DNA of 64,000 bases from Polyangium mundeleinium (GTDB lineage Bacteria > Myxococcota_A > Polyangia > Polyangiales > Polyangiaceae): NCBI RefSeq assembly GCF_028369105.1, contig NZ_JAQNDO010000001.1, positions 4,494,501-4,558,500 on the forward strand, read 5' to 3'. The notes beneath the pieces were generated by a model, which saw only the letters and a list, made by a program, of their open reading frames with translations, was not told where the DNA came from and made no database searches. The translations under genes and the position numbers were made by a program. Below, one piece after another: positions 1 through 64,000 of the stretch; position 1 is the stretch's first letter, and every line of letters begins with the position of its first letter.

Positions 1-83
1 CCACGCCGCCGGCCCGCCCCCCGCGGAAGCGGAACGGCGCGCCGCCACGAAAAACCGAGATGCTCGAAGAGATGCCGTTCTGA
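1..83 (+). CDS. possible C-terminal end of an upstream gene (partial)
   Basis: Reading frame 3 is open from the window edge and stops with TGA at 81-83. The last residues read KTEMLEEMPF, which looks like an ordinary protein tail. Too little is present to name a product. The stop lies inside a short inverted repeat (ATGCCGTTC TG AAACGGCAT), which could act as a weak terminator. Confidence 0.3.
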   Translation, partial: TPPARPPRKRNGAPPRKTEMLEEMPF

Positions 84-189
84 AACGGCATGGGGGGTGA
101 CACGGCCCGGGGCGTGCGGAAAACGCGCCCCGGGCCCGCGGCTCGGCCCTTGTGGCAGCCCGGTCCCCGTGGCAAATATCGAGCATACC

Positions 190-1797
190 ATGGCACATCG
201 ACTTACCACGACGCCCCTGCTTGCCCTTGTCTTCGCTGGTTTCGCTGTCGCCAGCGGCTGCGGCCGATCGTTCCCCGGCACCGGCGACAGCAGCTCGGAC
301 GGCGGCGGAGGGTTCGCCGGGCACGGCGGCGGCATCGGCGGTGTGGGCGGCGTCGGTGGTGTGGGCGGTGTGGGCGGCGTCGGTGGTGTGGGCGGGGTGG
401 GCGGGGTGGGCGGCGTCGGTGGCGTGGGTGGCGTCGGTGGCGTGGGCGGCGTCGGTGGCGTCGGCGGTACCATGGGCTTCTGCAGCGACGGCAAGGTCGA
501 CGTGGGCGAGGAGTGCGACGACGGCCCGCTGAACAGCGACACCGGCGCTTGCAAGACCACGTGCGAGAAGGCGGTCTGCGGCGACGGGTTCGTGTATGCG
601 GCGGCCGAGGCGTGCGACGACGCCAACGAGATCGACGGCGACGGCTGCAACCACGACTGCATCGTCTCGGGCACGGTGCTCTTCACGCAGAGCCACAGCA
701 TCCCGTCGTCGACAGGCGAGGAGATCACGAGCGTCCGGCTGGACCCCAAGGGCAACCTCATCGTCGGCGGGCTCCTCGGCCTGACGGGCACGCCGGATCA
801 TTACGACGGGTTCGTAGGCAAGCTCGATCCGGCGGGCAACCCGATGTGGTTTGCCCTGGTCAGCGGCGCGGCGGGCCTCGACGACGCAATTTACGGCGTG
901 GCGGTCGAGCCATCCGGCAACATCGTCGCCGTGGGATACGAGACCCTCGCCGACGGGACGACGAACATGATCGTTCGTCGGTACGACACGAACGGCGGGC
1001 TTCTGTGGTCGCAGAGCTACGACGGCGGAGTCGACGGATACGATTTCGCGTGGGGCGTCGCGACACAGGGCGGAGGGCACGTCTACGTCGCCGGGGCCAT
1101 GATGGCGAACGCCAGCGGGAGTGATTTCGCGGTGCTGAAGTTGTCGATCGTAGACGGCTCGATCATGGGGCAGCGCCTCGTGGACGGGCCGGGCAAGGCC
1201 ACCGATGCGGCGCAGGGCATCGCGCTCGACGGCAATTTCGCCTATGCCGTCGGCTACGTGACGAACGAGGCGGGCTCGACGGACGTCTTGGTGACCAAGC
1301 TGTCGGTCGGCGGCTCCCAGCCGACCGAGTCGTGGACGCGCACCTTCAATGGCGCATTGAACGGCGACGATTACGGGTTCGCAGTCGCGGTCGCCCCGGA
1401 TGGGACCCTCTTCGTCGGCGGCTCCGAGTCCACGAATTTCGGCCGCGACGCCTGGCTGCGCAAGTACGATTCAAACGGGGACGAGCTCTGGACCGAGACC
1501 CACACGAGCCAGGTCCCCGCAGGCCTGGACGCAATCTACGCCGTGGCCACCGACCCGAGCGGCAACGTGATCGTGACGGGCTACGAGATGACCCCCACGC
1601 TCTCGACGGACATCTGGACCCGCAAATACGATCCCTCCGGCAAGGAGCTCTGGACCAACGTGTACGGCGGGGCAGGAGACGGCGCCGATTACGGCGAGGG
1701 GATCACCACGAACAGCGCCTCCGAGGTGTTCGTCGTGGGCACCGAGCTCACGACGAACGAAGGCTACAACGCCTGGATCCGCAAGTACGCGCCCTGA
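190..1797 (+). CDS. lipoprotein with Gly-rich linker, Cys-rich repeat and beta-propeller-type repeats
   Basis: Predicted lipoprotein of 535 aa. I start at ATG 190 because it gives MAHRLTTTPLLALVF, a hydrophobic stretch and the lipobox VASGC; upstream in-frame starts add an Arg/Pro-rich, non-signal segment. A GGVGGVGG tract of about 45 residues follows, then a Cys-rich module with GEECDDG and AEACDDANE motifs (the DUF4215-type myxobacterial Cys-rich repeat). The rest is a series of about 50-residue repeats containing WxxxY, DxxGN and GYxxT motifs, typical of SBBP/beta-propeller surface proteins. It is probably anchored on the cell surface; substrate or partner is unknown. The Gly tract is a DNA-level repeat (ggtgtgggcggcgtc variants) and should be prone to length change. 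Confidence 0.85.
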   Translation: MAHRLTTTPLLALVFAGFAVASGCGRSFPGTGDSSSDGGGGFAGHGGGIGGVGGVGGVGGVGGVGGVGGVGGVGGVGGVGGVGGVGGVGGVGGTMGFCSDGKVDVGEECDDGPLNSDTGACKTTCEKAVCGDGFVYAAAEACDDANEIDGDGCNHDCIVSGTVLFTQSHSIPSSTGEEITSVRLDPKGNLIVGGLLGLTGTPDHYDGFVGKLDPAGNPMWFALVSGAAGLDDAIYGVAVEPSGNIVAVGYETLADGTTNMIVRRYDTNGGLLWSQSYDGGVDGYDFAWGVATQGGGHVYVAGAMMANASGSDFAVLKLSIVDGSIMGQRLVDGPGKATDAAQGIALDGNFAYAVGYVTNEAGSTDVLVTKLSVGGSQPTESWTRTFNGALNGDDYGFAVAVAPDGTLFVGGSESTNFGRDAWLRKYDSNGDELWTETHTSQVPAGLDAIYAVATDPSGNVIVTGYEMTPTLSTDIWTRKYDPSGKELWTNVYGGAGDGADYGEGITTNSASEVFVVGTELTTNEGYNAWIRKYAP

Positions 1798-1861
1798 GAG
1801 GGGGTTCATCAGGATTGCGCGCGGCTCGAGCTCAGCACTGGCCAGAACGTCTGCCGTAACG

Positions 1862-3214
1862 TCATCGCGCGCGAGCGCGCGCCACCGCAGCGAGCGCTCG
1901 CGTGGAGAGCGCGCTCGGCGCGAGCTCGTCGGCCCGGCGCACATCCGCCTCGGCCTCGTCGAGCGACCCCGCGCGCAAAGCAAGCAGGCCCCGCGTCAGG
2001 TGCGCGCGCGCCCGCTCCACGTCCTCGGCCTTCTCCCGGGCCGCTTGCTCGTCGGGGGTCCAGAACCCTCGCTCCTTGGCCTCAGCGATGATCGTGAAGG
2101 CCATGGCAATCGCCGCGAGCGCCTCGTCGCGGCGATTCAGGGCGTCGAGCAGCACAGCGCGGGTCGTGTGGTAGGGCGCGTAGTCGTCGAGTTCGAGGGC
2201 TCGATCCACGTCGGCGAGCGCCGCTCCGTGCTCTCCCCGGGCCCAGGCGCGGCTCGCGCGCTGGTGATAGGCGGTCGCGAGGGGGAGTTTTACGTGGTCC
2301 CGATCGCCGCGGCGCAACGAATCGGATTTCCAGAGCTCCTCGCCGTCGGCGATGACAACGTTCCAGTCTGGAAAAACCCGGGGCAAGGTCCGCACGACGG
2401 GGAACCCCTCGATGTGCGTGGACGGCACGCGGGCGAGCACGGCGAGGATCCCAGCCAAGGAAGCGCCGTCCTCGATTCCGGCGGCCGCGGGCCCCTCCTC
2501 GCGAATGCGGCGGAGCGTCCGAAAGGCCTCGCGAGGGGCAGGAGCGAGGGTCTCTCCAGCCGGATGGTTTGCGGCGAGCAGCGAGAAAAAGAAACAAGCG
2601 ATCAGCCAGATGTCGTGCTCGATGGGCACGCTCGACCCCTGCCAGCGCGGATGGCCGCGCTCTCGTTCGTGGTCCTTGGCGAGCGTCTCGTACATGTCGA
2701 CCGCCTGGAACCCCGGGATGAGCCAGCGAATCTGCCACTGCCCGTCCTCCTCGACGAGCCGCAGGTGGGACGGGCCGAACAACAGGGGGCCGCACCCGCG
2801 CGCATGCAACTGCACCACGACCTCACACGCCTGGAGCGCGCACGTCGCCGCGGCCTCGATCCCCAGAGACGGCCAGGGCCGCGCGGGCGGCGGCTCCGCG
2901 AAGACAATGCCCGGACCGACGTGGAGCACGGGCACCGTGTACGGGAGCGCAAGCGATTGCACGGTCCGGGCGACGGTCTCGGTCGCAAGGTCGCGCGTCC
3001 AGGTGAACGGGTAGCTCCGCGGATCAACGAGCACGCGCGCGCCGGATTGCCGATCGCTTCCGTGGAGCCAGAATTCGTCTGTCGGCAAGGGGCCCGGCCT
3101 GAGATTCCTCCTGCCCCCCCATAGCACTTCCTTCCAAAGCGCCCTCCGCGCGCTGACGACCTCCTCCGGATCCCCGCGCACCACGAAGCGCCCGTCGTCC
3201 GGGTATCGCTTCAT
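1862..3214 (-). CDS. TPR protein with degenerate kinase-like N-terminal region
   Basis: 450 aa starting at ATG 3214 (MKRYPDDGRF), four bases inside the end of the upstream small gene (ATGA overlap), so the two are translationally coupled. The middle holds LHARGCGPLLFGPSHLRLVE and, about 60 residues later, EHDIWLIACFFFSLLAA. These sit where a protein kinase has its catalytic loop and the DvysLG segment of helix F, but the catalytic HRD and DFG residues are missing, so I infer a pseudokinase fold. The C-terminal third contains TPR-like helices (AYHQRASRAWARGEHGAALADVDRALELD and following). Function is unknown; a scaffold or regulatory role is an inference only. Confidence 0.7.
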   Translation of the reverse strand: MKRYPDDGRFVVRGDPEEVVSARRALWKEVLWGGRRNLRPGPLPTDEFWLHGSDRQSGARVLVDPRSYPFTWTRDLATETVARTVQSLALPYTVPVLHVGPGIVFAEPPPARPWPSLGIEAAATCALQACEVVVQLHARGCGPLLFGPSHLRLVEEDGQWQIRWLIPGFQAVDMYETLAKDHERERGHPRWQGSSVPIEHDIWLIACFFFSLLAANHPAGETLAPAPREAFRTLRRIREEGPAAAGIEDGASLAGILAVLARVPSTHIEGFPVVRTLPRVFPDWNVVIADGEELWKSDSLRRGDRDHVKLPLATAYHQRASRAWARGEHGAALADVDRALELDDYAPYHTTRAVLLDALNRRDEALAAIAMAFTIIAEAKERGFWTPDEQAAREKAEDVERARAHLTRGLLALRAGSLDEAEADVRRADELAPSALSTRALAAVARARAR

Positions 3215-3471
3215 CGCTGCCCCGCGCGGGCGAAGGCGCGCCGCCGCTGCGTCGCGGCGAGCGCCGTCCCTCCGGCCATCCCGAGGGCGAGCAAGGGCAA
3301 CAGCCGACGCGCCAGCGTCTCCTCGAGCGGCACCTCGGGCGTGGGCGCGGGGTGCTCGTCCCAGTCGGCCGGGCGCTCGGGCTCCGGCAGGATATCGGCA
3401 CGCGCAGCTCCTGCCCAAAACCATGCCGTGAGAAGCACGAGGCCACAACCGCCGAGGATACGTCGTCGCAC
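3211..3471 (-). CDS. small exported membrane protein
   Basis: 86 aa with a proposed GTG start at 3471 (VRRRILGGCGLVLL). An N-terminal hydrophobic segment ends in GAARADI, a plausible signal peptidase site. A Pro/Glu-rich stretch and a second hydrophobic segment (LLPLLALGMAGGTALAA) follow, with a basic tail QRRRAF. The stop overlaps the start of the downstream TPR gene (ATGA), which indicates a two-gene operon. An alternative TTG start lies four codons upstream. No family is recognised. Confidence 0.55.
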   Translation of the reverse strand: MRRRILGGCGLVLLTAWFWAGAARADILPEPERPADWDEHPAPTPEVPLEETLARRLLPLLALGMAGGTALAATQRRRAFARAGQR

Positions 3472-3791
3472 AGGGGGCAAGGATACATCGATGCAATGCC
3501 GGCGCGTCAAGTCGTTGATCCTGCGGCGCGAGCGCTGCACGAAAGAAGGGCGCGGACGGGAACGGCAGCGCGGACATGCGCGGGCAATTTGCCCCCGATC
3601 CCCCTGACGACTCAGCCAGACTGTGGTCCGGTACGAGCGCCACGCCGAAAACTTCCTCGGCTTCGTCCACCTCGGATGCATCGTCGTGTACCTCAGGACG
3701 CTCCTGGACGGTTTACGAGATGAGCTCTACCCTCGATCCGCTCGCGACGCCTGCAAAACACCCTCTGCGCAGAAGGACCCACGCACCCACG
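3472..3791. other. intergenic region, divergent promoters expected
   Basis: The 320 bp between divergently transcribed genes hold no convincing gene. Positions 3736-3770 (CGATCCGCTCGCGACGCCTG followed by caaaacaccctctg) closely resemble the 3-prime arm of the long hairpin at 47329-47452, suggesting a dispersed intergenic repeat. Confidence 0.4.
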
Positions 3792-4787
3792 ATGAAAGCC
3801 GTTCTTTGCAAGGCCTTCGGGCCCCCCGAGTCGCTCGTCGTCGAGGATCTCCCGAGCCCCACGCCCGAAGCGGGCCAGGTGATCGTCTCGGTCCACGCAG
3901 CCTCGGTCAATTTCCCGGACCTCCTGGTCATCCAAGACAAGTACCAGTTCAAGCCAAGCCTGCCCTTTTCGCCAGGCGGAGAGGTTTCCGGAATCGTCAC
4001 GTCGGTAGGCGCCGGCGTGACGTCGCTCGCAGTCGGCGATCGGGTGGTCGCCTGGGCTCCGTACGGCTGCTTCGCCGAGGAGGTCGCGCTGGGCGAGGGG
4101 CAGGTCATCAAGGTGCCGGACGGGATCGATCCCGTCACGGCCTCGACGCTGCTCGTGGCGTACGGGACGACGCATCACGCGCTGGTCGATCGGGCTGCGC
4201 TTCGGGCCGGCGAGACGCTCGTCGTGCTCGGCGCGGCGGGCGGGGTGGGCGTCGCCGCCATCGAGATCGGGAAGCTGCTCGGCGCGCGCGTCATTGCCTG
4301 CGCGTCGAGCGACGACAAACTCGAGGTTTGTCGGGCGCGCGGGGCCGACGAGGTCGTGAACTACAGCCGGGAAGACCTGAAGGCGCGGCTGAAGGCGCTC
4401 GCACCGAACGGCGCGGACGTCGTGTACGATCCCGTCGGAGGCTCGTTCGCCGAACCGGCGCTGCGCGCGATGGCCTGGCGAGGCCGCTACCTCGTGGTCG
4501 GGTTCGCCGCGGGCGACATCCCGAAGATCCCGCTGAACCTCACGCTGCTGAAGGGCTGCTCGATCGTCGGCGTGTTCTGGGGTTCGTTCACGATGCGTGA
4601 GCCCGAGCGGTATCGCGAGGGTCTCGCCGAGCTCTTCGGGTGGGTGCGGGACGGTCGCATCCGGCCGCACGTCGATAAGACCTATCCGCTCGAACAGGCG
4701 AGCGCGGCGCTCTCCGCGATGGCCGAGCGGCGCGTGAAGGGCAAGGTCGTGCTCGTCACGGAGCGCGGGGCTGCGTCCGCGCGTTGA
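3792..4787 (+). CDS. NADPH:quinone oxidoreductase, MDR (zinc-less) family
   Basis: 331 aa, starting at ATG 3792 (MKAVLCKAFGPPESL), a canonical N-terminus for this family. The GroES-like domain contains FPDLLVIQDKYQ and the PFSPGGEVSG segment. The Rossmann domain has the nucleotide-binding GAAGGVGVAAIEIGKLLGA motif. Zinc-ligand cysteines of classical alcohol dehydrogenases are absent, so quinone or enone reduction with NADPH is likely. The C-terminus (KGKVVLVTE) and total length are standard. It is probably cytoplasmic and monocistronic. Confidence 0.88.
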   Translation: MKAVLCKAFGPPESLVVEDLPSPTPEAGQVIVSVHAASVNFPDLLVIQDKYQFKPSLPFSPGGEVSGIVTSVGAGVTSLAVGDRVVAWAPYGCFAEEVALGEGQVIKVPDGIDPVTASTLLVAYGTTHHALVDRAALRAGETLVVLGAAGGVGVAAIEIGKLLGARVIACASSDDKLEVCRARGADEVVNYSREDLKARLKALAPNGADVVYDPVGGSFAEPALRAMAWRGRYLVVGFAAGDIPKIPLNLTLLKGCSIVGVFWGSFTMREPERYREGLAELFGWVRDGRIRPHVDKTYPLEQASAALSAMAERRVKGKVVLVTERGAASAR

Positions 4788-4830
4788 GCGAAGTGCACGC
4801 CGGGGCCTTCTGGCCTACGCTAGCCCCGCC

Positions 4831-5952
4831 ATGACGCCGATCGAAGAGCTCGCCGTTCTCCTCCGGCCCGCGGGGGGCGGGCTTCACCTGGTCTCGACGG
4901 GGCGCGCCGAGCAGCTCGCCCTGCAACGCGCGCTCTACCAGGTCACGACCGACGAGGCCGTGCAGGAAAAGCACCTCGAAGCGCTCGCGCGGATCGGCGC
5001 GGCGCGCGTCGTGATCCTCGGCGTGCCCTCGGACGTCGGCGCGGGCTTCCGGCGCGGGGCGAACCTCGGCCCCCAGGCGATCCGCTCGCGCTTGCTCGAA
5101 GAGCAGCCTGATTTTCCGGCGCGCGCGGCCGGGATGGGCGTCGTCGACATCGGCGATGTCTTCGTCGTCCCCCAGCTCCTCTCGGATGACATGCTGAACG
5201 AGGCGCAAAAGGCTGCCTCGCGGAAGGCGCTTTATCCGAATGTCCCCGCGGCTGTGGCCGAACGCTTGCCTGTCTCGCCGCTCTCGATCGCTGAGCGTGC
5301 GCTCGACCTCGTCTTTCAGATCAACCCCACCGTAAAGCCCTTCGTCATTGGTGGGGATCATTCGACGGCATGGCCTGTCGCGGCTGCGCTCGCGCGTGTC
5401 CGTCCGCCGGCGAAGGAGCGCTGGGGCATCGTGCAGCCCGATGCGCATACCGATCTTTTGCCCGAGCGCCTCGGGATTCGTATGTGCTTCGCGACCTGGT
5501 CGTACCATGCGAACGAACTGTTTGGCCGGGATGGACGGCTCGTCCAGGTCGGCACGCGGGCCTCGCGGCACGAGCGGGGCCACTGGGAGCAGGGCCTCGG
5601 TGTGCGGCAATTCTGGGCGGACGAATGCCTCGCCAAACCCGAGGCCACCCTCGACGCTCTCCTCGCGCATCTCAAATCGCATGGCGTGACGGGTGTTTAT
5701 TTCTCCAATGACATCGACGGCACCGACGAGCGGTTTGCCGACGCGACGGGCACGCCGGAGCCTTTTGGGCTCGAGCCGGATTTTGTGGTCGAGTTGATCC
5801 GGCGGCTCGGCCGTGAGGTGGGGATCGTCGCGGGGGATGTGATGGAAGTTGCTCCCGTGCTCGGCCCGAGCCCGGAAAGCCAGCGGCGGACCGTCGGGCT
5901 CGCGGTGCGTTACCTCGACGAGACGCTCCGCGCGATGCTCGCCGGTCGCTGA
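4831..5952 (+). CDS. arginase/agmatinase/formiminoglutamase family hydrolase
   Basis: 373 aa. It shows the ureohydrolase metal-binding motifs: GGDHS (near residue 175), DAHTDLL (near 205) and SNDIDGTD (near 292). These match the GGDHS, DAHxD and SxDxDxxDP signatures that hold the binuclear manganese centre. The protein has an extra N-terminal segment of about 60 residues before ILGVPSDVGAGFRRGANLGP, and DIDGTD replaces the usual DIDxxDP. The exact substrate (arginine, agmatine, formiminoglutamate or another guanidino compound) cannot be told from sequence alone. No catabolic partner gene is adjacent. Confidence 0.85.
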   Translation: MTPIEELAVLLRPAGGGLHLVSTGRAEQLALQRALYQVTTDEAVQEKHLEALARIGAARVVILGVPSDVGAGFRRGANLGPQAIRSRLLEEQPDFPARAAGMGVVDIGDVFVVPQLLSDDMLNEAQKAASRKALYPNVPAAVAERLPVSPLSIAERALDLVFQINPTVKPFVIGGDHSTAWPVAAALARVRPPAKERWGIVQPDAHTDLLPERLGIRMCFATWSYHANELFGRDGRLVQVGTRASRHERGHWEQGLGVRQFWADECLAKPEATLDALLAHLKSHGVTGVYFSNDIDGTDERFADATGTPEPFGLEPDFVVELIRRLGREVGIVAGDVMEVAPVLGPSPESQRRTVGLAVRYLDETLRAMLAGR

Positions 5953-6021
5953 GGCCATTCCTCGCGGACCCGTTGACAGCTTTACGTCGCTGCTGTCTCC
6001 TCCCGGAAAGTCGGAGGGTCC

Positions 6022-6726
6022 ATGCGTCGTATCGAGCCTCGTCGTAGCAGTGGGTGGAGTGCGGTTCCCGTCGTGATGGCGCTTGCCGTGGGGTCGTGGG
6101 GTTGCGCCAGCCTGCCCAAGACGGGCGTCGAGTCCACGGGGGAGCCGCTCAACGTCGAGGTCCGCACCGAGACGCACACGTACGTCACGCAGGCGAAGGT
6201 CGGCGAGGTGCAGCACCGCGACTCCTCCGGCCGGCTCGTCGGGACCTCGTCGCTCTACGAGAATCAGGTCGGCTCGTACGACGTCACGCGCTGGCAGGTG
6301 TTTCAGGGCGAAACGAACATCGACGATCAGGACTTCTACAGCATCGCGGGGGACGCCGATGCGGCGGCGCAGATCGCGGACTACCGCTCCACCGGCGTGA
6401 GCATGAACCGCGTCGGCATCGGGCTCGCGATCGTTGGCGGCGCGGCCATGCTCGCGGGGATCATCCTCGGCTCCTCGCTCACGACGAAGGACGAGTACGG
6501 CTTTGAGTCGCGCCCGACGTGGACGACGGCGGCGGCGACGGGCGGCATTATCGTGGGCCTCGTGGGCGGCGGCGTGGCGTGGGCCGGCTACGCGCGGACG
6601 AAGCGCGAGCACCCGATCGACGACCCGCAAAAGGCGGCCAACGCCGCGCGCCGGTACAACAAGCAGATCGGCGAGCAGCCCGAGCCTGAAGAGGAAGAGC
6701 GCCCGCGCCGCAAGCGGCGGCGGTGA
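6022..6726 (+). CDS. lipoprotein with two glycine-rich membrane segments
   Basis: 234 aa, ATG 6022 preceded by GGAGGG at a good distance. The N-terminus has a hydrophobic run ending in SWGC, a plausible lipobox. Two hydrophobic segments occur near residues 134-155 (VGIGLAIVGGAAMLAGIILG) and 172-190 (GGIIVGLVGGGVAWAGYA). The tail is very basic (RPRRKRRR). No family recognised; probably an envelope protein. Confidence 0.65.
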   Translation: MRRIEPRRSSGWSAVPVVMALAVGSWGCASLPKTGVESTGEPLNVEVRTETHTYVTQAKVGEVQHRDSSGRLVGTSSLYENQVGSYDVTRWQVFQGETNIDDQDFYSIAGDADAAAQIADYRSTGVSMNRVGIGLAIVGGAAMLAGIILGSSLTTKDEYGFESRPTWTTAAATGGIIVGLVGGGVAWAGYARTKREHPIDDPQKAANAARRYNKQIGEQPEPEEEERPRRKRRR

Positions 6727-6731
6727 TGGAT

Positions 6732-7127
6732 CTAGGGCTGGACCTTGTCGGCGAGATCGAACACCGGCGCGTAGAGCCCGTAGAACGAGAGCCCGACCGC
6801 GCCGATGGCGAGCGCGATCCCGCCGCAGAAGAGCCCCACCGCGATCCTGCCTCCGCCTCTTTTGCGCACAAACATTCCCGCCACGGCGAGCGCAACCGCT
6901 CCCGCGGCCCCGCCGAGTGGGGTCACGTGGGCGACCACGGCGCGCGTCACGAGCGGCAAGACCGCGCTGCTGCCGAACTCGTCGAACATCTTTGCGAAGG
7001 CCGGGAGCGCGAGCCTGTCGAGCAGCACGAGGGCCGTCGCGAGCGAGGCGACGACCAGCGCGAGCACGAAGTCCACGGGGTTCAGGCCCACCACGCGGGC
7101 CTCCTGGGGGTCGGCCGGGTTCGTCAT
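6732..7127 (-). CDS. small integral membrane protein, unknown
   Basis: 131 aa starting at ATG 7127 (MTNPADPQEARVVG). Three or four hydrophobic segments are visible: near residues 18-36, near 60-85 (including AAGAVALAVAGMFV) and near 96-118 (VGLFCGGIALAIGAVGLSFYG). It converges on the lipoprotein gene 6022-6726. No recognisable domain. Confidence 0.65.
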   Translation of the reverse strand: MTNPADPQEARVVGLNPVDFVLALVVASLATALVLLDRLALPAFAKMFDEFGSSAVLPLVTRAVVAHVTPLGGAAGAVALAVAGMFVRKRGGGRIAVGLFCGGIALAIGAVGLSFYGLYAPVFDLADKVQP

Positions 7128-7165
7128 GTTCGTTCGTCGCCTCGGGGCGGGGAGTGTACTCGCCC

Positions 7166-7450
7166 GCCTGCCTCGCGCGCGAGGCCCGCGCCCATGTCGG
7201 ACCCCCTCCGGGTCTCGCCGACGAGACCCTCGCCCTGATCGGACCTCGCTGCCTGCCTCGCGCGCGAGACCCCCGCCCTGATCGGACTAGCTCCGGGGTC
7301 TCGTCGGCGAGACCCCCGCCCTAATCGGACTAGCTCCGGGGTCTCGCCGACGAGCCCCCCGCCCTAATCGGACCTGCTCCGGGTCTCGCCGACGAGACCC
7401 CCGCCCTGATCGGACTAGCTCCGGGGTCTCGTCGACGAGGCAAACGGGTG
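7166..7450. repeat. 43-bp tandem repeat array with internal palindromes
   Basis: About six and a half direct repeats with a 43-bp period. The unit reads GGGGTCTCGTCGGCGAGACC followed by cccgccctaatcggactagctcc. Each unit carries the inverted repeat GGTCTCGnCGnCGAGACC, so the array is a run of potential hairpins. Units 1 and 3 have the variant arm CCTCGCGCGCGAGG. It lies about 100 bp upstream of the giant kinase gene starting at 7555. A 43-nt period is not a multiple of 3, which argues against coding. Confidence 0.9.
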
Positions 7451-7554
7451 AACTTACGTTGTGTTGTGATGTAGGCTTTGGACCCACGGCCACGAGCACG
7501 AGTCGCGCCGCGCCGGTCATGGCCGCTGCTGCGGAAGGCGGGTAAGGGTGGACG

Positions 7555-11444
<3,890 letters not shown>

Positions 11445-11448
<4 letters not shown>

Positions 11449-12092
11449 CCGCAGCCGCCGTCGACAGGCAGGGCATCCACGTCGAGGGGCTCGCTTGCCG
11501 GGACCCACGGGTCCTGGGCTTCGAACGAGAGCGTGCCGTGGAGCGAGAGCGAGCAGGGGAACGTCCCTTCGACCTCCAACGTCCCGGTGCCGGAGACGGC
11601 GGGCGCGGAGCTCATCGGTTGCGGGGGAAACCCTCCTTGCATCGCGCAGTCGCTCGCCTGGTTCGTCACGTCCGCGTGCGAGAGGATCCAGGGCGGCGTG
11701 GTTTCGATCGCGAGCGTCGGGGTCGTGCCCATCTCCACGAAGAGACGAAAGCAGACGTTTCGCGTGGGATCGGCCTTGAAGATGATGAACCGCGGGACGT
11801 GCGTGAGGAGGTTCGCCGCGGTGTATTCGACGCCGCCGCTGCTCCCGCCTGCGCCGCCGTTTCCGCCGCTGCCCCCGGCGCCGCCTTCGCCGCCGCTCCC
11901 GCCTTCGCCGCCGCTGCCGCCGCCGCCCGCGCCGCCGCTCCCGCCCGCGCCGCCGCTGCCGGTTCCGCTGCTGGTTCCGCCCCCGCTTCCGTGGGTTTGG
12001 TTCGTGACTTCGGTCCCGCAGGCGAGCAGGGCCAGGGCCAGGGCGGCGTTCGCCGCGAGTAACCACGTGGATCGAAAGGAAGAAAGGTGCAT
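11445..12092 (-). CDS. lipoprotein with Gly/Ser-rich linker
   Basis: 215 aa, ATG 12092. The signal peptide ends at LLAC (lipobox). A roughly 60-residue GGxGGSGG linker follows, then a globular domain of about 125 residues (VEYTAANLLTHVPRF onward) with two conserved-looking cysteine pairs. This layout of a lipid anchor, flexible Gly/Ser stalk and compact C-terminal domain is a frequent myxobacterial surface-protein design. Function is unknown. Its last four bases overlap the end of the kinase gene. Confidence 0.75.
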
Positions 12093-12220
12093 CGAAGATC
12101 CTCCGGCTGTTCTTTGTCGATGGTACGCCGTGAAGCGAAGGGCGTCACTGTTGCGACGCGATCACGCGGCCCTTCCGCCATGGACAAGGGGAGGCCGCTT
12201 CTCTAGATTGCTCTGTTGGC

Positions 12221-15200
12221 ATGTTACGCTTTCGCGCCTTCGCGTGCGCCTTCGCTGCGCTCGCTGTGATCCTCCTCCTCGGCCCGCGTGCTCTCGCCGC
12301 GGACCTGATCCTCGACGGCAGCGTTGCCGGGCCCGCTGTGTGCCCCGACGGCGGTACGCCCGTGGATCGACTCTGCCAGGTCAACGCGACCGCTGCGCAG
12401 AACACCGCCTGTCGTTACGGCGGCGAAAAAACGTTCGGCGTCGTGTCCTTGACCAAGGGCGCCCTCGTCTGCGTCGCGCCCTATGACGGGACGAACAAGA
12501 CGAACACCGGCAACCTCGTCCTCAAGGCCAACCAGATCACCATCGACGCGACTTCGCGGATCATCGCGAAGGGCGCGGGGTATCGCGGCCTCTTGTGCAA
12601 CGACGGCGAGGGGCCCGCGACGTTCCCGCTCTCCGGCGGGCGCGGCGGCTGCTCGGTGCTCGACTCCGGCGGCGGCGGCGCGCATTTCGGGCAGGGCGGG
12701 CGCGGCACGAAGGACTGCTTCATCGTCGGTTCGACGACCGCGTGCGAGTTCCCGCAGGAGTGGGAGGAGGACTGCGGGAACCTCAACGCCGCCGGCAACG
12801 CGTGCGTCGCGGCGAACGATCCGAACAAGGCCGTCTGTTACGGCACGACGAACAGCGCGAACGGCGCGGGCGACGGGTTCCCCACGGTCGCGGGCCTGCC
12901 ATACCGGCACAGCATCTACGAAGTCGAGTTCGGCGCGGCCGGCGGGGACAAGGGGTGTCGCGACGGCTATGAGGCGGGGCTCCGCGCGGGGCGCGGCGGC
13001 GGGCGGATCGTGCTCTTCGCGGCGACGGCTGTGCAGGACGGCAAGATCGACATCGCCGGCGGCGTCAGCTCCGATGGGCACCGCGGCTGCTCCGCGGGCA
13101 ACGACTCGGCGGGCGGCGGCGCGGGCGGGTCGATCCTGATCATCGGCGATCACGTGAACGTGCAGAGCTCCGCGCGCATCAGCGCGCACGGAGGCCGCGG
13201 CGGCGACTCGCAGCCGAAATGCCTGCCTTGCACGGGGAACGGCGACTGCGAGACCGGACAAACCTGCCAGGCGGGGCGCTGCGGCCCCTGCAACTGCACG
13301 CCGTGCACCTCGAACGCGCAATGCAACACGCTCCTCGGGCAGACGTGCAAGAACCTCGGCGGCCAGCTCGGCATGGTCTGCGCGAACGCGTCGAACCAGT
13401 GCACGCCCCTCGACCCGATGGACAACGAGGTCGAGTGCCGCGCCACGCAGAACAACGGCACCTGCGACGATTGCGCGGGCGGCGGCGGCGGCGGCATCAT
13501 CAACGTGCAGTCGCGCGTCGGCACCATCCACCCGCAGGCGATCTTCGACGTGCGTGGCGCGAACGGCGGCATCTGCCCGATCTGCGCCGGCGAGGCGGGC
13601 GGCGGCGCGGGCGAGCTGCAGATCGACAGCGCCTACGTCGGCGAGATCTGCGACGGCTGGGACAACGATTTCGACGGCCAGGTCGACGAGGACCTCGGCG
13701 TCATCCCTTGCCCGGACGGGTCGATGGTCCCGGCGTGCTTGAACGGCGTCCCGCAGATCTGCAACTACGATCCGGCGCAGTGCCTCGTGCCGGCGTCGGA
13801 TGCGCGCCCGCGCTTCGCGCTCGTGCTCGACACGTCGGGCTCGATGCTGAACGACCTCGCGGGCAACCCCACGTTCGGCGACGGCTCGGCGGCGCACCCG
13901 GGCGTCGATACGGGCAGTGATCCCGACACGCTGGCGGGCAACAACTCGCGCCTGTTCATCGCGAAGCAGGCGCTCACGCAGGTGCTCAGCGCCTTCCCGG
14001 AGAGCGATTATGCGCTCGCCCGGTATTACCAGGACGTCGGCGTCAACCGGAGCTGCCAGTCCGCGGCGAACTTCGAGTGCGCGCAGAGCTGCTGCTCGTA
14101 CGACGACCCCTCGGACAACCTCCCGCCGCCGTACCCCTCGGTGTACCCGGACAACCAGTGCGTCCTCTCGCAGCTCTATCCGGGCGCGGGGTACCCGAAC
14201 AACGCGACGTTCACCGGGAACATCCCGATCGGCTGGCCGCAAGAGGCGATGGAGATGACGCCGACCTCGGATTGCATCAACTACGCCGGGTCCTGCGGTC
14301 CTCCGCGGCGCGGCGCGCAGTTCCTCGTCGGGTTCAACCAGCCCGTCAACCGGTATTTGCGGTGGCTCGACGGCGTCGAGGACGCCGACGCGATGTTCGA
14401 CGCGAGCACGCTGGAGGGCAACCACTGCGCCATGGGCAACTGCGAGGTGCGCGGCTCGGGTCCGACGCCGCTCGCCGGCGCGCTCCAGGCGACGCACGAT
14501 TACCTCAAGCCCGTCGTCACCTGCGACAGCGCGGCGGCGTGCCGCTCGTACGCCGCGATTCTGCTCACGGACGGCGCCGAGAGCTGCCAGGGCAACCCCC
14601 AGGCCGCCGCGGCGGCGCTGCTCGCCGGCATCAACGGCAAGCCCATCGCGACCTACGTGATCGGCTTCTCCGTGCTCCCGAGCGAGCAGACGCAGCTCAA
14701 CCAGATCGCGGCCGCCGGCGGCACGGGGCAAGCGTTCTTCGTGTCGTCGAAGAGCGAGCTCGCGAACGCCCTCGCGCAGATCATCGGGCAGAACCAGAAG
14801 TTCGAGCTCTGCAACGGCCTCGACGACGATTGCGACAACCTCATCGACGAGGATTTCCCCGAGAAGGGGCAGCCCTGCACGGACGGCGAGATCGGCGCTT
14901 GTCTCGGCGTCGGCACGTACGTCTGCAAGGCCGACGGCTCGGGCACCGAGTGCGGCATCACGGATCCGGGCGCTTCCCCGATGACCGAGGTCTGCAACAG
15001 CATGGACGACGATTGTGACGGCCTCGTCGACGAGGACGCCGCGGGCCTGCCGCTCGATTGCCCGAGCTGCATCCCTTCGCCCGAGGTCTGCGACGGCGTC
15101 GACAACGACTGCGATTTCAACATCGACGAGGAGCCGGACGTCTCGACGAACCAGCCGATGGTGTTCGGCGTGCCCTGCGGCGAGCTGACGGCGCCGAACG

Positions 15201-15787
15201 ATCAAAGCCCCTGCCAGCTCGGCACGGTGCTCTGCATCAACGCGATGCCCGTGTGCGTGGGCTTCGTCGGTCCGAAGGAGGAGCTCTGCAATGGGCTCGA
15301 CGAGGACTGCGACGGCGTGGGCGACAACATGGCGCCGTGCCCCGGCGACAGCAAATGCATCGAGGCGCAATGCGCGATCCCCTGCACGGGCGGCGAATTC
15401 CCGTGCCCGCCGGGCCTCGCGTGCAACGACGACGGGTATTGCCTCAAGCTGACGTGTGATCAGGTGAACTGCGGCCCGGGCCAGGTCTGCATGGACGGCG
15501 TTTGCCTGAACGCGCCCGACGGCGGCATGGGCGGCGAGGGCGGCGACGGCGGCTCGGGCGGGAGCGGCGGTTCGGGGGGCCTCGGCGGGGCTCCCACGAG
15601 CAGCTCGGGCAGCGCGGGTGCGAACGACGACGCGTACGGGCTGGCCACGGGCGGCGGCGGCTGCACGTGCGGCCTCGCGGCCGGCGAGCGGCAGAACGCG
15701 GGCGTGATCGCGGGGCTCGTCGCCCTCGCGGCGCTTGGCCTCGGTCGTCGCCGCGGCGCGCGCGCGTCTCGCAAGGAGGCGGCATGA
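12221..15787 (+). CDS. secreted VWA-domain protein with MopE-type repeats and MYXO-CTERM-like tail
   Basis: 1188 aa. The signal peptide (MLRFRAFACAFAALAV to RALAAD) is followed by a Gly- and Cys-rich N-terminal region of about 500 residues. A von Willebrand A domain begins near residue 528 with the MIDAS motif DTSGS (FALVLDTSGSMLND) and later TDGAES. Then come MopE-like putative metal-binding repeats of the form CDGxDNDCDxxIDE (about 860-1040), Cys-rich modules and a GGSGG linker. The C-terminus GGGCTCG, one hydrophobic helix and GRRRGARASR matches the MYXO-CTERM sorting-signal layout, implying processing and surface anchoring. The stop overlaps the next gene (ATGA), so both are probably co-translated. 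Confidence 0.9.
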   Translation: MLRFRAFACAFAALAVILLLGPRALAADLILDGSVAGPAVCPDGGTPVDRLCQVNATAAQNTACRYGGEKTFGVVSLTKGALVCVAPYDGTNKTNTGNLVLKANQITIDATSRIIAKGAGYRGLLCNDGEGPATFPLSGGRGGCSVLDSGGGGAHFGQGGRGTKDCFIVGSTTACEFPQEWEEDCGNLNAAGNACVAANDPNKAVCYGTTNSANGAGDGFPTVAGLPYRHSIYEVEFGAAGGDKGCRDGYEAGLRAGRGGGRIVLFAATAVQDGKIDIAGGVSSDGHRGCSAGNDSAGGGAGGSILIIGDHVNVQSSARISAHGGRGGDSQPKCLPCTGNGDCETGQTCQAGRCGPCNCTPCTSNAQCNTLLGQTCKNLGGQLGMVCANASNQCTPLDPMDNEVECRATQNNGTCDDCAGGGGGGIINVQSRVGTIHPQAIFDVRGANGGICPICAGEAGGGAGELQIDSAYVGEICDGWDNDFDGQVDEDLGVIPCPDGSMVPACLNGVPQICNYDPAQCLVPASDARPRFALVLDTSGSMLNDLAGNPTFGDGSAAHPGVDTGSDPDTLAGNNSRLFIAKQALTQVLSAFPESDYALARYYQDVGVNRSCQSAANFECAQSCCSYDDPSDNLPPPYPSVYPDNQCVLSQLYPGAGYPNNATFTGNIPIGWPQEAMEMTPTSDCINYAGSCGPPRRGAQFLVGFNQPVNRYLRWLDGVEDADAMFDASTLEGNHCAMGNCEVRGSGPTPLAGALQATHDYLKPVVTCDSAAACRSYAAILLTDGAESCQGNPQAAAAALLAGINGKPIATYVIGFSVLPSEQTQLNQIAAAGGTGQAFFVSSKSELANALAQIIGQNQKFELCNGLDDDCDNLIDEDFPEKGQPCTDGEIGACLGVGTYVCKADGSGTECGITDPGASPMTEVCNSMDDDCDGLVDEDAAGLPLDCPSCIPSPEVCDGVDNDCDFNIDEEPDVSTNQPMVFGVPCGELTAPNDQSPCQLGTVLCINAMPVCVGFVGPKEELCNGLDEDCDGVGDNMAPCPGDSKCIEAQCAIPCTGGEFPCPPGLACNDDGYCLKLTCDQVNCGPGQVCMDGVCLNAPDGGMGGEGGDGGSGGSGGSGGLGGAPTSSSGSAGANDDAYGLATGGGGCTCGLAAGERQNAGVIAGLVALAALGLGRRRGARASRKEAA

Positions 15788-17229
15788 ACACGGGACGAAC
15801 GAAGCGGTTCGGGGTGGCCCTTGCCTTGGTGCCGGCGATGTTCGCCGTCCTGCTCGGGAGCGGCTGCATGGACGACGCGTTCTGCTTCTCGTGCGGCGCG
15901 GAGCCCTCCGGCAGCGGCGCCTCCGGCGGCATGGGCGGCATGGGCGGAGAGGGCGGCGAAGGAGGAATCGGGTTCGGCGGGTTTTCGCAGGTGGGCGGCG
16001 GCCCGCCCTGCGACGCCGACCTCCTGAACGACGTCGACAATTGCGGCGCGTGCGACAACAAATGCCTCCTGGCGAGCGCCTTCCCGCGCTGCGAGCAGGG
16101 CGTCTGCGTCGTCGACACGTGCGTCGCCGGCGCCTACGACGTCGACGGGGATCCGAAAAACGGCTGCGAATACGCCTGCCCGGTGCCGGTCCTCGGCCCC
16201 GAGCAATGCAACGGCATCGACGACGATTGCGACGGCAAGGTCGACTCGGCCGACCCCGATCTCGTCCCGCCCTCGAACCTCTGCACCGTGACGGCCGGGA
16301 CGCCCTGCGAGGGGACGATGGTCGTCTGCAACGGCTCGGCGGGCTGGTCGTGCGTGTATCCGCCCGAGGTCGAGGTCGTCTCCGGCTTCGTGCGGATCAC
16401 CGAGACCCGCTGCGACGGCGTCGACGGCAACTGCGACGGCAGCGTGGACGAGTGGTTCCAGGAGCTCGGCTCGGCCTGCGACGACGGCGGCCTCGGCAAG
16501 TGCGCCGATGTCGGCGTGGTCGTCTGCGACCCGACGAACCCGGCCACGACGAAGTGTGATCTCTCCGTTCTGCCCGACGCGCTCCCGCCGACGGCCGAGC
16601 AATGCAACGGGGCCGACGACGATTGCGACGGGTTCGTCGACGAGGAGTTCGACCCTTCCGCATTCGACATGGATCCCATTCCCGGCTCGAACCCGCCCGC
16701 CTTCGTGGATCGTTACGAGGCCTCGCGGCCCGACGCGAGCATGCAGGCGGCCGGCATCCGCGAAACCGTGGCCTGCAGCAAAGGCTCGGTCTTGCCCTGG
16801 ACCGGCGGCTCCTACACCGAGGCCGCGGCCGCATGCGCGGCGCGCGGGCCAGGCTTTCGGCTCTGCTCCGCGAGCGAGCTCGAAGCGGCCTGCCGCGGCC
16901 CTGCGAGCATGCTGTACCCGTACGGCGCGACCTACGACGGGATGGCCTGCCTCGGCGTGGACAACCCCGCGGCCATGAGCGGGGCCGCCGCGACGGGCAG
17001 CCTCGCCGCGTGCGTCTCGGGCGCGGGTCCGCGGGATCTCTCGGGCAACGTGACCGAATGGACGCGTACGCAGACGAACGCCGCGGCCGCGCCGAACCGG
17101 ATCTTCCAGCTTCACGGCGGTTCGTACCTTTCTCCGCAGCTCGGCCTCGCCTGCACCATGGAGCTCCCGGCCCGCGCGGCCGAGGGGACCCTCCTGCCAA
17201 ACATCGGCTTCCGCTGCTGCCGGCAATAG
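15784..17229 (+). CDS. lipoprotein with MopE repeats and FGE-sulfatase (SUMF1-like) domain
   Basis: 481 aa, ATG 15784 overlapping the stop of the VWA gene. The lipobox is LGSGC near residue 28, then a GGMGGMGGEGG linker. Three or four CNGxDDDCDGxVD repeats occupy about residues 130-300. The C-terminal 180 residues (FVDRYEASRPDASM onward, with FRLCSASELEAACRG, DLSGNVTEW and GFRCC at the end) match the formylglycine-generating-enzyme/sulfatase-modifying fold. The motifs GNVxEW and GFRC are diagnostic of the fold. Many such domains outside true FGEs are non-catalytic carbohydrate or ligand binders, and I cannot confirm the copper-binding cysteine pair here. Likely partner of the upstream VWA protein at the cell surface. 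Confidence 0.85.
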   Translation: MNTGRTKRFGVALALVPAMFAVLLGSGCMDDAFCFSCGAEPSGSGASGGMGGMGGEGGEGGIGFGGFSQVGGGPPCDADLLNDVDNCGACDNKCLLASAFPRCEQGVCVVDTCVAGAYDVDGDPKNGCEYACPVPVLGPEQCNGIDDDCDGKVDSADPDLVPPSNLCTVTAGTPCEGTMVVCNGSAGWSCVYPPEVEVVSGFVRITETRCDGVDGNCDGSVDEWFQELGSACDDGGLGKCADVGVVVCDPTNPATTKCDLSVLPDALPPTAEQCNGADDDCDGFVDEEFDPSAFDMDPIPGSNPPAFVDRYEASRPDASMQAAGIRETVACSKGSVLPWTGGSYTEAAAACAARGPGFRLCSASELEAACRGPASMLYPYGATYDGMACLGVDNPAAMSGAAATGSLAACVSGAGPRDLSGNVTEWTRTQTNAAAAPNRIFQLHGGSYLSPQLGLACTMELPARAAEGTLLPNIGFRCCRQ

Positions 17230-17262
17230 TTTTCCCCCGACGAGCGGGGTAGAGTCGCGTCC

Positions 17263-18096
17263 GTGACGCCTCTGCCCCCCATCGCCACCAAGCACCTCTT
17301 CCGTGACGTCTCCGCGGCCCTGCACGAGCTGCTCGGCTCGCTCGGCCCAGACGACTGGAGCAAGCCCACGGTGCACGCGACGCGGGACGTGAAGGACCTG
17401 GCCGCGCACCTGCTCGACGGCTCGTTCCGGCGCCTGTCCTTCCAGCGAGACGGGCAGTTCATCCCAGCGCCCGAGATCCGCTCGTTCGAGGCGATGGTCG
17501 AGTTCATCCAGCGTCTCAACACCGAGTGGATGCTGGCCGCGCGGAGGCTCTCGCCGCGCGTGCTCATGGACCTGCTCCGCCGCGCCGACGAGGAGGTCGC
17601 CGCGCTCTTCGAAGGCCTCGATCCCGAGGGACCCGCAATCTTCAGCGTGGCCTGGGCCGGCGAGGAGTGGTCCCAGAACTGGTTCGACGTGGCGCGCGAG
17701 TACACGGAGAAGTGGCACCACCAGCAGCAGATCCGCGACGCCGTGGGCCGGCCAGGCCTGAAGGAGCGGCGCTACATGCACCCGGTGATCGACGCCTTCC
17801 TGCGAGGCGCCCCGCACGCCTATCGCAATGTCCCGGCCGCGGACGGCGCAGGGGTCGATCTCGTCATCACGGGCGAGGCCGGCGGCACGTGGCACCTCGT
17901 GCGCGCGGCGGATCGGTGGGAGCTCGTGGCCGCACGGGAGACGCCGGCAACCACGACGGTGGAGCTCGACGCGGACAGCGCGTGGCGGCTCTGGACGAAG
18001 GGCCTCGACCCTACGATGGCGCGGGCGCAAGCCGTGGTGCGCGGCGACGAGGCGCTCGCGGCGCCGATCTTCCGGATGGTCACGATCATGGCCTAG
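17263..18096 (+). CDS. maleylpyruvate isomerase/DinB-like protein
   Basis: 277 aa, GTG start at 17263. The N-terminal half fits the DinB/mycothiol-dependent maleylpyruvate isomerase four-helix fold: LLGSLGPDDWSKPTV, DLAAHLLDGSFRRL and REYTEKWHHQQQIRDAVG carry the His residues used as metal ligands. The C-terminal part (about residues 190-277) is a separate small domain. In bacteria without mycothiol such proteins are probably thiol-dependent enzymes of unknown substrate. The annotation is by fold, not by demonstrated activity. Confidence 0.75.
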   Translation: MTPLPPIATKHLFRDVSAALHELLGSLGPDDWSKPTVHATRDVKDLAAHLLDGSFRRLSFQRDGQFIPAPEIRSFEAMVEFIQRLNTEWMLAARRLSPRVLMDLLRRADEEVAALFEGLDPEGPAIFSVAWAGEEWSQNWFDVAREYTEKWHHQQQIRDAVGRPGLKERRYMHPVIDAFLRGAPHAYRNVPAADGAGVDLVITGEAGGTWHLVRAADRWELVAARETPATTTVELDADSAWRLWTKGLDPTMARAQAVVRGDEALAAPIFRMVTIMA

Positions 18097-18103
18097 GGGT
18101 TTT

Positions 18104-18480
18104 TCTTGGGGCGTTGCGCCGGGGCGCTGCCCCGGGCCCCGCGGGGGCTGTTCGCCCCTCGACCCGAACCAGGCGCGGCCTGGACCGAAGGTGGAAGAAC
18201 TGCGCGGTGCGCAGTTCTTCCAACGGGCCGGTGGCAAGACCATCGACGTGCGTCTCAGGCTGGCGACGGGCACGTGGCTGGTTGAACCTGCAGCGCTGCC
18301 GTGTTGGTTGGCAGGGTCGTCGGTGGTCTTGAACCTGGCTGTTCGATGAACTGCGCGGAGCGCAGTTCATCGACCCCGCGTCCAGCGCTTGCGCTGGTCC
18401 GGGTCCAGGGGTGGACAACCCCTGGTGGGGCCTGGGGCAAAGCCCCAGCTCCACGCCCCCAACATGAGACGGGGGGAGGC
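18104..18480. repeat. inverted pair of a dispersed hairpin-bearing repeat
   Basis: Two copies of one repeat family in opposite orientation. The right copy (about 18300-18480) contains GTCCGGGTCCAGGGG and GGCCTGGGGCAAAGCCCCAG and ends CAACATGAGA. The left copy (18104-18221) is its diverged reverse complement. Each inner side carries a perfect 13-bp stem: GGAAGAACTGCGC/GCGCAGTTCTTCC (18193-18221) and CGATGAACTGCGC/GCGCAGTTCATCG (18344-18372). A third copy lies at 39690-39884. No transposase is present, so it looks like a non-autonomous intergenic element. Confidence 0.85.
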
Positions 18481-18517
18481 CCGTGCATCCGGGGCACGCT
18501 CGTAGTAAGGCCTCGCC

Positions 18518-19285
18518 ATGCACGTCGCCATCACGGGTGCGTCCGTTGGCATCGGGGAGGCCTTGGCGCGCGCGTTCGCCGCGAAGGGTGCGGTCGTCTC
18601 GCTCGTTGCCCGGCGCAAGGAGCGGCTCGACGCCATCGCGCGGGAGCTCTCGGGCCGGGCCTTCCTCCACCAGGCGGACCTCTCGCTCCCGGAGCGCGCG
18701 ACGGACTGGATTGCGCCGGCCGAGAAGGAGCTTGGTCCCATCGACGTGCTCGTGAACAACGCGGGCGTGCAGCATGTCGAGCCGACGGAGCTTGCCGGGG
18801 TCGACGCGGGCGAAATGCTCCTGCGCTTGAACGTCCTCACGCCGCTGCGCCTCACACGCGCGGTCCTGCCGGGCATGCTCGCGCGGCGCAGCGGCGCGAT
18901 CGTCGACATCGCGTCCATGGCGGCCATCACGCCCATGCCGGGCATGTATTATTACAATGCCTCCAAGGGCGCGCTGGCGAATGCCTCGGAGGGCCTCCGC
19001 GGCGAGCTGCGCGGCACGGGCGTGCACGTGGTCACGGTGTATCCGGGCCCGGTGGACACGGACATGGGGCGCAAGGGCTACGAGAAGTACGAGCCTTCGC
19101 TCAGCGCGCGCCTCTCGCCGGTGGGCACGGCGGATGGGCTCGCGCGGCTCGTCGTGCGTGCTGTCGAACGGAAGAAGCCGCGCGTCGTGTACCCGCGCTC
19201 GTATGGCGTGGCGCTCTGGTTCCCGCGGATCGCGCGGTGGGTGACGTCGCGCTTCTCGCCGCCGCTTCGACAGCTTCCGGGCTAG
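18518..19285 (+). CDS. short-chain dehydrogenase/reductase (SDR)
   Basis: 255 aa. The N-terminal cofactor motif TGASVGIG, the NNAG motif near residue 85, the catalytic Ser in DIASMAA and the YNASKG (YxxxK) active site are all present. Length is standard for classical SDRs. The Arg/Lys-rich segment RRKER after the second strand suggests NADP preference. The gene converges with the zinc-ribbon gene and overlaps it by four bases (19282-19285). Substrate unknown. Confidence 0.9.
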   Translation: MHVAITGASVGIGEALARAFAAKGAVVSLVARRKERLDAIARELSGRAFLHQADLSLPERATDWIAPAEKELGPIDVLVNNAGVQHVEPTELAGVDAGEMLLRLNVLTPLRLTRAVLPGMLARRSGAIVDIASMAAITPMPGMYYYNASKGALANASEGLRGELRGTGVHVVTVYPGPVDTDMGRKGYEKYEPSLSARLSPVGTADGLARLVVRAVERKKPRVVYPRSYGVALWFPRIARWVTSRFSPPLRQLPG

Positions 19286-19500
19286 AAAAACCCGCCTTCG
19301 AGCATCGAGGTGAGCAGCTCCTCGTCCTCGGGGGATTTTTCCGTGCGGGCCTCGGTCGTGGCGGGGTCCTTCGACGGCGGCGTGTCCGCGGGGGGAGCGG
19401 GCGGGGGCTCCCGGAAGTTCGGGCAGCCCCGCGTCGCGCACTCCACCGTCAAGACCCCCACGTAGGTCGCTCGCGCGCCGCAGCGGGGGCAGACGGTCAT
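19282..19500 (-). CDS. small zinc-ribbon protein
   Basis: 72 aa, ATG 19500 overlapping the stop of the acyl-CoA dehydrogenase gene (ATGA), so it is translationally coupled to it. The N-terminus MTVCPRCGARATYVG plus VECATRGCPNF forms a C-x2-C...C-x4-C ribbon that probably binds zinc. The rest is Pro-rich and acidic, ending EELLTSMLEGGFF. Function is unknown; coupling suggests a role linked to the dehydrogenase. Confidence 0.7.
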   Translation of the reverse strand: MTVCPRCGARATYVGVLTVECATRGCPNFREPPPAPPADTPPSKDPATTEARTEKSPEDEELLTSMLEGGFF

Positions 19501-20663
19501 CCCTTCACCTCGTACTCGCTCTGCAGGAGCTTCGCGATCGTGGCGAGCTGCATGTTCGACGTGCCCTCGTAGATCTTCCCGATCTTCGCGTCGCGGAAGA
19601 ACTTCTCGGCGGGGTACTCCTTCGTGAAGCCCACGCCGCCGAAGAACTCCACGCAGAGCGACGCCGTGCGCTCGGCGACCTCCGACGAGAACAACTTCGC
19701 CATCGCGGCTTCCTTCAGGAAGGGCAGACCTGCGTCCTTCCGCCGTGCGGCGTTGTAGACCATCAGCCGCGCGGCCTCGATCTCCGTCGCGACGCGGGCG
19801 TACTGGAACTGCATCCCCTGGAAGCTCGCGATCGACTGACCGAACTGCTTGCGCTCGCTCATGTAGCGCATCGCTTGGTCGAACGCGCCTTGCGCGAGAC
19901 CGATCATCTGCGCGCCGATGCCGATGCGTCCCTCGTTCAGCGTCTCGATCGCGATCTTGTAGCCCTTGCCCACCTCGCCGAGCACGTTCTCTGCGGGCAC
20001 CTCGCAGTCCTCGAGGACGAGCTCGCACGTGCTCGACGCGCGGATGCCGAGCTTGTTCTCCTTCTTGCCGACGGAGAAGCCCGGGAAGTTGCGCTCCACG
20101 AGGAAGGCCGTGATGCCGCGGTAGCCCTTGCTCGGGTCCACGTTTGCGAGGACCAGGAAGAGCGAGCTCTCGTTCGCGTTCGTGATCCACAGCTTGCGAC
20201 CGTTCAGCACCCAGCGGCCGTCCTTCTGCGTCGCGCGGGCCTGGAGGGCGAACGCGTCGGAGCCGCTGCCGGCCTCGCTCAGCGCGTACGAGCCCACCCA
20301 GTCCTTGCAGAGGCGGGGCAGGTACTTCTCCTTCTGCGCGTCGTTCGACCAGCGCAGCAGTGCGTTCGCGACGAGCGTGTTCTGCACGTCCACGAGCACG
20401 CTCACGCTCGGGTCGACGACGGCGAGCGCCTCGACGGCGAGGATCGCGTTGAAGAAGCTCGACCCGGCGCCGCCGTAGGTCTCGGGGATCTCGACGCCCA
20501 TGAGGCCGAGCTCGAAGAGGGACGGCAGGAGCGCGGGATCGAGCGCGCCTTTCTCGTCCATCTCGCTGACGAGCGGCGCGACGCGCTTCTTCGCGAAGTC
20601 GAGCACCGAGTCGCGGAAGAGCGTCTCTTCCTCGGACAGGTGCGTGAGGGGGGGATGCGACAC
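19497..20663 (-). CDS. acyl-CoA dehydrogenase
   Basis: 388 aa with a GTG start at 20663 (MSHPPLTHLSEEETLFRD) preceded by AAGGAGA. It shows the full ACAD fold: YALSEAGSGSDAF (FAD/substrate loop), WITNANESS, and the C-terminal catalytic region ending YPAEKFFRDAKIGKIYEGTS. The second ACAD signature QFGQSIASFQGMQFQ is also present. It acts in fatty-acid or branched-chain acyl-CoA oxidation with ETF as acceptor. Chain-length specificity cannot be assigned. Confidence 0.93.
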   Translation of the reverse strand: MSHPPLTHLSEEETLFRDSVLDFAKKRVAPLVSEMDEKGALDPALLPSLFELGLMGVEIPETYGGAGSSFFNAILAVEALAVVDPSVSVLVDVQNTLVANALLRWSNDAQKEKYLPRLCKDWVGSYALSEAGSGSDAFALQARATQKDGRWVLNGRKLWITNANESSLFLVLANVDPSKGYRGITAFLVERNFPGFSVGKKENKLGIRASSTCELVLEDCEVPAENVLGEVGKGYKIAIETLNEGRIGIGAQMIGLAQGAFDQAMRYMSERKQFGQSIASFQGMQFQYARVATEIEAARLMVYNAARRKDAGLPFLKEAAMAKLFSSEVAERTASLCVEFFGGVGFTKEYPAEKFFRDAKIGKIYEGTSNMQLATIAKLLQSEYEVKG

Positions 20664-20765
20664 GTGTGATCTCCTTGGGTAGCCCCAGGCGTCGAAAGAT
20701 TTTGGGGGTGCGGATTATGGGGGGGCGTGTGCGGGGTCGTCAACCGAGCCGACAGGGCGGCGGGA

Positions 20766-21305
20766 CTACCATTGCCAGCGCAATCGCACCATCGTCCCGG
20801 GGGCGAAATGGAAGGCTTTCTGCCCGTCGATGGGGGCGTCCTTCTCGTCGAGCACGGTGACCTCGACGCTCTTGCCCTGGGCCCAGGTCTCGCCGACCTC
20901 GCCTTCGGCCACGAGCAGCCAGTCGCTCTCGGCGCCGTTTTTGCCGATGACGCGGAAAATCTCGGCCTTGTTGCCCTTCTGCGGGACGGTTTGGCTCGTC
21001 GCCACGAGGGGCTCGATGAGCAACTTCTTGCCGGCCTTCAGCTTGACTTTGCCGTGGATTTCCGCCTGGTGGATGACGATCTCGGTCGTGTACTTGCCGG
21101 GGGGCGGCTCGGGGTTCGCGGCCGTGGCGGACGGCGCGGCCTTGGGCGCGGGCGGCGTGGGGGTGGTGGCCACGGGCGGCGGGGGCGTGACCTGCGGCTG
21201 CGGCGGGGGCGGGGGAGGGGGCGTTTGCCCGCCTCCGCAGGCTGCGACGCCGAGTGCGAGCGCGAGGGAGATCCTTTTTGAAAAACTCCAGTTGAACGGT
21301 CGCAT
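20766..21305 (-). CDS. lipoprotein with Pro-rich linker
   Basis: 179 aa. ATG 21305 (MRPFNWSFSKRISLALALGV) precedes a VAAC lipobox. A Pro-rich stalk of about 45 residues follows, then a C-terminal beta-rich domain of about 120 residues (GKYTTEIVIHQAEIHGKVKL onward). No known domain is recognised. A longer in-frame start at 21371 would bury the signal sequence and is unlikely. Confidence 0.75.
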   Translation of the reverse strand: MRPFNWSFSKRISLALALGVAACGGGQTPPPPPPPQPQVTPPPPVATTPTPPAPKAAPSATAANPEPPPGKYTTEIVIHQAEIHGKVKLKAGKKLLIEPLVATSQTVPQKGNKAEIFRVIGKNGAESDWLLVAEGEVGETWAQGKSVEVTVLDEKDAPIDGQKAFHFAPGTMVRLRWQW

Positions 21306-21500
21306 TTTCTTCCCTCGTCTCTCCGGGGGGCCCGTGCCAGCGTCCTTGGTACAGCAAGTCGGGCAGGCCACGCCAGCAGGATTTTGACCACGCTCGGGTG
21401 ACGCAACGGCAGGTGGTAGGCGCGTGGATCAGAGTCGATTCGTTGACGGATCGAGGCGCCGCGGTGGGGCTTCGCCGGGGCCGTGATAAGAAGCGAATCC

Positions 21501-21692
21501 ATGCGTCGCCTCCGCTCCGCCTCGCTGTTCGTCGCTGCGTGCGTTTGTTCTTCCGGCTGTGCGGAGAGCGCCTCGAATCCGAAGACATCACCCAGCGCGG
21601 AAAGCGCGCCTGCGGCCGCCTCCGCTTCCGCCTCCGCTTCCGCTTCCGATCCGGAATCTATTTGCTACCTACTACCTAGGCAGCAAACCTAA
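21501..21692 (+). pseudogene. 5-prime fragment of SGNH-hydrolase lipoprotein gene, split by an integrative element
   Basis: ATG 21501 begins MRRLRSASLFVAACVCSSGC, a signal peptide with lipobox. A Ser/Ala-rich linker (AAASASASASASD) follows. The host-derived part ends near 21634. The remaining 19 codons (reading ICYLLPRQQT at the end) belong to the inserted element. The missing catalytic domain lies at 32524-33193. Joining 21501-21634 to 32524-33193 gives a continuous 804-nt frame of 267 aa. The fragment alone could still yield a short exported peptide but no enzyme. Confidence 0.88.
21599..21670. other. predicted attL of the integrative element
   Basis: The 16-bp core CCGCTTCCGCCTCCGC (21622-21637) recurs exactly at 32511-32526. 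To its right the element arm GGAATCTATTTG (21653-21664) is the near-perfect inverse of the arm at attR, CAAACAGATTTC. The arms are equidistant (about 18 bp) from a deduced crossover at 21634/21635, as expected for a serine-integrase attP. The host tract is low-complexity Ser/Ala codons, so the core match alone would be weak; the arm symmetry is the stronger evidence. Confidence 0.75.
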
Positions 21693-21794
21693 TGATTCCG
21701 AACACTTGCGACACACTGAGAGCGACCTGCTGCCCGACCAAATAGGCTGATCACGCGTTCAGTAGTAGCGCAGTCCGATCGAGAGGTCTCGACC

Positions 21795-23648
21795 ATGGAA
21801 GCCAGGACCGGCATCATCCCGAGCATGGGCGGCAAGAGCAGCAAGGGCGGCAAGGGTAGCAAGGCGCGTGGAACGGCGAAGGATCGCGCGCACGTCAGCC
21901 CCCCGCGCGAGGTCTCCATCCTCGAAGCGGCGCCCGATGCGCCCGCGGTCGTGAACGCTGGACCCACGATCGCGGATCCTTCCGCGGTTAGGCGTGTCCT
22001 CACGGTCAACGGTCCTCACGCGGGGACGTCGCGAGTCCTCGCCTATCGGCGCGTCTCGACCATGGAGCAAATGCGATCGGGCACGTCGCTCGACGCGCAG
22101 GACGAGGAGATCCGGCGTTACTGTCAGTACGCCCGCCTCCCGGATCCGATTGACTTTGAAGAAACGGAATCGGGCGGCGTCGAGTCACAAGAGAAACGGG
22201 AGAACATCGCAGCCCTGCTAAAGGCCGTCCGCCCGGGGGATCTCGTGGTCGTGGCGAAGCTCGATCGGTTCTCTCGCGATATCGTTTTCACGATCTCCGC
22301 CGTGCGAGACATCATCAAGCGGGGGGCGCGCTTCCTGTCTCTCGCTGAACGGTTCGACGCCTCTACCCCCGAGGGGGAGACGCAAATGGCCCTGTGGGCG
22401 TCGATCGCACAGATGGAGCGGGCCCGCATTCGGGAGCGCACGGAAGGCAATCGAAAGCGGCTCCGGGCCCTCGGGAAATTCGTAGAGGGACAGCCCCCGT
22501 TCGGCTACGTGCGGGCCAAGGGCGCGGACCTGCACGACAAGCCGCGACGATTGGACATCGATCCGATCAAGGCGCCCATCGTCCGCGAAATGTTCGACAT
22601 GTGCCTCGCAGGCAAGAGCGCGCGAGACATCGCGCTCCATTGCCAAACGACCTATACAGGACTCGCGATGTTCCGGACCGTATGGATCCTGCAATTGCTC
22701 AAAAACCGAATGTACGCCGGCCAGATCGCGACCACGCCAGTCCGGCCGGACAAAAACCGGCAGTTGACGCAAAAGCCCGCCGAATGGGTCGACGCGCACG
22801 AACCGATCGTTTCCCTGCAAATGTGGCATGCGGCCCAGCACGCGCTAGCGGGACGGCGCTCCTATGGGCGCAAGCCTCGCACGGACACGATCACCTCGGA
22901 ATGGTTGATCCGAGGGCTCGCCCGTTGCTCCATTTGCGGATCGATGATCACGGCCAAGCCTGCAAGCGAGAAGAATAAGCACGCGGGATATTACGTGTGC
23001 CGGAAGCGCTACGCGCCCGAGTTGAAGAATGCCACGCGCGAGCGGTGCATGGGGGCGCCCTGGAATCGGCAGGATGAGATCGATCCGAAGATCGAAAGGC
23101 TCGCGGCGCGTCACTTCAAAGCGCTAGACGGCCATCTGTCGAAAGCCCCTCCGCCATCCCCCCACGCGCCGAACTTCAGGGTGCAGCGGGCCAAGCTCGT
23201 AACGGCGCGGAGCAATCTCGTTTCCATGGTCTCCTCGGGCCAGTGGGGGATGGACGTGATCCGGGGGGAAGCGGCGCGGATCGAGCGCGAGCTTGCCGCG
23301 ATCGATGCGGAGGAACGGGCGCTCTCCGCGGAAGCTTCGGCCGATACGGTCGAGAATCGAAAGGGCGCGCTTTCGTGGTTGCGCTCGATCGTGGCGCAGT
23401 GGGGGACCATGGCCGTCCCTGCTCGGCGCGCGGCGCTCGGCGCGATGCTCGACGGGATCAAGATCGGCCCCGAGGGGGTCGCAATCGAATGGAGCGACGC
23501 CGCGACGATGGCCGTCCGATACGCGGAGGGGCGCCTACCCGATCCCGCGACGCTCGATCATGCGAGCGACGATCCGCGCCGCCCTGCTCGCCCGATGCTT
23601 ACGGGACGCGCGGAGCACGTGCCGGCGCTTCCGCCTGGAGACGCCTAG
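21795..23648 (+). CDS. large serine recombinase (site-specific integrase)
   Basis: 617 aa. An extra N-terminal tail of about 75 residues precedes the resolvase catalytic domain: YRRVSTMEQ with the nucleophile Ser, SLDAQDEEIRRYC, and AKLDRFSRD. A helix with MERARIRERTEGNRKR follows. The Recombinase domain begins near PPFGYVRAKG, and a zinc ribbon is visible as ARCSICGSM...YYVCRKR...RCMG. A coiled-coil-like region (about residues 470-520) and C-terminal tail complete the large-serine-integrase architecture. It lies about 160 bp from attL, the usual position. It should integrate and excise the element, with excision normally needing a directionality factor that I did not identify. Confidence 0.93.
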   Translation: MEARTGIIPSMGGKSSKGGKGSKARGTAKDRAHVSPPREVSILEAAPDAPAVVNAGPTIADPSAVRRVLTVNGPHAGTSRVLAYRRVSTMEQMRSGTSLDAQDEEIRRYCQYARLPDPIDFEETESGGVESQEKRENIAALLKAVRPGDLVVVAKLDRFSRDIVFTISAVRDIIKRGARFLSLAERFDASTPEGETQMALWASIAQMERARIRERTEGNRKRLRALGKFVEGQPPFGYVRAKGADLHDKPRRLDIDPIKAPIVREMFDMCLAGKSARDIALHCQTTYTGLAMFRTVWILQLLKNRMYAGQIATTPVRPDKNRQLTQKPAEWVDAHEPIVSLQMWHAAQHALAGRRSYGRKPRTDTITSEWLIRGLARCSICGSMITAKPASEKNKHAGYYVCRKRYAPELKNATRERCMGAPWNRQDEIDPKIERLAARHFKALDGHLSKAPPPSPHAPNFRVQRAKLVTARSNLVSMVSSGQWGMDVIRGEAARIERELAAIDAEERALSAEASADTVENRKGALSWLRSIVAQWGTMAVPARRAALGAMLDGIKIGPEGVAIEWSDAATMAVRYAEGRLPDPATLDHASDDPRRPARPMLTGRAEHVPALPPGDA

Positions 23649-24113
23649 CAGCCGCCCTAGCGGGCGCTCGGCCGCGGGAGGGCTCGGGGGGCTATCCCCC
23701 GCGCCGGAACGCATGGCGCCCCCTTCCCGCGCCGTCTCGCTCCGCTCGGCGCGGCAGACCTCGCGAGGCTCGACTCGTGCTCGACGGCGCGGCCCTCGCG
23801 GCGCTCGGCGCGGCCCTGGGAAGCTCGGCGCGATCGTGCTCGACGGCGCAGCCCTCGCGGCGCCCTCGACGCTCGGCGCGGCCCTCGCGGCGATCGGCAC
23901 GTCGTGCTTGACGCTACTAATGGCGCAGCCCTCGCGGCGCTCTCGACGCCCTGTGCCATGAATGAACGCCGAATAGCTCGACGAACGCCACGCCTTGCCC
24001 TGCGCATCCACTTGGAAAATCCGACTGTGCCCTACGATACACGACGGGTCCTCCTGCCTTCATGCGAGAGGGCAAGCTTGCCCGTTCGACAGGCTTCATG
24101 ATATCTGAAATGT
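23649..24113. repeat. GC-rich modular repeat block 1
   Basis: From about 23755 to 23950 the DNA is built from recurring words: GTGCTCGACGGCGCAGCC, CTCGCGGCG, CTCTCGACG and CTCGGCGCG. Several frames are open throughout because the words lack stops, so open frames here are not evidence of genes. A near-palindrome GGGCAAGCTTGCCC sits at 24070-24083. The last 100 bp before the HNH gene are more A/T-rich and probably hold its promoter. Confidence 0.8.
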
Positions 24114-25097
24114 ATGGCCAACGACCCTAACGAGTTCACGCAAGCTACGAAAGATAAACTTGCGCAGCGCGCTGGACACAAATGCTCGAACCCGTGGTGT
24201 CCGCAGGCGACGAGTGGTCCACACTCCGATGATACCAAAGCTGTAAATGTAGGCGAAGCTGCGCATATTCGTGGGGCTCGCCCCGGCTCTGCGCGATACG
24301 ATCCAAGTATGACACCCGAGGAGCGTCGCGTCATCACGAATGGCATATGGCTGTGTAGAATCTGTGCCAAGCTTATTGACACGGATGTACCACGATACAG
24401 CGTGGATTTACTTTACAAGTGGAAGCGCGACCACGAAAATACCCAAGCTGTGGCGATCGGTGCAGACCCGAGTGTTCTTGCGGCACGCGAACGCATTCTC
24501 AGGATGTTCGCCACGGAGAGTCCATCGGCGATACAGCTGGCTGTTGACAAGCCCGAGTTTTGGGAGTTTCTTCTCACGATAGAACTTATTCGCGATAAAC
24601 TGGGTCCGCTGCGACGACGACTGCATGAAATTGAGGAGGGGCTGACTTATCGTCCGATCTTAGTGCTTGACCTTGCAGAGGCGCCCAAATGGCTCAGCAC
24701 TCAATTTGCCAATCTTCTCTCGCTCGTTGCAGTGCTTGGTGCGATAGTAACGCAAAAGATTCCTTTGGCATGGGGACCGCCGGGCATACCGGGCGATACA
24801 GAGGCGATACTACGCGCCACTACCCTGTTACGCGATGCCTGCGAGGGCATTCTTACGTGGGAGGAAGATGTTGCCAAAACCCAGTTCCCCGATGAAATAG
24901 ACGATTTCCGCCAGAGAATGCGTGGCTGGACCCACGGACTATTTGCAGAGATGGAGAAGATCCCGGAGATAATGTCGGGACCGATAAATCAACGATTGCC
25001 TGGCACTCACGCCATCGATCTCGTATTCAAGGCGCCCGACGGCATGGAGGCGTTTGGACAAGAATTCGTCCGGCGATACAGGGAACTGCAAGATTAG
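24114..25097 (+). CDS. HNH-domain protein, candidate defence effector
   Basis: 327 aa, ATG 24114. Residues of about 18-90 form an HNH/zinc-finger nuclease module: HKCSNPWC (C-x4-C), then GEAAHIRGARPGSARYDP with the catalytic-type His, TNGIWLCRICAKLID carrying the Asn and a second C-x2-C. The remaining 230 residues are helical (VLAARERILRMFATESP onward) without a recognised domain. HNH modules with the NGIWLC..C..LID signature fused to variable C-terminal regions are frequent in bacterial defence loci; assignment to defence here is inference from that and from its place beside a TIR-like gene in a mobile element. Codons are markedly A/T-richer than the chromosome. Confidence 0.75.
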   Translation: MANDPNEFTQATKDKLAQRAGHKCSNPWCPQATSGPHSDDTKAVNVGEAAHIRGARPGSARYDPSMTPEERRVITNGIWLCRICAKLIDTDVPRYSVDLLYKWKRDHENTQAVAIGADPSVLAARERILRMFATESPSAIQLAVDKPEFWEFLLTIELIRDKLGPLRRRLHEIEEGLTYRPILVLDLAEAPKWLSTQFANLLSLVAVLGAIVTQKIPLAWGPPGIPGDTEAILRATTLLRDACEGILTWEEDVAKTQFPDEIDDFRQRMRGWTHGLFAEMEKIPEIMSGPINQRLPGTHAIDLVFKAPDGMEAFGQEFVRRYRELQD

Positions 25098-25323
25098 ATT
25101 GGAGGTCACGGATGCCCTCAAGCGTGCTTGACGGCGCAGGGTGCTCGCGCGCCCCTGCTCGACGGCGCAGCCCTCGGGGTGTGCTCGACGCTCGGCGCGG
25201 TTGTGCTCTGCTCGATGGCGAACATTCTTCCGTGCTTGGCTACACTCGCCCGCTGTGCCACGCCACGCACAATGGGCAATGCTCGGCAATGTCGTGCTTT
25301 CATGCAGAGGACGTGGTTTAGTG
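25098..25323. repeat. modular repeat block 2 plus promoter region
   Basis: Positions 25120-25215 contain the same repeat words as block 1 (GTGCTTGACGGCGCAG, CTGCTCGACGGCGCAGCC, GTGCTCGACGCTCGGCGC). The remaining 100 bp upstream of the TIR-like gene are unique and less GC-rich. Thus the HNH gene is flanked by repeats on both sides. Confidence 0.75.
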
Positions 25324-26352
25324 ATGAGCAACGAGAGATCGCGGATTACGATATTCTGGTCCTGGCAGTTCGACGCCGAGCCGGCAGTAAACAAACATTT
25401 CATAGGTGACTGTCTCGAAAAAGCAGCAAAAATTGTCAGCAAGGAGAGTGCGATAATTATATCCGTGGACAGAGACACAAGCGGAGTCGGGGGGACGCCT
25501 GCGATCGCAGACACCATACTCGCAAAGATTCGCAGCTCCGATGTGTTCGTATGGGATGCCACATTCATGACACTGAAGCCCAAGCCTTCGCCCAACCCCA
25601 ACGTCCTTTTCGAACTGGGCTATGCCTTCGCGATACTCGGCGAGGGTCGACTTATCGGCGTAATGAATACGGCGGGAATTCCAGAGAAGACGCCGCTCCC
25701 ATTCGACCTAAATCATCGACGGTGGCCAATTCGATATGAGCTATGGCCATCGACGCCCAAGATCGCGGGCCGTCGTATCAGCAAGTGGAACCCGCCAAAG
25801 CAAGACAAAAAGGCGGTACAGAAAAAACTCGTGGCGGGCCTTGTAACGGCGCTTAAACAGGCGCTCAAGGAGCCAAAGGGTTTTGCCCTGCGTGCGGATG
25901 TCGACTTGGAAGCAGCAAAAGCTCTTTGGAAGAACATTGACTCTGCATATCTGCGCGACTGGCACGAGAGACAAGCTGCTGATCCAAAATGGGAAACACG
26001 CGAGAATATCGAGAAGTTCTCGACCTATGTGCGCATTTCCGAGCGGCCAGAAAATCGCTTCCAAAACGAGGAGCTTGCCCATCTGCATGAAGAATTTGTT
26101 GCGTCGCTAAATGCATATTTGGCGACATCGGCAAATGAAATGGTTAGTCACGCGACAAGGCAGGGCACATACCTCCTCATCACGAAAACGCGCCATGATT
26201 TGGACCACCACGCTTATAGTGCCAGTTATGGGCGTCAACTTGACATCATGCTCGTTGCGGTTAAGCGCGTTTGGTCGGCGTGGAATTCGTATGTCGCTCG
26301 GCTCAGATGTTCGTATCCGGAGGTTACGTCGAGTGACCATCAGCCGACATAA
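25324..26352 (+). CDS. TIR-like nucleotide-binding/NADase-type protein
   Basis: 342 aa, ATG 25324 (a GTG lies one codon upstream). The N-terminal 170 residues fit a TIR-like alpha/beta fold: strand 1 ITIFWSWQFD, VDRDTSGVGGTPAIADTIL, SSDVFVWDATFM, then NPNVLFELGYAFAI. The NPNVLFELG segment corresponds to the loop of TIR-like proteins (compare the predicted nucleotide-binding TIR-like family) that carries the catalytic Glu for NAD hydrolysis. Residues 190-342 are mostly helical and may be a sensor or oligomerisation region. I infer an abortive-infection type effector; no cyclic-nucleotide synthase or Thoeris partner is adjacent. Codon use is A/T-rich like the HNH gene. Confidence 0.75.
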   Translation: MSNERSRITIFWSWQFDAEPAVNKHFIGDCLEKAAKIVSKESAIIISVDRDTSGVGGTPAIADTILAKIRSSDVFVWDATFMTLKPKPSPNPNVLFELGYAFAILGEGRLIGVMNTAGIPEKTPLPFDLNHRRWPIRYELWPSTPKIAGRRISKWNPPKQDKKAVQKKLVAGLVTALKQALKEPKGFALRADVDLEAAKALWKNIDSAYLRDWHERQAADPKWETRENIEKFSTYVRISERPENRFQNEELAHLHEEFVASLNAYLATSANEMVSHATRQGTYLLITKTRHDLDHHAYSASYGRQLDIMLVAVKRVWSAWNSYVARLRCSYPEVTSSDHQPT

Positions 26353-26860
26353 AGACGAAGCCACGGCGCAGCCCTCGGGGCGCTCTCGACGCTCGGCGCG
26401 GTCGTGCTCGACGGGGCGCAGCCCTCGGGGCTGCTTAGGCTAAGTGGCCCGCCGAGTGTGCTAAGTGGGCCGGTTGTGTCACGACACACCGAGCAGATCA
26501 GCACACTGACATACGGTGCGACGCTCGGCGCGATCGTGCTCGACGGCGCAGCCCTCGGACGGCTCGTAAGGCAAGGCGCGGCTCGCATGCGAGCCGATCG
26601 CGTAGCCCTCGGGGCGTGCGCGACGGCGCAGCCCTCGCGCGCCGCTCGGCGCACGCAAGCCCCCGCGGGCGCTTCTGGCTTGTAGCCGTGGGGCTTGCGC
26701 CACAAGCCACTTGTGAGCGCAAGTTCACAAGCCCCTCGTGAGCCACGCGGAACGCTTCCCCTTGACGGGCGCTCCCTCGCGCCGCTCGGCGCAGCCCTCG
26801 GGGCGCTCGGCGCGGTCGTGCTCGACGGCGCAGCCATGGCCCGTCGACCGCCACGCAAAC
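26353..26860. repeat. modular repeat block 3 with hairpin islands
   Basis: Repeat words occupy about 26362-26440, 26515-26570, 26600-26655 and 26780-26840. Between them are non-repeat islands with inverted repeats, such as TGTGTCACGACACA near 26475 and GGCTTGTAGCC/GGCTTGCGCC...CAAGCC near 26680-26720. No gene is supported in this stretch. Confidence 0.75.
26579..26596. repeat. perfect 18-bp palindrome
   Basis: CGGCTCGCATGCGAGCCG is its own reverse complement. It sits between two repeat words in block 3. It could be a protein-binding site or a cruciform/hairpin. Confidence 0.8.
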
Positions 26861-27050
26861 ACCGTGTTTTGTAGGGGAACAATTCGTTCGTTGCTCGGCG
26901 GAGCTTGTTTTCACGGGGTTTGCGGACGTTCGTTTGTCCGCGATTCGTTTTGGTCTGAACCAAACGAATCCCCCCGAAATCCTTTCAACAAGTCTTATTT
27001 CGGGCACTTAGGCCACCAATTGGGCACATGAAAACCCGAACTAATCACAA
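26861..27050. other. A/T-richer hairpin island
   Basis: A non-repeat stretch with several inverted repeats. GCGGAC...GTCCGC flanks 26921-26940. GATTCGTTT...AAACGAATC with an inner GGT/ACC forms a stem at 26942-26970. CCCGAAAT...ATTTCGGG spans about 26975-27004. A protein is not convincing here. A structured RNA or a remnant of another mobile piece is possible. Confidence 0.6.
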
Positions 27051-28656
27051 GCCCCTTGATGGCGCAGCCCTCGGGACGATCGGCGTGGTCGTGCTCGACG
27101 GCGAAGCCCTCGCGGCGCTTGTCAAGGGGTACGTGCGAGGGGGCGCATGTTCCTTGTCACGTTGTCTCGGGGGGGCTTGTCTCGCGAGACACACGGCCCC
27201 GAGACATGCGTGACAACACAACGGCGCAGCCCGCGGGGCGCTCTCGACGCTCGGCGCGTCGTGCTCGACGGCGCAGCCCTCGCCGCGATCTCGACGCTCG
27301 GCGCAGCCCTCGCCGCGATCTCGACGCTCGGCGCGGCCCTCGCGGCGCTCGGTGCGTCGTGCTCGACGTCGCGGTCCTCGCGGCGCTCGGTGCGTCGTGC
27401 TCGACGTCGCAGCCCTCGCGGCGATCTCGACGCTCGGCGCAGCCCTCGCGGCGCTCGGCGCGTCGTGCTCGACGGCGCGGCCCCCGGGCGCTCTCGACGC
27501 TCGGCGCAATTGCGAGGCGCACGGCGCAGCCCTCGGGGCGCTCTCGACGCTCGGCGCGGTCGTGCTCGACGGCGCGCCCCTCGCGGCGATCGGCGTGGCG
27601 CTGGGAAGCTCGGCGCGGTCGTGCTCGACGGCGCAGCCCTCGCGGCGCTCGGCGCGGTCATGCTCGACGGCGCGGCCCTCGCGGCGCCCGCCCTGGGGCG
27701 GCCCTCGGGCCCGCGCGTGTATCTCTGCCAGAGATACGCGGCCCTCGATCCACGCAACCTCACGAGATCCATACAGAAGGTCCGGATCGGCGCGATGTTT
27801 TCCGGTGCGGAAAACGGGGGGACGGCGCAGCCCTCGGGGCGCGCTTGACGGTCGGCGCACGTGCTCGGCGCGGCGCAGCCCTCGGGGCGTGCTCGATGCT
27901 CGGCGCACGCGTTCCGCCTCCCATTGCCGAACGAATCGCGCGCTTGCAGCTCCGCGCGCGATCGACGGCGCAGCTCTCGCGGCGATCTCGATGCTCGGCG
28001 CGGCCCTCGCGACGATCGGCGCGTCGTGCTCGACGGCGCGGAAAACGGGGGACGGCGCAACGGTCGGCGTGAGTTATTACAGCCCCCCGGAGCGACTTAT
28101 TACAAGTAAGAACCCGTGCGCATCACGCGGCGCGGCGCAGTCCTCGGGCCGCTCGGCGCGACGCTTCGGCGCGCGGCGCAGCCCTTGGGGCGCTTGGCGT
28201 GGCGCGTGCTCGACGGCGCAGCCCTCGGGCCGCTCGGCGCGACGCTTCGGCGCGCGGCGCAGCCCTCGGGGCGCTCGGCGTGGCACGTGCTCGACGGCGC
28301 AGCCCTCGGGCCGCTTGGCGTTCGGCGCAGCCCTCGCGACGGTTCGTGTCATGGCACGAAATCGAACCTGGCACGAACTCCCGCCGCTCGGCGTTCGGCG
28401 CAGTCCTCGGGCCGCTCGGCGCGCGCTCGGCGTGGCGCGTGCTCGACGGCGCAGCGCTCGCGGCGCTCTCGACGCTCGGCGCAGCCCTCGGGGGCGCTCG
28501 GCGCGGTCGTGCTCGACGGCGCAGCCCTCGCGGCGCACTCAGCGCTCGGCGTGGTCGCTCGACGGCGACAGACCCGCGGATCGTACGGTGCAAAGGTTCG
28601 TCCGATCTTACCGCACCCCTTCCCGGCGTTCGACCGATCCTGTAGGATGCTCCCTC
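27051..28656. repeat. modular repeat block 4 (largest array)
   Basis: About 1.5 kb composed mainly of the words GGCGCAGCCCTCGSGGCG, CTCTCGACGCTCGGCGCG, ATCTCGACGCTCGGCG and GTCGTGCTCGAC, in variable order, 27055-27700, 27830-28060 and 28120-28590. Hairpin islands interrupt it: 27154-27216, GTATCTCT/AGAGATAC at 27719-27737, and TTCGTGTCATGGCACGAA near 28345. Variants with extra pieces (for example GCAATTGCGAGGCGCAC near 27505) link it to block 5, where the reverse complement of that word recurs. All reading frames through it lack meaningful proteins. Confidence 0.85.
27154..27216. repeat. three nested inverted repeats (63 bp)
   Basis: Outer arms TTGTCACG (27154-27161) and CGTGACAA (27209-27216). 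Middle arms TGTCTCGGGG (27163-27172) and CCCCGAGACA (27197-27206). Centre TGTCTCGCGAGACA (27178-27191), itself a perfect palindrome. Nested symmetry of this quality within a repeat-filled region is unlikely to be accidental. Confidence 0.85.
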
Positions 28657-29919
28657 GTGTCTCGCCCCTTCGCCCTGGCCGTTCTCCTCCTACTTTCGCT
28701 TTCGGCGCCCATTAAGGCGGCTGAACCCGAAAAAACCGCGCAGTCGAAACCCGACGAACCTAAACCCACGCGCGCCAGCCGGTATCGTAAGTTAAGCCCC
28801 GAGGAGGAGGAGCGGTTCAAGGCGCGCGTTGCGGCGGGAGATCGGGCCCTCGAAGCGCGGCGGTTAAATGAGGCTGCCGACAGATATACGGAAGCCCTAA
28901 CGATTAAGCACGATCCTCGCCTGTCCGGACGCCTTGGGCTCGTGCTTTCAATGTTTCTGCCAGACCCGCAAACCGATCTCACAATGGCATTTGCGTTGCA
29001 AGTTGCGGTATCCGAGGCGGCCGGGATATCGTCGGCGGAGCGTAGGCAATTCTTTGAGGCCTACGAACGCGTGCGCAAGCGTGTCTGTCGGGTCGATGTC
29101 ATGGTCAACGATGTTGACGCCATGGTATCGATCGGGGTCGACAGACGCGTCCGAAGCGAAGGCGCGTTTTGGACGTTCCTATCGCCTGGAAAGACAGACA
29201 TCTCCGCGACATTGACGGGCCGTAAAGACCTCAAACAGACCGCCGAGTGTGTCGACGGAAAGTCGATTTTCCTGCAATTCGAGTTTCCCGAGCCTGACGA
29301 GGGTCAGCCTCAAATCATAACCATCGAGAAGGAACCGAAGGAACGACGTGTAATTGTGCGCGAAGTTGTCCGGGCGCCGAATGCCGCGCGAGAGCCCTTG
29401 CCCCTGGAGGCAGAGGCGCCGCCTCGCTTCAATGTTGGCATCGGCCCTGTAATGGTGTTCGGCGCGGCCCCCTCTGCGTCCCTTGGCTTCTCCCTTGTGG
29501 GCCAGTATCGGCGCCAGAGCTTTTCAGTCATGGCCGTTGCAAAAGGCGCATGGTCGCTTGGTGATGTTGTCAACCGGCCGATCGACATATTCTCGGCTTC
29601 TGCCGTTGCTGGACCGTGCGCGCACTGGCAATGGTTCCAGGGGTGCGCCCTTGCAGGGGCAACAATCTTCGATCATCGGCTCGGGCCAACCTCTGTATAT
29701 GGATTGTATACAGACACCCATGTTGTTCCGACGTTGGGACTTGGTGTCGGCGCGACGTACGGCATTACAAGCACCGTGTCCGCGCGCATCTTCGCGGATG
29801 CCGCCGCGCTGACCCGAGACGTGGTGGTTGATATCGCTGCTCCGGGTGGCACAACTCCAATTTGGCAAACCAATCGTTTTCTGTTTTCCGTGTCGGCATC
29901 GTTAATGTTCGGTCGGTAG
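28657..29919 (+). CDS. exported protein with probable C-terminal beta-barrel/outer-membrane region
   Basis: 420 aa. I start at GTG 28657, just outside the repeat array, with an AGGA about 10 bp upstream; it gives a signal peptide (VSRPFALAVLLLLSLSAPIKAAE). A charged helical segment (KLSPEEEERFKARVAAGDRALEARR) resembles a TPR-type repeat. The last 130 residues (RFNVGIGPVMVFGAAPSASLGF to FSVSASLMFGR, ending in an aromatic-containing strand) look like outer-membrane beta strands. The frame is open far upstream only because the repeat array lacks stops. First gene of a four-gene cargo operon. Confidence 0.75.
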   Translation: MSRPFALAVLLLLSLSAPIKAAEPEKTAQSKPDEPKPTRASRYRKLSPEEEERFKARVAAGDRALEARRLNEAADRYTEALTIKHDPRLSGRLGLVLSMFLPDPQTDLTMAFALQVAVSEAAGISSAERRQFFEAYERVRKRVCRVDVMVNDVDAMVSIGVDRRVRSEGAFWTFLSPGKTDISATLTGRKDLKQTAECVDGKSIFLQFEFPEPDEGQPQIITIEKEPKERRVIVREVVRAPNAAREPLPLEAEAPPRFNVGIGPVMVFGAAPSASLGFSLVGQYRRQSFSVMAVAKGAWSLGDVVNRPIDIFSASAVAGPCAHWQWFQGCALAGATIFDHRLGPTSVYGLYTDTHVVPTLGLGVGATYGITSTVSARIFADAAALTRDVVVDIAAPGGTTPIWQTNRFLFSVSASLMFGR

Positions 29920-29933
29920 GAAGGACGCTCGTC

Positions 29934-31085
29934 ATGTTCGCGGTTCAACTCAGGACAAAGCTCTTCGTTTCAATCGCGCTCGGCGCATCCGGCCTCGGCT
30001 CGGCGCTTGTCGTGAATGGCTGCACGGCAGAGCCTTTACATTCGACGCTTTATTGCCTCCCGGACGCGAGTCCGGATGCGGACATCCACGGGGATTGCTT
30101 CCCCGATGGCGGCGGTTCGATCGAGCCTCTATCCTGCAAAGCAGCCGGGGGCGAATGTGTCCCCATGGGGACATCCGACTTTCGCGAAAAGGCGGTCCTG
30201 GTATGGATGGGGGCCGAGGAGGAGGCGCCCGATTGCCCGGAGCGAGCCGAAGGCGATTTCTACACCGGCTATGCCGATCTGTCGGTACACGTTCAATGCT
30301 CGCCTTGCGCGTGCGGGCCTGCAACATGCAGCCTGCCGAATGCCATTACCGTGGATTCCGCTAGCTTCTGCCAGGGCGGCAACGTGACGAGCTACCAGGC
30401 TCCCATGCCGTGGGATGGAAGTTGCGTTTCCCCCGCTGTAATTCCTTCTGGCACCTTCGCGTCCATTATGCTCGCAGCGCCTACCGTCTCGCCGTGCGAG
30501 CCCATTGGCGACCCGATCCCGGAGTCTCCTTCCTTCGCGCCGCAGCCTGTCTCGTTTGCAAACGGAATCCACTGGGGTACGTTCGCGAAAGCGTGTCAAG
30601 GGACGGTCGATGGTAAATGCGAGAATTCCAACGACACTTGCTTGCCGAGCGCCGAGCCCCCGCCCCCGGGGTTTCGTCAGTGCGTGCAATATACGTTGCC
30701 TGTCGATGAGGAGCACTTGCCGAAGTGCCCCGAAGTATTCCCGCATCAATTCGTGTTCTATGGCGGAACCGAAGGGAAAGTGGAATGCTCGGCTTGCGAG
30801 TGCGGCGAACCGATTGGCGGACAATGCGCGGCGGCAGTTTCGGCTTACCAGAATCCGGTATGCGGCAGCCTTCCGAACCCGCTTTTCAAAGACGTGCCAG
30901 CGGCCCAGGGGCTCTGCATCGACTTCGCGGGCATGCCGCTCGCGCTTGGTGGGATGGAGGCGAAATGGATCAACAATGAGCCTGGGACATGCGAGCCAAG
31001 CGGCGGGCAGCCTGTCGGCGAAGTGAGGGGCGCAGACCCGCGCGTCTTTTGCTGTCAGGCACCATCCCCGCCAATGGACCAATGA
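29934..31085 (+). CDS. Cys-rich lipoprotein, mobile-element cargo
   Basis: 383 aa, ATG 29934 preceded by AGGAAGGACG. The hydrophobic N-terminus ends VVNGC, a likely lipobox. The protein is rich in paired cysteines (CSPCACGPATC, CSACECGEPIGGQC, FCCQ) and Pro/Gly loops, consistent with a disulfide-stabilised extracellular protein of two similar halves. The duplicated CSxCxCGxxxxxxC motif suggests internal duplication. No known family. It is 14 bp downstream of the previous gene. Confidence 0.75.
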   Translation: MFAVQLRTKLFVSIALGASGLGSALVVNGCTAEPLHSTLYCLPDASPDADIHGDCFPDGGGSIEPLSCKAAGGECVPMGTSDFREKAVLVWMGAEEEAPDCPERAEGDFYTGYADLSVHVQCSPCACGPATCSLPNAITVDSASFCQGGNVTSYQAPMPWDGSCVSPAVIPSGTFASIMLAAPTVSPCEPIGDPIPESPSFAPQPVSFANGIHWGTFAKACQGTVDGKCENSNDTCLPSAEPPPPGFRQCVQYTLPVDEEHLPKCPEVFPHQFVFYGGTEGKVECSACECGEPIGGQCAAAVSAYQNPVCGSLPNPLFKDVPAAQGLCIDFAGMPLALGGMEAKWINNEPGTCEPSGGQPVGEVRGADPRVFCCQAPSPPMDQ

Positions 31086-31120
31086 GAGCGCGTGACGGAC
31101 GACTAGGAAGGACGAATGCA

Positions 31121-31375
31121 ATGGTGTTTGCAGTTCATGTTCCGCGGTTTCTCGTGAATGTGTTCAGCGGAGCGGTGCTAGCCGTTTTAGCGGCGGCCTG
31201 TGGTCCCTCTCCACCAACCATTGACGACGACGCCTGTCATATGCGGATGGTGGCCTGTCAAAATCGGTGCGCGAAATCCGGCTTTAGCATAGCGTGCGAT
31301 CTCTGTTGCCGCAACCAGGCGCGCAAATGCGATTCGGACGGCGGCGACTATAGCTTCTCAAGCTGCGAGGAGTAG
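31121..31375 (+). CDS. small Cys-rich lipoprotein
   Basis: 84 aa, ATG 31121 with AGGAAGGA upstream. Hydrophobic leader and lipobox AAAC near residue 26. The mature part has the pattern C-x8-C-x3-C-x8-C-x2-CC-x6-C, similar to the next gene. Probably a small disulfide-rich surface protein. Unknown function. Confidence 0.65.
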   Translation: MVFAVHVPRFLVNVFSGAVLAVLAAACGPSPPTIDDDACHMRMVACQNRCAKSGFSIACDLCCRNQARKCDSDGGDYSFSSCEE

Positions 31376-31452
31376 TCAGGACTCGTGGAGCACGCGCCAG
31401 TCGAGCAATCCAATGGGCCAAGCGAGCCAAGGGTGACGAGGAAGGAAAATCG

Positions 31453-31746
31453 ATGAAACGACACCTTTTGCTTGCAGTTGGTGCAATCGCGCTTTTCGGA
31501 CTCCTGGTTCTTACTGCGGCTACAATGCAGCCTATAGGTCATCGAACGCGACAACGGACCGACGCCGCAGAGCCGACATGTGCAGACTATCAGGAGATTT
31601 GTTACAGTGGCTGCAATACGCGTGGGTTGGGCGCGGATTGCAGCGCATGCTGCGACAGGGTAAAAGCCGAATGTGACGCAGGAGGTGACTATATGAAGCA
31701 GGCCAAGAAATGCGGTGTCGCCTCGCCATCAGCGACCAAGCAATAG
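31453..31746 (+). CDS. small Cys-rich exported protein, paralog-like of the preceding gene
   Basis: 97 aa, ATG 31453 preceded by GAGGAAGGA. An N-terminal hydrophobic helix (LLLAVGAIALFGLLVLTA) acts as signal peptide or anchor. The mature part CADYQEICYSGCNTRGLGADCSACCDRVKAEC repeats the Cys spacing of the 84-aa protein upstream, pointing to duplication. It is the last gene before repeat block 5. Confidence 0.65.
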   Translation: MKRHLLLAVGAIALFGLLVLTAATMQPIGHRTRQRTDAAEPTCADYQEICYSGCNTRGLGADCSACCDRVKAECDAGGDYMKQAKKCGVASPSATKQ

Positions 31747-32410
31747 CGCGCCCCGAGGGCTGCGCCGTGCGCCTCGCAATCGCCCCGACCGTCGAGAGCG
31801 CCCCGAGGGCTGCGCCCGTCGAGCACGACCGCGCCGAGCGCCCCGAGGGCTGCGCCGTGCGCCTCGCAATCGCCCCGACCGTCGAGAGCGCCCCGAGGGC
31901 TGCGCCCGTCGAGCACGACCGCGCCGAGCGCCCCGAGGGCTGCGCCGCGCCGAGCACGACCGTGCCGAGCGTCGAGAGCGCCCCGAGGGCTGCGCCCTGC
32001 GCCTCGCAATCGCCCCGAGCATCGAGAGCGCCCCGAGGGCTGCGCCGTCGAGCACGACCGCGCCGAGCGCCCCGAGGGCTGCGCCGCGCCGAGCACGACC
32101 GCGCCGAGCGTCGAGAGCGCCCCGAGGGCTGCGCCCGTCGAGCACGACCGCGCCGAGCGCGCGCCGAGCGTCGAGAGCCCCGAGGGCTGCGCGCCTCGCA
32201 ATCGCCCCGAGCATCGAGAGCGCCCCGAGGGCTGCGCCCGTCGAGCACGACCGCGCCAAGCGTCGAGAGCGCCCCGAGGGTTGCGCCCGTCGAGCACGAC
32301 CGCGCCGAGAGCGCGCCGAGCGTCGAGAGCCCCGAGGGCTGCGCCGTGCGCCTCGCAATCGCCACGAGCGTCGAGAGCGCCCCGAGGGCTGCGCCGTGCG
32401 CCCCGCAAGG
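31747..32410. repeat. modular repeat block 5, opposite orientation
   Basis: 665 bp with about 14 copies of the core CCCCGAGGGCTGCGCC alternating with GTCGAGCACGACCGCGCCGAG, GCGTCGAGAGCG and TGCGCCTCGCAATCGCC. These are reverse complements of the words in blocks 1-4. The array abuts the end of the Cys-rich operon and finishes about 25 bp before the new start codon of the truncated SGNH gene. Confidence 0.88.
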
Positions 32411-32434
32411 CTTCCGCCCGTGTTCGGAGGAACC

Positions 32435-33193
32435 ATGCAAATCCTGTTGAAGATCGCGCCGTTACTCCTCGCCCTAGCCTCAGAAACGGTACACAAACAG
32501 ATTTCGCTTGCCGCTTCCGCCTCCGCGCCCGCGTCCGCACCCGCTTCCGCCTCCGCTTCCGCGCCGCCTCCTGATTCCCGCCGCGCCTACATCGTCGCGG
32601 CGATGGGCGATTCCCTCACGGATGCCCGCTCCCACGGCGGCAAGTTCCTCGACTACCTCCACGCGCATTGCCCCGAGAGTCGATTCGACAATTACGGCAT
32701 CGGCGGACAGATGGTGAACCAGATGCACCGCCGCTTCGCGCGCGACGTGCTCGGCGAGCCTCCGCCTTCGGACAAACCGGCGTACACCCATGTCATCGTC
32801 TTCGGCGGCGTGAACGACCTTTACAGCGACGAGACGGCCTTCCGCACGCCCAAGCTCATCCAGAACGACCTCGCGGGGATGTATGCCCTCGCGAAGGGGC
32901 GCAAGATGCAGGTCGTCGCCTTGACCGTCGCGCCCTGGGGCGGTTTTTCCAAGTACTGGAACGACAAGCGCGCGGCGGCCACGACGCAGGTGAACGAATG
33001 GATCCGGGCGCGCAAGCCCGCGGGCGAGGTCGATCACGTGGTCGACGCCTTCGCGCTGCTCTCGTGCGGCGACCCGAACCGGCTTTGCCCCGCGTATGCA
33101 GCGCCCTTCAAGGACGGGCTGCATTTCGGGCCGAAGGGACACGAAAAGCTCGGCGAGGTGCTCCTGCGCGAGGTGTTCACGGATTGCCGGTAG
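32435..33193 (+). CDS. SGNH/GDSL hydrolase, truncated and re-headed by the integrative element
   Basis: 252 aa from ATG 32435, which lies inside the element and has GGAGGA at optimal distance. It encodes MQILLKIAPLLLALASETVH, a hydrophobic leader, and reads in frame through attR into the host Ser/Ala linker and the hydrolase domain. The SGNH blocks are complete: GDSLTD (catalytic Ser), YGIGG, FGGVND, and DGLHFGPKGH (catalytic Asp and His). So the catalytic domain is intact while its native lipoprotein signal is stranded at 21501. Whether the new leader exports the enzyme is open; it lacks a lipobox Cys. The 3-prime end overlaps the convergent prolyl aminopeptidase gene by 17 bp. Confidence 0.82.
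   Translation: MQILLKIAPLLLALASETVHKQISLAASASAPASAPASASASAPPPDSRRAYIVAAMGDSLTDARSHGGKFLDYLHAHCPESRFDNYGIGGQMVNQMHRRFARDVLGEPPPSDKPAYTHVIVFGGVNDLYSDETAFRTPKLIQNDLAGMYALAKGRKMQVVALTVAPWGGFSKYWNDKRAAATTQVNEWIRARKPAGEVDHVVDAFALLSCGDPNRLCPAYAAPFKDGLHFGPKGHEKLGEVLLREVFTDCR
32487..32560. other. predicted attR of the integrative element
   Basis: Contains the element arm CAAACAGATTTC (32494-32505), the core CCGCTTCCGCCTCCGC (32511-32526) and host Ser/Ala codons beyond. The deduced crossover at 32523/32524 is 18 bp from the arm, matching attL. GGTA (32488-32491) mirrors TACC (21666-21669) at attL, offset by one base. Confidence 0.75.
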
Positions 33194-34148
33194 TGCCCGC
33201 AAAGCGATCGGTCGCTTCGAGATGAAGACGACTCATCTCCGCGTCGCCGGTATGCCCACCGGGCACGAAGTGGAGCTCTGCGCCCGGCCATGCTTTGGCG
33301 AGCTGAAAGGCAACGTCCGCCGGCCCGGCAAGGTCGAGCCGGCCGTGGAGGAGGACGCCCGGAATCCCTGCCAGCCGCGATGCATTTCGGAGGAGCTCGT
33401 CCTCCTCGAGCCACGCGGCGTGCGAAAAGTAGTGCGTCACCAGGCGGGCGAACGCGAACATGTACCGTTCGTCGGCCCAGCGTGGATGGGGCGACACGTA
33501 CCCTGCTTCGAGCGACAGCAACGCATCCTCCCAGGCGACCCAGTCGCGGGCTGCCTGGAGCCGGACGCCCGGGTCCGGGTGCTCGTTCAGGAGCCGGTCG
33601 TAGGCCGCGACCAGGTCGCCATCGCGGTCGGCCGCCGGAACGCCGGCCCGGAAGCGGGCCCATTCCTCCGGGAAATACCGCCCGACATCGCGGCCGAACC
33701 ACCGAACGTCGGCCCGGCGGGTCAGCGTGATCGAGAGGAGAATCATCTCGGAGACCCGCTCGGGATAACGCTCGGCATAGGCGAGCCCGAGCGTGACGCC
33801 CCACGATGCACCCCAGACGAGCCAGCGCTCGATCCCGAGGTGCTCGCGGAGCCGCTCGATGTCCGCGATCAGGTGGTGGGTCGTGTTCGTCGACAGATCG
33901 GTCGAGACGTCGCCGGCGTGGGGCGTGCTCCGGCCGCAGCCACGCTGGTCGAACTGGACGAGCCGGTAGCGGTCGGGATCGAACCAGCGACGCCGGCCCG
34001 GACTGCTGCCTCCACCCGGTCCGCCGTGGAGGGCGACCGCGGCCTTCCCGTTCGGGTTGCCAGAGACTTCCCAATGGATCGACTGGCCATCGCCGACGTC
34101 GAGCATGCCGGCTTCGTAGGGCTCGTGAGGCGGGTACGGTTCGCGCAT
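33177..34148 (-). CDS. pip: prolyl aminopeptidase (proline iminopeptidase)
   Basis: 323 aa, ATG 34148 preceded by GGGAGG. Alpha/beta hydrolase of peptidase family S33: oxyanion HGGPGGG, DQRGCGRSTPHA, the nucleophile elbow GASWGV, and a C-terminal GRLD and GGHTGD with the acid and His. The motif DQRGxGxS and HGGPG are diagnostic for prolyl iminopeptidases, which remove N-terminal proline from peptides in the cytoplasm. Length is typical. It converges on the SGNH gene with a 17-bp overlap. Confidence 0.92.
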   Translation of the reverse strand: MREPYPPHEPYEAGMLDVGDGQSIHWEVSGNPNGKAAVALHGGPGGGSSPGRRRWFDPDRYRLVQFDQRGCGRSTPHAGDVSTDLSTNTTHHLIADIERLREHLGIERWLVWGASWGVTLGLAYAERYPERVSEMILLSITLTRRADVRWFGRDVGRYFPEEWARFRAGVPAADRDGDLVAAYDRLLNEHPDPGVRLQAARDWVAWEDALLSLEAGYVSPHPRWADERYMFAFARLVTHYFSHAAWLEEDELLRNASRLAGIPGVLLHGRLDLAGPADVAFQLAKAWPGAELHFVPGGHTGDAEMSRLHLEATDRFAGTTGNP

Positions 34149-34217
34149 GTTGCGCCTCCCTGGGGATTCGGATCGTGGTTCGTGTGGCCTTAGATTCTTG
34201 CACGCCGAAGGAGGCGC

Positions 34218-37200
34218 ATGCAGGCGGGGGACGTCATCGACGATCGGTTCGTCATCGAGCGGCTCGCAGGCTCGGGGGGAATGGGCTCGGTGTTCCGGGC
34301 GCACGATCGCCTCTCCAGCGGGCCGGTGGCCGTCAAGGTGCTCCATGACCGCGAGCCCCGCGACATCGCGCGCTTCGATAGGGAGGCGCGTGTGCTTGCC
34401 GGGCTCGATCATCCGGGGATCGTCCGGTATGTCGCGCACGGCGTCACCGGCGCGGGCGAGCCCTTCCTCGCCATGGAATGGCTCGCGGGGGAGGATCTCG
34501 GCGCGCGGCTCGCGCGCGGGAGGCTGACGGTCGAGGAGAGTGTCGCCGTCGTCCGCGCGGCGGCCTCGGCCCTCGCGACGGCGCATGCGCGCGGCGTGGT
34601 GCACCGCGATATCAAGCCGAGCAACGTCTTTCTCGTGGATGGCGCGCTCGGTCGGGTGAAATTGCTCGATTTTGGCCTCGCGCGGATGCCGCTTTCGCCA
34701 CGGCTCACGCGGACGGGCGTGGTGCTGGGGACGCCGAGCTACATGGCGCCCGAGCAGGCGCGCGGCTCGGCGACGCTCGACGCGCGTGTCGATGTGTTCG
34801 CGCTCGGCGCCGTGCTGTTCGAATGCTTGACCGGGCAGCCCGCATTTCAGGGCGAGCACGTCATGGCCATCCTGGCGAAGGTCTTGCTCGAAGATCCTCC
34901 GCCGCTGCGAAAAATCCGGCCCGAGGTGTCGGTGCGGCTCGAAGCGCTGGTCGCGTGTATGCTCGCGAAGGATCCGGCCGATCGGCTCGTCGATGCGGGG
35001 GAGGTCGCGGAGGCGCTCGCCTGTCTCGACGCGCGTGATGCTTGGTCGTGGCTTTCCGAGATGCCCCCCGCGGAAGCGCTGACGAGGAGCGAGCAACGCT
35101 TGCTGAGCGTCGTCGCCGTGGGCGCGCCGGACGAAGACGTCGACGCCGAGCACGCGAGCGCGAGCCGAGAGGCGCTGGAATCGGCCGCGGAGACGTTCGG
35201 CGCGGGTGTCGAATGGCTGGCGGATGGCTCGATGCTGGCGGTCTTCCTGAATGTGGCGAGTGCCTCGGATGCTGCGGCGCGCGCCGCGCGGTGCGCCCTC
35301 CGGCTGCGCGTGCGCGTCCCGGACGCGCCCATCGCGATCGCCACCGGCCTCGGCGAGGTCGCGGAGGCTTTGCCGGTCGGGCAGGTCCTCGATCGGGCCG
35401 CCGCGCTTCTGCGCACGGCGGGGCGCTGGGTGCTCGTCGACGAGGTGACCGCGGGGCTCTTCGACGCGCGCCTCGTGGTGGTGCGTGGGCCGGGCGGAAT
35501 CGAGCTTCACCGCGAGGAGGAGATCAGCGCGGCGGCGCGCACCCTGCTCGGCAAACCAAGCCCCTTCGTGGGGCGCGGACGGGAGCTGCGCAGTCTGCTC
35601 GACCTGCTCGACGAATGCGTCGGCGAGGGCGTCGCGCGTGCGGTGCTCGTGACCGGGCCGCCTGGAATTGGAAAGTCCCGTCTTCGCCAGGAATTCGTCC
35701 ACGCGGTCGGACAGCGTCATCCAGGGGTCGACGTGTGGGTCGGGCGCGCCGACGCAATGAGCAAAGGATCCGCGTTTTCCCTCGTTGGCTCGGCGCTGCG
35801 TCATGCGTTCGCGGTGGCGGGCCACGAGTCCATCGACGAGCGTAGGCGCAAGCTCACCGAGCGGGTCGCGCGCCACGTGGCCGAGCCCGAGGTCCGCCAC
35901 GTGGCTGCGTTTCTCGGCGAGATGATGGGCACACCCTTCCCCGACACCGAGAGCGCCAAGCTCCGCGCGGCTCGCCTCGATGCGCGGCTCATGGCCGATC
36001 AGATTCAATCTTCCTTTCGGCAGTTCATGACGGCCGAGTGCCGTGCGCACCCGGTGCTCTTCGTCCTCGAGGATTTGCACTGGGGCGATCTTCCCTCCGT
36101 GAACCTCGTCGACGCGGCGCTGCGGGACCTCGCAGGCAAGCCGCTCGTCGTGGCTGCCTTTGGTCGGCCCGAGGTGCACGACGTGTTTCCCAAGTTATGG
36201 TCCGAGCGGGGGCTGTCCGAGATTCGCCTGGGCGAGCTGACCCCACGTGCCGCGGAGGAGCTCGCTCGAAGTGCGTTCGGGGACGCGGCCGCTCCTCGGA
36301 CGATTGCGCAGGTCATCAAGCGCGCCGCGGGGCATCCGTTTTTCCTGGAAGAGCTCATCCGGGCGGTGGCCGAGGGGCGCGGAGATCAATTGCCAGAGAC
36401 GGTGCTGGCGATGGTCGAGGCGCGCCTTGCGGCCCTGCCCGCAGGCGCGCGTCGCGTGCTGCGCGCGGCCAGCGTGTTCGGGGATGTGTTCTGGTGCGGC
36501 GGCGTGGAGCACCTGCTCGGCGGGGGGGACGAGGCGCTCGGCGTGCACGAGTGGCTCGACATGCTGGCCACGCGTGAGGTCGTGCAGCGCAGCGAGACGA
36601 GCCGGTTTCCAGGAGAGGAGCAGGATACGTTCCGGCATTCGCTCTTGCGGGAGGGCGCGTATGCGATGCTGACGGAGCCCGACCGCACGCTCGGGCATCG
36701 GCTCGCGGGGGAGTGGCTCGTGCAATGGGGCGAGACGGATGCCCTGCGCCTGGCCGAGCATTTCGAGCGGGGAAAGAGCCTGGAGCGCGCGGCGGAGTGG
36801 TATCTCGCGGCGTCGAGGCAGATGCTCGACGCCAATGACCTGCGCGGAGCGATCGCCTGCGCCACGCGTGGCCTCGCCTGCGGCGCATCGGGGCGGCTGC
36901 GCTCGGAGCTCTTGATCGTCCGAGGCGAAGCCCGCGGGTGGATCGGAGATTGGCCGCTCGTCCTGCCGGACATGGACGAGGCGCTACGTGGGCTGACGAA
37001 AGGCGAACCGCTCTGGTACACTGCAATGGCGTCCAGGATCATGAACACCGTGCTGCTCGATCGCGCCGGCGCGTTCCCCGATGGCATTCTGACCCAGTTC
37101 GATGCCGAGCCGAGCCCGGAGAGCGAGCGACATTTCGTACAGGCTCTCGGGATTCTTCACGACGCCCTGCTCCAACTCGGCAGGCGTGACCTCGCCGAGC

Positions 37201-38069
37201 GTTGCATGGCGCGGATGGTGCAGACGGGCAGCCGGATCGCGGGGGACGATCCCTTGATCCGAGGCAAGCTGCAGGAGATGCGGAGCGTGAAGTTCCACGA
37301 CGAGGGCGATCTGGGCGCGAGCCTCGCGGCCGCCAAGGCCTCCCGCGCGAGTTATGAGGAAGCCGGCGATCGGCGGCATGCGGAGCGGGCCCGTATGTAC
37401 GTCAATGCGCTCTACATGTACCTCGGGGCGTACACGCGCGCGGAGGCGGACCTGCGCGCCATGCTTCAAGGCGACGAAGAGCCATGCATCCATGCAATCT
37501 GGGGAAGAGGCTTGCTCGCCTATACGCTCGCGGAGCGCGGGGCTCTGGAGGAGGCGCGCCGGCTGGCCGAGATCGTCCGGGACTCCGCGGTTACGCACGG
37601 CAGTCCCGTGTACGAATGTGTCGTCCGGGAGACGCTTGCTGCCATTCTGCTGCACACCGGTGACCTCGACGCGGCGGAGCGCGAGGCCCGTGCGGCCATC
37701 GAGAGTCTCTCACGCTCGGGTACTCCACCGTGGCGGTCGGCAGCGATGGCGACGCTCGCGGCCGTCCTCCTGAAGCAGCGGCGCGCAGACGAGGCACTGC
37801 ACCTCATCGAGGACGCGGCCGCCCAGCGCGACGCAAGCGGCGGGGGCGGGCCTTATAAAATGTACCTGCGCCTCATCCACGCCGAGGCGCTGCACGCGAC
37901 AGGCAACCACGCCCGCGCGCGGGCCCTGCTGCTCGAGACCCGCGACGTTTTGCTCTCGCGCGCGGCGAAGATCCAGGACCCGGAGCTGCGCCGGAGCTTT
38001 CTCGAAAACGTCACCGAGAACGCGCGCATCCTCGCCCTCGCTGCCGCCTGGGAGCAAGACGCCGCTTGA
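34218..38069 (+). CDS. giant Ser/Thr kinase with degenerate cyclase, AAA ATPase and TPR regions (paralog)
   Basis: 1283 aa, ATG 34218 preceded by GAAGGAGG. Same order of domains as 7555-11448: kinase with GSGGMGSVF (18-26), Lys40, HRDIKPSN, DFG, GTPSYMAPEQ; a cyclase-like remnant (ADGSMLAVF, AARCALRL); AAA/STAND ATPase after PFVGRGRE with Walker A GPPGIGKS (about 480-487) and Walker B LFVLEDLHWGD; then about 600 residues of TPR-like helices. The two proteins align throughout, so they arose by duplication. Inputs and phosphorylation targets are unknown. Confidence 0.93.
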   Translation: MQAGDVIDDRFVIERLAGSGGMGSVFRAHDRLSSGPVAVKVLHDREPRDIARFDREARVLAGLDHPGIVRYVAHGVTGAGEPFLAMEWLAGEDLGARLARGRLTVEESVAVVRAAASALATAHARGVVHRDIKPSNVFLVDGALGRVKLLDFGLARMPLSPRLTRTGVVLGTPSYMAPEQARGSATLDARVDVFALGAVLFECLTGQPAFQGEHVMAILAKVLLEDPPPLRKIRPEVSVRLEALVACMLAKDPADRLVDAGEVAEALACLDARDAWSWLSEMPPAEALTRSEQRLLSVVAVGAPDEDVDAEHASASREALESAAETFGAGVEWLADGSMLAVFLNVASASDAAARAARCALRLRVRVPDAPIAIATGLGEVAEALPVGQVLDRAAALLRTAGRWVLVDEVTAGLFDARLVVVRGPGGIELHREEEISAAARTLLGKPSPFVGRGRELRSLLDLLDECVGEGVARAVLVTGPPGIGKSRLRQEFVHAVGQRHPGVDVWVGRADAMSKGSAFSLVGSALRHAFAVAGHESIDERRRKLTERVARHVAEPEVRHVAAFLGEMMGTPFPDTESAKLRAARLDARLMADQIQSSFRQFMTAECRAHPVLFVLEDLHWGDLPSVNLVDAALRDLAGKPLVVAAFGRPEVHDVFPKLWSERGLSEIRLGELTPRAAEELARSAFGDAAAPRTIAQVIKRAAGHPFFLEELIRAVAEGRGDQLPETVLAMVEARLAALPAGARRVLRAASVFGDVFWCGGVEHLLGGGDEALGVHEWLDMLATREVVQRSETSRFPGEEQDTFRHSLLREGAYAMLTEPDRTLGHRLAGEWLVQWGETDALRLAEHFERGKSLERAAEWYLAASRQMLDANDLRGAIACATRGLACGASGRLRSELLIVRGEARGWIGDWPLVLPDMDEALRGLTKGEPLWYTAMASRIMNTVLLDRAGAFPDGILTQFDAEPSPESERHFVQALGILHDALLQLGRRDLAERCMARMVQTGSRIAGDDPLIRGKLQEMRSVKFHDEGDLGASLAAAKASRASYEEAGDRRHAERARMYVNALYMYLGAYTRAEADLRAMLQGDEEPCIHAIWGRGLLAYTLAERGALEEARRLAEIVRDSAVTHGSPVYECVVRETLAAILLHTGDLDAAEREARAAIESLSRSGTPPWRSAAMATLAAVLLKQRRADEALHLIEDAAAQRDASGGGGPYKMYLRLIHAEALHATGNHARARALLLETRDVLLSRAAKIQDPELRRSFLENVTENARILALAAAWEQDAA

Positions 38070-38472
38070 CGCGTTCGCGGAAGACATCCGGCGAGCCGTA
38101 TCCCCAAAACTCCCCTCCACGACCCCCGCGAAGCCTTCCCGCACCCAACATCCTGCCCCCCCGGCCCCCGCGCCGCCTCCATCTCTGGAACGGAACGCCC
38201 GATCGACGCCCGCGGAGCCGCCGTTCCGCCGACGGAAGCCCCGATCGACGCCCGCGGAGCCGCCGTTCCGCCGACGGAACGCCCGAACGACCGCCGCGAA
38301 GCCTCCGCTCCTTTTACGGAACGCCTCCGCGAGCGCCGGGATCGTGTCTTCCATCCCCCGCCACACCTTCGCGAGACGTGGGGCTGGACACGCGCGCTCC
38401 CAGGCTCGTACGTTCCCTCGCTCGACGCCCGGCTCGGGGAAGCGCGGGCGCGTGCCGTGAGGGAGGTCGTTC
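38070..38472. repeat. intergenic region with 42-bp tandem repeats
   Basis: Positions 38191-38340 contain three to four repeats of 42 bp (unit starting CGGAACGCCCGATCGACGCC and continuing with cgcggagccgccgttccgccga). The first two copies are almost identical and the third has diverged. On the minus strand a 14-residue repeat FRRRNGGSAGVDR could be read, but its frame continues into the kinase gene and lacks a convincing context, so I do not call a gene. Confidence 0.7.
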
Positions 38473-39234
38473 GTGGCCAAGAAGTCGAAGCAGGTCGACA
38501 ACCGCATTCAATCGAGCGGGCACGTCATCCACGCCGCGAAGACGCACGCCGAGCAGGTCGCCGAGAAGCTCGCGGCGCGCGCGATCTCCGTGCAAGGGGC
38601 GAATACGAAAGCGACGAAGGAGGTCTTTCAGGTCGTCCTCGTGTTCTTGACGGAGACCCTCGGCGCCTCGGCCCGGTCCCTCGACGAGGCGGAGCTTCGT
38701 GTCCTCGCGGAGCGCGCCGATGATGTCGGCGTGCGCGAGGGGCGCGACGCGGCCGCCGCGGACCTCCTTCGCGCCGCCGTGCGCTTCAAATCGATGGTCT
38801 CGGACGCGCTCGGCCCCGGGGGGCTCCACACCTATGGGCTCGCCGGAGAAACGCCGCGCACGCCCCGCGATCTCGTGAGCCACGCGCGGAGCGTGTCGGT
38901 CCTGATGACGCAAAAGCCCTTCCTGGTCACCGTCGAGGGCGTCACCTTCGACAGCGCCGCCATGGCCGCGACGCTGGACGACAAAGCCAACACCCTCGAT
39001 CAAGCCCTCGCGACCATGCAGCGCGAGGAGCAGGAGCTCGCCGATCAGCTCGGCCATCGTGATAGCCAGGTGCTCGCGTGGATCGAGGACCACCAGGGCA
39101 TCACCGATACCCTCGTCGGCCTTTTCCGCCTGGCCGGTCGCAAAGATCTTTCCGCGCGGGTGCGCCCGACGAGCCGCGCGCTCGCCGGCGAGGAGATCAC
39201 GCCGCCCGTCGAGACGACGGATGGCACGAAATGA
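38473..39234 (+). CDS. conserved-type hypothetical protein
   Basis: 253 aa, GTG start at 38473 behind GGGAGG. No signal peptide. The sequence is mostly helical with a likely coiled coil near residues 175-200 (LDDKANTLDQALATMQREEQELADQL). No domain recognised. Probably cytoplasmic. Confidence 0.65.
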   Translation: MAKKSKQVDNRIQSSGHVIHAAKTHAEQVAEKLAARAISVQGANTKATKEVFQVVLVFLTETLGASARSLDEAELRVLAERADDVGVREGRDAAAADLLRAAVRFKSMVSDALGPGGLHTYGLAGETPRTPRDLVSHARSVSVLMTQKPFLVTVEGVTFDSAAMAATLDDKANTLDQALATMQREEQELADQLGHRDSQVLAWIEDHQGITDTLVGLFRLAGRKDLSARVRPTSRALAGEEITPPVETTDGTK

Positions 39235-39763
39235 CAAAACTCAGGAGGCGATCCGCCGTCTTCGGCAGGGCCGCGGGGCGGTCGATACGAGTGGGACGAG
39301 TGACAGCGGGGGCAGCGGGGGCAGCGGGGGCAGTGGCGGCAGTGGCGGCAGCGGCGGCGAAGAACCTGGTGCCGGCGGGGGTGGAGCGACGGGGCCCACC
39401 TGCACCAAGCTTGCGGATCTCGGCAACGCGAATATCGACATCCCCGCGATCACGCTGAACGGCGCGATCACGGTGAACGGCAGCGTGCCGGCGGCGGGGA
39501 ACAAGACCAGCGCCGTGCGGCTCCGGAACCTGGAGACCGGCGATAGCGTGATGCTGGGGAGGCCTGGCGACGCAAGTTATGCGGCCAAGCTGATCGTGGC
39601 TGGGACCTACGACGTCTCTTATCACTGGGACGCCACGGATTCGCAGGAGCTGCCGCGCAATGAATCGGCCCGCCGGGGCTGCGTGGTGATCGCGCCCTGC
39701 TTGCACGGGCTTCCTGCCTGGTTGACAGGATGGCTTGCGGTCTTGCCTCGGCCTGTGCGATGA
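39223..39763 (+). pseudogene. degenerate lipoprotein gene capped by a dispersed repeat
   Basis: The frame from ATG 39223 reads a short basic segment, then GGSGGSGG repeats, then a domain of about 90 residues (LADLGNANIDIPAITLNGAI and onward, GTYDVSYHWDATDS) typical of myxobacterial lipoproteins. There is no signal peptide in this frame; a second frame starting MTKLRRRSAVFGRAAGRS at 39231 supplies a basic start but no hydrophobic core. The C-terminal 25 or so codons run into the repeat at 39690. Both ends therefore look damaged: the signal region is lost and the tail is replaced by repeat sequence. Confidence 0.6.
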
Positions 39764-39884
39764 ACTGCGCATCGCGCGGTTCATCGTCCTGGGTCCAGCC
39801 CCTGGCTGGTCCGGGTCCAGGGGCGGACAGCCCCTGGTGGGGCCTGGGGCAACGCCCCAGCTCCGCGCCTTCAACATGAGAAAC
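39690..39884. repeat. third copy of the dispersed hairpin-bearing repeat
   Basis: Matches the right copy at 18300-18480: GCGGTCTTG, CGATGAACTGCGC with an imperfect hairpin (39758-39786), GGTCCGGGTCCAGGGG, GGTGGGGCCTGGGGCAA and the terminal CAACATGAGA. It joins the damaged lipoprotein gene to the next gene. The ATG at 39876 is part of the repeat itself. Confidence 0.85.
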
Positions 39885-41063
39885 ATGGGGTTCGTCGAGG
39901 AGCTGAAACACGGACGGCGCGGCGTTCGATTCGCCGTGCCGCAGGGGTTCGAGGTCTCGGAGGAGACCGACCGCTCCGCCATGCTCGTCGACAAGGCCCG
40001 CGGCTTCTCCCTCTCGCTCGGGGCTTTCGCGCACCGGCTCGATCTCCTGCCCGCGCACGATGCGCTCCTCCGCCGTGACGTCGAGCGGCACGCGCGGGAC
40101 CTCTTCGAGACGTGCTTCCGATCCACGCCGCCTGCGGATGCGAAGGCGCGACCTCGCACGGATGACAAGGCCTGGTCGCCGGTCGTCGAGGTCGTTCCGG
40201 TCGTGATCGGCGCCGCGCGCGCGCTTCGCGTGGTGCATCGCCTCTGGTACGAGCCGGGCCGCGAGACGTTGATGGGGCACCTCCTCGTGCCGCTCGCGCG
40301 GGGCCTCTTCGAATGCCGCGTCCTTCCGCCGACGTCGCGGCTGACCGGCGTGCGCGAGGCGGCCGTGGCTGATCGCGCGGCCGCCGCCCTGGCCGGCGCC
40401 GATCCCGCGGCCTTCTTGCGGGCCATCGATCAACGCGCCTCCGACGATCCCGCGCTCGACGCCTCGTTCCCGCGGCATCCGCTCAGCGTGGCGCGAATGG
40501 GACTTCAGGTCCTGCTCGAAGAAGCCGCGATCGAAATCCTCGATCCCGTCGTGGAGACGCGCCCCGGTGAGGTCGAGATCACGGCTGCTGGGTTTGCCGT
40601 CACGCCGCCGCCTCGGTATCGGCTCGTCGAGAAGGATCCGCCTTCGCCGAAGCTCGCGTCGTGGAGCCGCGTTTCTTTCTCGGGGACCGATGGAATCCAG
40701 CTCCTCACGGTCTCGCGGACGGGGACGCGGCTCCCCGCGCGGAATGGTCGAAAGCTCGCGCGGATCGCGGAGGAGCTCACGCGCGCGTCCGTACCCGCGG
40801 GCGCCGAGGCGGTACGCGTGAGCGCGGTCGCGCTCCCGGACGAACGCGGGCGCTCGCATGCGGAGACGTATCACGCGTATGCGCTCGGCGCGTCGCGGCA
40901 GCAATCGCTCTTTCGCTGGTTCACCGAGCCCGACGGCGAGGTCGTGATGATCGCGCTCGGCGCGGCGATGTGCGTGCCCTTGGACGAGCTCGCGGAGGAC
41001 GCGGAGGCCGTGGTGCGATCGTTCCGGCGGCTCGGGGGGAAGAAATGGTGGCAGATTTTTTGA
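39885..41063 (+). CDS. hypothetical protein, 392 aa
   Basis: I choose ATG 39885 (MGFVEELKHGRRGVRF); the in-frame ATG 39876 lies in the tail of the dispersed repeat, and the real start could be either. The N-terminal half resembles a small alpha/beta domain (GVRFAVPQGFEVSEE, ADRAMLVDKARGFSLSLGAFA). A second, similar part begins near residue 230 (VSFSGTDGIQLLTV) and ends with DEVVMIALGA-type strands. No signal peptide, no recognised family. Confidence 0.7.
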   Translation: MGFVEELKHGRRGVRFAVPQGFEVSEETDRSAMLVDKARGFSLSLGAFAHRLDLLPAHDALLRRDVERHARDLFETCFRSTPPADAKARPRTDDKAWSPVVEVVPVVIGAARALRVVHRLWYEPGRETLMGHLLVPLARGLFECRVLPPTSRLTGVREAAVADRAAAALAGADPAAFLRAIDQRASDDPALDASFPRHPLSVARMGLQVLLEEAAIEILDPVVETRPGEVEITAAGFAVTPPPRYRLVEKDPPSPKLASWSRVSFSGTDGIQLLTVSRTGTRLPARNGRKLARIAEELTRASVPAGAEAVRVSAVALPDERGRSHAETYHAYALGASRQQSLFRWFTEPDGEVVMIALGAAMCVPLDELAEDAEAVVRSFRRLGGKKWWQIF

Positions 41064-41153
41064 GCTGCCGGTGCAGACGGCCCGGGGATTCTTTGCTGCA
41101 AACCCGCGCCCCATGGCCTAGGATTCGCCCTCCTCGCTCTGGAGCGTTCCGCC

Positions 41154-42842
41154 ATGACGTACGATCTCAAGACTGCCAATGCCCCCCGCATGACCGGCCT
41201 CGCGCTCGAGGCCGCAGCGCTCGCCCTTGAAAATCCGGCCACGGGGCAGCTCCTCGGGCAGAAGCTCCTGAAGGACCTCGGCATCCTGGATCTCCGGTAC
41301 TCGCTCCTCCCCGAGGCGCCCTCCGTCGCGCCGAGCCTGCCGCGCCCCGCGAGCTTCACGGCCTCGGCCGCGCCGCCCGTCGACCTCGAAGGGCTCGCGC
41401 GTTCCGCCCGAAAACCCCCGGGGTTCGCCTTCGAGTCGGCCGTGGACTTCGTCGCCGCGTACCGCGAGGGGCGCTCCGATCCGGTGGCGGTCGCCGAGCG
41501 GTTCCTCGCGGCGGCGCAGCGCCTCGATACCGGCGAGCGCGCGCTCCGGGTGTTCATCGAGCGAAACACCGATCGGCTGCTCGCCGCGGCGCGCGAGAGC
41601 CGCGAGCGATATCGCAAAGGCGCGCCCCTCGGCCCGCTCGACGGCGTGCCGGTGTCCGTCAAGGACGAGCTCGACGCGGAAGGGTATTCCACGACCGTCG
41701 GCACGCGGTTCTTGAAGCTCCGGCCCTCCGAGGACGCGACCACGGTCCGCCGCCTGCGCGAGGCCGGCGCGTTGATCCTCGGCAAGGTCAACATGCACGA
41801 GATCGGGATCGATACCTCGGGCTTCAACGCCCACCACGGGACGCCGACGAACCCGTATGCGCCGGGGCATTACACGGGCGGCTCGTCGAGCGGATCGGCC
41901 GCCAGCGTCGCGGCCGGGTTTTGCCCGATCTCGATCGGCGCCGACGGCGGCGGCTCGATCCGCATTCCGGCCGCGCTTTGCGGCATCGTCGGGCTCAAGG
42001 CCACGTGGAGCCGCATCAGCGAGCACGGGGCATTTCCCCTTTGCGCCAGCGTCGGCCACGTCGGCCCGCTCGGCGCCACGGTGCGGGACGTCGCCCTCGC
42101 GTATGCCCTCATGGCCGGCCCCGACGCGAAAGATCCGAATTCGCTCCATCAGCCGCCCCATCACCTCGACGGCCTCGGCCAGGGCGACCTCGAAGGCGTG
42201 CGCATCGGCGTCTATCGTCCCTGGTTCGAGCACGCCACGCCCGAGATCGTCCGCGCCGCGGAGGGCGCGATCGAGCTCTACCGCTCCCGCGGCGCGCAGA
42301 TCGTCGAGGTCGAGATCCCCGAGCTCGAGCGCGCGCGTGTCGCGCAGGGCGTCACCATTCTTTGCGAAATGGCCTCGGGCATGGCGCGGCTCGACGCCGA
42401 GCACCGCAAATCGTTCAGCCTCGGCGTGCGGATCAACCTGGCGATGGGGCGGGCGATCGCGGGCATCGATTACGTGCAGGCGCAGAAGGTGCGGACGCGT
42501 TTTTCCGAGCACCTCGCCCGGGTGTTCCAGGCGGTCGACGTGATCGTGACGCCGACGACCGCGCTCACGGCGCCGCGTATCGCGGACGACGTCTTTCCGC
42601 GCGGCGAGAGCAACCTGGAGGTCACGAGTGGGCTCATGCGGTTCGTGTATCCGGCGAACCTCACGGGCAATCCCGCGCTCAGCGTGCCCGGCGGGTATGG
42701 CGCGAGCGGGCATCCGATCGGCATTCAGCTCCTCGGGCGTCCCTGGGAAGAGCACCTTCTTTTGCGTTTGGGCGAGGTGCTGGAGCAAAACGTGCCGCGG
42801 AAGGCGCCGTCGATTCACGTGCGCCTGCTCGAAGGGGCCTGA
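41154..42842 (+). CDS. amidase (amidase signature family)
   Basis: 562 aa. The amidase-signature core is clear: GPLDGVPVSVKDE (catalytic Lys), then GGSSSGSAASVAAGF (cis-Ser) and the ADGGGSIRIPAALCG segment with the nucleophilic Ser. An extra N-terminal region of about 100 residues precedes the domain, as in fatty-acid-amide-hydrolase-like members. No GatB/GatC neighbours, so it is not a tRNA amidotransferase subunit. It hydrolyses an amide bond in an unknown substrate. Confidence 0.9.
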   Translation: MTYDLKTANAPRMTGLALEAAALALENPATGQLLGQKLLKDLGILDLRYSLLPEAPSVAPSLPRPASFTASAAPPVDLEGLARSARKPPGFAFESAVDFVAAYREGRSDPVAVAERFLAAAQRLDTGERALRVFIERNTDRLLAAARESRERYRKGAPLGPLDGVPVSVKDELDAEGYSTTVGTRFLKLRPSEDATTVRRLREAGALILGKVNMHEIGIDTSGFNAHHGTPTNPYAPGHYTGGSSSGSAASVAAGFCPISIGADGGGSIRIPAALCGIVGLKATWSRISEHGAFPLCASVGHVGPLGATVRDVALAYALMAGPDAKDPNSLHQPPHHLDGLGQGDLEGVRIGVYRPWFEHATPEIVRAAEGAIELYRSRGAQIVEVEIPELERARVAQGVTILCEMASGMARLDAEHRKSFSLGVRINLAMGRAIAGIDYVQAQKVRTRFSEHLARVFQAVDVIVTPTTALTAPRIADDVFPRGESNLEVTSGLMRFVYPANLTGNPALSVPGGYGASGHPIGIQLLGRPWEEHLLLRLGEVLEQNVPRKAPSIHVRLLEGA

Positions 42843-42887
42843 CGCTCGTTGACAACGAGCCCGCGCTCCGGACACGATGCCCCGCGC

Positions 42888-44108
42888 ATGGAGCCAGCCC
42901 CGCTCCCGCGCTCGCGCCCTCGCCTCGGGCCGCTCCTCTTTCTCGCCCGAAAGAGCCTGCTCGGGAGCCGCTTCACGTTCGCCCTGCTCGTCCTCTCGGT
43001 CGCCGCGGGCGCGGGGTTTCAGATTCCCAATACAGCAAACCTCGCCGGATTCTCGGAAGCCCTGCTCGAAGAGGAGCTGCGCCACGGGGCCGGCGACGTG
43101 CGCGTGGAGCCGCGGGAGAAGCGGCATTTCGAGGACGGTGCCGCCGCGGCCGCGCGGGTCTCCGAGGCCGCCGGCGCGCCCGTCCGCGCCGCCGTCCCCG
43201 TGCTCGTGCTGCCCGGCGCGGTCGGCAAGGGCGGGCGGTTCCAGAATGCGCTCGTCCACGGCTACGACTTCCCCGGGGATCCCGCGCTCCGGCCCTTTCA
43301 CCTGACCAGCGGCGAGCTCCCCGCGCCCGGTGATGCGAACGGCGTCCTGCTCGGCACCTCGCTCGCGAACCGGATCGGCGTGAAGGTCGGCGACGCCGTC
43401 GACCTGCGGATCATCCTCGGCGGCCCGCCCGGCGGCGCCGGCGAGCCCTTGGGCGCGACCGTGATGACCGTGCGTGGCCTCGTCGCGGGGAGCGCCGGCG
43501 CCTACCGCAGCGCCTTCCTCGACCGCGGCTCCCTCGCCGAGAAGACCGGCGCCCCGGCCGCCGCCTCCGCGGTCCACGTTCACCTCGACGACCACTTCGC
43601 CGCCTCGGACCTCGCCACGCGCCTCGAAGCCCGTCTCCCCGAGGCCCGCGCCGTCGGTTGGAGGGAGGATGACCCGTACGTCACGAACTACCTCGCCGCC
43701 AACCGCACCGTGAACGCCGTCTCCTACGCCATGGTCGTCGCGGCGATCAGCATCCCGGTCTGGGCCCTCTTCCACATCCACGTCCTCGGCCGGCGCCGCG
43801 AGATCGGCATCCTCGCCGCGCTCGGCTTCTCCCGCCGCGAGATCTTTGGCCTCTTCCTTCTTCAGGCCCTCGTCGTCGCGCTCGCCGGGCTCAGCGCCGG
43901 CGCGGCGCTCGGCTACGGCATGTTGCTCTACTTCCAGGCCCACCCCATCTTCTCGTGGGAGGCGCTCGTCGTTCGCCCCGTCATCACGGCCGCCGTCCTC
44001 GCCGGCCCTTGCCTCGCCGTGCTCGCGACCACCCTGCTCGCGGGCAGCGTCCCGGCCTGGCGCGCGGCCCGTACCGACCCGGCGCGGGTCCTGCGCAGGA
44101 TCGACTGA
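42888..44108 (+). CDS. ABC transporter permease, FtsX/LolC/MacB type
   Basis: 406 aa. ATG 42888 gives MEPAPLPRSRPRLGPLLFLARKSLLGSR; an upstream TTG at 42849 is possible but less likely. One N-terminal transmembrane helix (TFALLVLSVAAGAGF), a large periplasmic domain of about 230 residues, then three C-terminal helices with ILAALGFSRREIFGLFLLQ, the FtsX-domain hallmark, and the tail PAWRAARTDPARVLRR. Its stop overlaps the ATPase start (TGATG), so the two form one unit for a mechanotransmission-type exporter acting on envelope substrates. Confidence 0.88.
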   Translation: MEPAPLPRSRPRLGPLLFLARKSLLGSRFTFALLVLSVAAGAGFQIPNTANLAGFSEALLEEELRHGAGDVRVEPREKRHFEDGAAAAARVSEAAGAPVRAAVPVLVLPGAVGKGGRFQNALVHGYDFPGDPALRPFHLTSGELPAPGDANGVLLGTSLANRIGVKVGDAVDLRIILGGPPGGAGEPLGATVMTVRGLVAGSAGAYRSAFLDRGSLAEKTGAPAAASAVHVHLDDHFAASDLATRLEARLPEARAVGWREDDPYVTNYLAANRTVNAVSYAMVVAAISIPVWALFHIHVLGRRREIGILAALGFSRREIFGLFLLQALVVALAGLSAGAALGYGMLLYFQAHPIFSWEALVVRPVITAAVLAGPCLAVLATTLLAGSVPAWRAARTDPARVLRRID

Positions 44109-44761
44109 TGCCGGCGGTCCTCCGTTGCGAGAGCCTCGTGCGTCGCCTCAGCGAACATGACGTCGTCCGTGGCGCCTCGCTCGACCTCGACGAGGCCGCG
44201 TCCATCGCGCTCGTGGGCCCGAGCGGCTGCGGCAAGACGACGTTGCTCCAGATGATCGGCTTGCTCGATCGACCCACCGCCGGCCGTGTCGTGCTTGCTG
44301 GTCACGACGCCTGGTCACTCTCCGATGCAGTGCGCGCCGAGCTGCGGCTCGCGTGGGTCGGGTTCGTGTTTCAACAGAACAACCTCGTCGAGACGCTGAG
44401 CGCGCGGGAGAACGTGGCGTTGCCTGCGTGGCGGCTCGGGGCCTCACGCCGCGAGGCCGAGCGCGCGGCGGATGCGCTGCTCGAACGGTTCGGCCTCGCC
44501 GCGCGCCGCGACGCGCCTGCCTCCGAGCTCTCCGTGGGCGAGGCGCAACGCGTGGCCATCGCCCGCGCGCTCGTGAACCGCCCGCGCCTCGTGCTCGCGG
44601 ACGAGCCGACGGGCAGCCTCGATAGCACGTCGGCCGACGTCGTGATGGAGGCGCTCGCCGCGGCCTCGGCCCTCGGCGCGGCGTTGCTCGTGGTCACGCA
44701 CGATCCGCGGATCGCGGCGCGAGCGGGCCGGACCGTGGAGATGCGCGACGGGCGGCTCTGA
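44108..44761 (+). CDS. ABC transporter ATP-binding protein
   Basis: 217 aa, ATG 44108 overlapping the permease stop. Walker A GPSGCGKTT, Q-loop FVFQQNN, signature LSVGEAQRVAIARAL, Walker B LVLADEPTGSLD and the His switch VTHD are all intact. The DEPTGSLD form is typical of LolD/MacB-type ATPases. The 3-prime end overlaps the convergent acyltransferase gene by 68 bp. Confidence 0.93.
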   Translation: MPAVLRCESLVRRLSEHDVVRGASLDLDEAASIALVGPSGCGKTTLLQMIGLLDRPTAGRVVLAGHDAWSLSDAVRAELRLAWVGFVFQQNNLVETLSARENVALPAWRLGASRREAERAADALLERFGLAARRDAPASELSVGEAQRVAIARALVNRPRLVLADEPTGSLDSTSADVVMEALAAASALGAALLVVTHDPRIAARAGRTVEMRDGRL

Positions 44762-45794
44762 GGAGCAGGAACGCGCCGAGGCATACGGCCGTCGTGAGCG
44801 TCACGACGCCGAGGTACTTCAAGGGACCCGGCCACGCGAGGCGTGAGGCGGCGATCTGGAGGAAGACGACGATCGGCAGATGCGTGACGTACACGAAGTA
44901 CGACGCGTCGGCGAGCAAGCGGACGAGCGGGCGTGTGCGGGTGACGAGCCGGCCGCACGTGCCGAGAAAAACCGCGACGGCGAGGCACGAGAACGCCGCG
45001 CTCGTGACGAGCGCCCACGCGGGCGCGCGCGCCGGGGCGCCCGCCGCGGTGCTCGCGAGGAGCGGGGGGACGAGCGCGACGAGCAGCACGAGCGCGAGCC
45101 CCACGAGCCACGGGAGCATGCGCGCATACGCCGCGAGGTCTTCGGGATCGAGCAGCCACCCCCACGCGAAAAATACCGCGAAGTAAGCTGCGATCACCGG
45201 TTCGACGAGGAACGAGAGCGGCGTGTCGAGCTGGAGCTTGCCCGCGACGAGCAGGACGACCGACACGGCGGCGATCGCGAGCGCGGGCAAGGCGAGGGGC
45301 GCGCGTGCGGGGCGACGTGGCAGGACGGCGGCGAGCGTCGAGATCAGGAGCAGGTAGTAAAGGAACCAGAGGTGCGCGAGCGTGACGGGGAGCTCGGAGG
45401 CATGCAGCGCGGGCACCTGGCTGCCCACCGCCGCGCGCCCTTCGAGCGTTCGTCCGTGGTCCCAGAGCGCGTTCATCGCCGCGGAGACGGGCACGAGCGC
45501 GAGGAGCAGCGGGAGGAGCACACGCGTGGCCCGCTCGCGGGCAAACCCCCGGAGGCCCCGGCGCGTGACGATGCCGCGCGAGACCATGCCGGAGAGGAGG
45601 AAAAAGACCGGCATCAGGAACGCGCGGCCCACCCACACCACGAAGTCCGCGGCGAGGTGCGTCGACCGATCCTTGATCGCCCAGCCGATCGGCGTCGCCA
45701 GGAACGAGAGCAGGCCGTGCAAGAGGACGACGAGCGCCGTGGCGAAGGCGCGCGCGCCGTCGAGCGCGTGGATGCGCGTCCCCTCGCGCTCCAT
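44694..45794 (-). CDS. membrane acyltransferase, acyltransferase-3 family
   Basis: 366 aa, ATG 45794 (MEREGTRIHALDGARAFATALVVLLHG). The N-terminal LDGARAxxxxxVxxxH segment with its conserved His, ten or so hydrophobic helices and the C-terminal YFVYVTHLPIVVF segment fit the acyltransferase-3 family, which O-acylates sugars or lipids in the membrane. The start overlaps the stop of the upstream gene by one base (TGATG). Confidence 0.85.
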   Translation of the reverse strand: MEREGTRIHALDGARAFATALVVLLHGLLSFLATPIGWAIKDRSTHLAADFVVWVGRAFLMPVFFLLSGMVSRGIVTRRGLRGFARERATRVLLPLLLALVPVSAAMNALWDHGRTLEGRAAVGSQVPALHASELPVTLAHLWFLYYLLLISTLAAVLPRRPARAPLALPALAIAAVSVVLLVAGKLQLDTPLSFLVEPVIAAYFAVFFAWGWLLDPEDLAAYARMLPWLVGLALVLLVALVPPLLASTAAGAPARAPAWALVTSAAFSCLAVAVFLGTCGRLVTRTRPLVRLLADASYFVYVTHLPIVVFLQIAASRLAWPGPLKYLGVVTLTTAVCLGAFLLLRAARRASPRSGPLAPRSADRA

Positions 45795-46765
45795 CAGCCG
45801 CGTGGCCCCCGGGGGCGCTCGGCGTGCTCGCAGAGGAGACCTCCGAGCAGGTGATACTCGAGGTAAGCCCGCGCGACGTCGATCGCGCCGTCCATCTTCG
45901 CGCTCTTGCCGCCGAGCCCGATCTCGCCTTCGCCTTTCTGGAAACGAAACGCGAGTGTCTCGCCCGCGCAAAGCCCGCGCGTCATCACGGGTTCGAGCAG
46001 CGGCTCTCGATCGAGCCCGAACAGGAACAGGTCCCGCTGCACGATCGACGAGAGTTTGTCCGAGAGCGCCGTCAGCGAGAGCTCCCACGCGCCCTCGCGC
46101 AGCATCGCGGCGACGGAACCTTGGCGGATGAGCGCGGCGTTCGCCCCGTCGAGCGATCGCAGCTCCGCGCGCACGAGCATCCAGGCGAGCCCGAGCGCGC
46201 CGAAGCCGAGCGAGAGATCCGCCACGCGATAACCTTTCCGATGCGGATCCTGAAACGAGCCGCGCGTGTTGTCGCGCATGGCCATGAGCGCCTTCACCAC
46301 GAGGTGCGCGATCGAAGGCGCACGCACGAGCGAGCGCGCGCGTTCTTCCGTGTAGACCGTCTCGGGCCGCGGCCCTCCCTCGACGACGACGTCGAAGGGC
46401 TCGAAATCGGCGTCCACGAGCGGCTCCTGCGTGCGCAGATGCCGGTGCAGATCGAGCGAGAGCGCGTCGCCTTTCTTGAAAATTTCGAGGTGGATCGCGA
46501 TCGGCGTGCGCGCGCCCGTCGTCGTCGTGCCGTCGGCGAGGAACTCGAGATCGGCGATCAGCGTCTTTTCCGGGTAACGGCGCGCGTTTGTCACCGTGAT
46601 GCGCCGCGCGCGCCGATCGATGGTCACCTCGGTGTCGTCGTTCTCCAGCGCGAGCCGGTTGCTTTCGTTCGCGCCGCGGCTGCCGACGCCCGCGAGCGGG
46701 CAAACGATGCGGCCGGGAAAATATCGTACGCCGCGTTTCTGATGGGTCTCGATGTCAGGAAACAT
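45794..46765 (-). CDS. hypothetical protein coupled to the acyltransferase
   Basis: 323 aa, ATG 46765 (MFPDIETHQKRGVRYFPGRI). It has a beta-rich N-terminal half (NDDTEVTIDRRARRITVTNARR, TPIAIHLEIFKKGDALSLDLHRHL) and a helical C-terminal half. No signal peptide or known domain. One-base overlap with the downstream acyltransferase suggests a shared role in modifying an envelope component. Confidence 0.7.
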   Translation of the reverse strand: MFPDIETHQKRGVRYFPGRIVCPLAGVGSRGANESNRLALENDDTEVTIDRRARRITVTNARRYPEKTLIADLEFLADGTTTTGARTPIAIHLEIFKKGDALSLDLHRHLRTQEPLVDADFEPFDVVVEGGPRPETVYTEERARSLVRAPSIAHLVVKALMAMRDNTRGSFQDPHRKGYRVADLSLGFGALGLAWMLVRAELRSLDGANAALIRQGSVAAMLREGAWELSLTALSDKLSSIVQRDLFLFGLDREPLLEPVMTRGLCAGETLAFRFQKGEGEIGLGGKSAKMDGAIDVARAYLEYHLLGGLLCEHAERPRGPRG

Positions 46766-46981
46766 CACGATGGTCCGGCTGGAATCATGCCGCGAGCGTG
46801 GTCCGAAGCGTGTCGAAAAGCATAACGCACCTTGTCGAAGGCGTGTCAGTGTTAGGTGACCAACGAACAAATCGGTGTCGAGGCGCGCGCGCAGCTTGTG
46901 GCTCGGCTTTGATTGCCTGTAACCTTTTCAGGTTCCGTGGCGCCATGTAGCGCCACCACAAACTCGAGAGAGGAGCCGGTC

Positions 46982-47326
46982 ATGGCCTATCGCACGAATA
47001 CTCCGGAGCTTTACGAAGGTCGGCACTACGGCGAGAGCGAGCAGTGCGTCGCGCTCGTCAAGTACGCCTGCGGCGCGCCGCACACCTCGGCGTGGAAGAA
47101 GGGCGCTCTCGTGCTCGGCAACGCGGCGATCCTGCCCGGCACGGCGATCGCGTGCGGCTGGGAGGACAATCGCTACATGAGCCGCGCGCGCGGCAACCAC
47201 GCTGCGATCTACCTCGGCCAGTTCGGCAACACGATCGAGGTCGTCGATCAGTGGTCGGGCGAGCCGGCGAAGCGCCGCTACAAGACGCACAAGCCCGAGA
47301 AGGCGTACTACATCATCGAAGGCTGA
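46982..47326 (+). CDS. BPSL0067-family protein
   Basis: 114 aa, ATG 46982 behind GAGAGGAG. The pattern ESEQCVALVKYACGAPHTSAWKKG, the GNHAAIYL segment and VVDQWSG match the BPSL0067 family, small proteins with a Cys...His arrangement like NlpC/P60-CHAP amidases. The Cys (QCVAL) and His (NHAA) are likely catalytic. Such proteins are thought to cleave peptidoglycan and some occur near type VI secretion genes; none are visible here. No signal peptide and no obvious immunity partner. Confidence 0.75.
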   Translation: MAYRTNTPELYEGRHYGESEQCVALVKYACGAPHTSAWKKGALVLGNAAILPGTAIACGWEDNRYMSRARGNHAAIYLGQFGNTIEVVDQWSGEPAKRRYKTHKPEKAYYIIEG

Positions 47327-47452
47327 GAGGGTGTATTCCCCAGGCTGCTGCGCGGCTCGATGTGTCGGTCGGCCTCGCTCGACGTACAGAGTACGCCTCG
47401 CTCGGCCTTCCTAGCCTCGAGCCGCTCGCGACGCCTGAGGAATACCCCCTGT
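47327..47452. repeat. long imperfect inverted repeat (about 124 bp)
   Basis: Outer arms GGGTGTATTCCCCAGGC (47331-47347) and GCCTGAGGAATACCCCC (47434-47450). Inside, GGCTCGATG...GGTCGGCCTCGCTCGACGTAC pairs imperfectly with GTACGCCTCGCTCGGCC...CTCGAGCC around a three-base loop near 47390. A similar right arm occurs alone at 3736-3770. Confidence 0.7.
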
Positions 47453-47458
47453 AGACGA

Positions 47459-47500
47459 AAGCCCGCTCGTGCCTCCCGGCGCGAGCGGGCTTCGTGTTTT
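47459..47500. terminator. bidirectional terminator hairpin
   Basis: AAGCCCGCTCG (47459-47469) pairs with CGAGCGGGCTT (47482-47492), followed by a TTTT run at 47497. It sits between the convergent BPSL0067-like and amine oxidase genes. Confidence 0.75.
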
Positions 47501-47514
47501 TCCGGGGCGGACGA

Positions 47515-48984
47515 TCAAGCCTTCTGCATGATCTCGTTCGCGGCGCGCTTGCCGCTCTCGATCGCGCCCTGCATCCAGCCGGCCCAGATCGAGGTGTGCT
47601 CGCCGGCGAAATGGATCCGGCCCTCCGACCGCGGGATCACCGCCATCATCCACCACTGATTCGGCAGGATCTCCGTCCACGCGCCCTGCGCCCACGGATC
47701 CTCGGACCAGATCTTCACGTGGAACGAGAGCTTCTCGGCCTCGATGTCCGGGAAGAATTTCGCCATCTCGGTCTGGATGTACGCCTCGCGCTCGGGCGCG
47801 GCGAGGGCCGCGAAGTCGTCGGCATTCTCGCTTTGCATGTACGCGAGCAGGATGCCCGTGTCGCCGGGCTGGGTCGCGGTCAGGTCCCAGATGCGCTCGG
47901 CCTTCGTGTCCGTCTTCGCGAGCTTGAGCCCGCCGAGCTCGCCGAGCGGATCGTTCTTCCAGAATCGCGTCTTCGTCTGGAACATGGCGCGCGACGACGT
48001 CATCATGAAGACCTCGTCCATCGCCTTCTGCTTGTCGTCCGGCAGCGCAGGCGAGAACGCGACGTCGCGCAGCGGCTTGAAGGGGATCGTGCAGACGAGG
48101 TAATCGGCCTCGTACGTCTCCGACGTACCCTTTGCATCGACCGTGACCGAGACCTTCGTGTCATCCTGCGTGATCGATTTCACGACGCGCTCGAACAACA
48201 CCTTGCCGTCGAGCTTCTCCAGGAGCTTCTGCGCGATCTGATCGTTGCCGCCCTGGACGTGGTAGGTGAGGTCCCAGTCCTGGTCCGCGACTTCGAGCGC
48301 CATCCACGCGAGGCAGCCGATCTTGTAGACCTCGGTGCCGTTGTCCGACACGTAGAGCGGGAGCCACGCGTCGGTCGCGCCCTTCTCCTTGAGGAAATCG
48401 GTCATGACCATTTTGTCGTATTGCTCGAGGATGCCGGCGCGCGGGAAGCTCCCGTCTTTGGGATTGCCAAACGCCTCGAAATTGGCCGCGATGTACGTCG
48501 ACCACATGCCGAGGCCCTCCAGGGCCTCCTCGGGCGAGAGGCCCGCGAGCGGCCAGGGCGTGCCCTCCGTGTGAACGAAGCGCTGGCCCCCCAGGTAATA
48601 GAGCGGCGTCCCGCCCGGGAACTCTTCGAGCTTGAGGCCGAGCTCCTCGACGTAGCCGATCGTGTGATCGTGCACGTCGGGAATACGCGTCGCCCCGAGC
48701 TCGGCATACTGGCCGCTCTCGAAGCCGTCGCGCTGGGTCAGGACGCGGCCGCCGGCGCGGGCCTGCGCCTCGAGCACCGTGACGTCCCATCCCTTCTTCT
48801 GAAGCTCGTAGGCCGCCGCGAGCCCGGCGAGGCCTCCGCCGAGGACGAGCGCCTTTTTCGTCGATGCAGGCGGATTCGCCGGCGGCCCGTCGTCCGACCC
48901 GCAGCCCGGCAGGTACACGGCGACGCCGGCCGCAGACAGGAGCTCGAGGAAGCGACGGCGATCGAACCTGGTCTTGCTTTTCAT
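47515..48984 (-). CDS. flavin amine oxidase, Tat-exported
   Basis: 489 aa, ATG 48984 (MKSKTRFDRRRFLELLSAAG) behind AGAGG. The RRRFLELL segment is a twin-arginine signal, followed by a possible lipobox (PGCGSDD). The FAD-binding GGGLAGLAAAYEL motif, EAQARAGGRVLT and the C-terminal GRIHFAGEHTSIWAGWMQGAIESGKRAA are hallmarks of the monoamine oxidase/L-amino-acid oxidase/tryptophan-2-monooxygenase superfamily. The likely reaction is oxidative deamination in the periplasm. The specific amine is unknown. Confidence 0.9.
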   Translation of the reverse strand: MKSKTRFDRRRFLELLSAAGVAVYLPGCGSDDGPPANPPASTKKALVLGGGLAGLAAAYELQKKGWDVTVLEAQARAGGRVLTQRDGFESGQYAELGATRIPDVHDHTIGYVEELGLKLEEFPGGTPLYYLGGQRFVHTEGTPWPLAGLSPEEALEGLGMWSTYIAANFEAFGNPKDGSFPRAGILEQYDKMVMTDFLKEKGATDAWLPLYVSDNGTEVYKIGCLAWMALEVADQDWDLTYHVQGGNDQIAQKLLEKLDGKVLFERVVKSITQDDTKVSVTVDAKGTSETYEADYLVCTIPFKPLRDVAFSPALPDDKQKAMDEVFMMTSSRAMFQTKTRFWKNDPLGELGGLKLAKTDTKAERIWDLTATQPGDTGILLAYMQSENADDFAALAAPEREAYIQTEMAKFFPDIEAEKLSFHVKIWSEDPWAQGAWTEILPNQWWMMAVIPRSEGRIHFAGEHTSIWAGWMQGAIESGKRAANEIMQKA

Positions 48985-49223
48985 GAGGACCTCTTTGCGT
49001 TGCGCCGCATCCGCGCCGGGCGCCACGCGACTTCCCCCATGCCCCAATCCCGTCCCTGCGGCAATCCGGCTCGCACGGGTTCGGCGTAGCCACGAGCACG
49101 CCTATGTGTTCAATTTTACTAGATAATTGTACTGCGCCAAACGCGTGACGCGAGTATGGTTCCCCCTCTCACGTCGTCGCGAAAGGATTGACGCGGGTGT
49201 GCGTCTCGGTTTACGCCCCGCGT
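48985..49223. other. divergent intergenic region
   Basis: Holds the promoters of the amine oxidase (minus) and cupin (plus) genes. Positions 49104-49125 are unusually A/T-rich (gtgttcaattttactagataa) and could include a promoter element. Nothing else recognised. Confidence 0.4.
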
Positions 49224-49586
49224 ATGCCGACGTTCATCGAAAGGCCGACCCGCATCGAGGCGGCCGGGAACAAGCCGAAGATCATCGACGAGTACATCGG
49301 GCGCATCAACACGCGGACCGAGAGCGTGAGCGTGGCCCACATGCGGAGCCCCGGAGGCTGGGTGGAGCCCGGCCAGCGGCCGGCGTTCGACGAGTACACC
49401 GTCGTGCTGCGCGGGACGCTGCACGTCGAATACGAGGGAGGGGCGGTCGACGTGCGCGCCGGGCAGGCGATCATCACGCACAAGGGAGAATGGGTCCGCT
49501 ACAGCACGCCCGGGGAGGACGGCGCGGAGTACATCGCGGTCTGCCTGTCGGCCTTCTCGCCCGCGACGGTGAACCGCGACGCCTGA
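49224..49586 (+). CDS. small cupin-domain protein
   Basis: 120 aa, ATG 49224 (MPTFIERPTRIEAAG); the upstream in-frame start at 49188 is less likely. A single cupin barrel: AFDEYTVVLRGTLHVEYEGG and VRAGQAIITHKGEWVRYSTP. Only part of the usual metal ligand set is seen, with Glu and His present (DEYTVV, THKGEW), so it may bind metal or act as a sensor. Unknown substrate. Confidence 0.8.
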   Translation: MPTFIERPTRIEAAGNKPKIIDEYIGRINTRTESVSVAHMRSPGGWVEPGQRPAFDEYTVVLRGTLHVEYEGGAVDVRAGQAIITHKGEWVRYSTPGEDGAEYIAVCLSAFSPATVNRDA

Positions 49587-49589
49587 GCC

Positions 49590-50285
49590 TCAGGGTGAGG
49601 GCGGCGGGACGAGCACGAGATCCGTCTGGCCGCGCGGGGCAATCTCGTACCTGTCGAGGTATTGCTGGGCAAACCCCGTGATCTCCACGGCAGTGCCCTT
49701 CGTGAGCTTCGTCGTGTCGATGAGGGGTTTGTCACCCGCAAAGCACACGTAAACCTCGACCTCGCCGGAGCCGTCGTCCACGTACGCCTTGATCCCATAG
49801 GGCTTGTCCTCGACGATGGGGTTCGACACCGTGCCCTTCACGCGGACGAGCAAGCCCTCGGTCGACTCGTTCACCTCGCCTGTCGCGACGTCCTTCGGCG
49901 TGACCGCCTCGATTCCCTGCAGGAGCTCGGGCCCGGTCACGTTCGTGACGAGCACGGTCTGCTTGGAGACCTGCGCGATTTTGCCGATGACGCGGATCTT
50001 GGCCCCGATGAGGATCTTGAGCTCCTCGTAGAGGCTGACATAGATGCCGCCGGTATCGTCCTGGATCGCGAATCCGAAGTCCCCCGTGGCCGTGACGAAG
50101 GTGCCCGCCGGGACGCTGACGAACCCCTCGATCTGCGTGTATTCATTCACGGGCAGGGCGCGGGCTTCAGCGATGGTGACGACCTCCGGAGCGGGGAGGG
50201 GGTCCGCCGTCGGGAGCTCGTCGGAGCCGCAGCCGGTAAGGAGCGCAGCGAGGGGAACCACGAGGAGGAGAGCGCGGGGATGCAT
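49590..50285 (-). CDS. lipoprotein with two OB-fold-like domains
   Basis: 231 aa, ATG 50285. The lipobox is LTGC near residue 19. Two beta-barrel segments follow: YTQIEGFVSVPAGTFV...FAIQDDTGGIYVS and LLVRVKGTVSNPIVED...YVDDGSGEVEVYV. The phrase QDDxGGIYVS is typical of exported OB-fold (YhcR/DUF5689-like) domains linked to nucleic-acid or metal-binding. Probably outer-membrane anchored. Confidence 0.75.
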   Translation of the reverse strand: MHPRALLLVVPLAALLTGCGSDELPTADPLPAPEVVTIAEARALPVNEYTQIEGFVSVPAGTFVTATGDFGFAIQDDTGGIYVSLYEELKILIGAKIRVIGKIAQVSKQTVLVTNVTGPELLQGIEAVTPKDVATGEVNESTEGLLVRVKGTVSNPIVEDKPYGIKAYVDDGSGEVEVYVCFAGDKPLIDTTKLTKGTAVEITGFAQQYLDRYEIAPRGQTDLVLVPPPSP

Positions 50286-50332
50286 CCGCAGGATCTACCG
50301 CGCCGGGGTCGTGCCGCGCAAGGCAGAGGGCT

Positions 50333-50986
50333 TCAGGGATAGACGGGGCAGCGCGGCGCGACGTATTCGCCGTTCGGATTGGTGCTCCAGATCGGGTTCG
50401 TGAGCTCGACGCGGAAATGCACCTCGGTGTCGTCGATCGAGAGGATTTCCAGCGTGCCCGAGCCGATCGACCCGCCGCCCCACGGGCAATCCTCGGGGCT
50501 GGGCGAGTTCAGGTCGTCGGTCTCGGACATGTGGCTGTACGCCAAGAGCTCCGGGCTCTCGAGGTCGTAGACGCCGACTTGCTGCAACGCCGGGGGGAGG
50601 GCGATGCTGAGCTGCCAATGACCGCCGCAGGTCAGTTCCGTGGTGGGAGAGTCGCAGGAGGCGCCGAGGTCCGAGATGCGAAGGAAGAGATCGTCCGGAT
50701 TCAGCGCCGGACCGCCGCCCGAGCTGGAGCTGCCGGGGAGCGGATGGTTGGCCCAGTATTCCTCCCAGAGAACATCGAGCTGCGCGCGGGTGAGGGCGAC
50801 CGCGGGCTGCGTCGGATCGGGGGTGTTGTCGCCGCTGGAGGTGCTGCCGCCGGCACCGCCGGTGCCGCCCTGGCCGCCGGTGCCTAGGTTGGCGCTTTTT
50901 TCATCACTGCCACCCTGGACGACATAGTTGCCGCAGGCGGCGAGGAGGACGGGGAGGAGCAGGAAAGGAAGGCGCTTGAGGTTCAT
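50333..50986 (-). CDS. lipoprotein with Gly/Ser linker
   Basis: 217 aa, ATG 50986 (MNLKRLPFLLLPVLLAACG), lipobox LAAC. A short GTGGQGGTGGAGGS linker precedes a globular domain with three cysteine pairs (CDSPTTELTCGGHW, ECP-type CPWGGG, RCPVYP). Same design as the protein at 11445-12092, and the stretch TLEILSIDDTEVHFRVELT has the feel of the same family. Function unknown. Confidence 0.75.
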   Translation of the reverse strand: MNLKRLPFLLLPVLLAACGNYVVQGGSDEKSANLGTGGQGGTGGAGGSTSSGDNTPDPTQPAVALTRAQLDVLWEEYWANHPLPGSSSSGGGPALNPDDLFLRISDLGASCDSPTTELTCGGHWQLSIALPPALQQVGVYDLESPELLAYSHMSETDDLNSPSPEDCPWGGGSIGSGTLEILSIDDTEVHFRVELTNPIWSTNPNGEYVAPRCPVYP

Positions 50987-51140
50987 GCCCACGACGTGAG
51001 CACGTTCCGGGCCAAGCTGGTGAGCCTGCGATTTCGCGGGTTTGTTGGGATCTGTGTCAGGTGTGCCGGCACATCGTGTCGATGTGTGCCGACATGGGAC
51101 GGAATGCGCGGGCGCTCCTGGGGAACCTTGGCCCAGCTCT

Positions 51141-51533
51141 TTACCGCGGCACGAAATCCAGCGACGCCGAATTGATGCAATAGCGCATCCCCGTCGGAGG
51201 CGGGCCGTCGGGGAAGACGTGGCCGAGGTGGGCGTCGCATTTCGCGCAGCGGACCTCGGTGCGGTGCATGCCGTGGCTCGTGTCTTCGATCTCCTTGACG
51301 GTGCCCTTCGCGAGCGGGGCCCAGTAGCTCGGCCAGCCGCTGCCGGAGTCGTATTTCGTGGCCGAATCGAAGAGCGGCTCGCCGCAGCAGACGCAGGCGT
51401 AGCGCCCGTCAGCCTTGTGGTTCCAGAACTTGCCCGTGAAGGCCCGCTCGGTGCCACCGCATCGGCTGACGCGGTATTGCTCGGGGGAGAGGCGCTCGCG
51501 GTAGGGATCCTCGCGCTCGGGTTGGCTCGACAT
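51141..51533 (-). CDS. msrB: peptide-methionine (R)-S-oxide reductase
   Basis: 130 aa, ATG 51533 ([20 protein letters not shown]). The zinc site CVCC plus [12 protein letters not shown] and the active-site [11 protein letters not shown] with the catalytic Cys are all present, as is SGSGWPSYW. Single-domain MsrB of normal length; it repairs methionine-R-sulfoxide in proteins using thioredoxin. Confidence 0.95.
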
Positions 51534-51686
51534 AACAGGTCCTCCGATCCGCATCCTAGCGCGAGGTGCCCCGCCGTTCGAGCCCCGCCGAGCGAGCCGG
51601 GCCGAGGCGCGCTTGACGGGCCTCGGGGGAGGCTGTAGCGGCTAGGAGGCCCCTGCCGATGGAGGAGCGACGCCGTCGCTGCCAAG

Positions 51687-52277
51687 ATGCCCCTCGTGAC
51701 CGAGGACGAGTACATCGAGCTCGAGCGCAAGAGCCGGGACAAGCACGAGTTTTGCCGCGGCGTGATCACGGCGATGGCCGGCGCCTCGGCGCGGCACAAC
51801 GCGCTCTGCGCGAACATGATCGGGCTCGTCTTCGGCGTCCTTCGAGGGAGCCCGTGCGCCGTCCTGACGAGTGATCAACGCGTCTACGTCGAGGCCACGG
51901 GGCTCTACACCTACCCCGACGTCGTGGTCGTCTGCGGCGCGCCGCAGTTTCACGCGAAGTACCACGAGAACCTCTTGAACCCCCGGGTCCTCGTGGAGGT
52001 CCTCTCGCCCACGACGGCGCGGCACGACCAGACGTCCAAGTTCTCCCATTATCGCATGATCCCCTCGCTCGCCGAGTACGTGCTCGTGTACCAGGACGAA
52101 CGGCGGATCGAGCACTACAGGAAGCTTCCCACGGGGCAATGGTTGCTCACGGAGTGCACGGGGGACGAGGGGAGCGTGGAGCTGCCCGCGCTCGGATGCA
52201 CGATCCGGCTCGCCGACGTGTATGAAGGCGTCGACCGGTTCGCGCCGGAGGCGGAGGGCCCGGGGACCGAGCCCTGA
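51687..52277 (+). CDS. Uma2 family (PD-(D/E)XK-type) endonuclease-like protein
   Basis: 196 aa. The motifs EYIELERKSRDKHEFCRGVITAMAG, TYPDVVVVCG (acidic residue) and LVEVLSPTTARHDQTSKFSHYR (E..K region) with LAEYVLVYQD match the Uma2/DUF820 family, a PDDEXK nuclease fold that is often multicopy in myxobacteria and cyanobacteria. Biological role is not established. Confidence 0.9.
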   Translation: MPLVTEDEYIELERKSRDKHEFCRGVITAMAGASARHNALCANMIGLVFGVLRGSPCAVLTSDQRVYVEATGLYTYPDVVVVCGAPQFHAKYHENLLNPRVLVEVLSPTTARHDQTSKFSHYRMIPSLAEYVLVYQDERRIEHYRKLPTGQWLLTECTGDEGSVELPALGCTIRLADVYEGVDRFAPEAEGPGTEP

Positions 52278-52283
52278 ACCGTC

Positions 52284-53444
52284 TCACCCCTCGACGAAGC
52301 TATCCTGATACCCCGGATCCTCGGCGCTGAGCGCGGCCTCGGTCGGGAGGAGCGGCTCGAACGTGTCGATCATGACCGCGAGCTCGCTCGTCTCCTTCGT
52401 GCCGATGCTGGCCTCGTAGGAGCCCGGGTGCGGGCCGTGCGGGATGCCCGCCGGATGGTGGGAGATGCTGCCCGGTCCCACGCCGCGGCGGGACGTGAAG
52501 TTGCCGCGGCAATAAAAGAGGAACTCGTCGCAGTCGTACGACGAATGCGGGTACGGGCAGGGGATCGCCTGCGGGTGGAAATCGACCATGCGCGGGACGA
52601 AGCTGCAGATGAGCGCGCCGCGCGCGGCAAAGGTGCCGTGCCAGTCGGGCGGCAGGTGCACGAGGCCCGCCCGGGGCTGGAAGTTCAGGATCGGGAAGAC
52701 GAACGGATAGACCGTGCCGTCCCAGCCGACGACGTCGAGCGGCGAATGCGCCATCGAGAAGCCGTGGAAGCCGCCGTCGCGCTTGACCACGAGCTTGCGG
52801 ATCCCCTCGTCCATCGGCCCGACGAAGGCGGGCTTCTTGAAGTCGCGGTGGCTGTACGGCGCGTCCATGCGGAGCTGCCCGACGTCGTTGCGCCATTTCG
52901 ACGGGATGTGGATCCCGCCCATGGCCTCGATACACAGCCACGATTGCAGGCCCGCGTCGGGGATGAAGCGATAGAAGAGGCCCCGCGGGACGTAGATGTA
53001 ATCGTCCTTCTCGTACCGGAGGTCGCCGAGCATCGTACGCAAAAGGCCGCTGCCCTCGAAGACGTAGAAGAGCTCGTCGGCGTCGGCGTTCGTGAAATAG
53101 ACGGGATCGGGCGCGTCCGGGCGGGCGATGCCGAGGACGAGGTCGCCGTTGTAGAGCAGAGGGACGCGCCCGTCGATCTGCGGGCCGCTCGGCGTCGGGA
53201 CCGAGGTCGATCGATAATGGCGCTTCGCCAGGGGGCGCTGCGGGGCCGGCGTCGGGAGTGCAAACCCGTGCTCGGCGGGCGCGACGCGGTGCTCGTGCGG
53301 GCGCCGCTCGTGATACACAATGGTGTAGGGCCCGTCGAACCCGCGACGCGTCAGGCACTCCTCCCAGCGGAGCGAGCCCTTCGCGTCGCGGAGCACCGTG
53401 TGGTGCTTCGGCGGCAGCTCCCCGAAGGCGAGGCGCTCGATCAC
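52284..53444 (-). CDS. hmgA: homogentisate 1,2-dioxygenase
   Basis: 386 aa, GTG start at 53444 overlapping the stop of the HPPD gene (GTGA). The cupin region DADELFYVFEGSGLLRTMLG, YVPRGLFYRFIPD and the iron-ligand part SISHHPAGIPHGPHPGSYE match homogentisate dioxygenase. It opens the homogentisate ring to maleylacetoacetate. It is shorter than the roughly 430-aa human/Pseudomonas type, in line with the shorter bacterial group. Last gene of the tyrosine catabolic operon. Confidence 0.9.
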   Translation of the reverse strand: MIERLAFGELPPKHHTVLRDAKGSLRWEECLTRRGFDGPYTIVYHERRPHEHRVAPAEHGFALPTPAPQRPLAKRHYRSTSVPTPSGPQIDGRVPLLYNGDLVLGIARPDAPDPVYFTNADADELFYVFEGSGLLRTMLGDLRYEKDDYIYVPRGLFYRFIPDAGLQSWLCIEAMGGIHIPSKWRNDVGQLRMDAPYSHRDFKKPAFVGPMDEGIRKLVVKRDGGFHGFSMAHSPLDVVGWDGTVYPFVFPILNFQPRAGLVHLPPDWHGTFAARGALICSFVPRMVDFHPQAIPCPYPHSSYDCDEFLFYCRGNFTSRRGVGPGSISHHPAGIPHGPHPGSYEASIGTKETSELAVMIDTFEPLLPTEAALSAEDPGYQDSFVEG

Positions 53445-54595
53445 GCGACCTTGCCTTCCGTCTTCTGCTGTCGCTCGATGCTCTCGAAGAGCGCGCGGAA
53501 ATTGCCGCCGCCAAAGCCCCGATCGCCCTTGCGCTGGATGACCTCGTAGAAGAACGGACCGGCGTGCGGATCCCCGTGCGTCCCGGAGGACTCCTTGAGG
53601 AAGATCTGGAGCAGGTATTTGCCCTCGGCCTCGCCGTCGACGAGGATTTCGAGGTCGCGCAGGACATTCACGTCCTCGTCGATCTGCTGGACGCCGAGCG
53701 ACTTCAGGCGCGTAGGCAGCACGTCGTAATACGAGCCCGGCGTGGGCATGAACTGGATGCCGCGCTCGCGCATGTGCTTCACGCTGGTGAGGATGTCCTT
53801 CACCGCGATCGCCGCGTGCTGGACGCCGTCGCCGCGGTGCTCCTCGTTGAAGATGTTGATCTGCGAGCTCTTGAAGTACGGCCGGTACGGCTCGTTGTTC
53901 GCGAACTTCACGCCCGAGCCCGGATCCCACATGACGGCCGAGCGCAGGCCGGAGCCGTGATCGCCGCCCTTCTTGACGTCCTCCGTGTGGAACTGGATCT
54001 CCCAGAACCGCTCGAAGCCGAGCACGTGCTCCATCCAGAGCAGCGCCGGCGCCATCGTCTGGAAGTTCGTGGTGATGTGATCGAAATGCGTGAAGCCGAG
54101 CGAGTTCTTGCCCCCGCGCGGCGTGTCGTAATGCACCGCGCCCGGGAAGAGCTTGCGGTAGCCCTTGCGCTCGACGAAGCGGAACGTCGTGTCGCCGAAG
54201 GGCGACGTGATCGAGAACGAGGCGAACTCGCCGCCGTCCTCCTTCACGCGCGTGATCTCGTCGATCGGCGTGCCGCCGCGCCCGTCGAGCAGGCGGAACG
54301 CGCGCTCGATGTCCTCGACCTCGAAGATGAGCGTGCCGACGCCGTCCGGGTGCTTGCGGAGGTACCGCCACGCCCGCCCGCCCTCGCCGAGCGGCTGCGA
54401 GCACATGACGATGCAATCGCCGGCGCGGAAGACGACCGAGCGCTGCTTGGCCGCCTCCTCGAGCTCGGGGCTCGAATGGGCGATCTCCTCGAAATCGAGC
54501 TTCTCCGTGTAGAACTTGCGGCTCCGCTCGAGGTCGCGGACGTAGTAGTGAAGCGCCTCGATGCGCTTGATCCCGATGGATTCCACCTTCGACAT
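53441..54595 (-). CDS. hppD: 4-hydroxyphenylpyruvate dioxygenase
   Basis: 384 aa. I choose ATG 54595 (MSKVESIGIKRIEALHYYV) since it has AAGGAGA upstream; the in-frame ATG 54619 lacks one. Vicinal oxygen chelate fold in two halves: iron ligands are in THFDHITTNF, in GVQHAAIAVKD and in the C-terminal FFYEVIQRKG. The C-terminal GFGGGNFRALFESIE is diagnostic. It converts 4-hydroxyphenylpyruvate to homogentisate. Confidence 0.95.
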   Translation of the reverse strand: MSKVESIGIKRIEALHYYVRDLERSRKFYTEKLDFEEIAHSSPELEEAAKQRSVVFRAGDCIVMCSQPLGEGGRAWRYLRKHPDGVGTLIFEVEDIERAFRLLDGRGGTPIDEITRVKEDGGEFASFSITSPFGDTTFRFVERKGYRKLFPGAVHYDTPRGGKNSLGFTHFDHITTNFQTMAPALLWMEHVLGFERFWEIQFHTEDVKKGGDHGSGLRSAVMWDPGSGVKFANNEPYRPYFKSSQINIFNEEHRGDGVQHAAIAVKDILTSVKHMRERGIQFMPTPGSYYDVLPTRLKSLGVQQIDEDVNVLRDLEILVDGEAEGKYLLQIFLKESSGTHGDPHAGPFFYEVIQRKGDRGFGGGNFRALFESIERQQKTEGKVA

Positions 54596-54653
54596 GATTT
54601 CGATGTCTCCTTCAGCCATGCAACGTTCGGGGGCTACGCTCGGACGAGCCGAG

Positions 54654-55313
54654 CTACGCCCCCGACCCCCCGACGACGGCATCAATCTGCTTGTCCGGAT
54701 GAGCGGCCTGGAAGGCCGGTAGCGACGCGCATTGCTCCTCGATGCGCACGAGCAAGGGGAACGGGGCGAGATCCACGCCGAAGCGCCGCGCTGCAAAAAG
54801 TTGGGGCACGAGGCACGCGTCCGCCACCGTGGGCGCGTCGCCCACCGAGAATCGGCCGTGGACGGGCTCGGCGAGCGCCTGGAACGCGGCGAGGCCCTTC
54901 TCGATGAAGCGCCGCGCGAACGCCTGCTCGTCACCGCCGAGCTCGGTCTTCACGAGCTTGAGCACCGACAGGTTCTGGAAGGGCTGGATGCCGGCGTTGA
55001 TCGTCTCGGCGAGCTGCCGCGTCCGCGCGCGGAGGAACGAATCGGCCGGCAAGAGCCGCGGCTCGGGATAACGCTCCTCCAGCCATTCGATGATCGCGAG
55101 CGATTGCCCGAGCTCGTGGATGACGCCGCCCTCCTCGACTTCGAGCGTGGGCACCTGGGCCATCGGGTTTCTCGCGCGGTAGTCGTCGCGGAACTGCTCG
55201 CCGCCGTCCTTGACGAGGTGGACGGGGATGTACTCGAAGGGGACGCCTTTGAGGTGAAGCGCGATCCGCGCGCGATAGCTGCAGGAGCTGCGCCAGTATC
55301 CGTAAAGCTTCAT
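54654..55313 (-). CDS. maiA: maleylacetoacetate isomerase (zeta-class GST)
   Basis: 219 aa, ATG 55313. The SSCSYRARIAL active-site motif (Ser/Cys of zeta GSTs), the glutathione-binding QVPTLEVEEGG and QSLAIIEWLEERYP segments and the C-terminal TVADACLVPQLFAARRFGVDL are all standard. It isomerises maleylacetoacetate to fumarylacetoacetate with glutathione. The start overlaps the stop of the FAH gene (ATGA). Confidence 0.95.
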   Translation of the reverse strand: MKLYGYWRSSCSYRARIALHLKGVPFEYIPVHLVKDGGEQFRDDYRARNPMAQVPTLEVEEGGVIHELGQSLAIIEWLEERYPEPRLLPADSFLRARTRQLAETINAGIQPFQNLSVLKLVKTELGGDEQAFARRFIEKGLAAFQALAEPVHGRFSVGDAPTVADACLVPQLFAARRFGVDLAPFPLLVRIEEQCASLPAFQAAHPDKQIDAVVGGSGA

Positions 55314-56287
55314 GGAGAGACCACCTTCTGCTCGATGCGACCAAAGATGTCTTGCCCGTCCTCGCCCCGCATCTCGATGGCGATGGTGTCACCGGGCTTC
55401 ATGAAAGGCGTCTTCGGCGCGCCAAGGTCAATGGTCTCGATCATGCGGCGCTCGGCGAGGCAACTCACGCCGCGCGCGCGATCGACATTGGAGACGGTGC
55501 CGCTGCCGAGGATCGTCCCGGCGCCGAAGGCGCGCGTCTTCGAGATGTGCTCGACGAGTTCGAAGAACGAAAAGTGCATCTCCGGCCCGGCCTCGGGATC
55601 GCCGATGAGCGCGCCGTTGTAGGTCGAGCAGAGCCGGAGATGAATGCGGCCGTCGCGATACGCGCCGCCGAGCTCGTCGGGCGTGACCGCGAAGGGCGAG
55701 AAGGCCGTGGCGGGCTTCGATTGAAAAAAGCCGAATCCCTTGGCGAGCTCGGCAGGGACGAGGTTTCGCAGGGTGATGTCGTTCGCGAGGCAAAGGAGGC
55801 GCACGAAGCGCCCGGCGTCTTCCTTTTTGGTGCCGAGCGGGACATCGCCGAGGACGACGCAGATCTCGGCCTCGAAATCGAGCCCCCAGCGCGCGTCGTG
55901 GAGGACGATGTCCTCGCGCGGGCCGAGGAGCACGGAGGAGCCGCCCTGGTAGACGAGCGGATCGGTGCGGAGGGTCTCGGGCGGCTCGGCGCCGCGGGCC
56001 TTGCGGACGAGGACGATGTGGTTGATGTACGCGGAGCCGTCGACCCACTCGGAGGCGCGGGGCAGGGGCGGCGCGAGCTTCGTGGGGTCGAGGGGCTCGC
56101 CGGGGATCTCGCCGCGATCGAGGCGGGCGGCGAGGTCCCGCAGGCGCCCCTCGCTCTCGTCCCAGCGATCGAGCGCGGCCTGCATCGTGGGGATGTCGGA
56201 CGGCGCCGGGGTGAACACTGCGCCGTCGCGTCGGACGACGATGAGCGTGCCGTCCCTTCCCGGTCCTCGTAGGCTCGCGAGCTTCAT
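55310..56287 (-). CDS. fahA: fumarylacetoacetate hydrolase family protein
   Basis: 325 aa, ATG 56287 with GGAGAG upstream; first gene of the operon. The FAH domain shows YINHIVLVRKARG, the metal ligands in DARWGLDFEAEICVVLG (E-x-E) and CLANDITLRNL (Asp), and FKSKP-like FFQSKPATAFSPFAV. It cleaves fumarylacetoacetate to fumarate and acetoacetate, completing tyrosine breakdown. The upstream region faces the 43-bp repeat array. Confidence 0.92.
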   Translation of the reverse strand: MKLASLRGPGRDGTLIVVRRDGAVFTPAPSDIPTMQAALDRWDESEGRLRDLAARLDRGEIPGEPLDPTKLAPPLPRASEWVDGSAYINHIVLVRKARGAEPPETLRTDPLVYQGGSSVLLGPREDIVLHDARWGLDFEAEICVVLGDVPLGTKKEDAGRFVRLLCLANDITLRNLVPAELAKGFGFFQSKPATAFSPFAVTPDELGGAYRDGRIHLRLCSTYNGALIGDPEAGPEMHFSFFELVEHISKTRAFGAGTILGSGTVSNVDRARGVSCLAERRMIETIDLGAPKTPFMKPGDTIAIEMRGEDGQDIFGRIEQKVVSP

Positions 56288-56370
56288 GCGTTCCGTTCTC
56301 TCCGCCGTGCTTGGCGTGGGTCGGGTAGCACGAAGGGGGAGGGAGGTTCAACCCCGGAGGCGGGGACCCT

Positions 56371-56800
56371 TGCAACCGTCTGGCGGGCATCCCGCAACCC
56401 TCTCCAGGACCGTCGCAACCGTCTGGCGGGCATCGTGCGACCCTCTCCAGGACCCTTGCAACCGTCTGGCGGGGCTCCTGCAACCCTCTTCAGGACCCTT
56501 GCAATTGTGTTCCGGGTATCTTGCGACCCTCTCCGAGACGCTCGCAACGGTCTGCCAGGTATCCTGCGACCCTCTCCAATGACGCTCGCAACGGTCTGCC
56601 AGGTATCCTGCGACCCTCTCCAATGACCCTTGCAACGGTCTGCCAGGCATCGTGCGACCCTCTCCAGGACCCTTGCAACGGTCTGCCAGGCATCCTGCGA
56701 CCCTCTCCAGGACCCTTGCAACGGTCTCACGGGCGTCCTCCGACGCTCTCCAGGACCCTTGCAACCGTGTGGCGGGCATGCTGCGTCCGAGGCATGAGCC
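56371..56800. repeat. 43-bp tandem repeat array, ten copies
   Basis: Ten head-to-tail units of exactly 43 bp begin at 56371, 56414, 56457, 56500, 56543, 56586, 56629, 56672, 56715 and 56758 (the last partial). The unit reads CTTGCAACGGTCTGCCAGGC followed by atcctgcgaccctctccaggacc, with a few substitutions per copy. No unique spacers, so it is not a CRISPR. The period is not a multiple of 3, which rules out a repeat protein. It ends about 50 bp before the ATG of the ATPase gene at 56851 and lies about 85 bp upstream of the fahA start on the other strand. Confidence 0.95.
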
Positions 56801-56850
56801 GGGCGAACCCATGTTGGCTGGCGCGAGCCTGCCATGGTATCAGCTCACAC

Positions 56851-58857
56851 ATGGCCGCCCTCCTCGAGGAAGCGATCGAGCAGCTCCGAGAGCGCATTGA
56901 AGCCGGTGCGCCGAGGATTGCGATTCAGGCGCCGCCTGGCTTCGGAAAAACGACCCTCCTGAGGGGGCTCGCTACTGCGCTCACGGGGAGCCGGCGCGTC
57001 GTGAGGATCGAGTTGCCCGAGGGCGACGACGCAGCGCTGGTGGCGCTGGTCGATGCGGCAACGCAACTCGGCGATGAGATGCCGGAGATCCTGAATCGGG
57101 TGGTGCCCCGGCACGAGCCCGCCCGGGTCTCGTGGGCCACGAGGCTCGCCGCCGTGCACGAGGCGCTCCAGAACGCAGGAGATGGGCTCGTGATCCTGCT
57201 CGATGAGCCCCATTTCCATGCGGCCTCGAGCCCCGAGAGCGAGCTGTTCGCTCGGCGCGCCGTCGAGATCACGAAGACGATTCTTGCCGCGCACGCCGGC
57301 ACGATCGTGCTCGCAGGGCCAGACATCCCCCCAGGGGTTGCCGAGGACGCGGAGATCTTGCTCCCGCTCGTTCGAGACCCGCAGAGGGCGCACGCGTCGG
57401 AGACCGTGTTCCGGCTCAGCGGTCGCCTTCCGCACGATCCGTCGCCGGTCGTAGAGAAGGTGCTCGCGGCGCTCGCGGCGGCGGGCATCGAAGTGGGGCG
57501 CATTCCCGGCAGAGATCGCCGGCTCGATCGCCTGGTGACCCATGATCTAGCGAAATTGTTCATGGCGAGTCCCGAGATGCGCCGGGTCATCGCGCGCCTC
57601 GCCGCGCTCCGCGTCCCCTTCTCCGAAGACCTGCTCGATCGTGCCGGCGTGAGTGCCCTTCCGGACACGAACAAGCGGATCGTCGCCGAGCTCGTCGACA
57701 CGCTGGACGATGGGGCAAGGGCGCTTCCTGCCGCGCTCGCGAGCGTCATCCGCGCGCGGGTCGAGATGGGTGATCCCGCGTGGGTGCCAGACGGTTCAGC
57801 GGACGACGCCTACCGCTTCGCAGCGCAATATCACCGCGAACGTTACGAGGCCGCGCACGCCGAAGGGAAGGTCGCCAAAGCCATTCGAGAGGAGCTGGAG
57901 GAGATCCACCACCTCACGGAGGCCGGCGACGCCATAGCGTTGCTCTCCCGCTCCCTCCAGTTCGTGGAGCAGTACGACGCGCTTGGCAAGAGATTGAGCC
58001 AGAAGGCGTTCCGCGAACGTGCCCAGGAAGAAAAGCTGCGTCGCGATGCGGTCCGCGCTTATGAACGGGCCATCGAGCACGACGACAGGGAAGCGTACGC
58101 GCACCACTATATCGCTTACAACCTCGACATCCTCGGCATCGAACCCGAGCGGGTGGAGCGCGAATACATCCGGGCGCGGGAGCTGGCTCCGGGACATGCC
58201 TGGTATCACGGACGCTACATCGGCTTCCTGGTGACGAGAGCGTGGATGAAAGAGGCACGCGCGGCCTGGGACCAGGCACTCGTGGACCTCGCCGTTGCAG
58301 CAGGCTCGCCGCAATCCACGCTGTACGTGGAACTTCATGCGCAGGTCGCGCGGCTCCTTTTGGCGCGTAGCGAGCTCGAATTCGCCTCCGATGTGCTGGA
58401 GGACGTCCCCGATGCGCTGCGCGAGCAACCATGGTGGCGCGCCCTCGACCAGCTCCGTGTCTGCCTCGAGGAGGACCGCGACGAGCGGCTCATCTTCCCC
58501 CCGAGGCTGCGGCTCTCCGAGCGCTGGGAGGGGCCGCACCTCGCCGACCAACGAAACGTCCGAACCTGGACGCCGGGCCGAGTCTTCGCGCAGGACGACG
58601 AGATCGTGACGCTGCTCGTGGCCAAGGGCCCCGACACGTCATCCACCCTCGACCTCTCAACAGACGAACTGGAAGAGGCGTGGAACGTTTCGCCGAGCCA
58701 GTTGCGCGTCGGCACCTTCGTCGAGCTCATCGAATACGCGGACGACACAAGGGCAATGGAAATTTGGGATCGTCAGTCGTCGTCTTTCACGGCCGTCCCC
58801 GACCTTCCCAAGCCGTTTCCCAACCACAGACGGTACATCCGCCGTGCCTTTGCCTGA
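56851..58857 (+). CDS. AAA/STAND-like ATPase with C-terminal helical repeats
   Basis: 668 aa, ATG 56851 (MAALLEEAIEQLRERIEAGA); longer frames upstream only read through the repeat array. Walker A APPGFGKTTLL near residue 31 and Walker B GLVILLDEPHF near 115 mark a P-loop NTPase of the ORC/STAND kind. A winged-helix-like section follows, then TPR-like helices from about residue 330 to 550, and a beta-rich C-terminus (WTPGRVFAQDDEIVTLLVAKG). The gene overlaps the metallo-beta-lactamase gene by 14 bp, so the products are made together. A conflict or defence role is inferred from this pairing, not shown. Confidence 0.78.
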   Translation: MAALLEEAIEQLRERIEAGAPRIAIQAPPGFGKTTLLRGLATALTGSRRVVRIELPEGDDAALVALVDAATQLGDEMPEILNRVVPRHEPARVSWATRLAAVHEALQNAGDGLVILLDEPHFHAASSPESELFARRAVEITKTILAAHAGTIVLAGPDIPPGVAEDAEILLPLVRDPQRAHASETVFRLSGRLPHDPSPVVEKVLAALAAAGIEVGRIPGRDRRLDRLVTHDLAKLFMASPEMRRVIARLAALRVPFSEDLLDRAGVSALPDTNKRIVAELVDTLDDGARALPAALASVIRARVEMGDPAWVPDGSADDAYRFAAQYHRERYEAAHAEGKVAKAIREELEEIHHLTEAGDAIALLSRSLQFVEQYDALGKRLSQKAFRERAQEEKLRRDAVRAYERAIEHDDREAYAHHYIAYNLDILGIEPERVEREYIRARELAPGHAWYHGRYIGFLVTRAWMKEARAAWDQALVDLAVAAGSPQSTLYVELHAQVARLLLARSELEFASDVLEDVPDALREQPWWRALDQLRVCLEEDRDERLIFPPRLRLSERWEGPHLADQRNVRTWTPGRVFAQDDEIVTLLVAKGPDTSSTLDLSTDELEEAWNVSPSQLRVGTFVELIEYADDTRAMEIWDRQSSSFTAVPDLPKPFPNHRRYIRRAFA

Positions 58858-59899
58858 TCTCACCCCAGATCACCTGGTAGTGCTCGCGTTCGGGCCGGGT
58901 ATTGGCGAGCTCATCCTGGTCCGCGTGCCGCCCGATGCATGGATGGTCGTGGACGGCTGCGGCGCCGGCGAGGCCTGCTACGCCGTGGAGGCGCTCACGC
59001 ATTACGGAGCCCGCCCGCGCATCGTGCTCCTCACGCACCCACACGAGGATCACAGCTTGGGTGTCGCCAAGGTCATCGATATCTGGACACCGCGCGATCG
59101 TAAGGAAACGTGGCCTCGCATCGGCATGGTGCTCCCGCCGGGAGACGACGTCGCCGCGCGCTCCGCGGACTTCATGGGTGGTGCCACGCTCCAGGCCATC
59201 GCCGCTGTCGAGTCGCGCTGGAAGGAATCCCCGGCATGTCGCTGGGAGGTGAACGTCGGCGACCTCGAGCTGCTCGGCAATGCAGCGCTGCGTGTACTCT
59301 CCCCCCGCGCGGACGTGCGCGCCGAGAAGATAGAGCAGTGGAGAATGGGGCGAACGTTCAACAAGAACGTCATCTCCACCGCGCTGCTGCTCTCATGGCA
59401 CAAGCGGCGGATCCTGCTCGGCTCGGATCTGGTCGAGGAGCCTGGCAATGGCTGGAGCCACAGCCTCGTGCTCGATCCCGACCTCGGCGACCATGATCTC
59501 CTCAAGGTGCCGCATCACGGCTCGGACGCGGCGCTGCACGACGACGTGCTGAGGCCGAGAATCCGCGTGCCCGATCCGCTCCGGATCTTCGCGCCGTTCA
59601 GCCGCAAGCGGCTTCCGAAATTTTCCCCCGGGGTGGGCGCGAACCGCGTCGTCTCCCACGGGGGAACGAGCTACCTCACGGGCCTGCCGCGGCGTCACGA
59701 GGAGCAATCTGGCCGCATCGAGGCCCGTACCCTCACTGAGCTCCAAGCGCACGGTGCGATCAAGTTCAACCCGGTGACGAGCTTCTTCCCCGACTGCTAC
59801 GTGCTCGTGTCGATCCCACCCGACGGCGGACCTCCCCTCATCGAGCAGGGGCCCGGGAGCATCCACGTCGTGTCGCCATCCGGCGAGGCTTCGCCATAA
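58844..59899 (+). CDS. metallo-beta-lactamase-fold hydrolase (ComEC-type MBL)
   Basis: 351 aa, GTG start at 58844 inside the end of the ATPase gene. The metal-binding motif THPHEDHSLG (HxHxDH), the GSDL strand and LLKVPHHGSD match the MBL domain seen in ComEC-like and related nucleases/hydrolases. No membrane segments or competence domain are present. The tight overlap with an NTPase gene suggests the NTPase controls this potential effector. Substrate unknown; nucleic acid or nucleotide is a possibility. Confidence 0.85.
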   Translation: MPLPDLTPDHLVVLAFGPGIGELILVRVPPDAWMVVDGCGAGEACYAVEALTHYGARPRIVLLTHPHEDHSLGVAKVIDIWTPRDRKETWPRIGMVLPPGDDVAARSADFMGGATLQAIAAVESRWKESPACRWEVNVGDLELLGNAALRVLSPRADVRAEKIEQWRMGRTFNKNVISTALLLSWHKRRILLGSDLVEEPGNGWSHSLVLDPDLGDHDLLKVPHHGSDAALHDDVLRPRIRVPDPLRIFAPFSRKRLPKFSPGVGANRVVSHGGTSYLTGLPRRHEEQSGRIEARTLTELQAHGAIKFNPVTSFFPDCYVLVSIPPDGGPPLIEQGPGSIHVVSPSGEASP

Positions 59900-60068
59900 A
59901 AGAGCCCGGGCGATAAATTCGCTTCGGGGGTGGAGGCCTCCTCGCGGCATTGCGTTCCGATCGAACGCAGGGGCCAAGAAGGATTTGCGTTTTCCGACCG
60001 TGTCGGGTAGGTCGCGTGCGCACGCTGGGGGAGGTCCCCGAGCCATGGCACGAGGAAAGACGACGGAC

Positions 60069-60551
60069 ATGAAGAAGCTCGTTCTCGCATTCGCAGCGCT
60101 CGCACTCTTCGGTTGTGGCAAAGAGGAGGCGGCCCCGAGCCCCGCCGCCGGTTCGTCCGCGAAGGCCGCCGCTCCGGCTGGCTCCACGACGCCTGCGACG
60201 GCCGAAGCCAAGCCGGAAGCCAAGCCGGAAGCCAAGGCCGAAGCCAAGCCCGCCGCGCAGAAGGGCCTCGAAGCGGGGCAGGTCATCCTCGGCTACCTCC
60301 GCGACCCGAAGGACGAGGGGCAGTGTGCCGCCCTCGTGGCGCCCGAGGCCGAGAAGGCGAAGTTCGACGACGCCAAGATCGCCGAGCTCGCCAAGACGCT
60401 GAAGCTCGACGTCGCCAAGTCCTGCCCGAGCGAGGGCGTCGTGGGCGTGTGCAACGCGATGGGGATGCTCGTGAATTACAGCGGGCCGCAATACACCAAG
60501 GAGTCGGCCCAGGCGGATTGCACGAAGGGCCACGGCAAGTTCATCGAGTGA
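60069..60551 (+). CDS. small lipoprotein with Ala/Lys/Glu-rich linker
   Basis: 160 aa, ATG 60069 (MKKLVLAFAALALFGCG), lipobox LFGC. The linker EAKPEAKPEAKAEAKP is a repetitive charged segment. A C-terminal domain of about 95 residues has three cysteines (QCAALV, SCPSEGV, DCTKGHG). No family recognised. Confidence 0.75.
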   Translation: MKKLVLAFAALALFGCGKEEAAPSPAAGSSAKAAAPAGSTTPATAEAKPEAKPEAKAEAKPAAQKGLEAGQVILGYLRDPKDEGQCAALVAPEAEKAKFDDAKIAELAKTLKLDVAKSCPSEGVVGVCNAMGMLVNYSGPQYTKESAQADCTKGHGKFIE

Positions 60552-60632
60552 TGTTCGTGCCGCCGGAGGCGGGGACCTCGAAGCCGAGCGGGGGGCTATC
60601 GCCGCGCCCAAGGCGGGTTTATCGTCGAGGGC

Positions 60633-62192
60633 GTGTTACGCCGCTCCGCGATCCTCCTCGCCGCCCTCGTGGCGTCGGCCTGCGCGTCCGCGCCGCCCAG
60701 GAAGCCCGATTTACCCGCGCCGCCGCCGGTCGAGGCGCCCGCCGCGCGCGTGGATCCGCTCGCCGGCCTCGACGTGTACGCGGCGGAGACGCTCGCAGCT
60801 TGGAAGGCGCCGGGCATGGCGATCGCCGTCGTGCGTGGCGACGAGACGGGGGGCCACGTCGTGCTTGCCCGCGGGTACGGGACACGCGAGCTCGGCGGCG
60901 CGGCGCCCGTCGACGCGCACACGCGTTTCCCCGTCGCGTCGCTCACGAAGACCTTCACGGCAGCCGCCGTAGGCAAGCTCGTGGAGGACGGCAAGCTCGG
61001 CTGGGACGACCCGATCAAGCGCCATTTCCCCGGCTTTTGCGTGAAGGACACGCACGTCGGGGCCACGCTCTCGATCCGGGACGCGCTCGCGCACCGGAGC
61101 GGGCTCGAGGAGTCCGCGGATCTGCTGTGGATCGGCACCGGGTTCGACCGTGGCGAGGTGATCCGGCGCGTCTGCGAGGTGGGCCAGGCGGCGCCGCTCC
61201 GCGCGAAGTTCAGCTACAGCAACGTGCTTTATGCCGTGACCGGCGAGCTCGCGGCGCGCGCGTCGGGGCAGACCTGGGAAGAGCTCGTGACGTCCCGCCT
61301 GCTCGAACCGGCCGGGATGCGGGAGAGCGGCTTCGGCGCGCCGGCGCCGGGCGGCGAGAACATGGCGAGCCCCCACGCCGAGCGGGACGGCGTCCTCACG
61401 CGGATCACGCCGCGCGACGTCACCAACATCGGGCCCGCGGCGGGGCTCGTGTCGAGCGCGCACGACCTCGCGCGCTGGCTTTTGCTCTTGCTCGGACGCG
61501 GCGCGATCGAGGGCCGCCGTGTCGTCGCCGCGGACGTCGTCGCCGAGCTTTTCACGCCGACGACGATGGTCGGCCTCCGGCCCTGGCAAAAGGAGCTCTA
61601 CCCCGAGAGCCATTTCCTCGCGCAGGGGATGGGCTTCATGCTCCAGGATTACCGCGGCCGGCTCGTCGTATGGGGGACGGGCGGGATCGACGGGTTTTCA
61701 TGCTCGATGGCGCTCCTCCCCGAGGAGAAGCTCGGCATCGTGGTCCTGTCGAACGTCCCGTTCACGGGGTTGCCCGAGGGAATGGTGTTCCGGCTCATCG
61801 ACGCGCACCTCGGCGCGCCGCCGAAGGACTGGAGCGGGAAACGCCTCGCCTTGTCGCTCGCGAGCCGGGCGCGGGGCGCGGCGGCGCGCAAGGAGCGCGA
61901 GAGCCAGCGCGAGACGACGGCGCTGCCCGTGCCGGTGGAGAAGCTCGAAGGGCGTTACGCCTCCCCGATGTTCGGCGACGCCGTGATCGAGCCTCGCGAC
62001 GGGGGGCTCCGTTTGCGCTTCGCGAATGCGGCGCGCGCGACGCTCGAGCCGTTTCGGCCCGGGGCGCTCCTGGCCCGCTTCGAGGACGCGGACCTCGGGA
62101 CGTCGATCGTGACGTTCACCGTGGATGCGCGTGGCGTGGTGACGAGCTTTTCGCTGGAGGATCACGGGGCGTTCACGCGCGTCACGCGGTGA
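60633..62192 (+). CDS. serine hydrolase, class C beta-lactamase family lipoprotein
   Basis: 519 aa, GTG start at 60633. Signal peptide with SAC lipobox. The beta-lactamase/DD-peptidase fold shows the catalytic SLTK (VASLTKTFTA), YSN (FSYSNVLYAVTGELAAR) and a late HxG-like GTGG segment. A C-terminal beta-barrel-like domain of about 110 residues follows (EGRYASPMFGDAVIEPRDGG). Such proteins are esterases, D-aminopeptidases or peptidoglycan hydrolases more often than true lactamases. Exported. Confidence 0.88.
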   Translation: MLRRSAILLAALVASACASAPPRKPDLPAPPPVEAPAARVDPLAGLDVYAAETLAAWKAPGMAIAVVRGDETGGHVVLARGYGTRELGGAAPVDAHTRFPVASLTKTFTAAAVGKLVEDGKLGWDDPIKRHFPGFCVKDTHVGATLSIRDALAHRSGLEESADLLWIGTGFDRGEVIRRVCEVGQAAPLRAKFSYSNVLYAVTGELAARASGQTWEELVTSRLLEPAGMRESGFGAPAPGGENMASPHAERDGVLTRITPRDVTNIGPAAGLVSSAHDLARWLLLLLGRGAIEGRRVVAADVVAELFTPTTMVGLRPWQKELYPESHFLAQGMGFMLQDYRGRLVVWGTGGIDGFSCSMALLPEEKLGIVVLSNVPFTGLPEGMVFRLIDAHLGAPPKDWSGKRLALSLASRARGAAARKERESQRETTALPVPVEKLEGRYASPMFGDAVIEPRDGGLRLRFANAARATLEPFRPGALLARFEDADLGTSIVTFTVDARGVVTSFSLEDHGAFTRVTR

Positions 62193-62278
62193 GCGGGCGC
62201 CTTGCCGCGCCGGCTGTGCCGCCGTGTGCCGCCCGGCGTCGAATCCGGGCGGCCACGTCAGGGCAGGCGCCTTTCGTC

Positions 62279-62309
62279 CCGAGGGGGACGCCTCGCGTCC
62301 CCCTCTCGG
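62279..62309. terminator. strong GC hairpin, likely terminator
   Basis: GAGGGGGACGC pairs with GCGTCCCCCTC around a CTC loop, extended by outer CCG/CGG. It lies 85 bp after the hydrolase gene stop. Confidence 0.6.
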
Positions 62310-62364
62310 CCAGGCGGAGCCCGGCCGATTCACCCCCCGAGGCGAGCTCGCTGCGCGATCTCGC

Positions 62365-62389
62365 AGAGCATCGAACCGTTCGATGCTCT
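62365..62389. terminator. perfect 11-bp stem hairpin between convergent genes
   Basis: AGAGCATCGAA (62365-62375) and TTCGATGCTCT (62379-62389) form a perfect stem with a CCG loop, just after the end of the minus-strand DUF3160 gene. It could serve both strands. Confidence 0.6.
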
Positions 62390-62397
62390 AGCGCCTT

Positions 62398-64000
62398 TCA
62401 GCGGGAGACGAGATCCGTCATCCACGGCACGTCGGCGGGCGTCGCGCCCTGGAGGCCCTGCGCCCACTCCTCGTCGGTCATTCGCTCGAAGTTCGACGTG
62501 ATCTTCTCGAAATAGGACGAGGCCAGGCCCACGAAGGCCCGCGGCGTGCCGCACGGGTCCGCCGTCACGACCATCAAGCGCGGCAGGCCCGTCCCCACGT
62601 GCAGGACGCGCCCGACGGGGGTTCCGCCTTCGTCGGTCGGCTGCGTGTGCACGTCGGCGATCGTTGGATCCTGCTGGACGCTCTGGAAGTTGTCGAAGAA
62701 CAGGTTCGCGTACCAGCCCGTCGCGCCTTCCGGATCGCCGCAGCCCATCTGCACCTTCACGGCCTGGTTGATGAAATCGAGGTGATCCTGCGTGAGCGGG
62801 ATGCCCTCGCGCTCGTTCTTCGCCATCTCGGCGAGCTTCTGCGCGACGTCGCGCAGCGTGGCGAAATATTCCGGCAGCCGCTGGGCGAGGTAGGCGCTGC
62901 CCGAAAGATCGAGGGTCCCGACCATTGCGGTGCCGTGCTCGGCGAGCTCGGCGATGCGCGCATAAAAGCCCGGGTACGGGTCCACGAACGCGTCCGGGAA
63001 CTGGCACGAAGCGCCGCCCGTGTACGATTGCTTCGCGTAGAGCAGCGTGTCGTGCCGGAGCTCGGCCCACGACGCGAACTGCGTGTTCATGAGCCGGCGG
63101 CCCCAGGCCTCCGTCTTCGCGACCCCGGGCAGGCCCGACGTGTCGCCGTCGAGCGTCTTGTTCGGCGAGAGCTCGCGCAGCGAGACGAGCCAGCGGTTGT
63201 AGAGGTTGTCATTCCAGAACGACGCGGGGTGCGCGTCGACGAGGACCCGCATCATGTGAAGGTCCGGCGCGTACTTGAACTGTTCGAGCTCGGGCAACAT
63301 GAGCTGCCCGGCCTGATCGTTGCCGAGCGCGGCGAAGCCGACGTCGAGCGGGTTCGGCATCATCCGCTTGACGGCGCCCTTCTGCACGCGGTCGTAGACC
63401 ACGTTCGAGAAGACGTGCGAGTCGACCACGTACCGCTGGCCGAAGAGCGCGAAGCTCGACGAGAGCGGCAGCGTGCCTTGACCGAGGCCGTTGATCATGA
63501 TGTGGCTCGAGATCCGCTGCGTGCCGTAGCCCTTTTGCAGCACGGTCTGGGCGATCTTGGCGTCGTCGAGCCCGGCGAGCCCCGCGGCGTCGGCCACGCC
63601 GAGGTCCGCGAGCAGGCCGTCGAGCTGGGGCAAGGTCATGTAATCGCTTTCGCCCACGAAGGAGCGGATCGCGTTGTCGATGCGGGTATGGCGCTTCTGC
63701 TGCTCGCCCTGCGCGAGGGCGTGCAGGACGTAGGCGCCTTCGAGTTGCCTGCGCTGGAAGATCTGCGAGCCGTCGCTTTGCGTCTCGATGATGCGGAAAT
63801 CGATGCGACCGAGCCACATCATCGCGCGGAAGTATCGCTCGAGCTCGGGCGCGTCCGTGTAGTGGCCGCGCGGCTCGAACTGCGAGTAGTCCACGATCCG
63901 ATCGCTGCCGAAGAGGCGCGTGTTGCCCATTCCCTGGTGGGCCTTGGCGCCGTTCACGAGCGCGACGATGTTCGACTCGTTCGCGCCCGCGACGGGCGGG
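62398..64000 (-). CDS. DUF3160 family protein (partial, runs off the window)
   Basis: At least 533 aa remain; the frame is open to the window edge (PPVAGANESNIVALV precedes the first GTG at 63957), so the true start is outside. It has the DUF3160 features: YFRAMMWLGRIDFRI, QRISSHIMINGLGQG, RYVVDSHVFSNVVYD, and WNRWLVSLREL-like NDNLYNRWLVSLREL. DUF3160 proteins are exported and of unknown function. The C-terminal section from FEKITSNFERMTDEEW is typical. Confidence 0.85.
   Translation of the reverse strand, partial: PPVAGANESNIVALVNGAKAHQGMGNTRLFGSDRIVDYSQFEPRGHYTDAPELERYFRAMMWLGRIDFRIIETQSDGSQIFQRRQLEGAYVLHALAQGEQQKRHTRIDNAIRSFVGESDYMTLPQLDGLLADLGVADAAGLAGLDDAKIAQTVLQKGYGTQRISSHIMINGLGQGTLPLSSSFALFGQRYVVDSHVFSNVVYDRVQKGAVKRMMPNPLDVGFAALGNDQAGQLMLPELEQFKYAPDLHMMRVLVDAHPASFWNDNLYNRWLVSLRELSPNKTLDGDTSGLPGVAKTEAWGRRLMNTQFASWAELRHDTLLYAKQSYTGGASCQFPDAFVDPYPGFYARIAELAEHGTAMVGTLDLSGSAYLAQRLPEYFATLRDVAQKLAEMAKNEREGIPLTQDHLDFINQAVKVQMGCGDPEGATGWYANLFFDNFQSVQQDPTIADVHTQPTDEGGTPVGRVLHVGTGLPRLMVVTADPCGTPRAFVGLASSYFEKITSNFERMTDEEWAQGLQGATPADVPWMTDLVSR

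Follow-up and report, generated by a model that had tools for sequence, protein, structure and literature searches.

A lipoprotein-type SGNH/GDSL hydrolase gene of Polyangium mundeleinium is split in its Ser-Ala linker by a 10.9-kb serine-recombinase element (approximately 21646-32514), and the right end of this element carries a start codon and a signal-like leader that are in frame with the 3′ part of the gene. Coordinates refer to the window, the whole 64,000-nucleotide stretch analysed [G000:C1:4494501-4558500], which is part of a 13.25 Mb genome (assembly 97.5% complete). The anatomy of the junction, its recurrence and its reading phase are solid. That the element-supplied start and leader give the cut gene new expression and sorting can reasonably be inferred at about even odds (probability approximately 0.5). 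The features of the interrupted gene and of the element are shown in Table 1.

Table 1. Features of the interrupted hydrolase gene and the inserted element (window coordinates)
Feature	Coordinates	Strand	Description and basis
Left remnant of hydrolase gene	21501..21692	+	Lipobox-like signal, Ser-Ala linker, 14 element-encoded residues DPESICYLLPRQQT, stop
Left element end (attL), element arm CCGATCCGGAATCTATTTGCTACC	21646..21670	+	Identical arm sequence flanks Ser-Ala-type repeats at 5 left ends, L102-L106
Large serine recombinase, 617 aa	21795..23648	+	Pfam Resolvase 7e-28, Recombinase 7.5e-12; phrog_95 integrase
Cargo, HNH-effector-like protein	24114..25097	+	PADLOC PDC-M68A 6e-25, SAVED_HNH 1e-15
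Cargo, TIR-like protein (weak)	25327..26352	+	CAP12-PCTIR_TIR 5e-4, below Pfam cut-off (scanned from 25141)
Cargo, 437-aa exported-looking protein, start not fixed	28606..29919	+	Homologues in L093, L086, L075, L072, L074
Cargo, 407-aa Cys-rich protein, precedes leader in same orientation	29862..31085	+	Homologues upstream in 7 other leader-bearing ends
GC-rich repeat array immediately ahead of leader	31748..32396	+	Repeat analysis
Shine-Dalgarno-like GGAGGA	32426..32431	+	Sequence
Element-encoded start and leader, 26 codons MQILLKIAPLLLALASETVHKQISLA	32435..32512	+	Inside the element, whose shared right-end half-site stops at 32514
Right element end (attR), element arm ACGGTACACAAACAGATTTCGCTTGCCGC	32486..32514	+	29 nt, 0 substitutions among 8 leader-bearing right ends
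Right remnant of hydrolase gene	32515..33193	+	Ser-Ala linker and SGNH/GDSL hydrolase domain; Pfam Lipase_GDSL_2 2e-18

From its start at 21501 the 5′ half of the hydrolase gene reads MRRLRSASLFVAACVCSSGCAES..., continues through a Ser-Ala run (MRRLRSASLFVAACVCSSGCAESASNPKTSPSAESAPAAASASASASAS as far as the foreign sequence) and passes into the element sequence DPESICYLLPRQQT before the stop at 21690-21692. Over residues 25-252 the right remnant shares 94% identity with its orthologue in G003, and the two parts form one uninterrupted gene in all five other genomes of the genus (G001-G005). The lipobox motif is canonical (LAGC) in G001, and the other genomes have a lipobox-like version. A search of G000 revealed no second hydrolase at E ≤ 0.001 in the 97.5% complete assembly.

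The sequence-only reading had described a GGAGGA motif, ATG 32435 and a hydrophobic leader in frame with the truncated hydrolase, and this arrangement is confirmed, the frame being open to the stop at 33191-33193. The interval it gave (32435-32540) overshoots the element end by 26 bases. As the shared right-end half-site ends at 32514, the Shine-Dalgarno-like motif, the ATG and all 26 codons lie within the element. The frame reads MQILLKIAPLLLALASETVHKQISLAA-SASA... into the hydrolase, and the N-terminal region of the fusion includes an MQILL start, ALA and SETVHKQISLAAS. The arrangement exceeds what chance would give. The window contains 958 ATGs followed by 25 open codons, 11 of which equal the leader in hydrophobicity, several in contexts resembling real (lipoprotein) signal sequences; ATG 32435 is the only one of the 958 to combine such hydrophobicity with a Shine-Dalgarno-like motif. 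When the 48 nt after the ATG were shuffled by base, 37 of 20000 shuffles were open and equally hydrophobic.

A search for the right-end half-site GTRCACAARCAGATNNCNNTTGCCGC, allowing up to one mismatch and with repeated 120-nt contexts removed, located 37 right ends, distributed over all six Polyangium genomes and absent from the 102 other genomes of the family. An ATG is found exactly 80 nt from the end in nine of these, and eight of the nine encode variants of MQILLKIAPLVLALASETVHKQISLAA (two in G000, one each in G001 and G004, and four in G005); the ninth, L081, is not hydrophobic. A Sec signal peptide is expected to have a positive n-region, a hydrophobic stretch and small residues at −3 and −1 of its cleavage site; each of the eight leaders has one Lys, a 9-residue stretch of mean hydrophobicity 2.46-3.26 and a candidate cleavage site after ALA, SLA, TIA or LLA, and is signal-peptide-like as judged from its sequence. 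Since start and leader recur beside unrelated sequence in eight right ends from four genomes, they are a property of the element and not of the host, and the earlier proposal that they belong to the element stands. Four of the leader-bearing elements are complete on one contig (L085, which is that of the window, L086, L075 and L093), with recombinases 96-98% identical to the window recombinase. The right end L080 probably has its partner in L103/L155, a left end on a different contig, because both flanks are Gly-Ser linker sequence.

The last 14 nt of the right end, ATTTCGCTTGCCGC, are identical in 12 right ends, four of which lack the leader ATG (L073 at 8797, L084, L096 and L100) and count against the leader explanation. 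Small insertions shift the frame of related leader DNA in L078 and L088; such DNA is shortened in L095 and broken by a stop in L096. These four may be remnants or non-autonomous copies, as no recombinase is detectable at their loci.

The sequence-only reading had named lack of conservation of the leader in related elements as an outcome that would refute it, and variants are instead retained in eight related right ends. As these ends were selected by their ATG, conservation of the ATG was not used as evidence. In the 51 nt upstream of the attachment arm, the eight leaders differ by 28 distinct substitutions, of which the first, second and third codon positions have 12, 4 and 12, with no indels and no stops. 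When the observed changes were placed randomly among positions with the same base (20000 trials), the minimum hydrophobicity was at least that observed in 0.7% of placements (0.007) and the mean in 1.4% (0.014). The substitutions therefore keep more hydrophobicity than random ones would. This test used eight of the nine right ends with an ATG at −80; L081, whose end differs, was omitted and would have lowered the hydrophobicity values. Absence of stops is unremarkable, occurring in 38% of random placements, and pooling 28 non-independent pairs gives a pN/pS of 0.47. The small number of second-position changes (4 of 28) was considered as a sign of constraint (binomial 0.021) but discarded at 0.29 against the base-matched null.

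The eight leader-bearing insertions comprise two sense fusions to a verified gene, one antisense insertion, four that are apparently non-genic and one, L073, that is unassigned; besides L073 itself, a search for its empty site gave just repeat-like partial matches. The claim that the element replaces the start of a host gene thus extends to a second lipoprotein-type gene, but to just two of the eight insertions. The second, independent fusion, at L093 in G004, cuts a lipoprotein-type putative metallopeptidase gene in its Ser-Ala linker, with the right part in frame with the leader, so that both junctions have an in-frame element-encoded 5′ end. The left flank reads ...MAGCGAPPPAPPPPRASAAASASA-DPESIC in frame (extended, ...GWIVAMAGCGAPPPAPPPPRASAAASASASASAPAAASASASAS-DPESICYLLPRQQT), and on the right the leader is followed by SAPAPPPKSARAEA... 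(SAPAPPPKSARAEAAERVLFLATHL...) in a 325-residue frame that contains HEIFH and has a weak Pfam match to DUF5700, a putative zinc peptidase (4e-4, below cut-off). Orthologues in G000, G002 and G003 are uninterrupted, with a lipobox-like signal at the start. Neither fused domain, hydrolase or metallopeptidase, contains a stop or frameshift. In G005 (L077) another insert, approximately 2.7 kb long and with neither recombinase nor leader, interrupts this metallopeptidase gene in the same linker. The fragment there is likewise open, with upstream GTG codons, and an open frame after interruption is therefore not itself proof of rescue or expression. By eye, the G005 insert (L077:11090-14032) carries an RCC1-like gene, and non-autonomous elements of this kind, sharing the end, may account for many of the 37 right ends.

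The antisense insertion, L080, interrupts the gene of an FG-GAP protein (6e-93) in its Gly-Ser linker. In G001 (L080/L155) it parts this protein from a C-terminal tail that by eye resembles a MYXO-CTERM anchor, and a membrane-anchored form would be lost here as well. At L072, L074 and L075 a short extension is followed by a stop and then by a gene with its own start. L086 adjoins an older right end and lies in repeats.

NNCCGC directly follows 31 of the 37 right ends, indicating that the crossover holds the register of a YCCGCY repeat. GCC-GCY-TCC-GCY is the Ser-Ala frame of this repeat and the leader lies in that frame; the attachment core fixes the register and so brings the leader into it. 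The opposite strand encodes Gly-Ser, which accounts for the antisense case. A sister recombinase in G001 (L153), 81% identical to that of the window, lies with right end L081, and the two appear to be one element across two contigs. Its target gene is tyrosine-recombinase-like, the pieces reading ...GLRHFAITSWLRA and MGVPVHVVQRMAGHKHLSTTQRYVHH... (PF00589 2.4e-4, below cut-off, first piece only). The sister element seems to have been retargeted to this gene, and its end core differs (GCCGG). The leader frame persists in L081 (MQIMWKIDRLSIRLAPKKVHKQIPLA), but without its hydrophobic stretch (0.57 versus 2.46-3.26). This one case is consistent with a leader tied to Ser-Ala targets.

Large serine recombinases were defined by Resolvase, Recombinase and zinc ribbon domains in one protein of about 450-700 aa. 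The window protein has the length and the first two domains above cut-off and is classed as one; its Zn_ribbon_recom match (1.7e-4, 22.4 bits) is below the cut-off of 25.3. By eye, the attP arms GGTACACAAACAGATTTCG and the reversed left arm GGTAGCAAATAGATTCCG are imperfect inverted repeats of each other, the pattern expected of a serine-recombinase attP. The attL arm sequence has diverged in left ends L107 and L109. No Ser-Ala repeat was found upstream of related recombinases in seven regions inspected from five genomes outside the genus (G008, G023, G114, G115 and G120), which therefore offer no independent comparison for target and leader.

The term prophage, used in the sequence-only reading, is not appropriate. 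Six element proteins scanned against PHROGs included no phage structural or lysis genes, the matches being the recombinase and an HNH-type hit, and the right-end half-site was not found in IMG/VR contigs. Cargo varies among elements and looks like defence, with the HNH effector and weak TIR protein in the window and, in L093:5107-7367, Abi_C and Schlafen/AlbA (pAgo-like PADLOC match). The 437-aa and 407-aa proteins both look exported, and the former has no Pfam family match. GC-rich repeats at 23736-28551 are related to the array ahead of the leader, in opposite orientation, with inverted pairs of up to 106 nt.

In every one of the eight leader-bearing right ends the leader is preceded by a co-oriented homologue of the 407-aa gene, and in six of the eight, including the window, by a homologue of the 437-aa gene; L073 and L080 are near contig ends. 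Terminator-like sites were absent from 31000-32520 of the window and from 480 nt around the L072 end, and a simple scan, a weak test in this phylum, found no sigma-70-like promoter near the leader. Given the conserved gene pair and the lack of a terminator-like site in these regions, read-through from the pair is possible.

These features suggest a route by which the cut gene could be kept in use. The serine recombinase integrates the element into YCCGCY hexanucleotide repeats, which supply the Ser-Ala linker codons of exported proteins on one strand and Gly-Ser linker codons on the other, and the right end brings a conserved ribosome-binding site, an ATG and the signal-peptide-like leader. 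Recombination fixes the repeat register at the crossover and so sets the leader in the Ser-Ala frame. On sense landing in a Ser-Ala linker, the 5′ half retains the lipoprotein signal and stops soon inside the element, and the 3′ half acquires the new start and leader. The fusion would be transcribed, probably via read-through from the upstream gene pair, and translated; the protein would then leave the cytoplasm in a soluble or inner-membrane form that carries no lipid. Its production and the loss of the lipid anchor, which the sequence-only reading proposed, are thus predictions, as is its export. In a stronger form, which is less likely than not, selection would have made the leader a portable export signal suited to its target, and the fixed repeat phase would let it re-sort every sense insertion so that the lipid anchor is lost and export kept. 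Site-specific recombination would then re-address proteins with their catalytic domains intact, the recognised Ser-Ala linker codons sitting just behind membrane anchors.

It is possible, though doubtful, that the leader serves the element itself. After excision as a circle, the frame that opens at the ATG would continue through the rejoined attachment site, enter the left end (…SLAA…DPESICYLLPRQQT stop) and end approximately 100 nt before the recombinase start, forming a short cistron or a regulatory leader of the recombinase, with in-frame host-gene fusions as by-products. This frame is read from the two element ends. All eight left ends have a short tail open in the same frame, then a stop, the distance between codon GAA and the recombinase ATG staying at 140-141 nt, and the leader is present regardless of the flank, both of which favour a role in the circle. 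However, the left-end codons overlap the attachment arm and their conservation has another cause. The sister L081/L153 would form a like frame but has lost the hydrophobic stretch, and this single case (n = 1) makes it less likely that the circle requires a hydrophobic peptide.

Simple inactivation of the hydrolase is unlikely; the fusion would then be a recent pseudogene in GC-rich DNA, with the ATG, the Shine-Dalgarno motif and the hydrophobicity as functionless leftovers. Conservation of the leader over eight right ends with hydrophobicity retained argues against this, as does the singular combination of hydrophobicity and Shine-Dalgarno-like motif at ATG 32435 among the open ATGs of the window. 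It is favoured by the leaderless interruption of another gene that is equally open, by the four of eight leader-bearing insertions that look non-genic, and by the polarised changes on the G000 hydrolase branch (3 synonymous, 4 nonsynonymous; 12 and 3 in the sister G003), which hint at relaxed constraint on few changes. For the metallopeptidase, synonymous and nonsynonymous changes number 28 and 9 in G004, 7 and 3 in the leaderless G005, and 16 and 5 and 10 and 4 in the uninterrupted G000 and G003, and the host frames appear to stay open and constrained (G004 branch, 28:9). As the insertions are undated, polarised changes neither prove nor exclude function of the fused pieces.

Whether such an arrangement is unusual, as had been claimed, depends on the part considered: this is fair for the signal-like leader, but elements that supply a new N-terminus are already known. 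Among these are the dusA-specific elements, whose integrases are of the tyrosine type. IMEVchUSA3 and other dusA-specific integrative elements split the gene near its 5′ end (PMC8409611; see also PMC4482086), and supply new 5′ coding sequence and a promoter, the latter shown via a lacZ fusion (PMC8409611). They have one fixed target gene and give it a new N-terminus of 35 residues with 61% identity to the original (PMC8409611), whereas the Polyangium element, known from its sequence alone, enters different target genes with a common repeat and its leader is unrelated to the sequence it replaces. The SXT integrative conjugative element in prfC likewise has a single target gene, which encodes a cytoplasmic protein without a signal sequence (PMC8409611). 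Multi-targeting large serine recombinases, related forms of which enter different genes, are also known (PMC10083194). The accessible part of that paper gives short T/A-rich sites and does not mention a target-gene leader, unlike the Polyangium site, which is a coding hexanucleotide repeat. Multi-targeting is defined there by recombinases that, grouped at 90% identity, have more than three clusters of target genes (PMC10083194); recombinases 96-100% identical occupy five sites here, just three of them in recognisable genes. No earlier description of this element or of a recombinase-supplied signal sequence was found in open-licence PMC papers, which is not proof of absence, and one signal-like leader for different linker-bearing exported genes is not described as far as that literature was searched.

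If the fusions are made and exported, the element would lower the cost to its host by bringing a single all-purpose leader, compatible with every gene whose linker is suitable. Elements in dusA and prfC restore the original gene; the Polyangium element would not, and the enzyme may still be made but go to a different place. Target choice, reading-frame phase and protein sorting would be joined in one junction, and a natural recombinase would have a Ser-Ala coding repeat as its attachment site. Elsewhere in the window, 56364-56785 is a tandem array of approximately ten 43-bp units GGACCCTTGCAACGGTCTGCCGGGCATCCTGCGACCCTCTCCA that is unrelated to the element.
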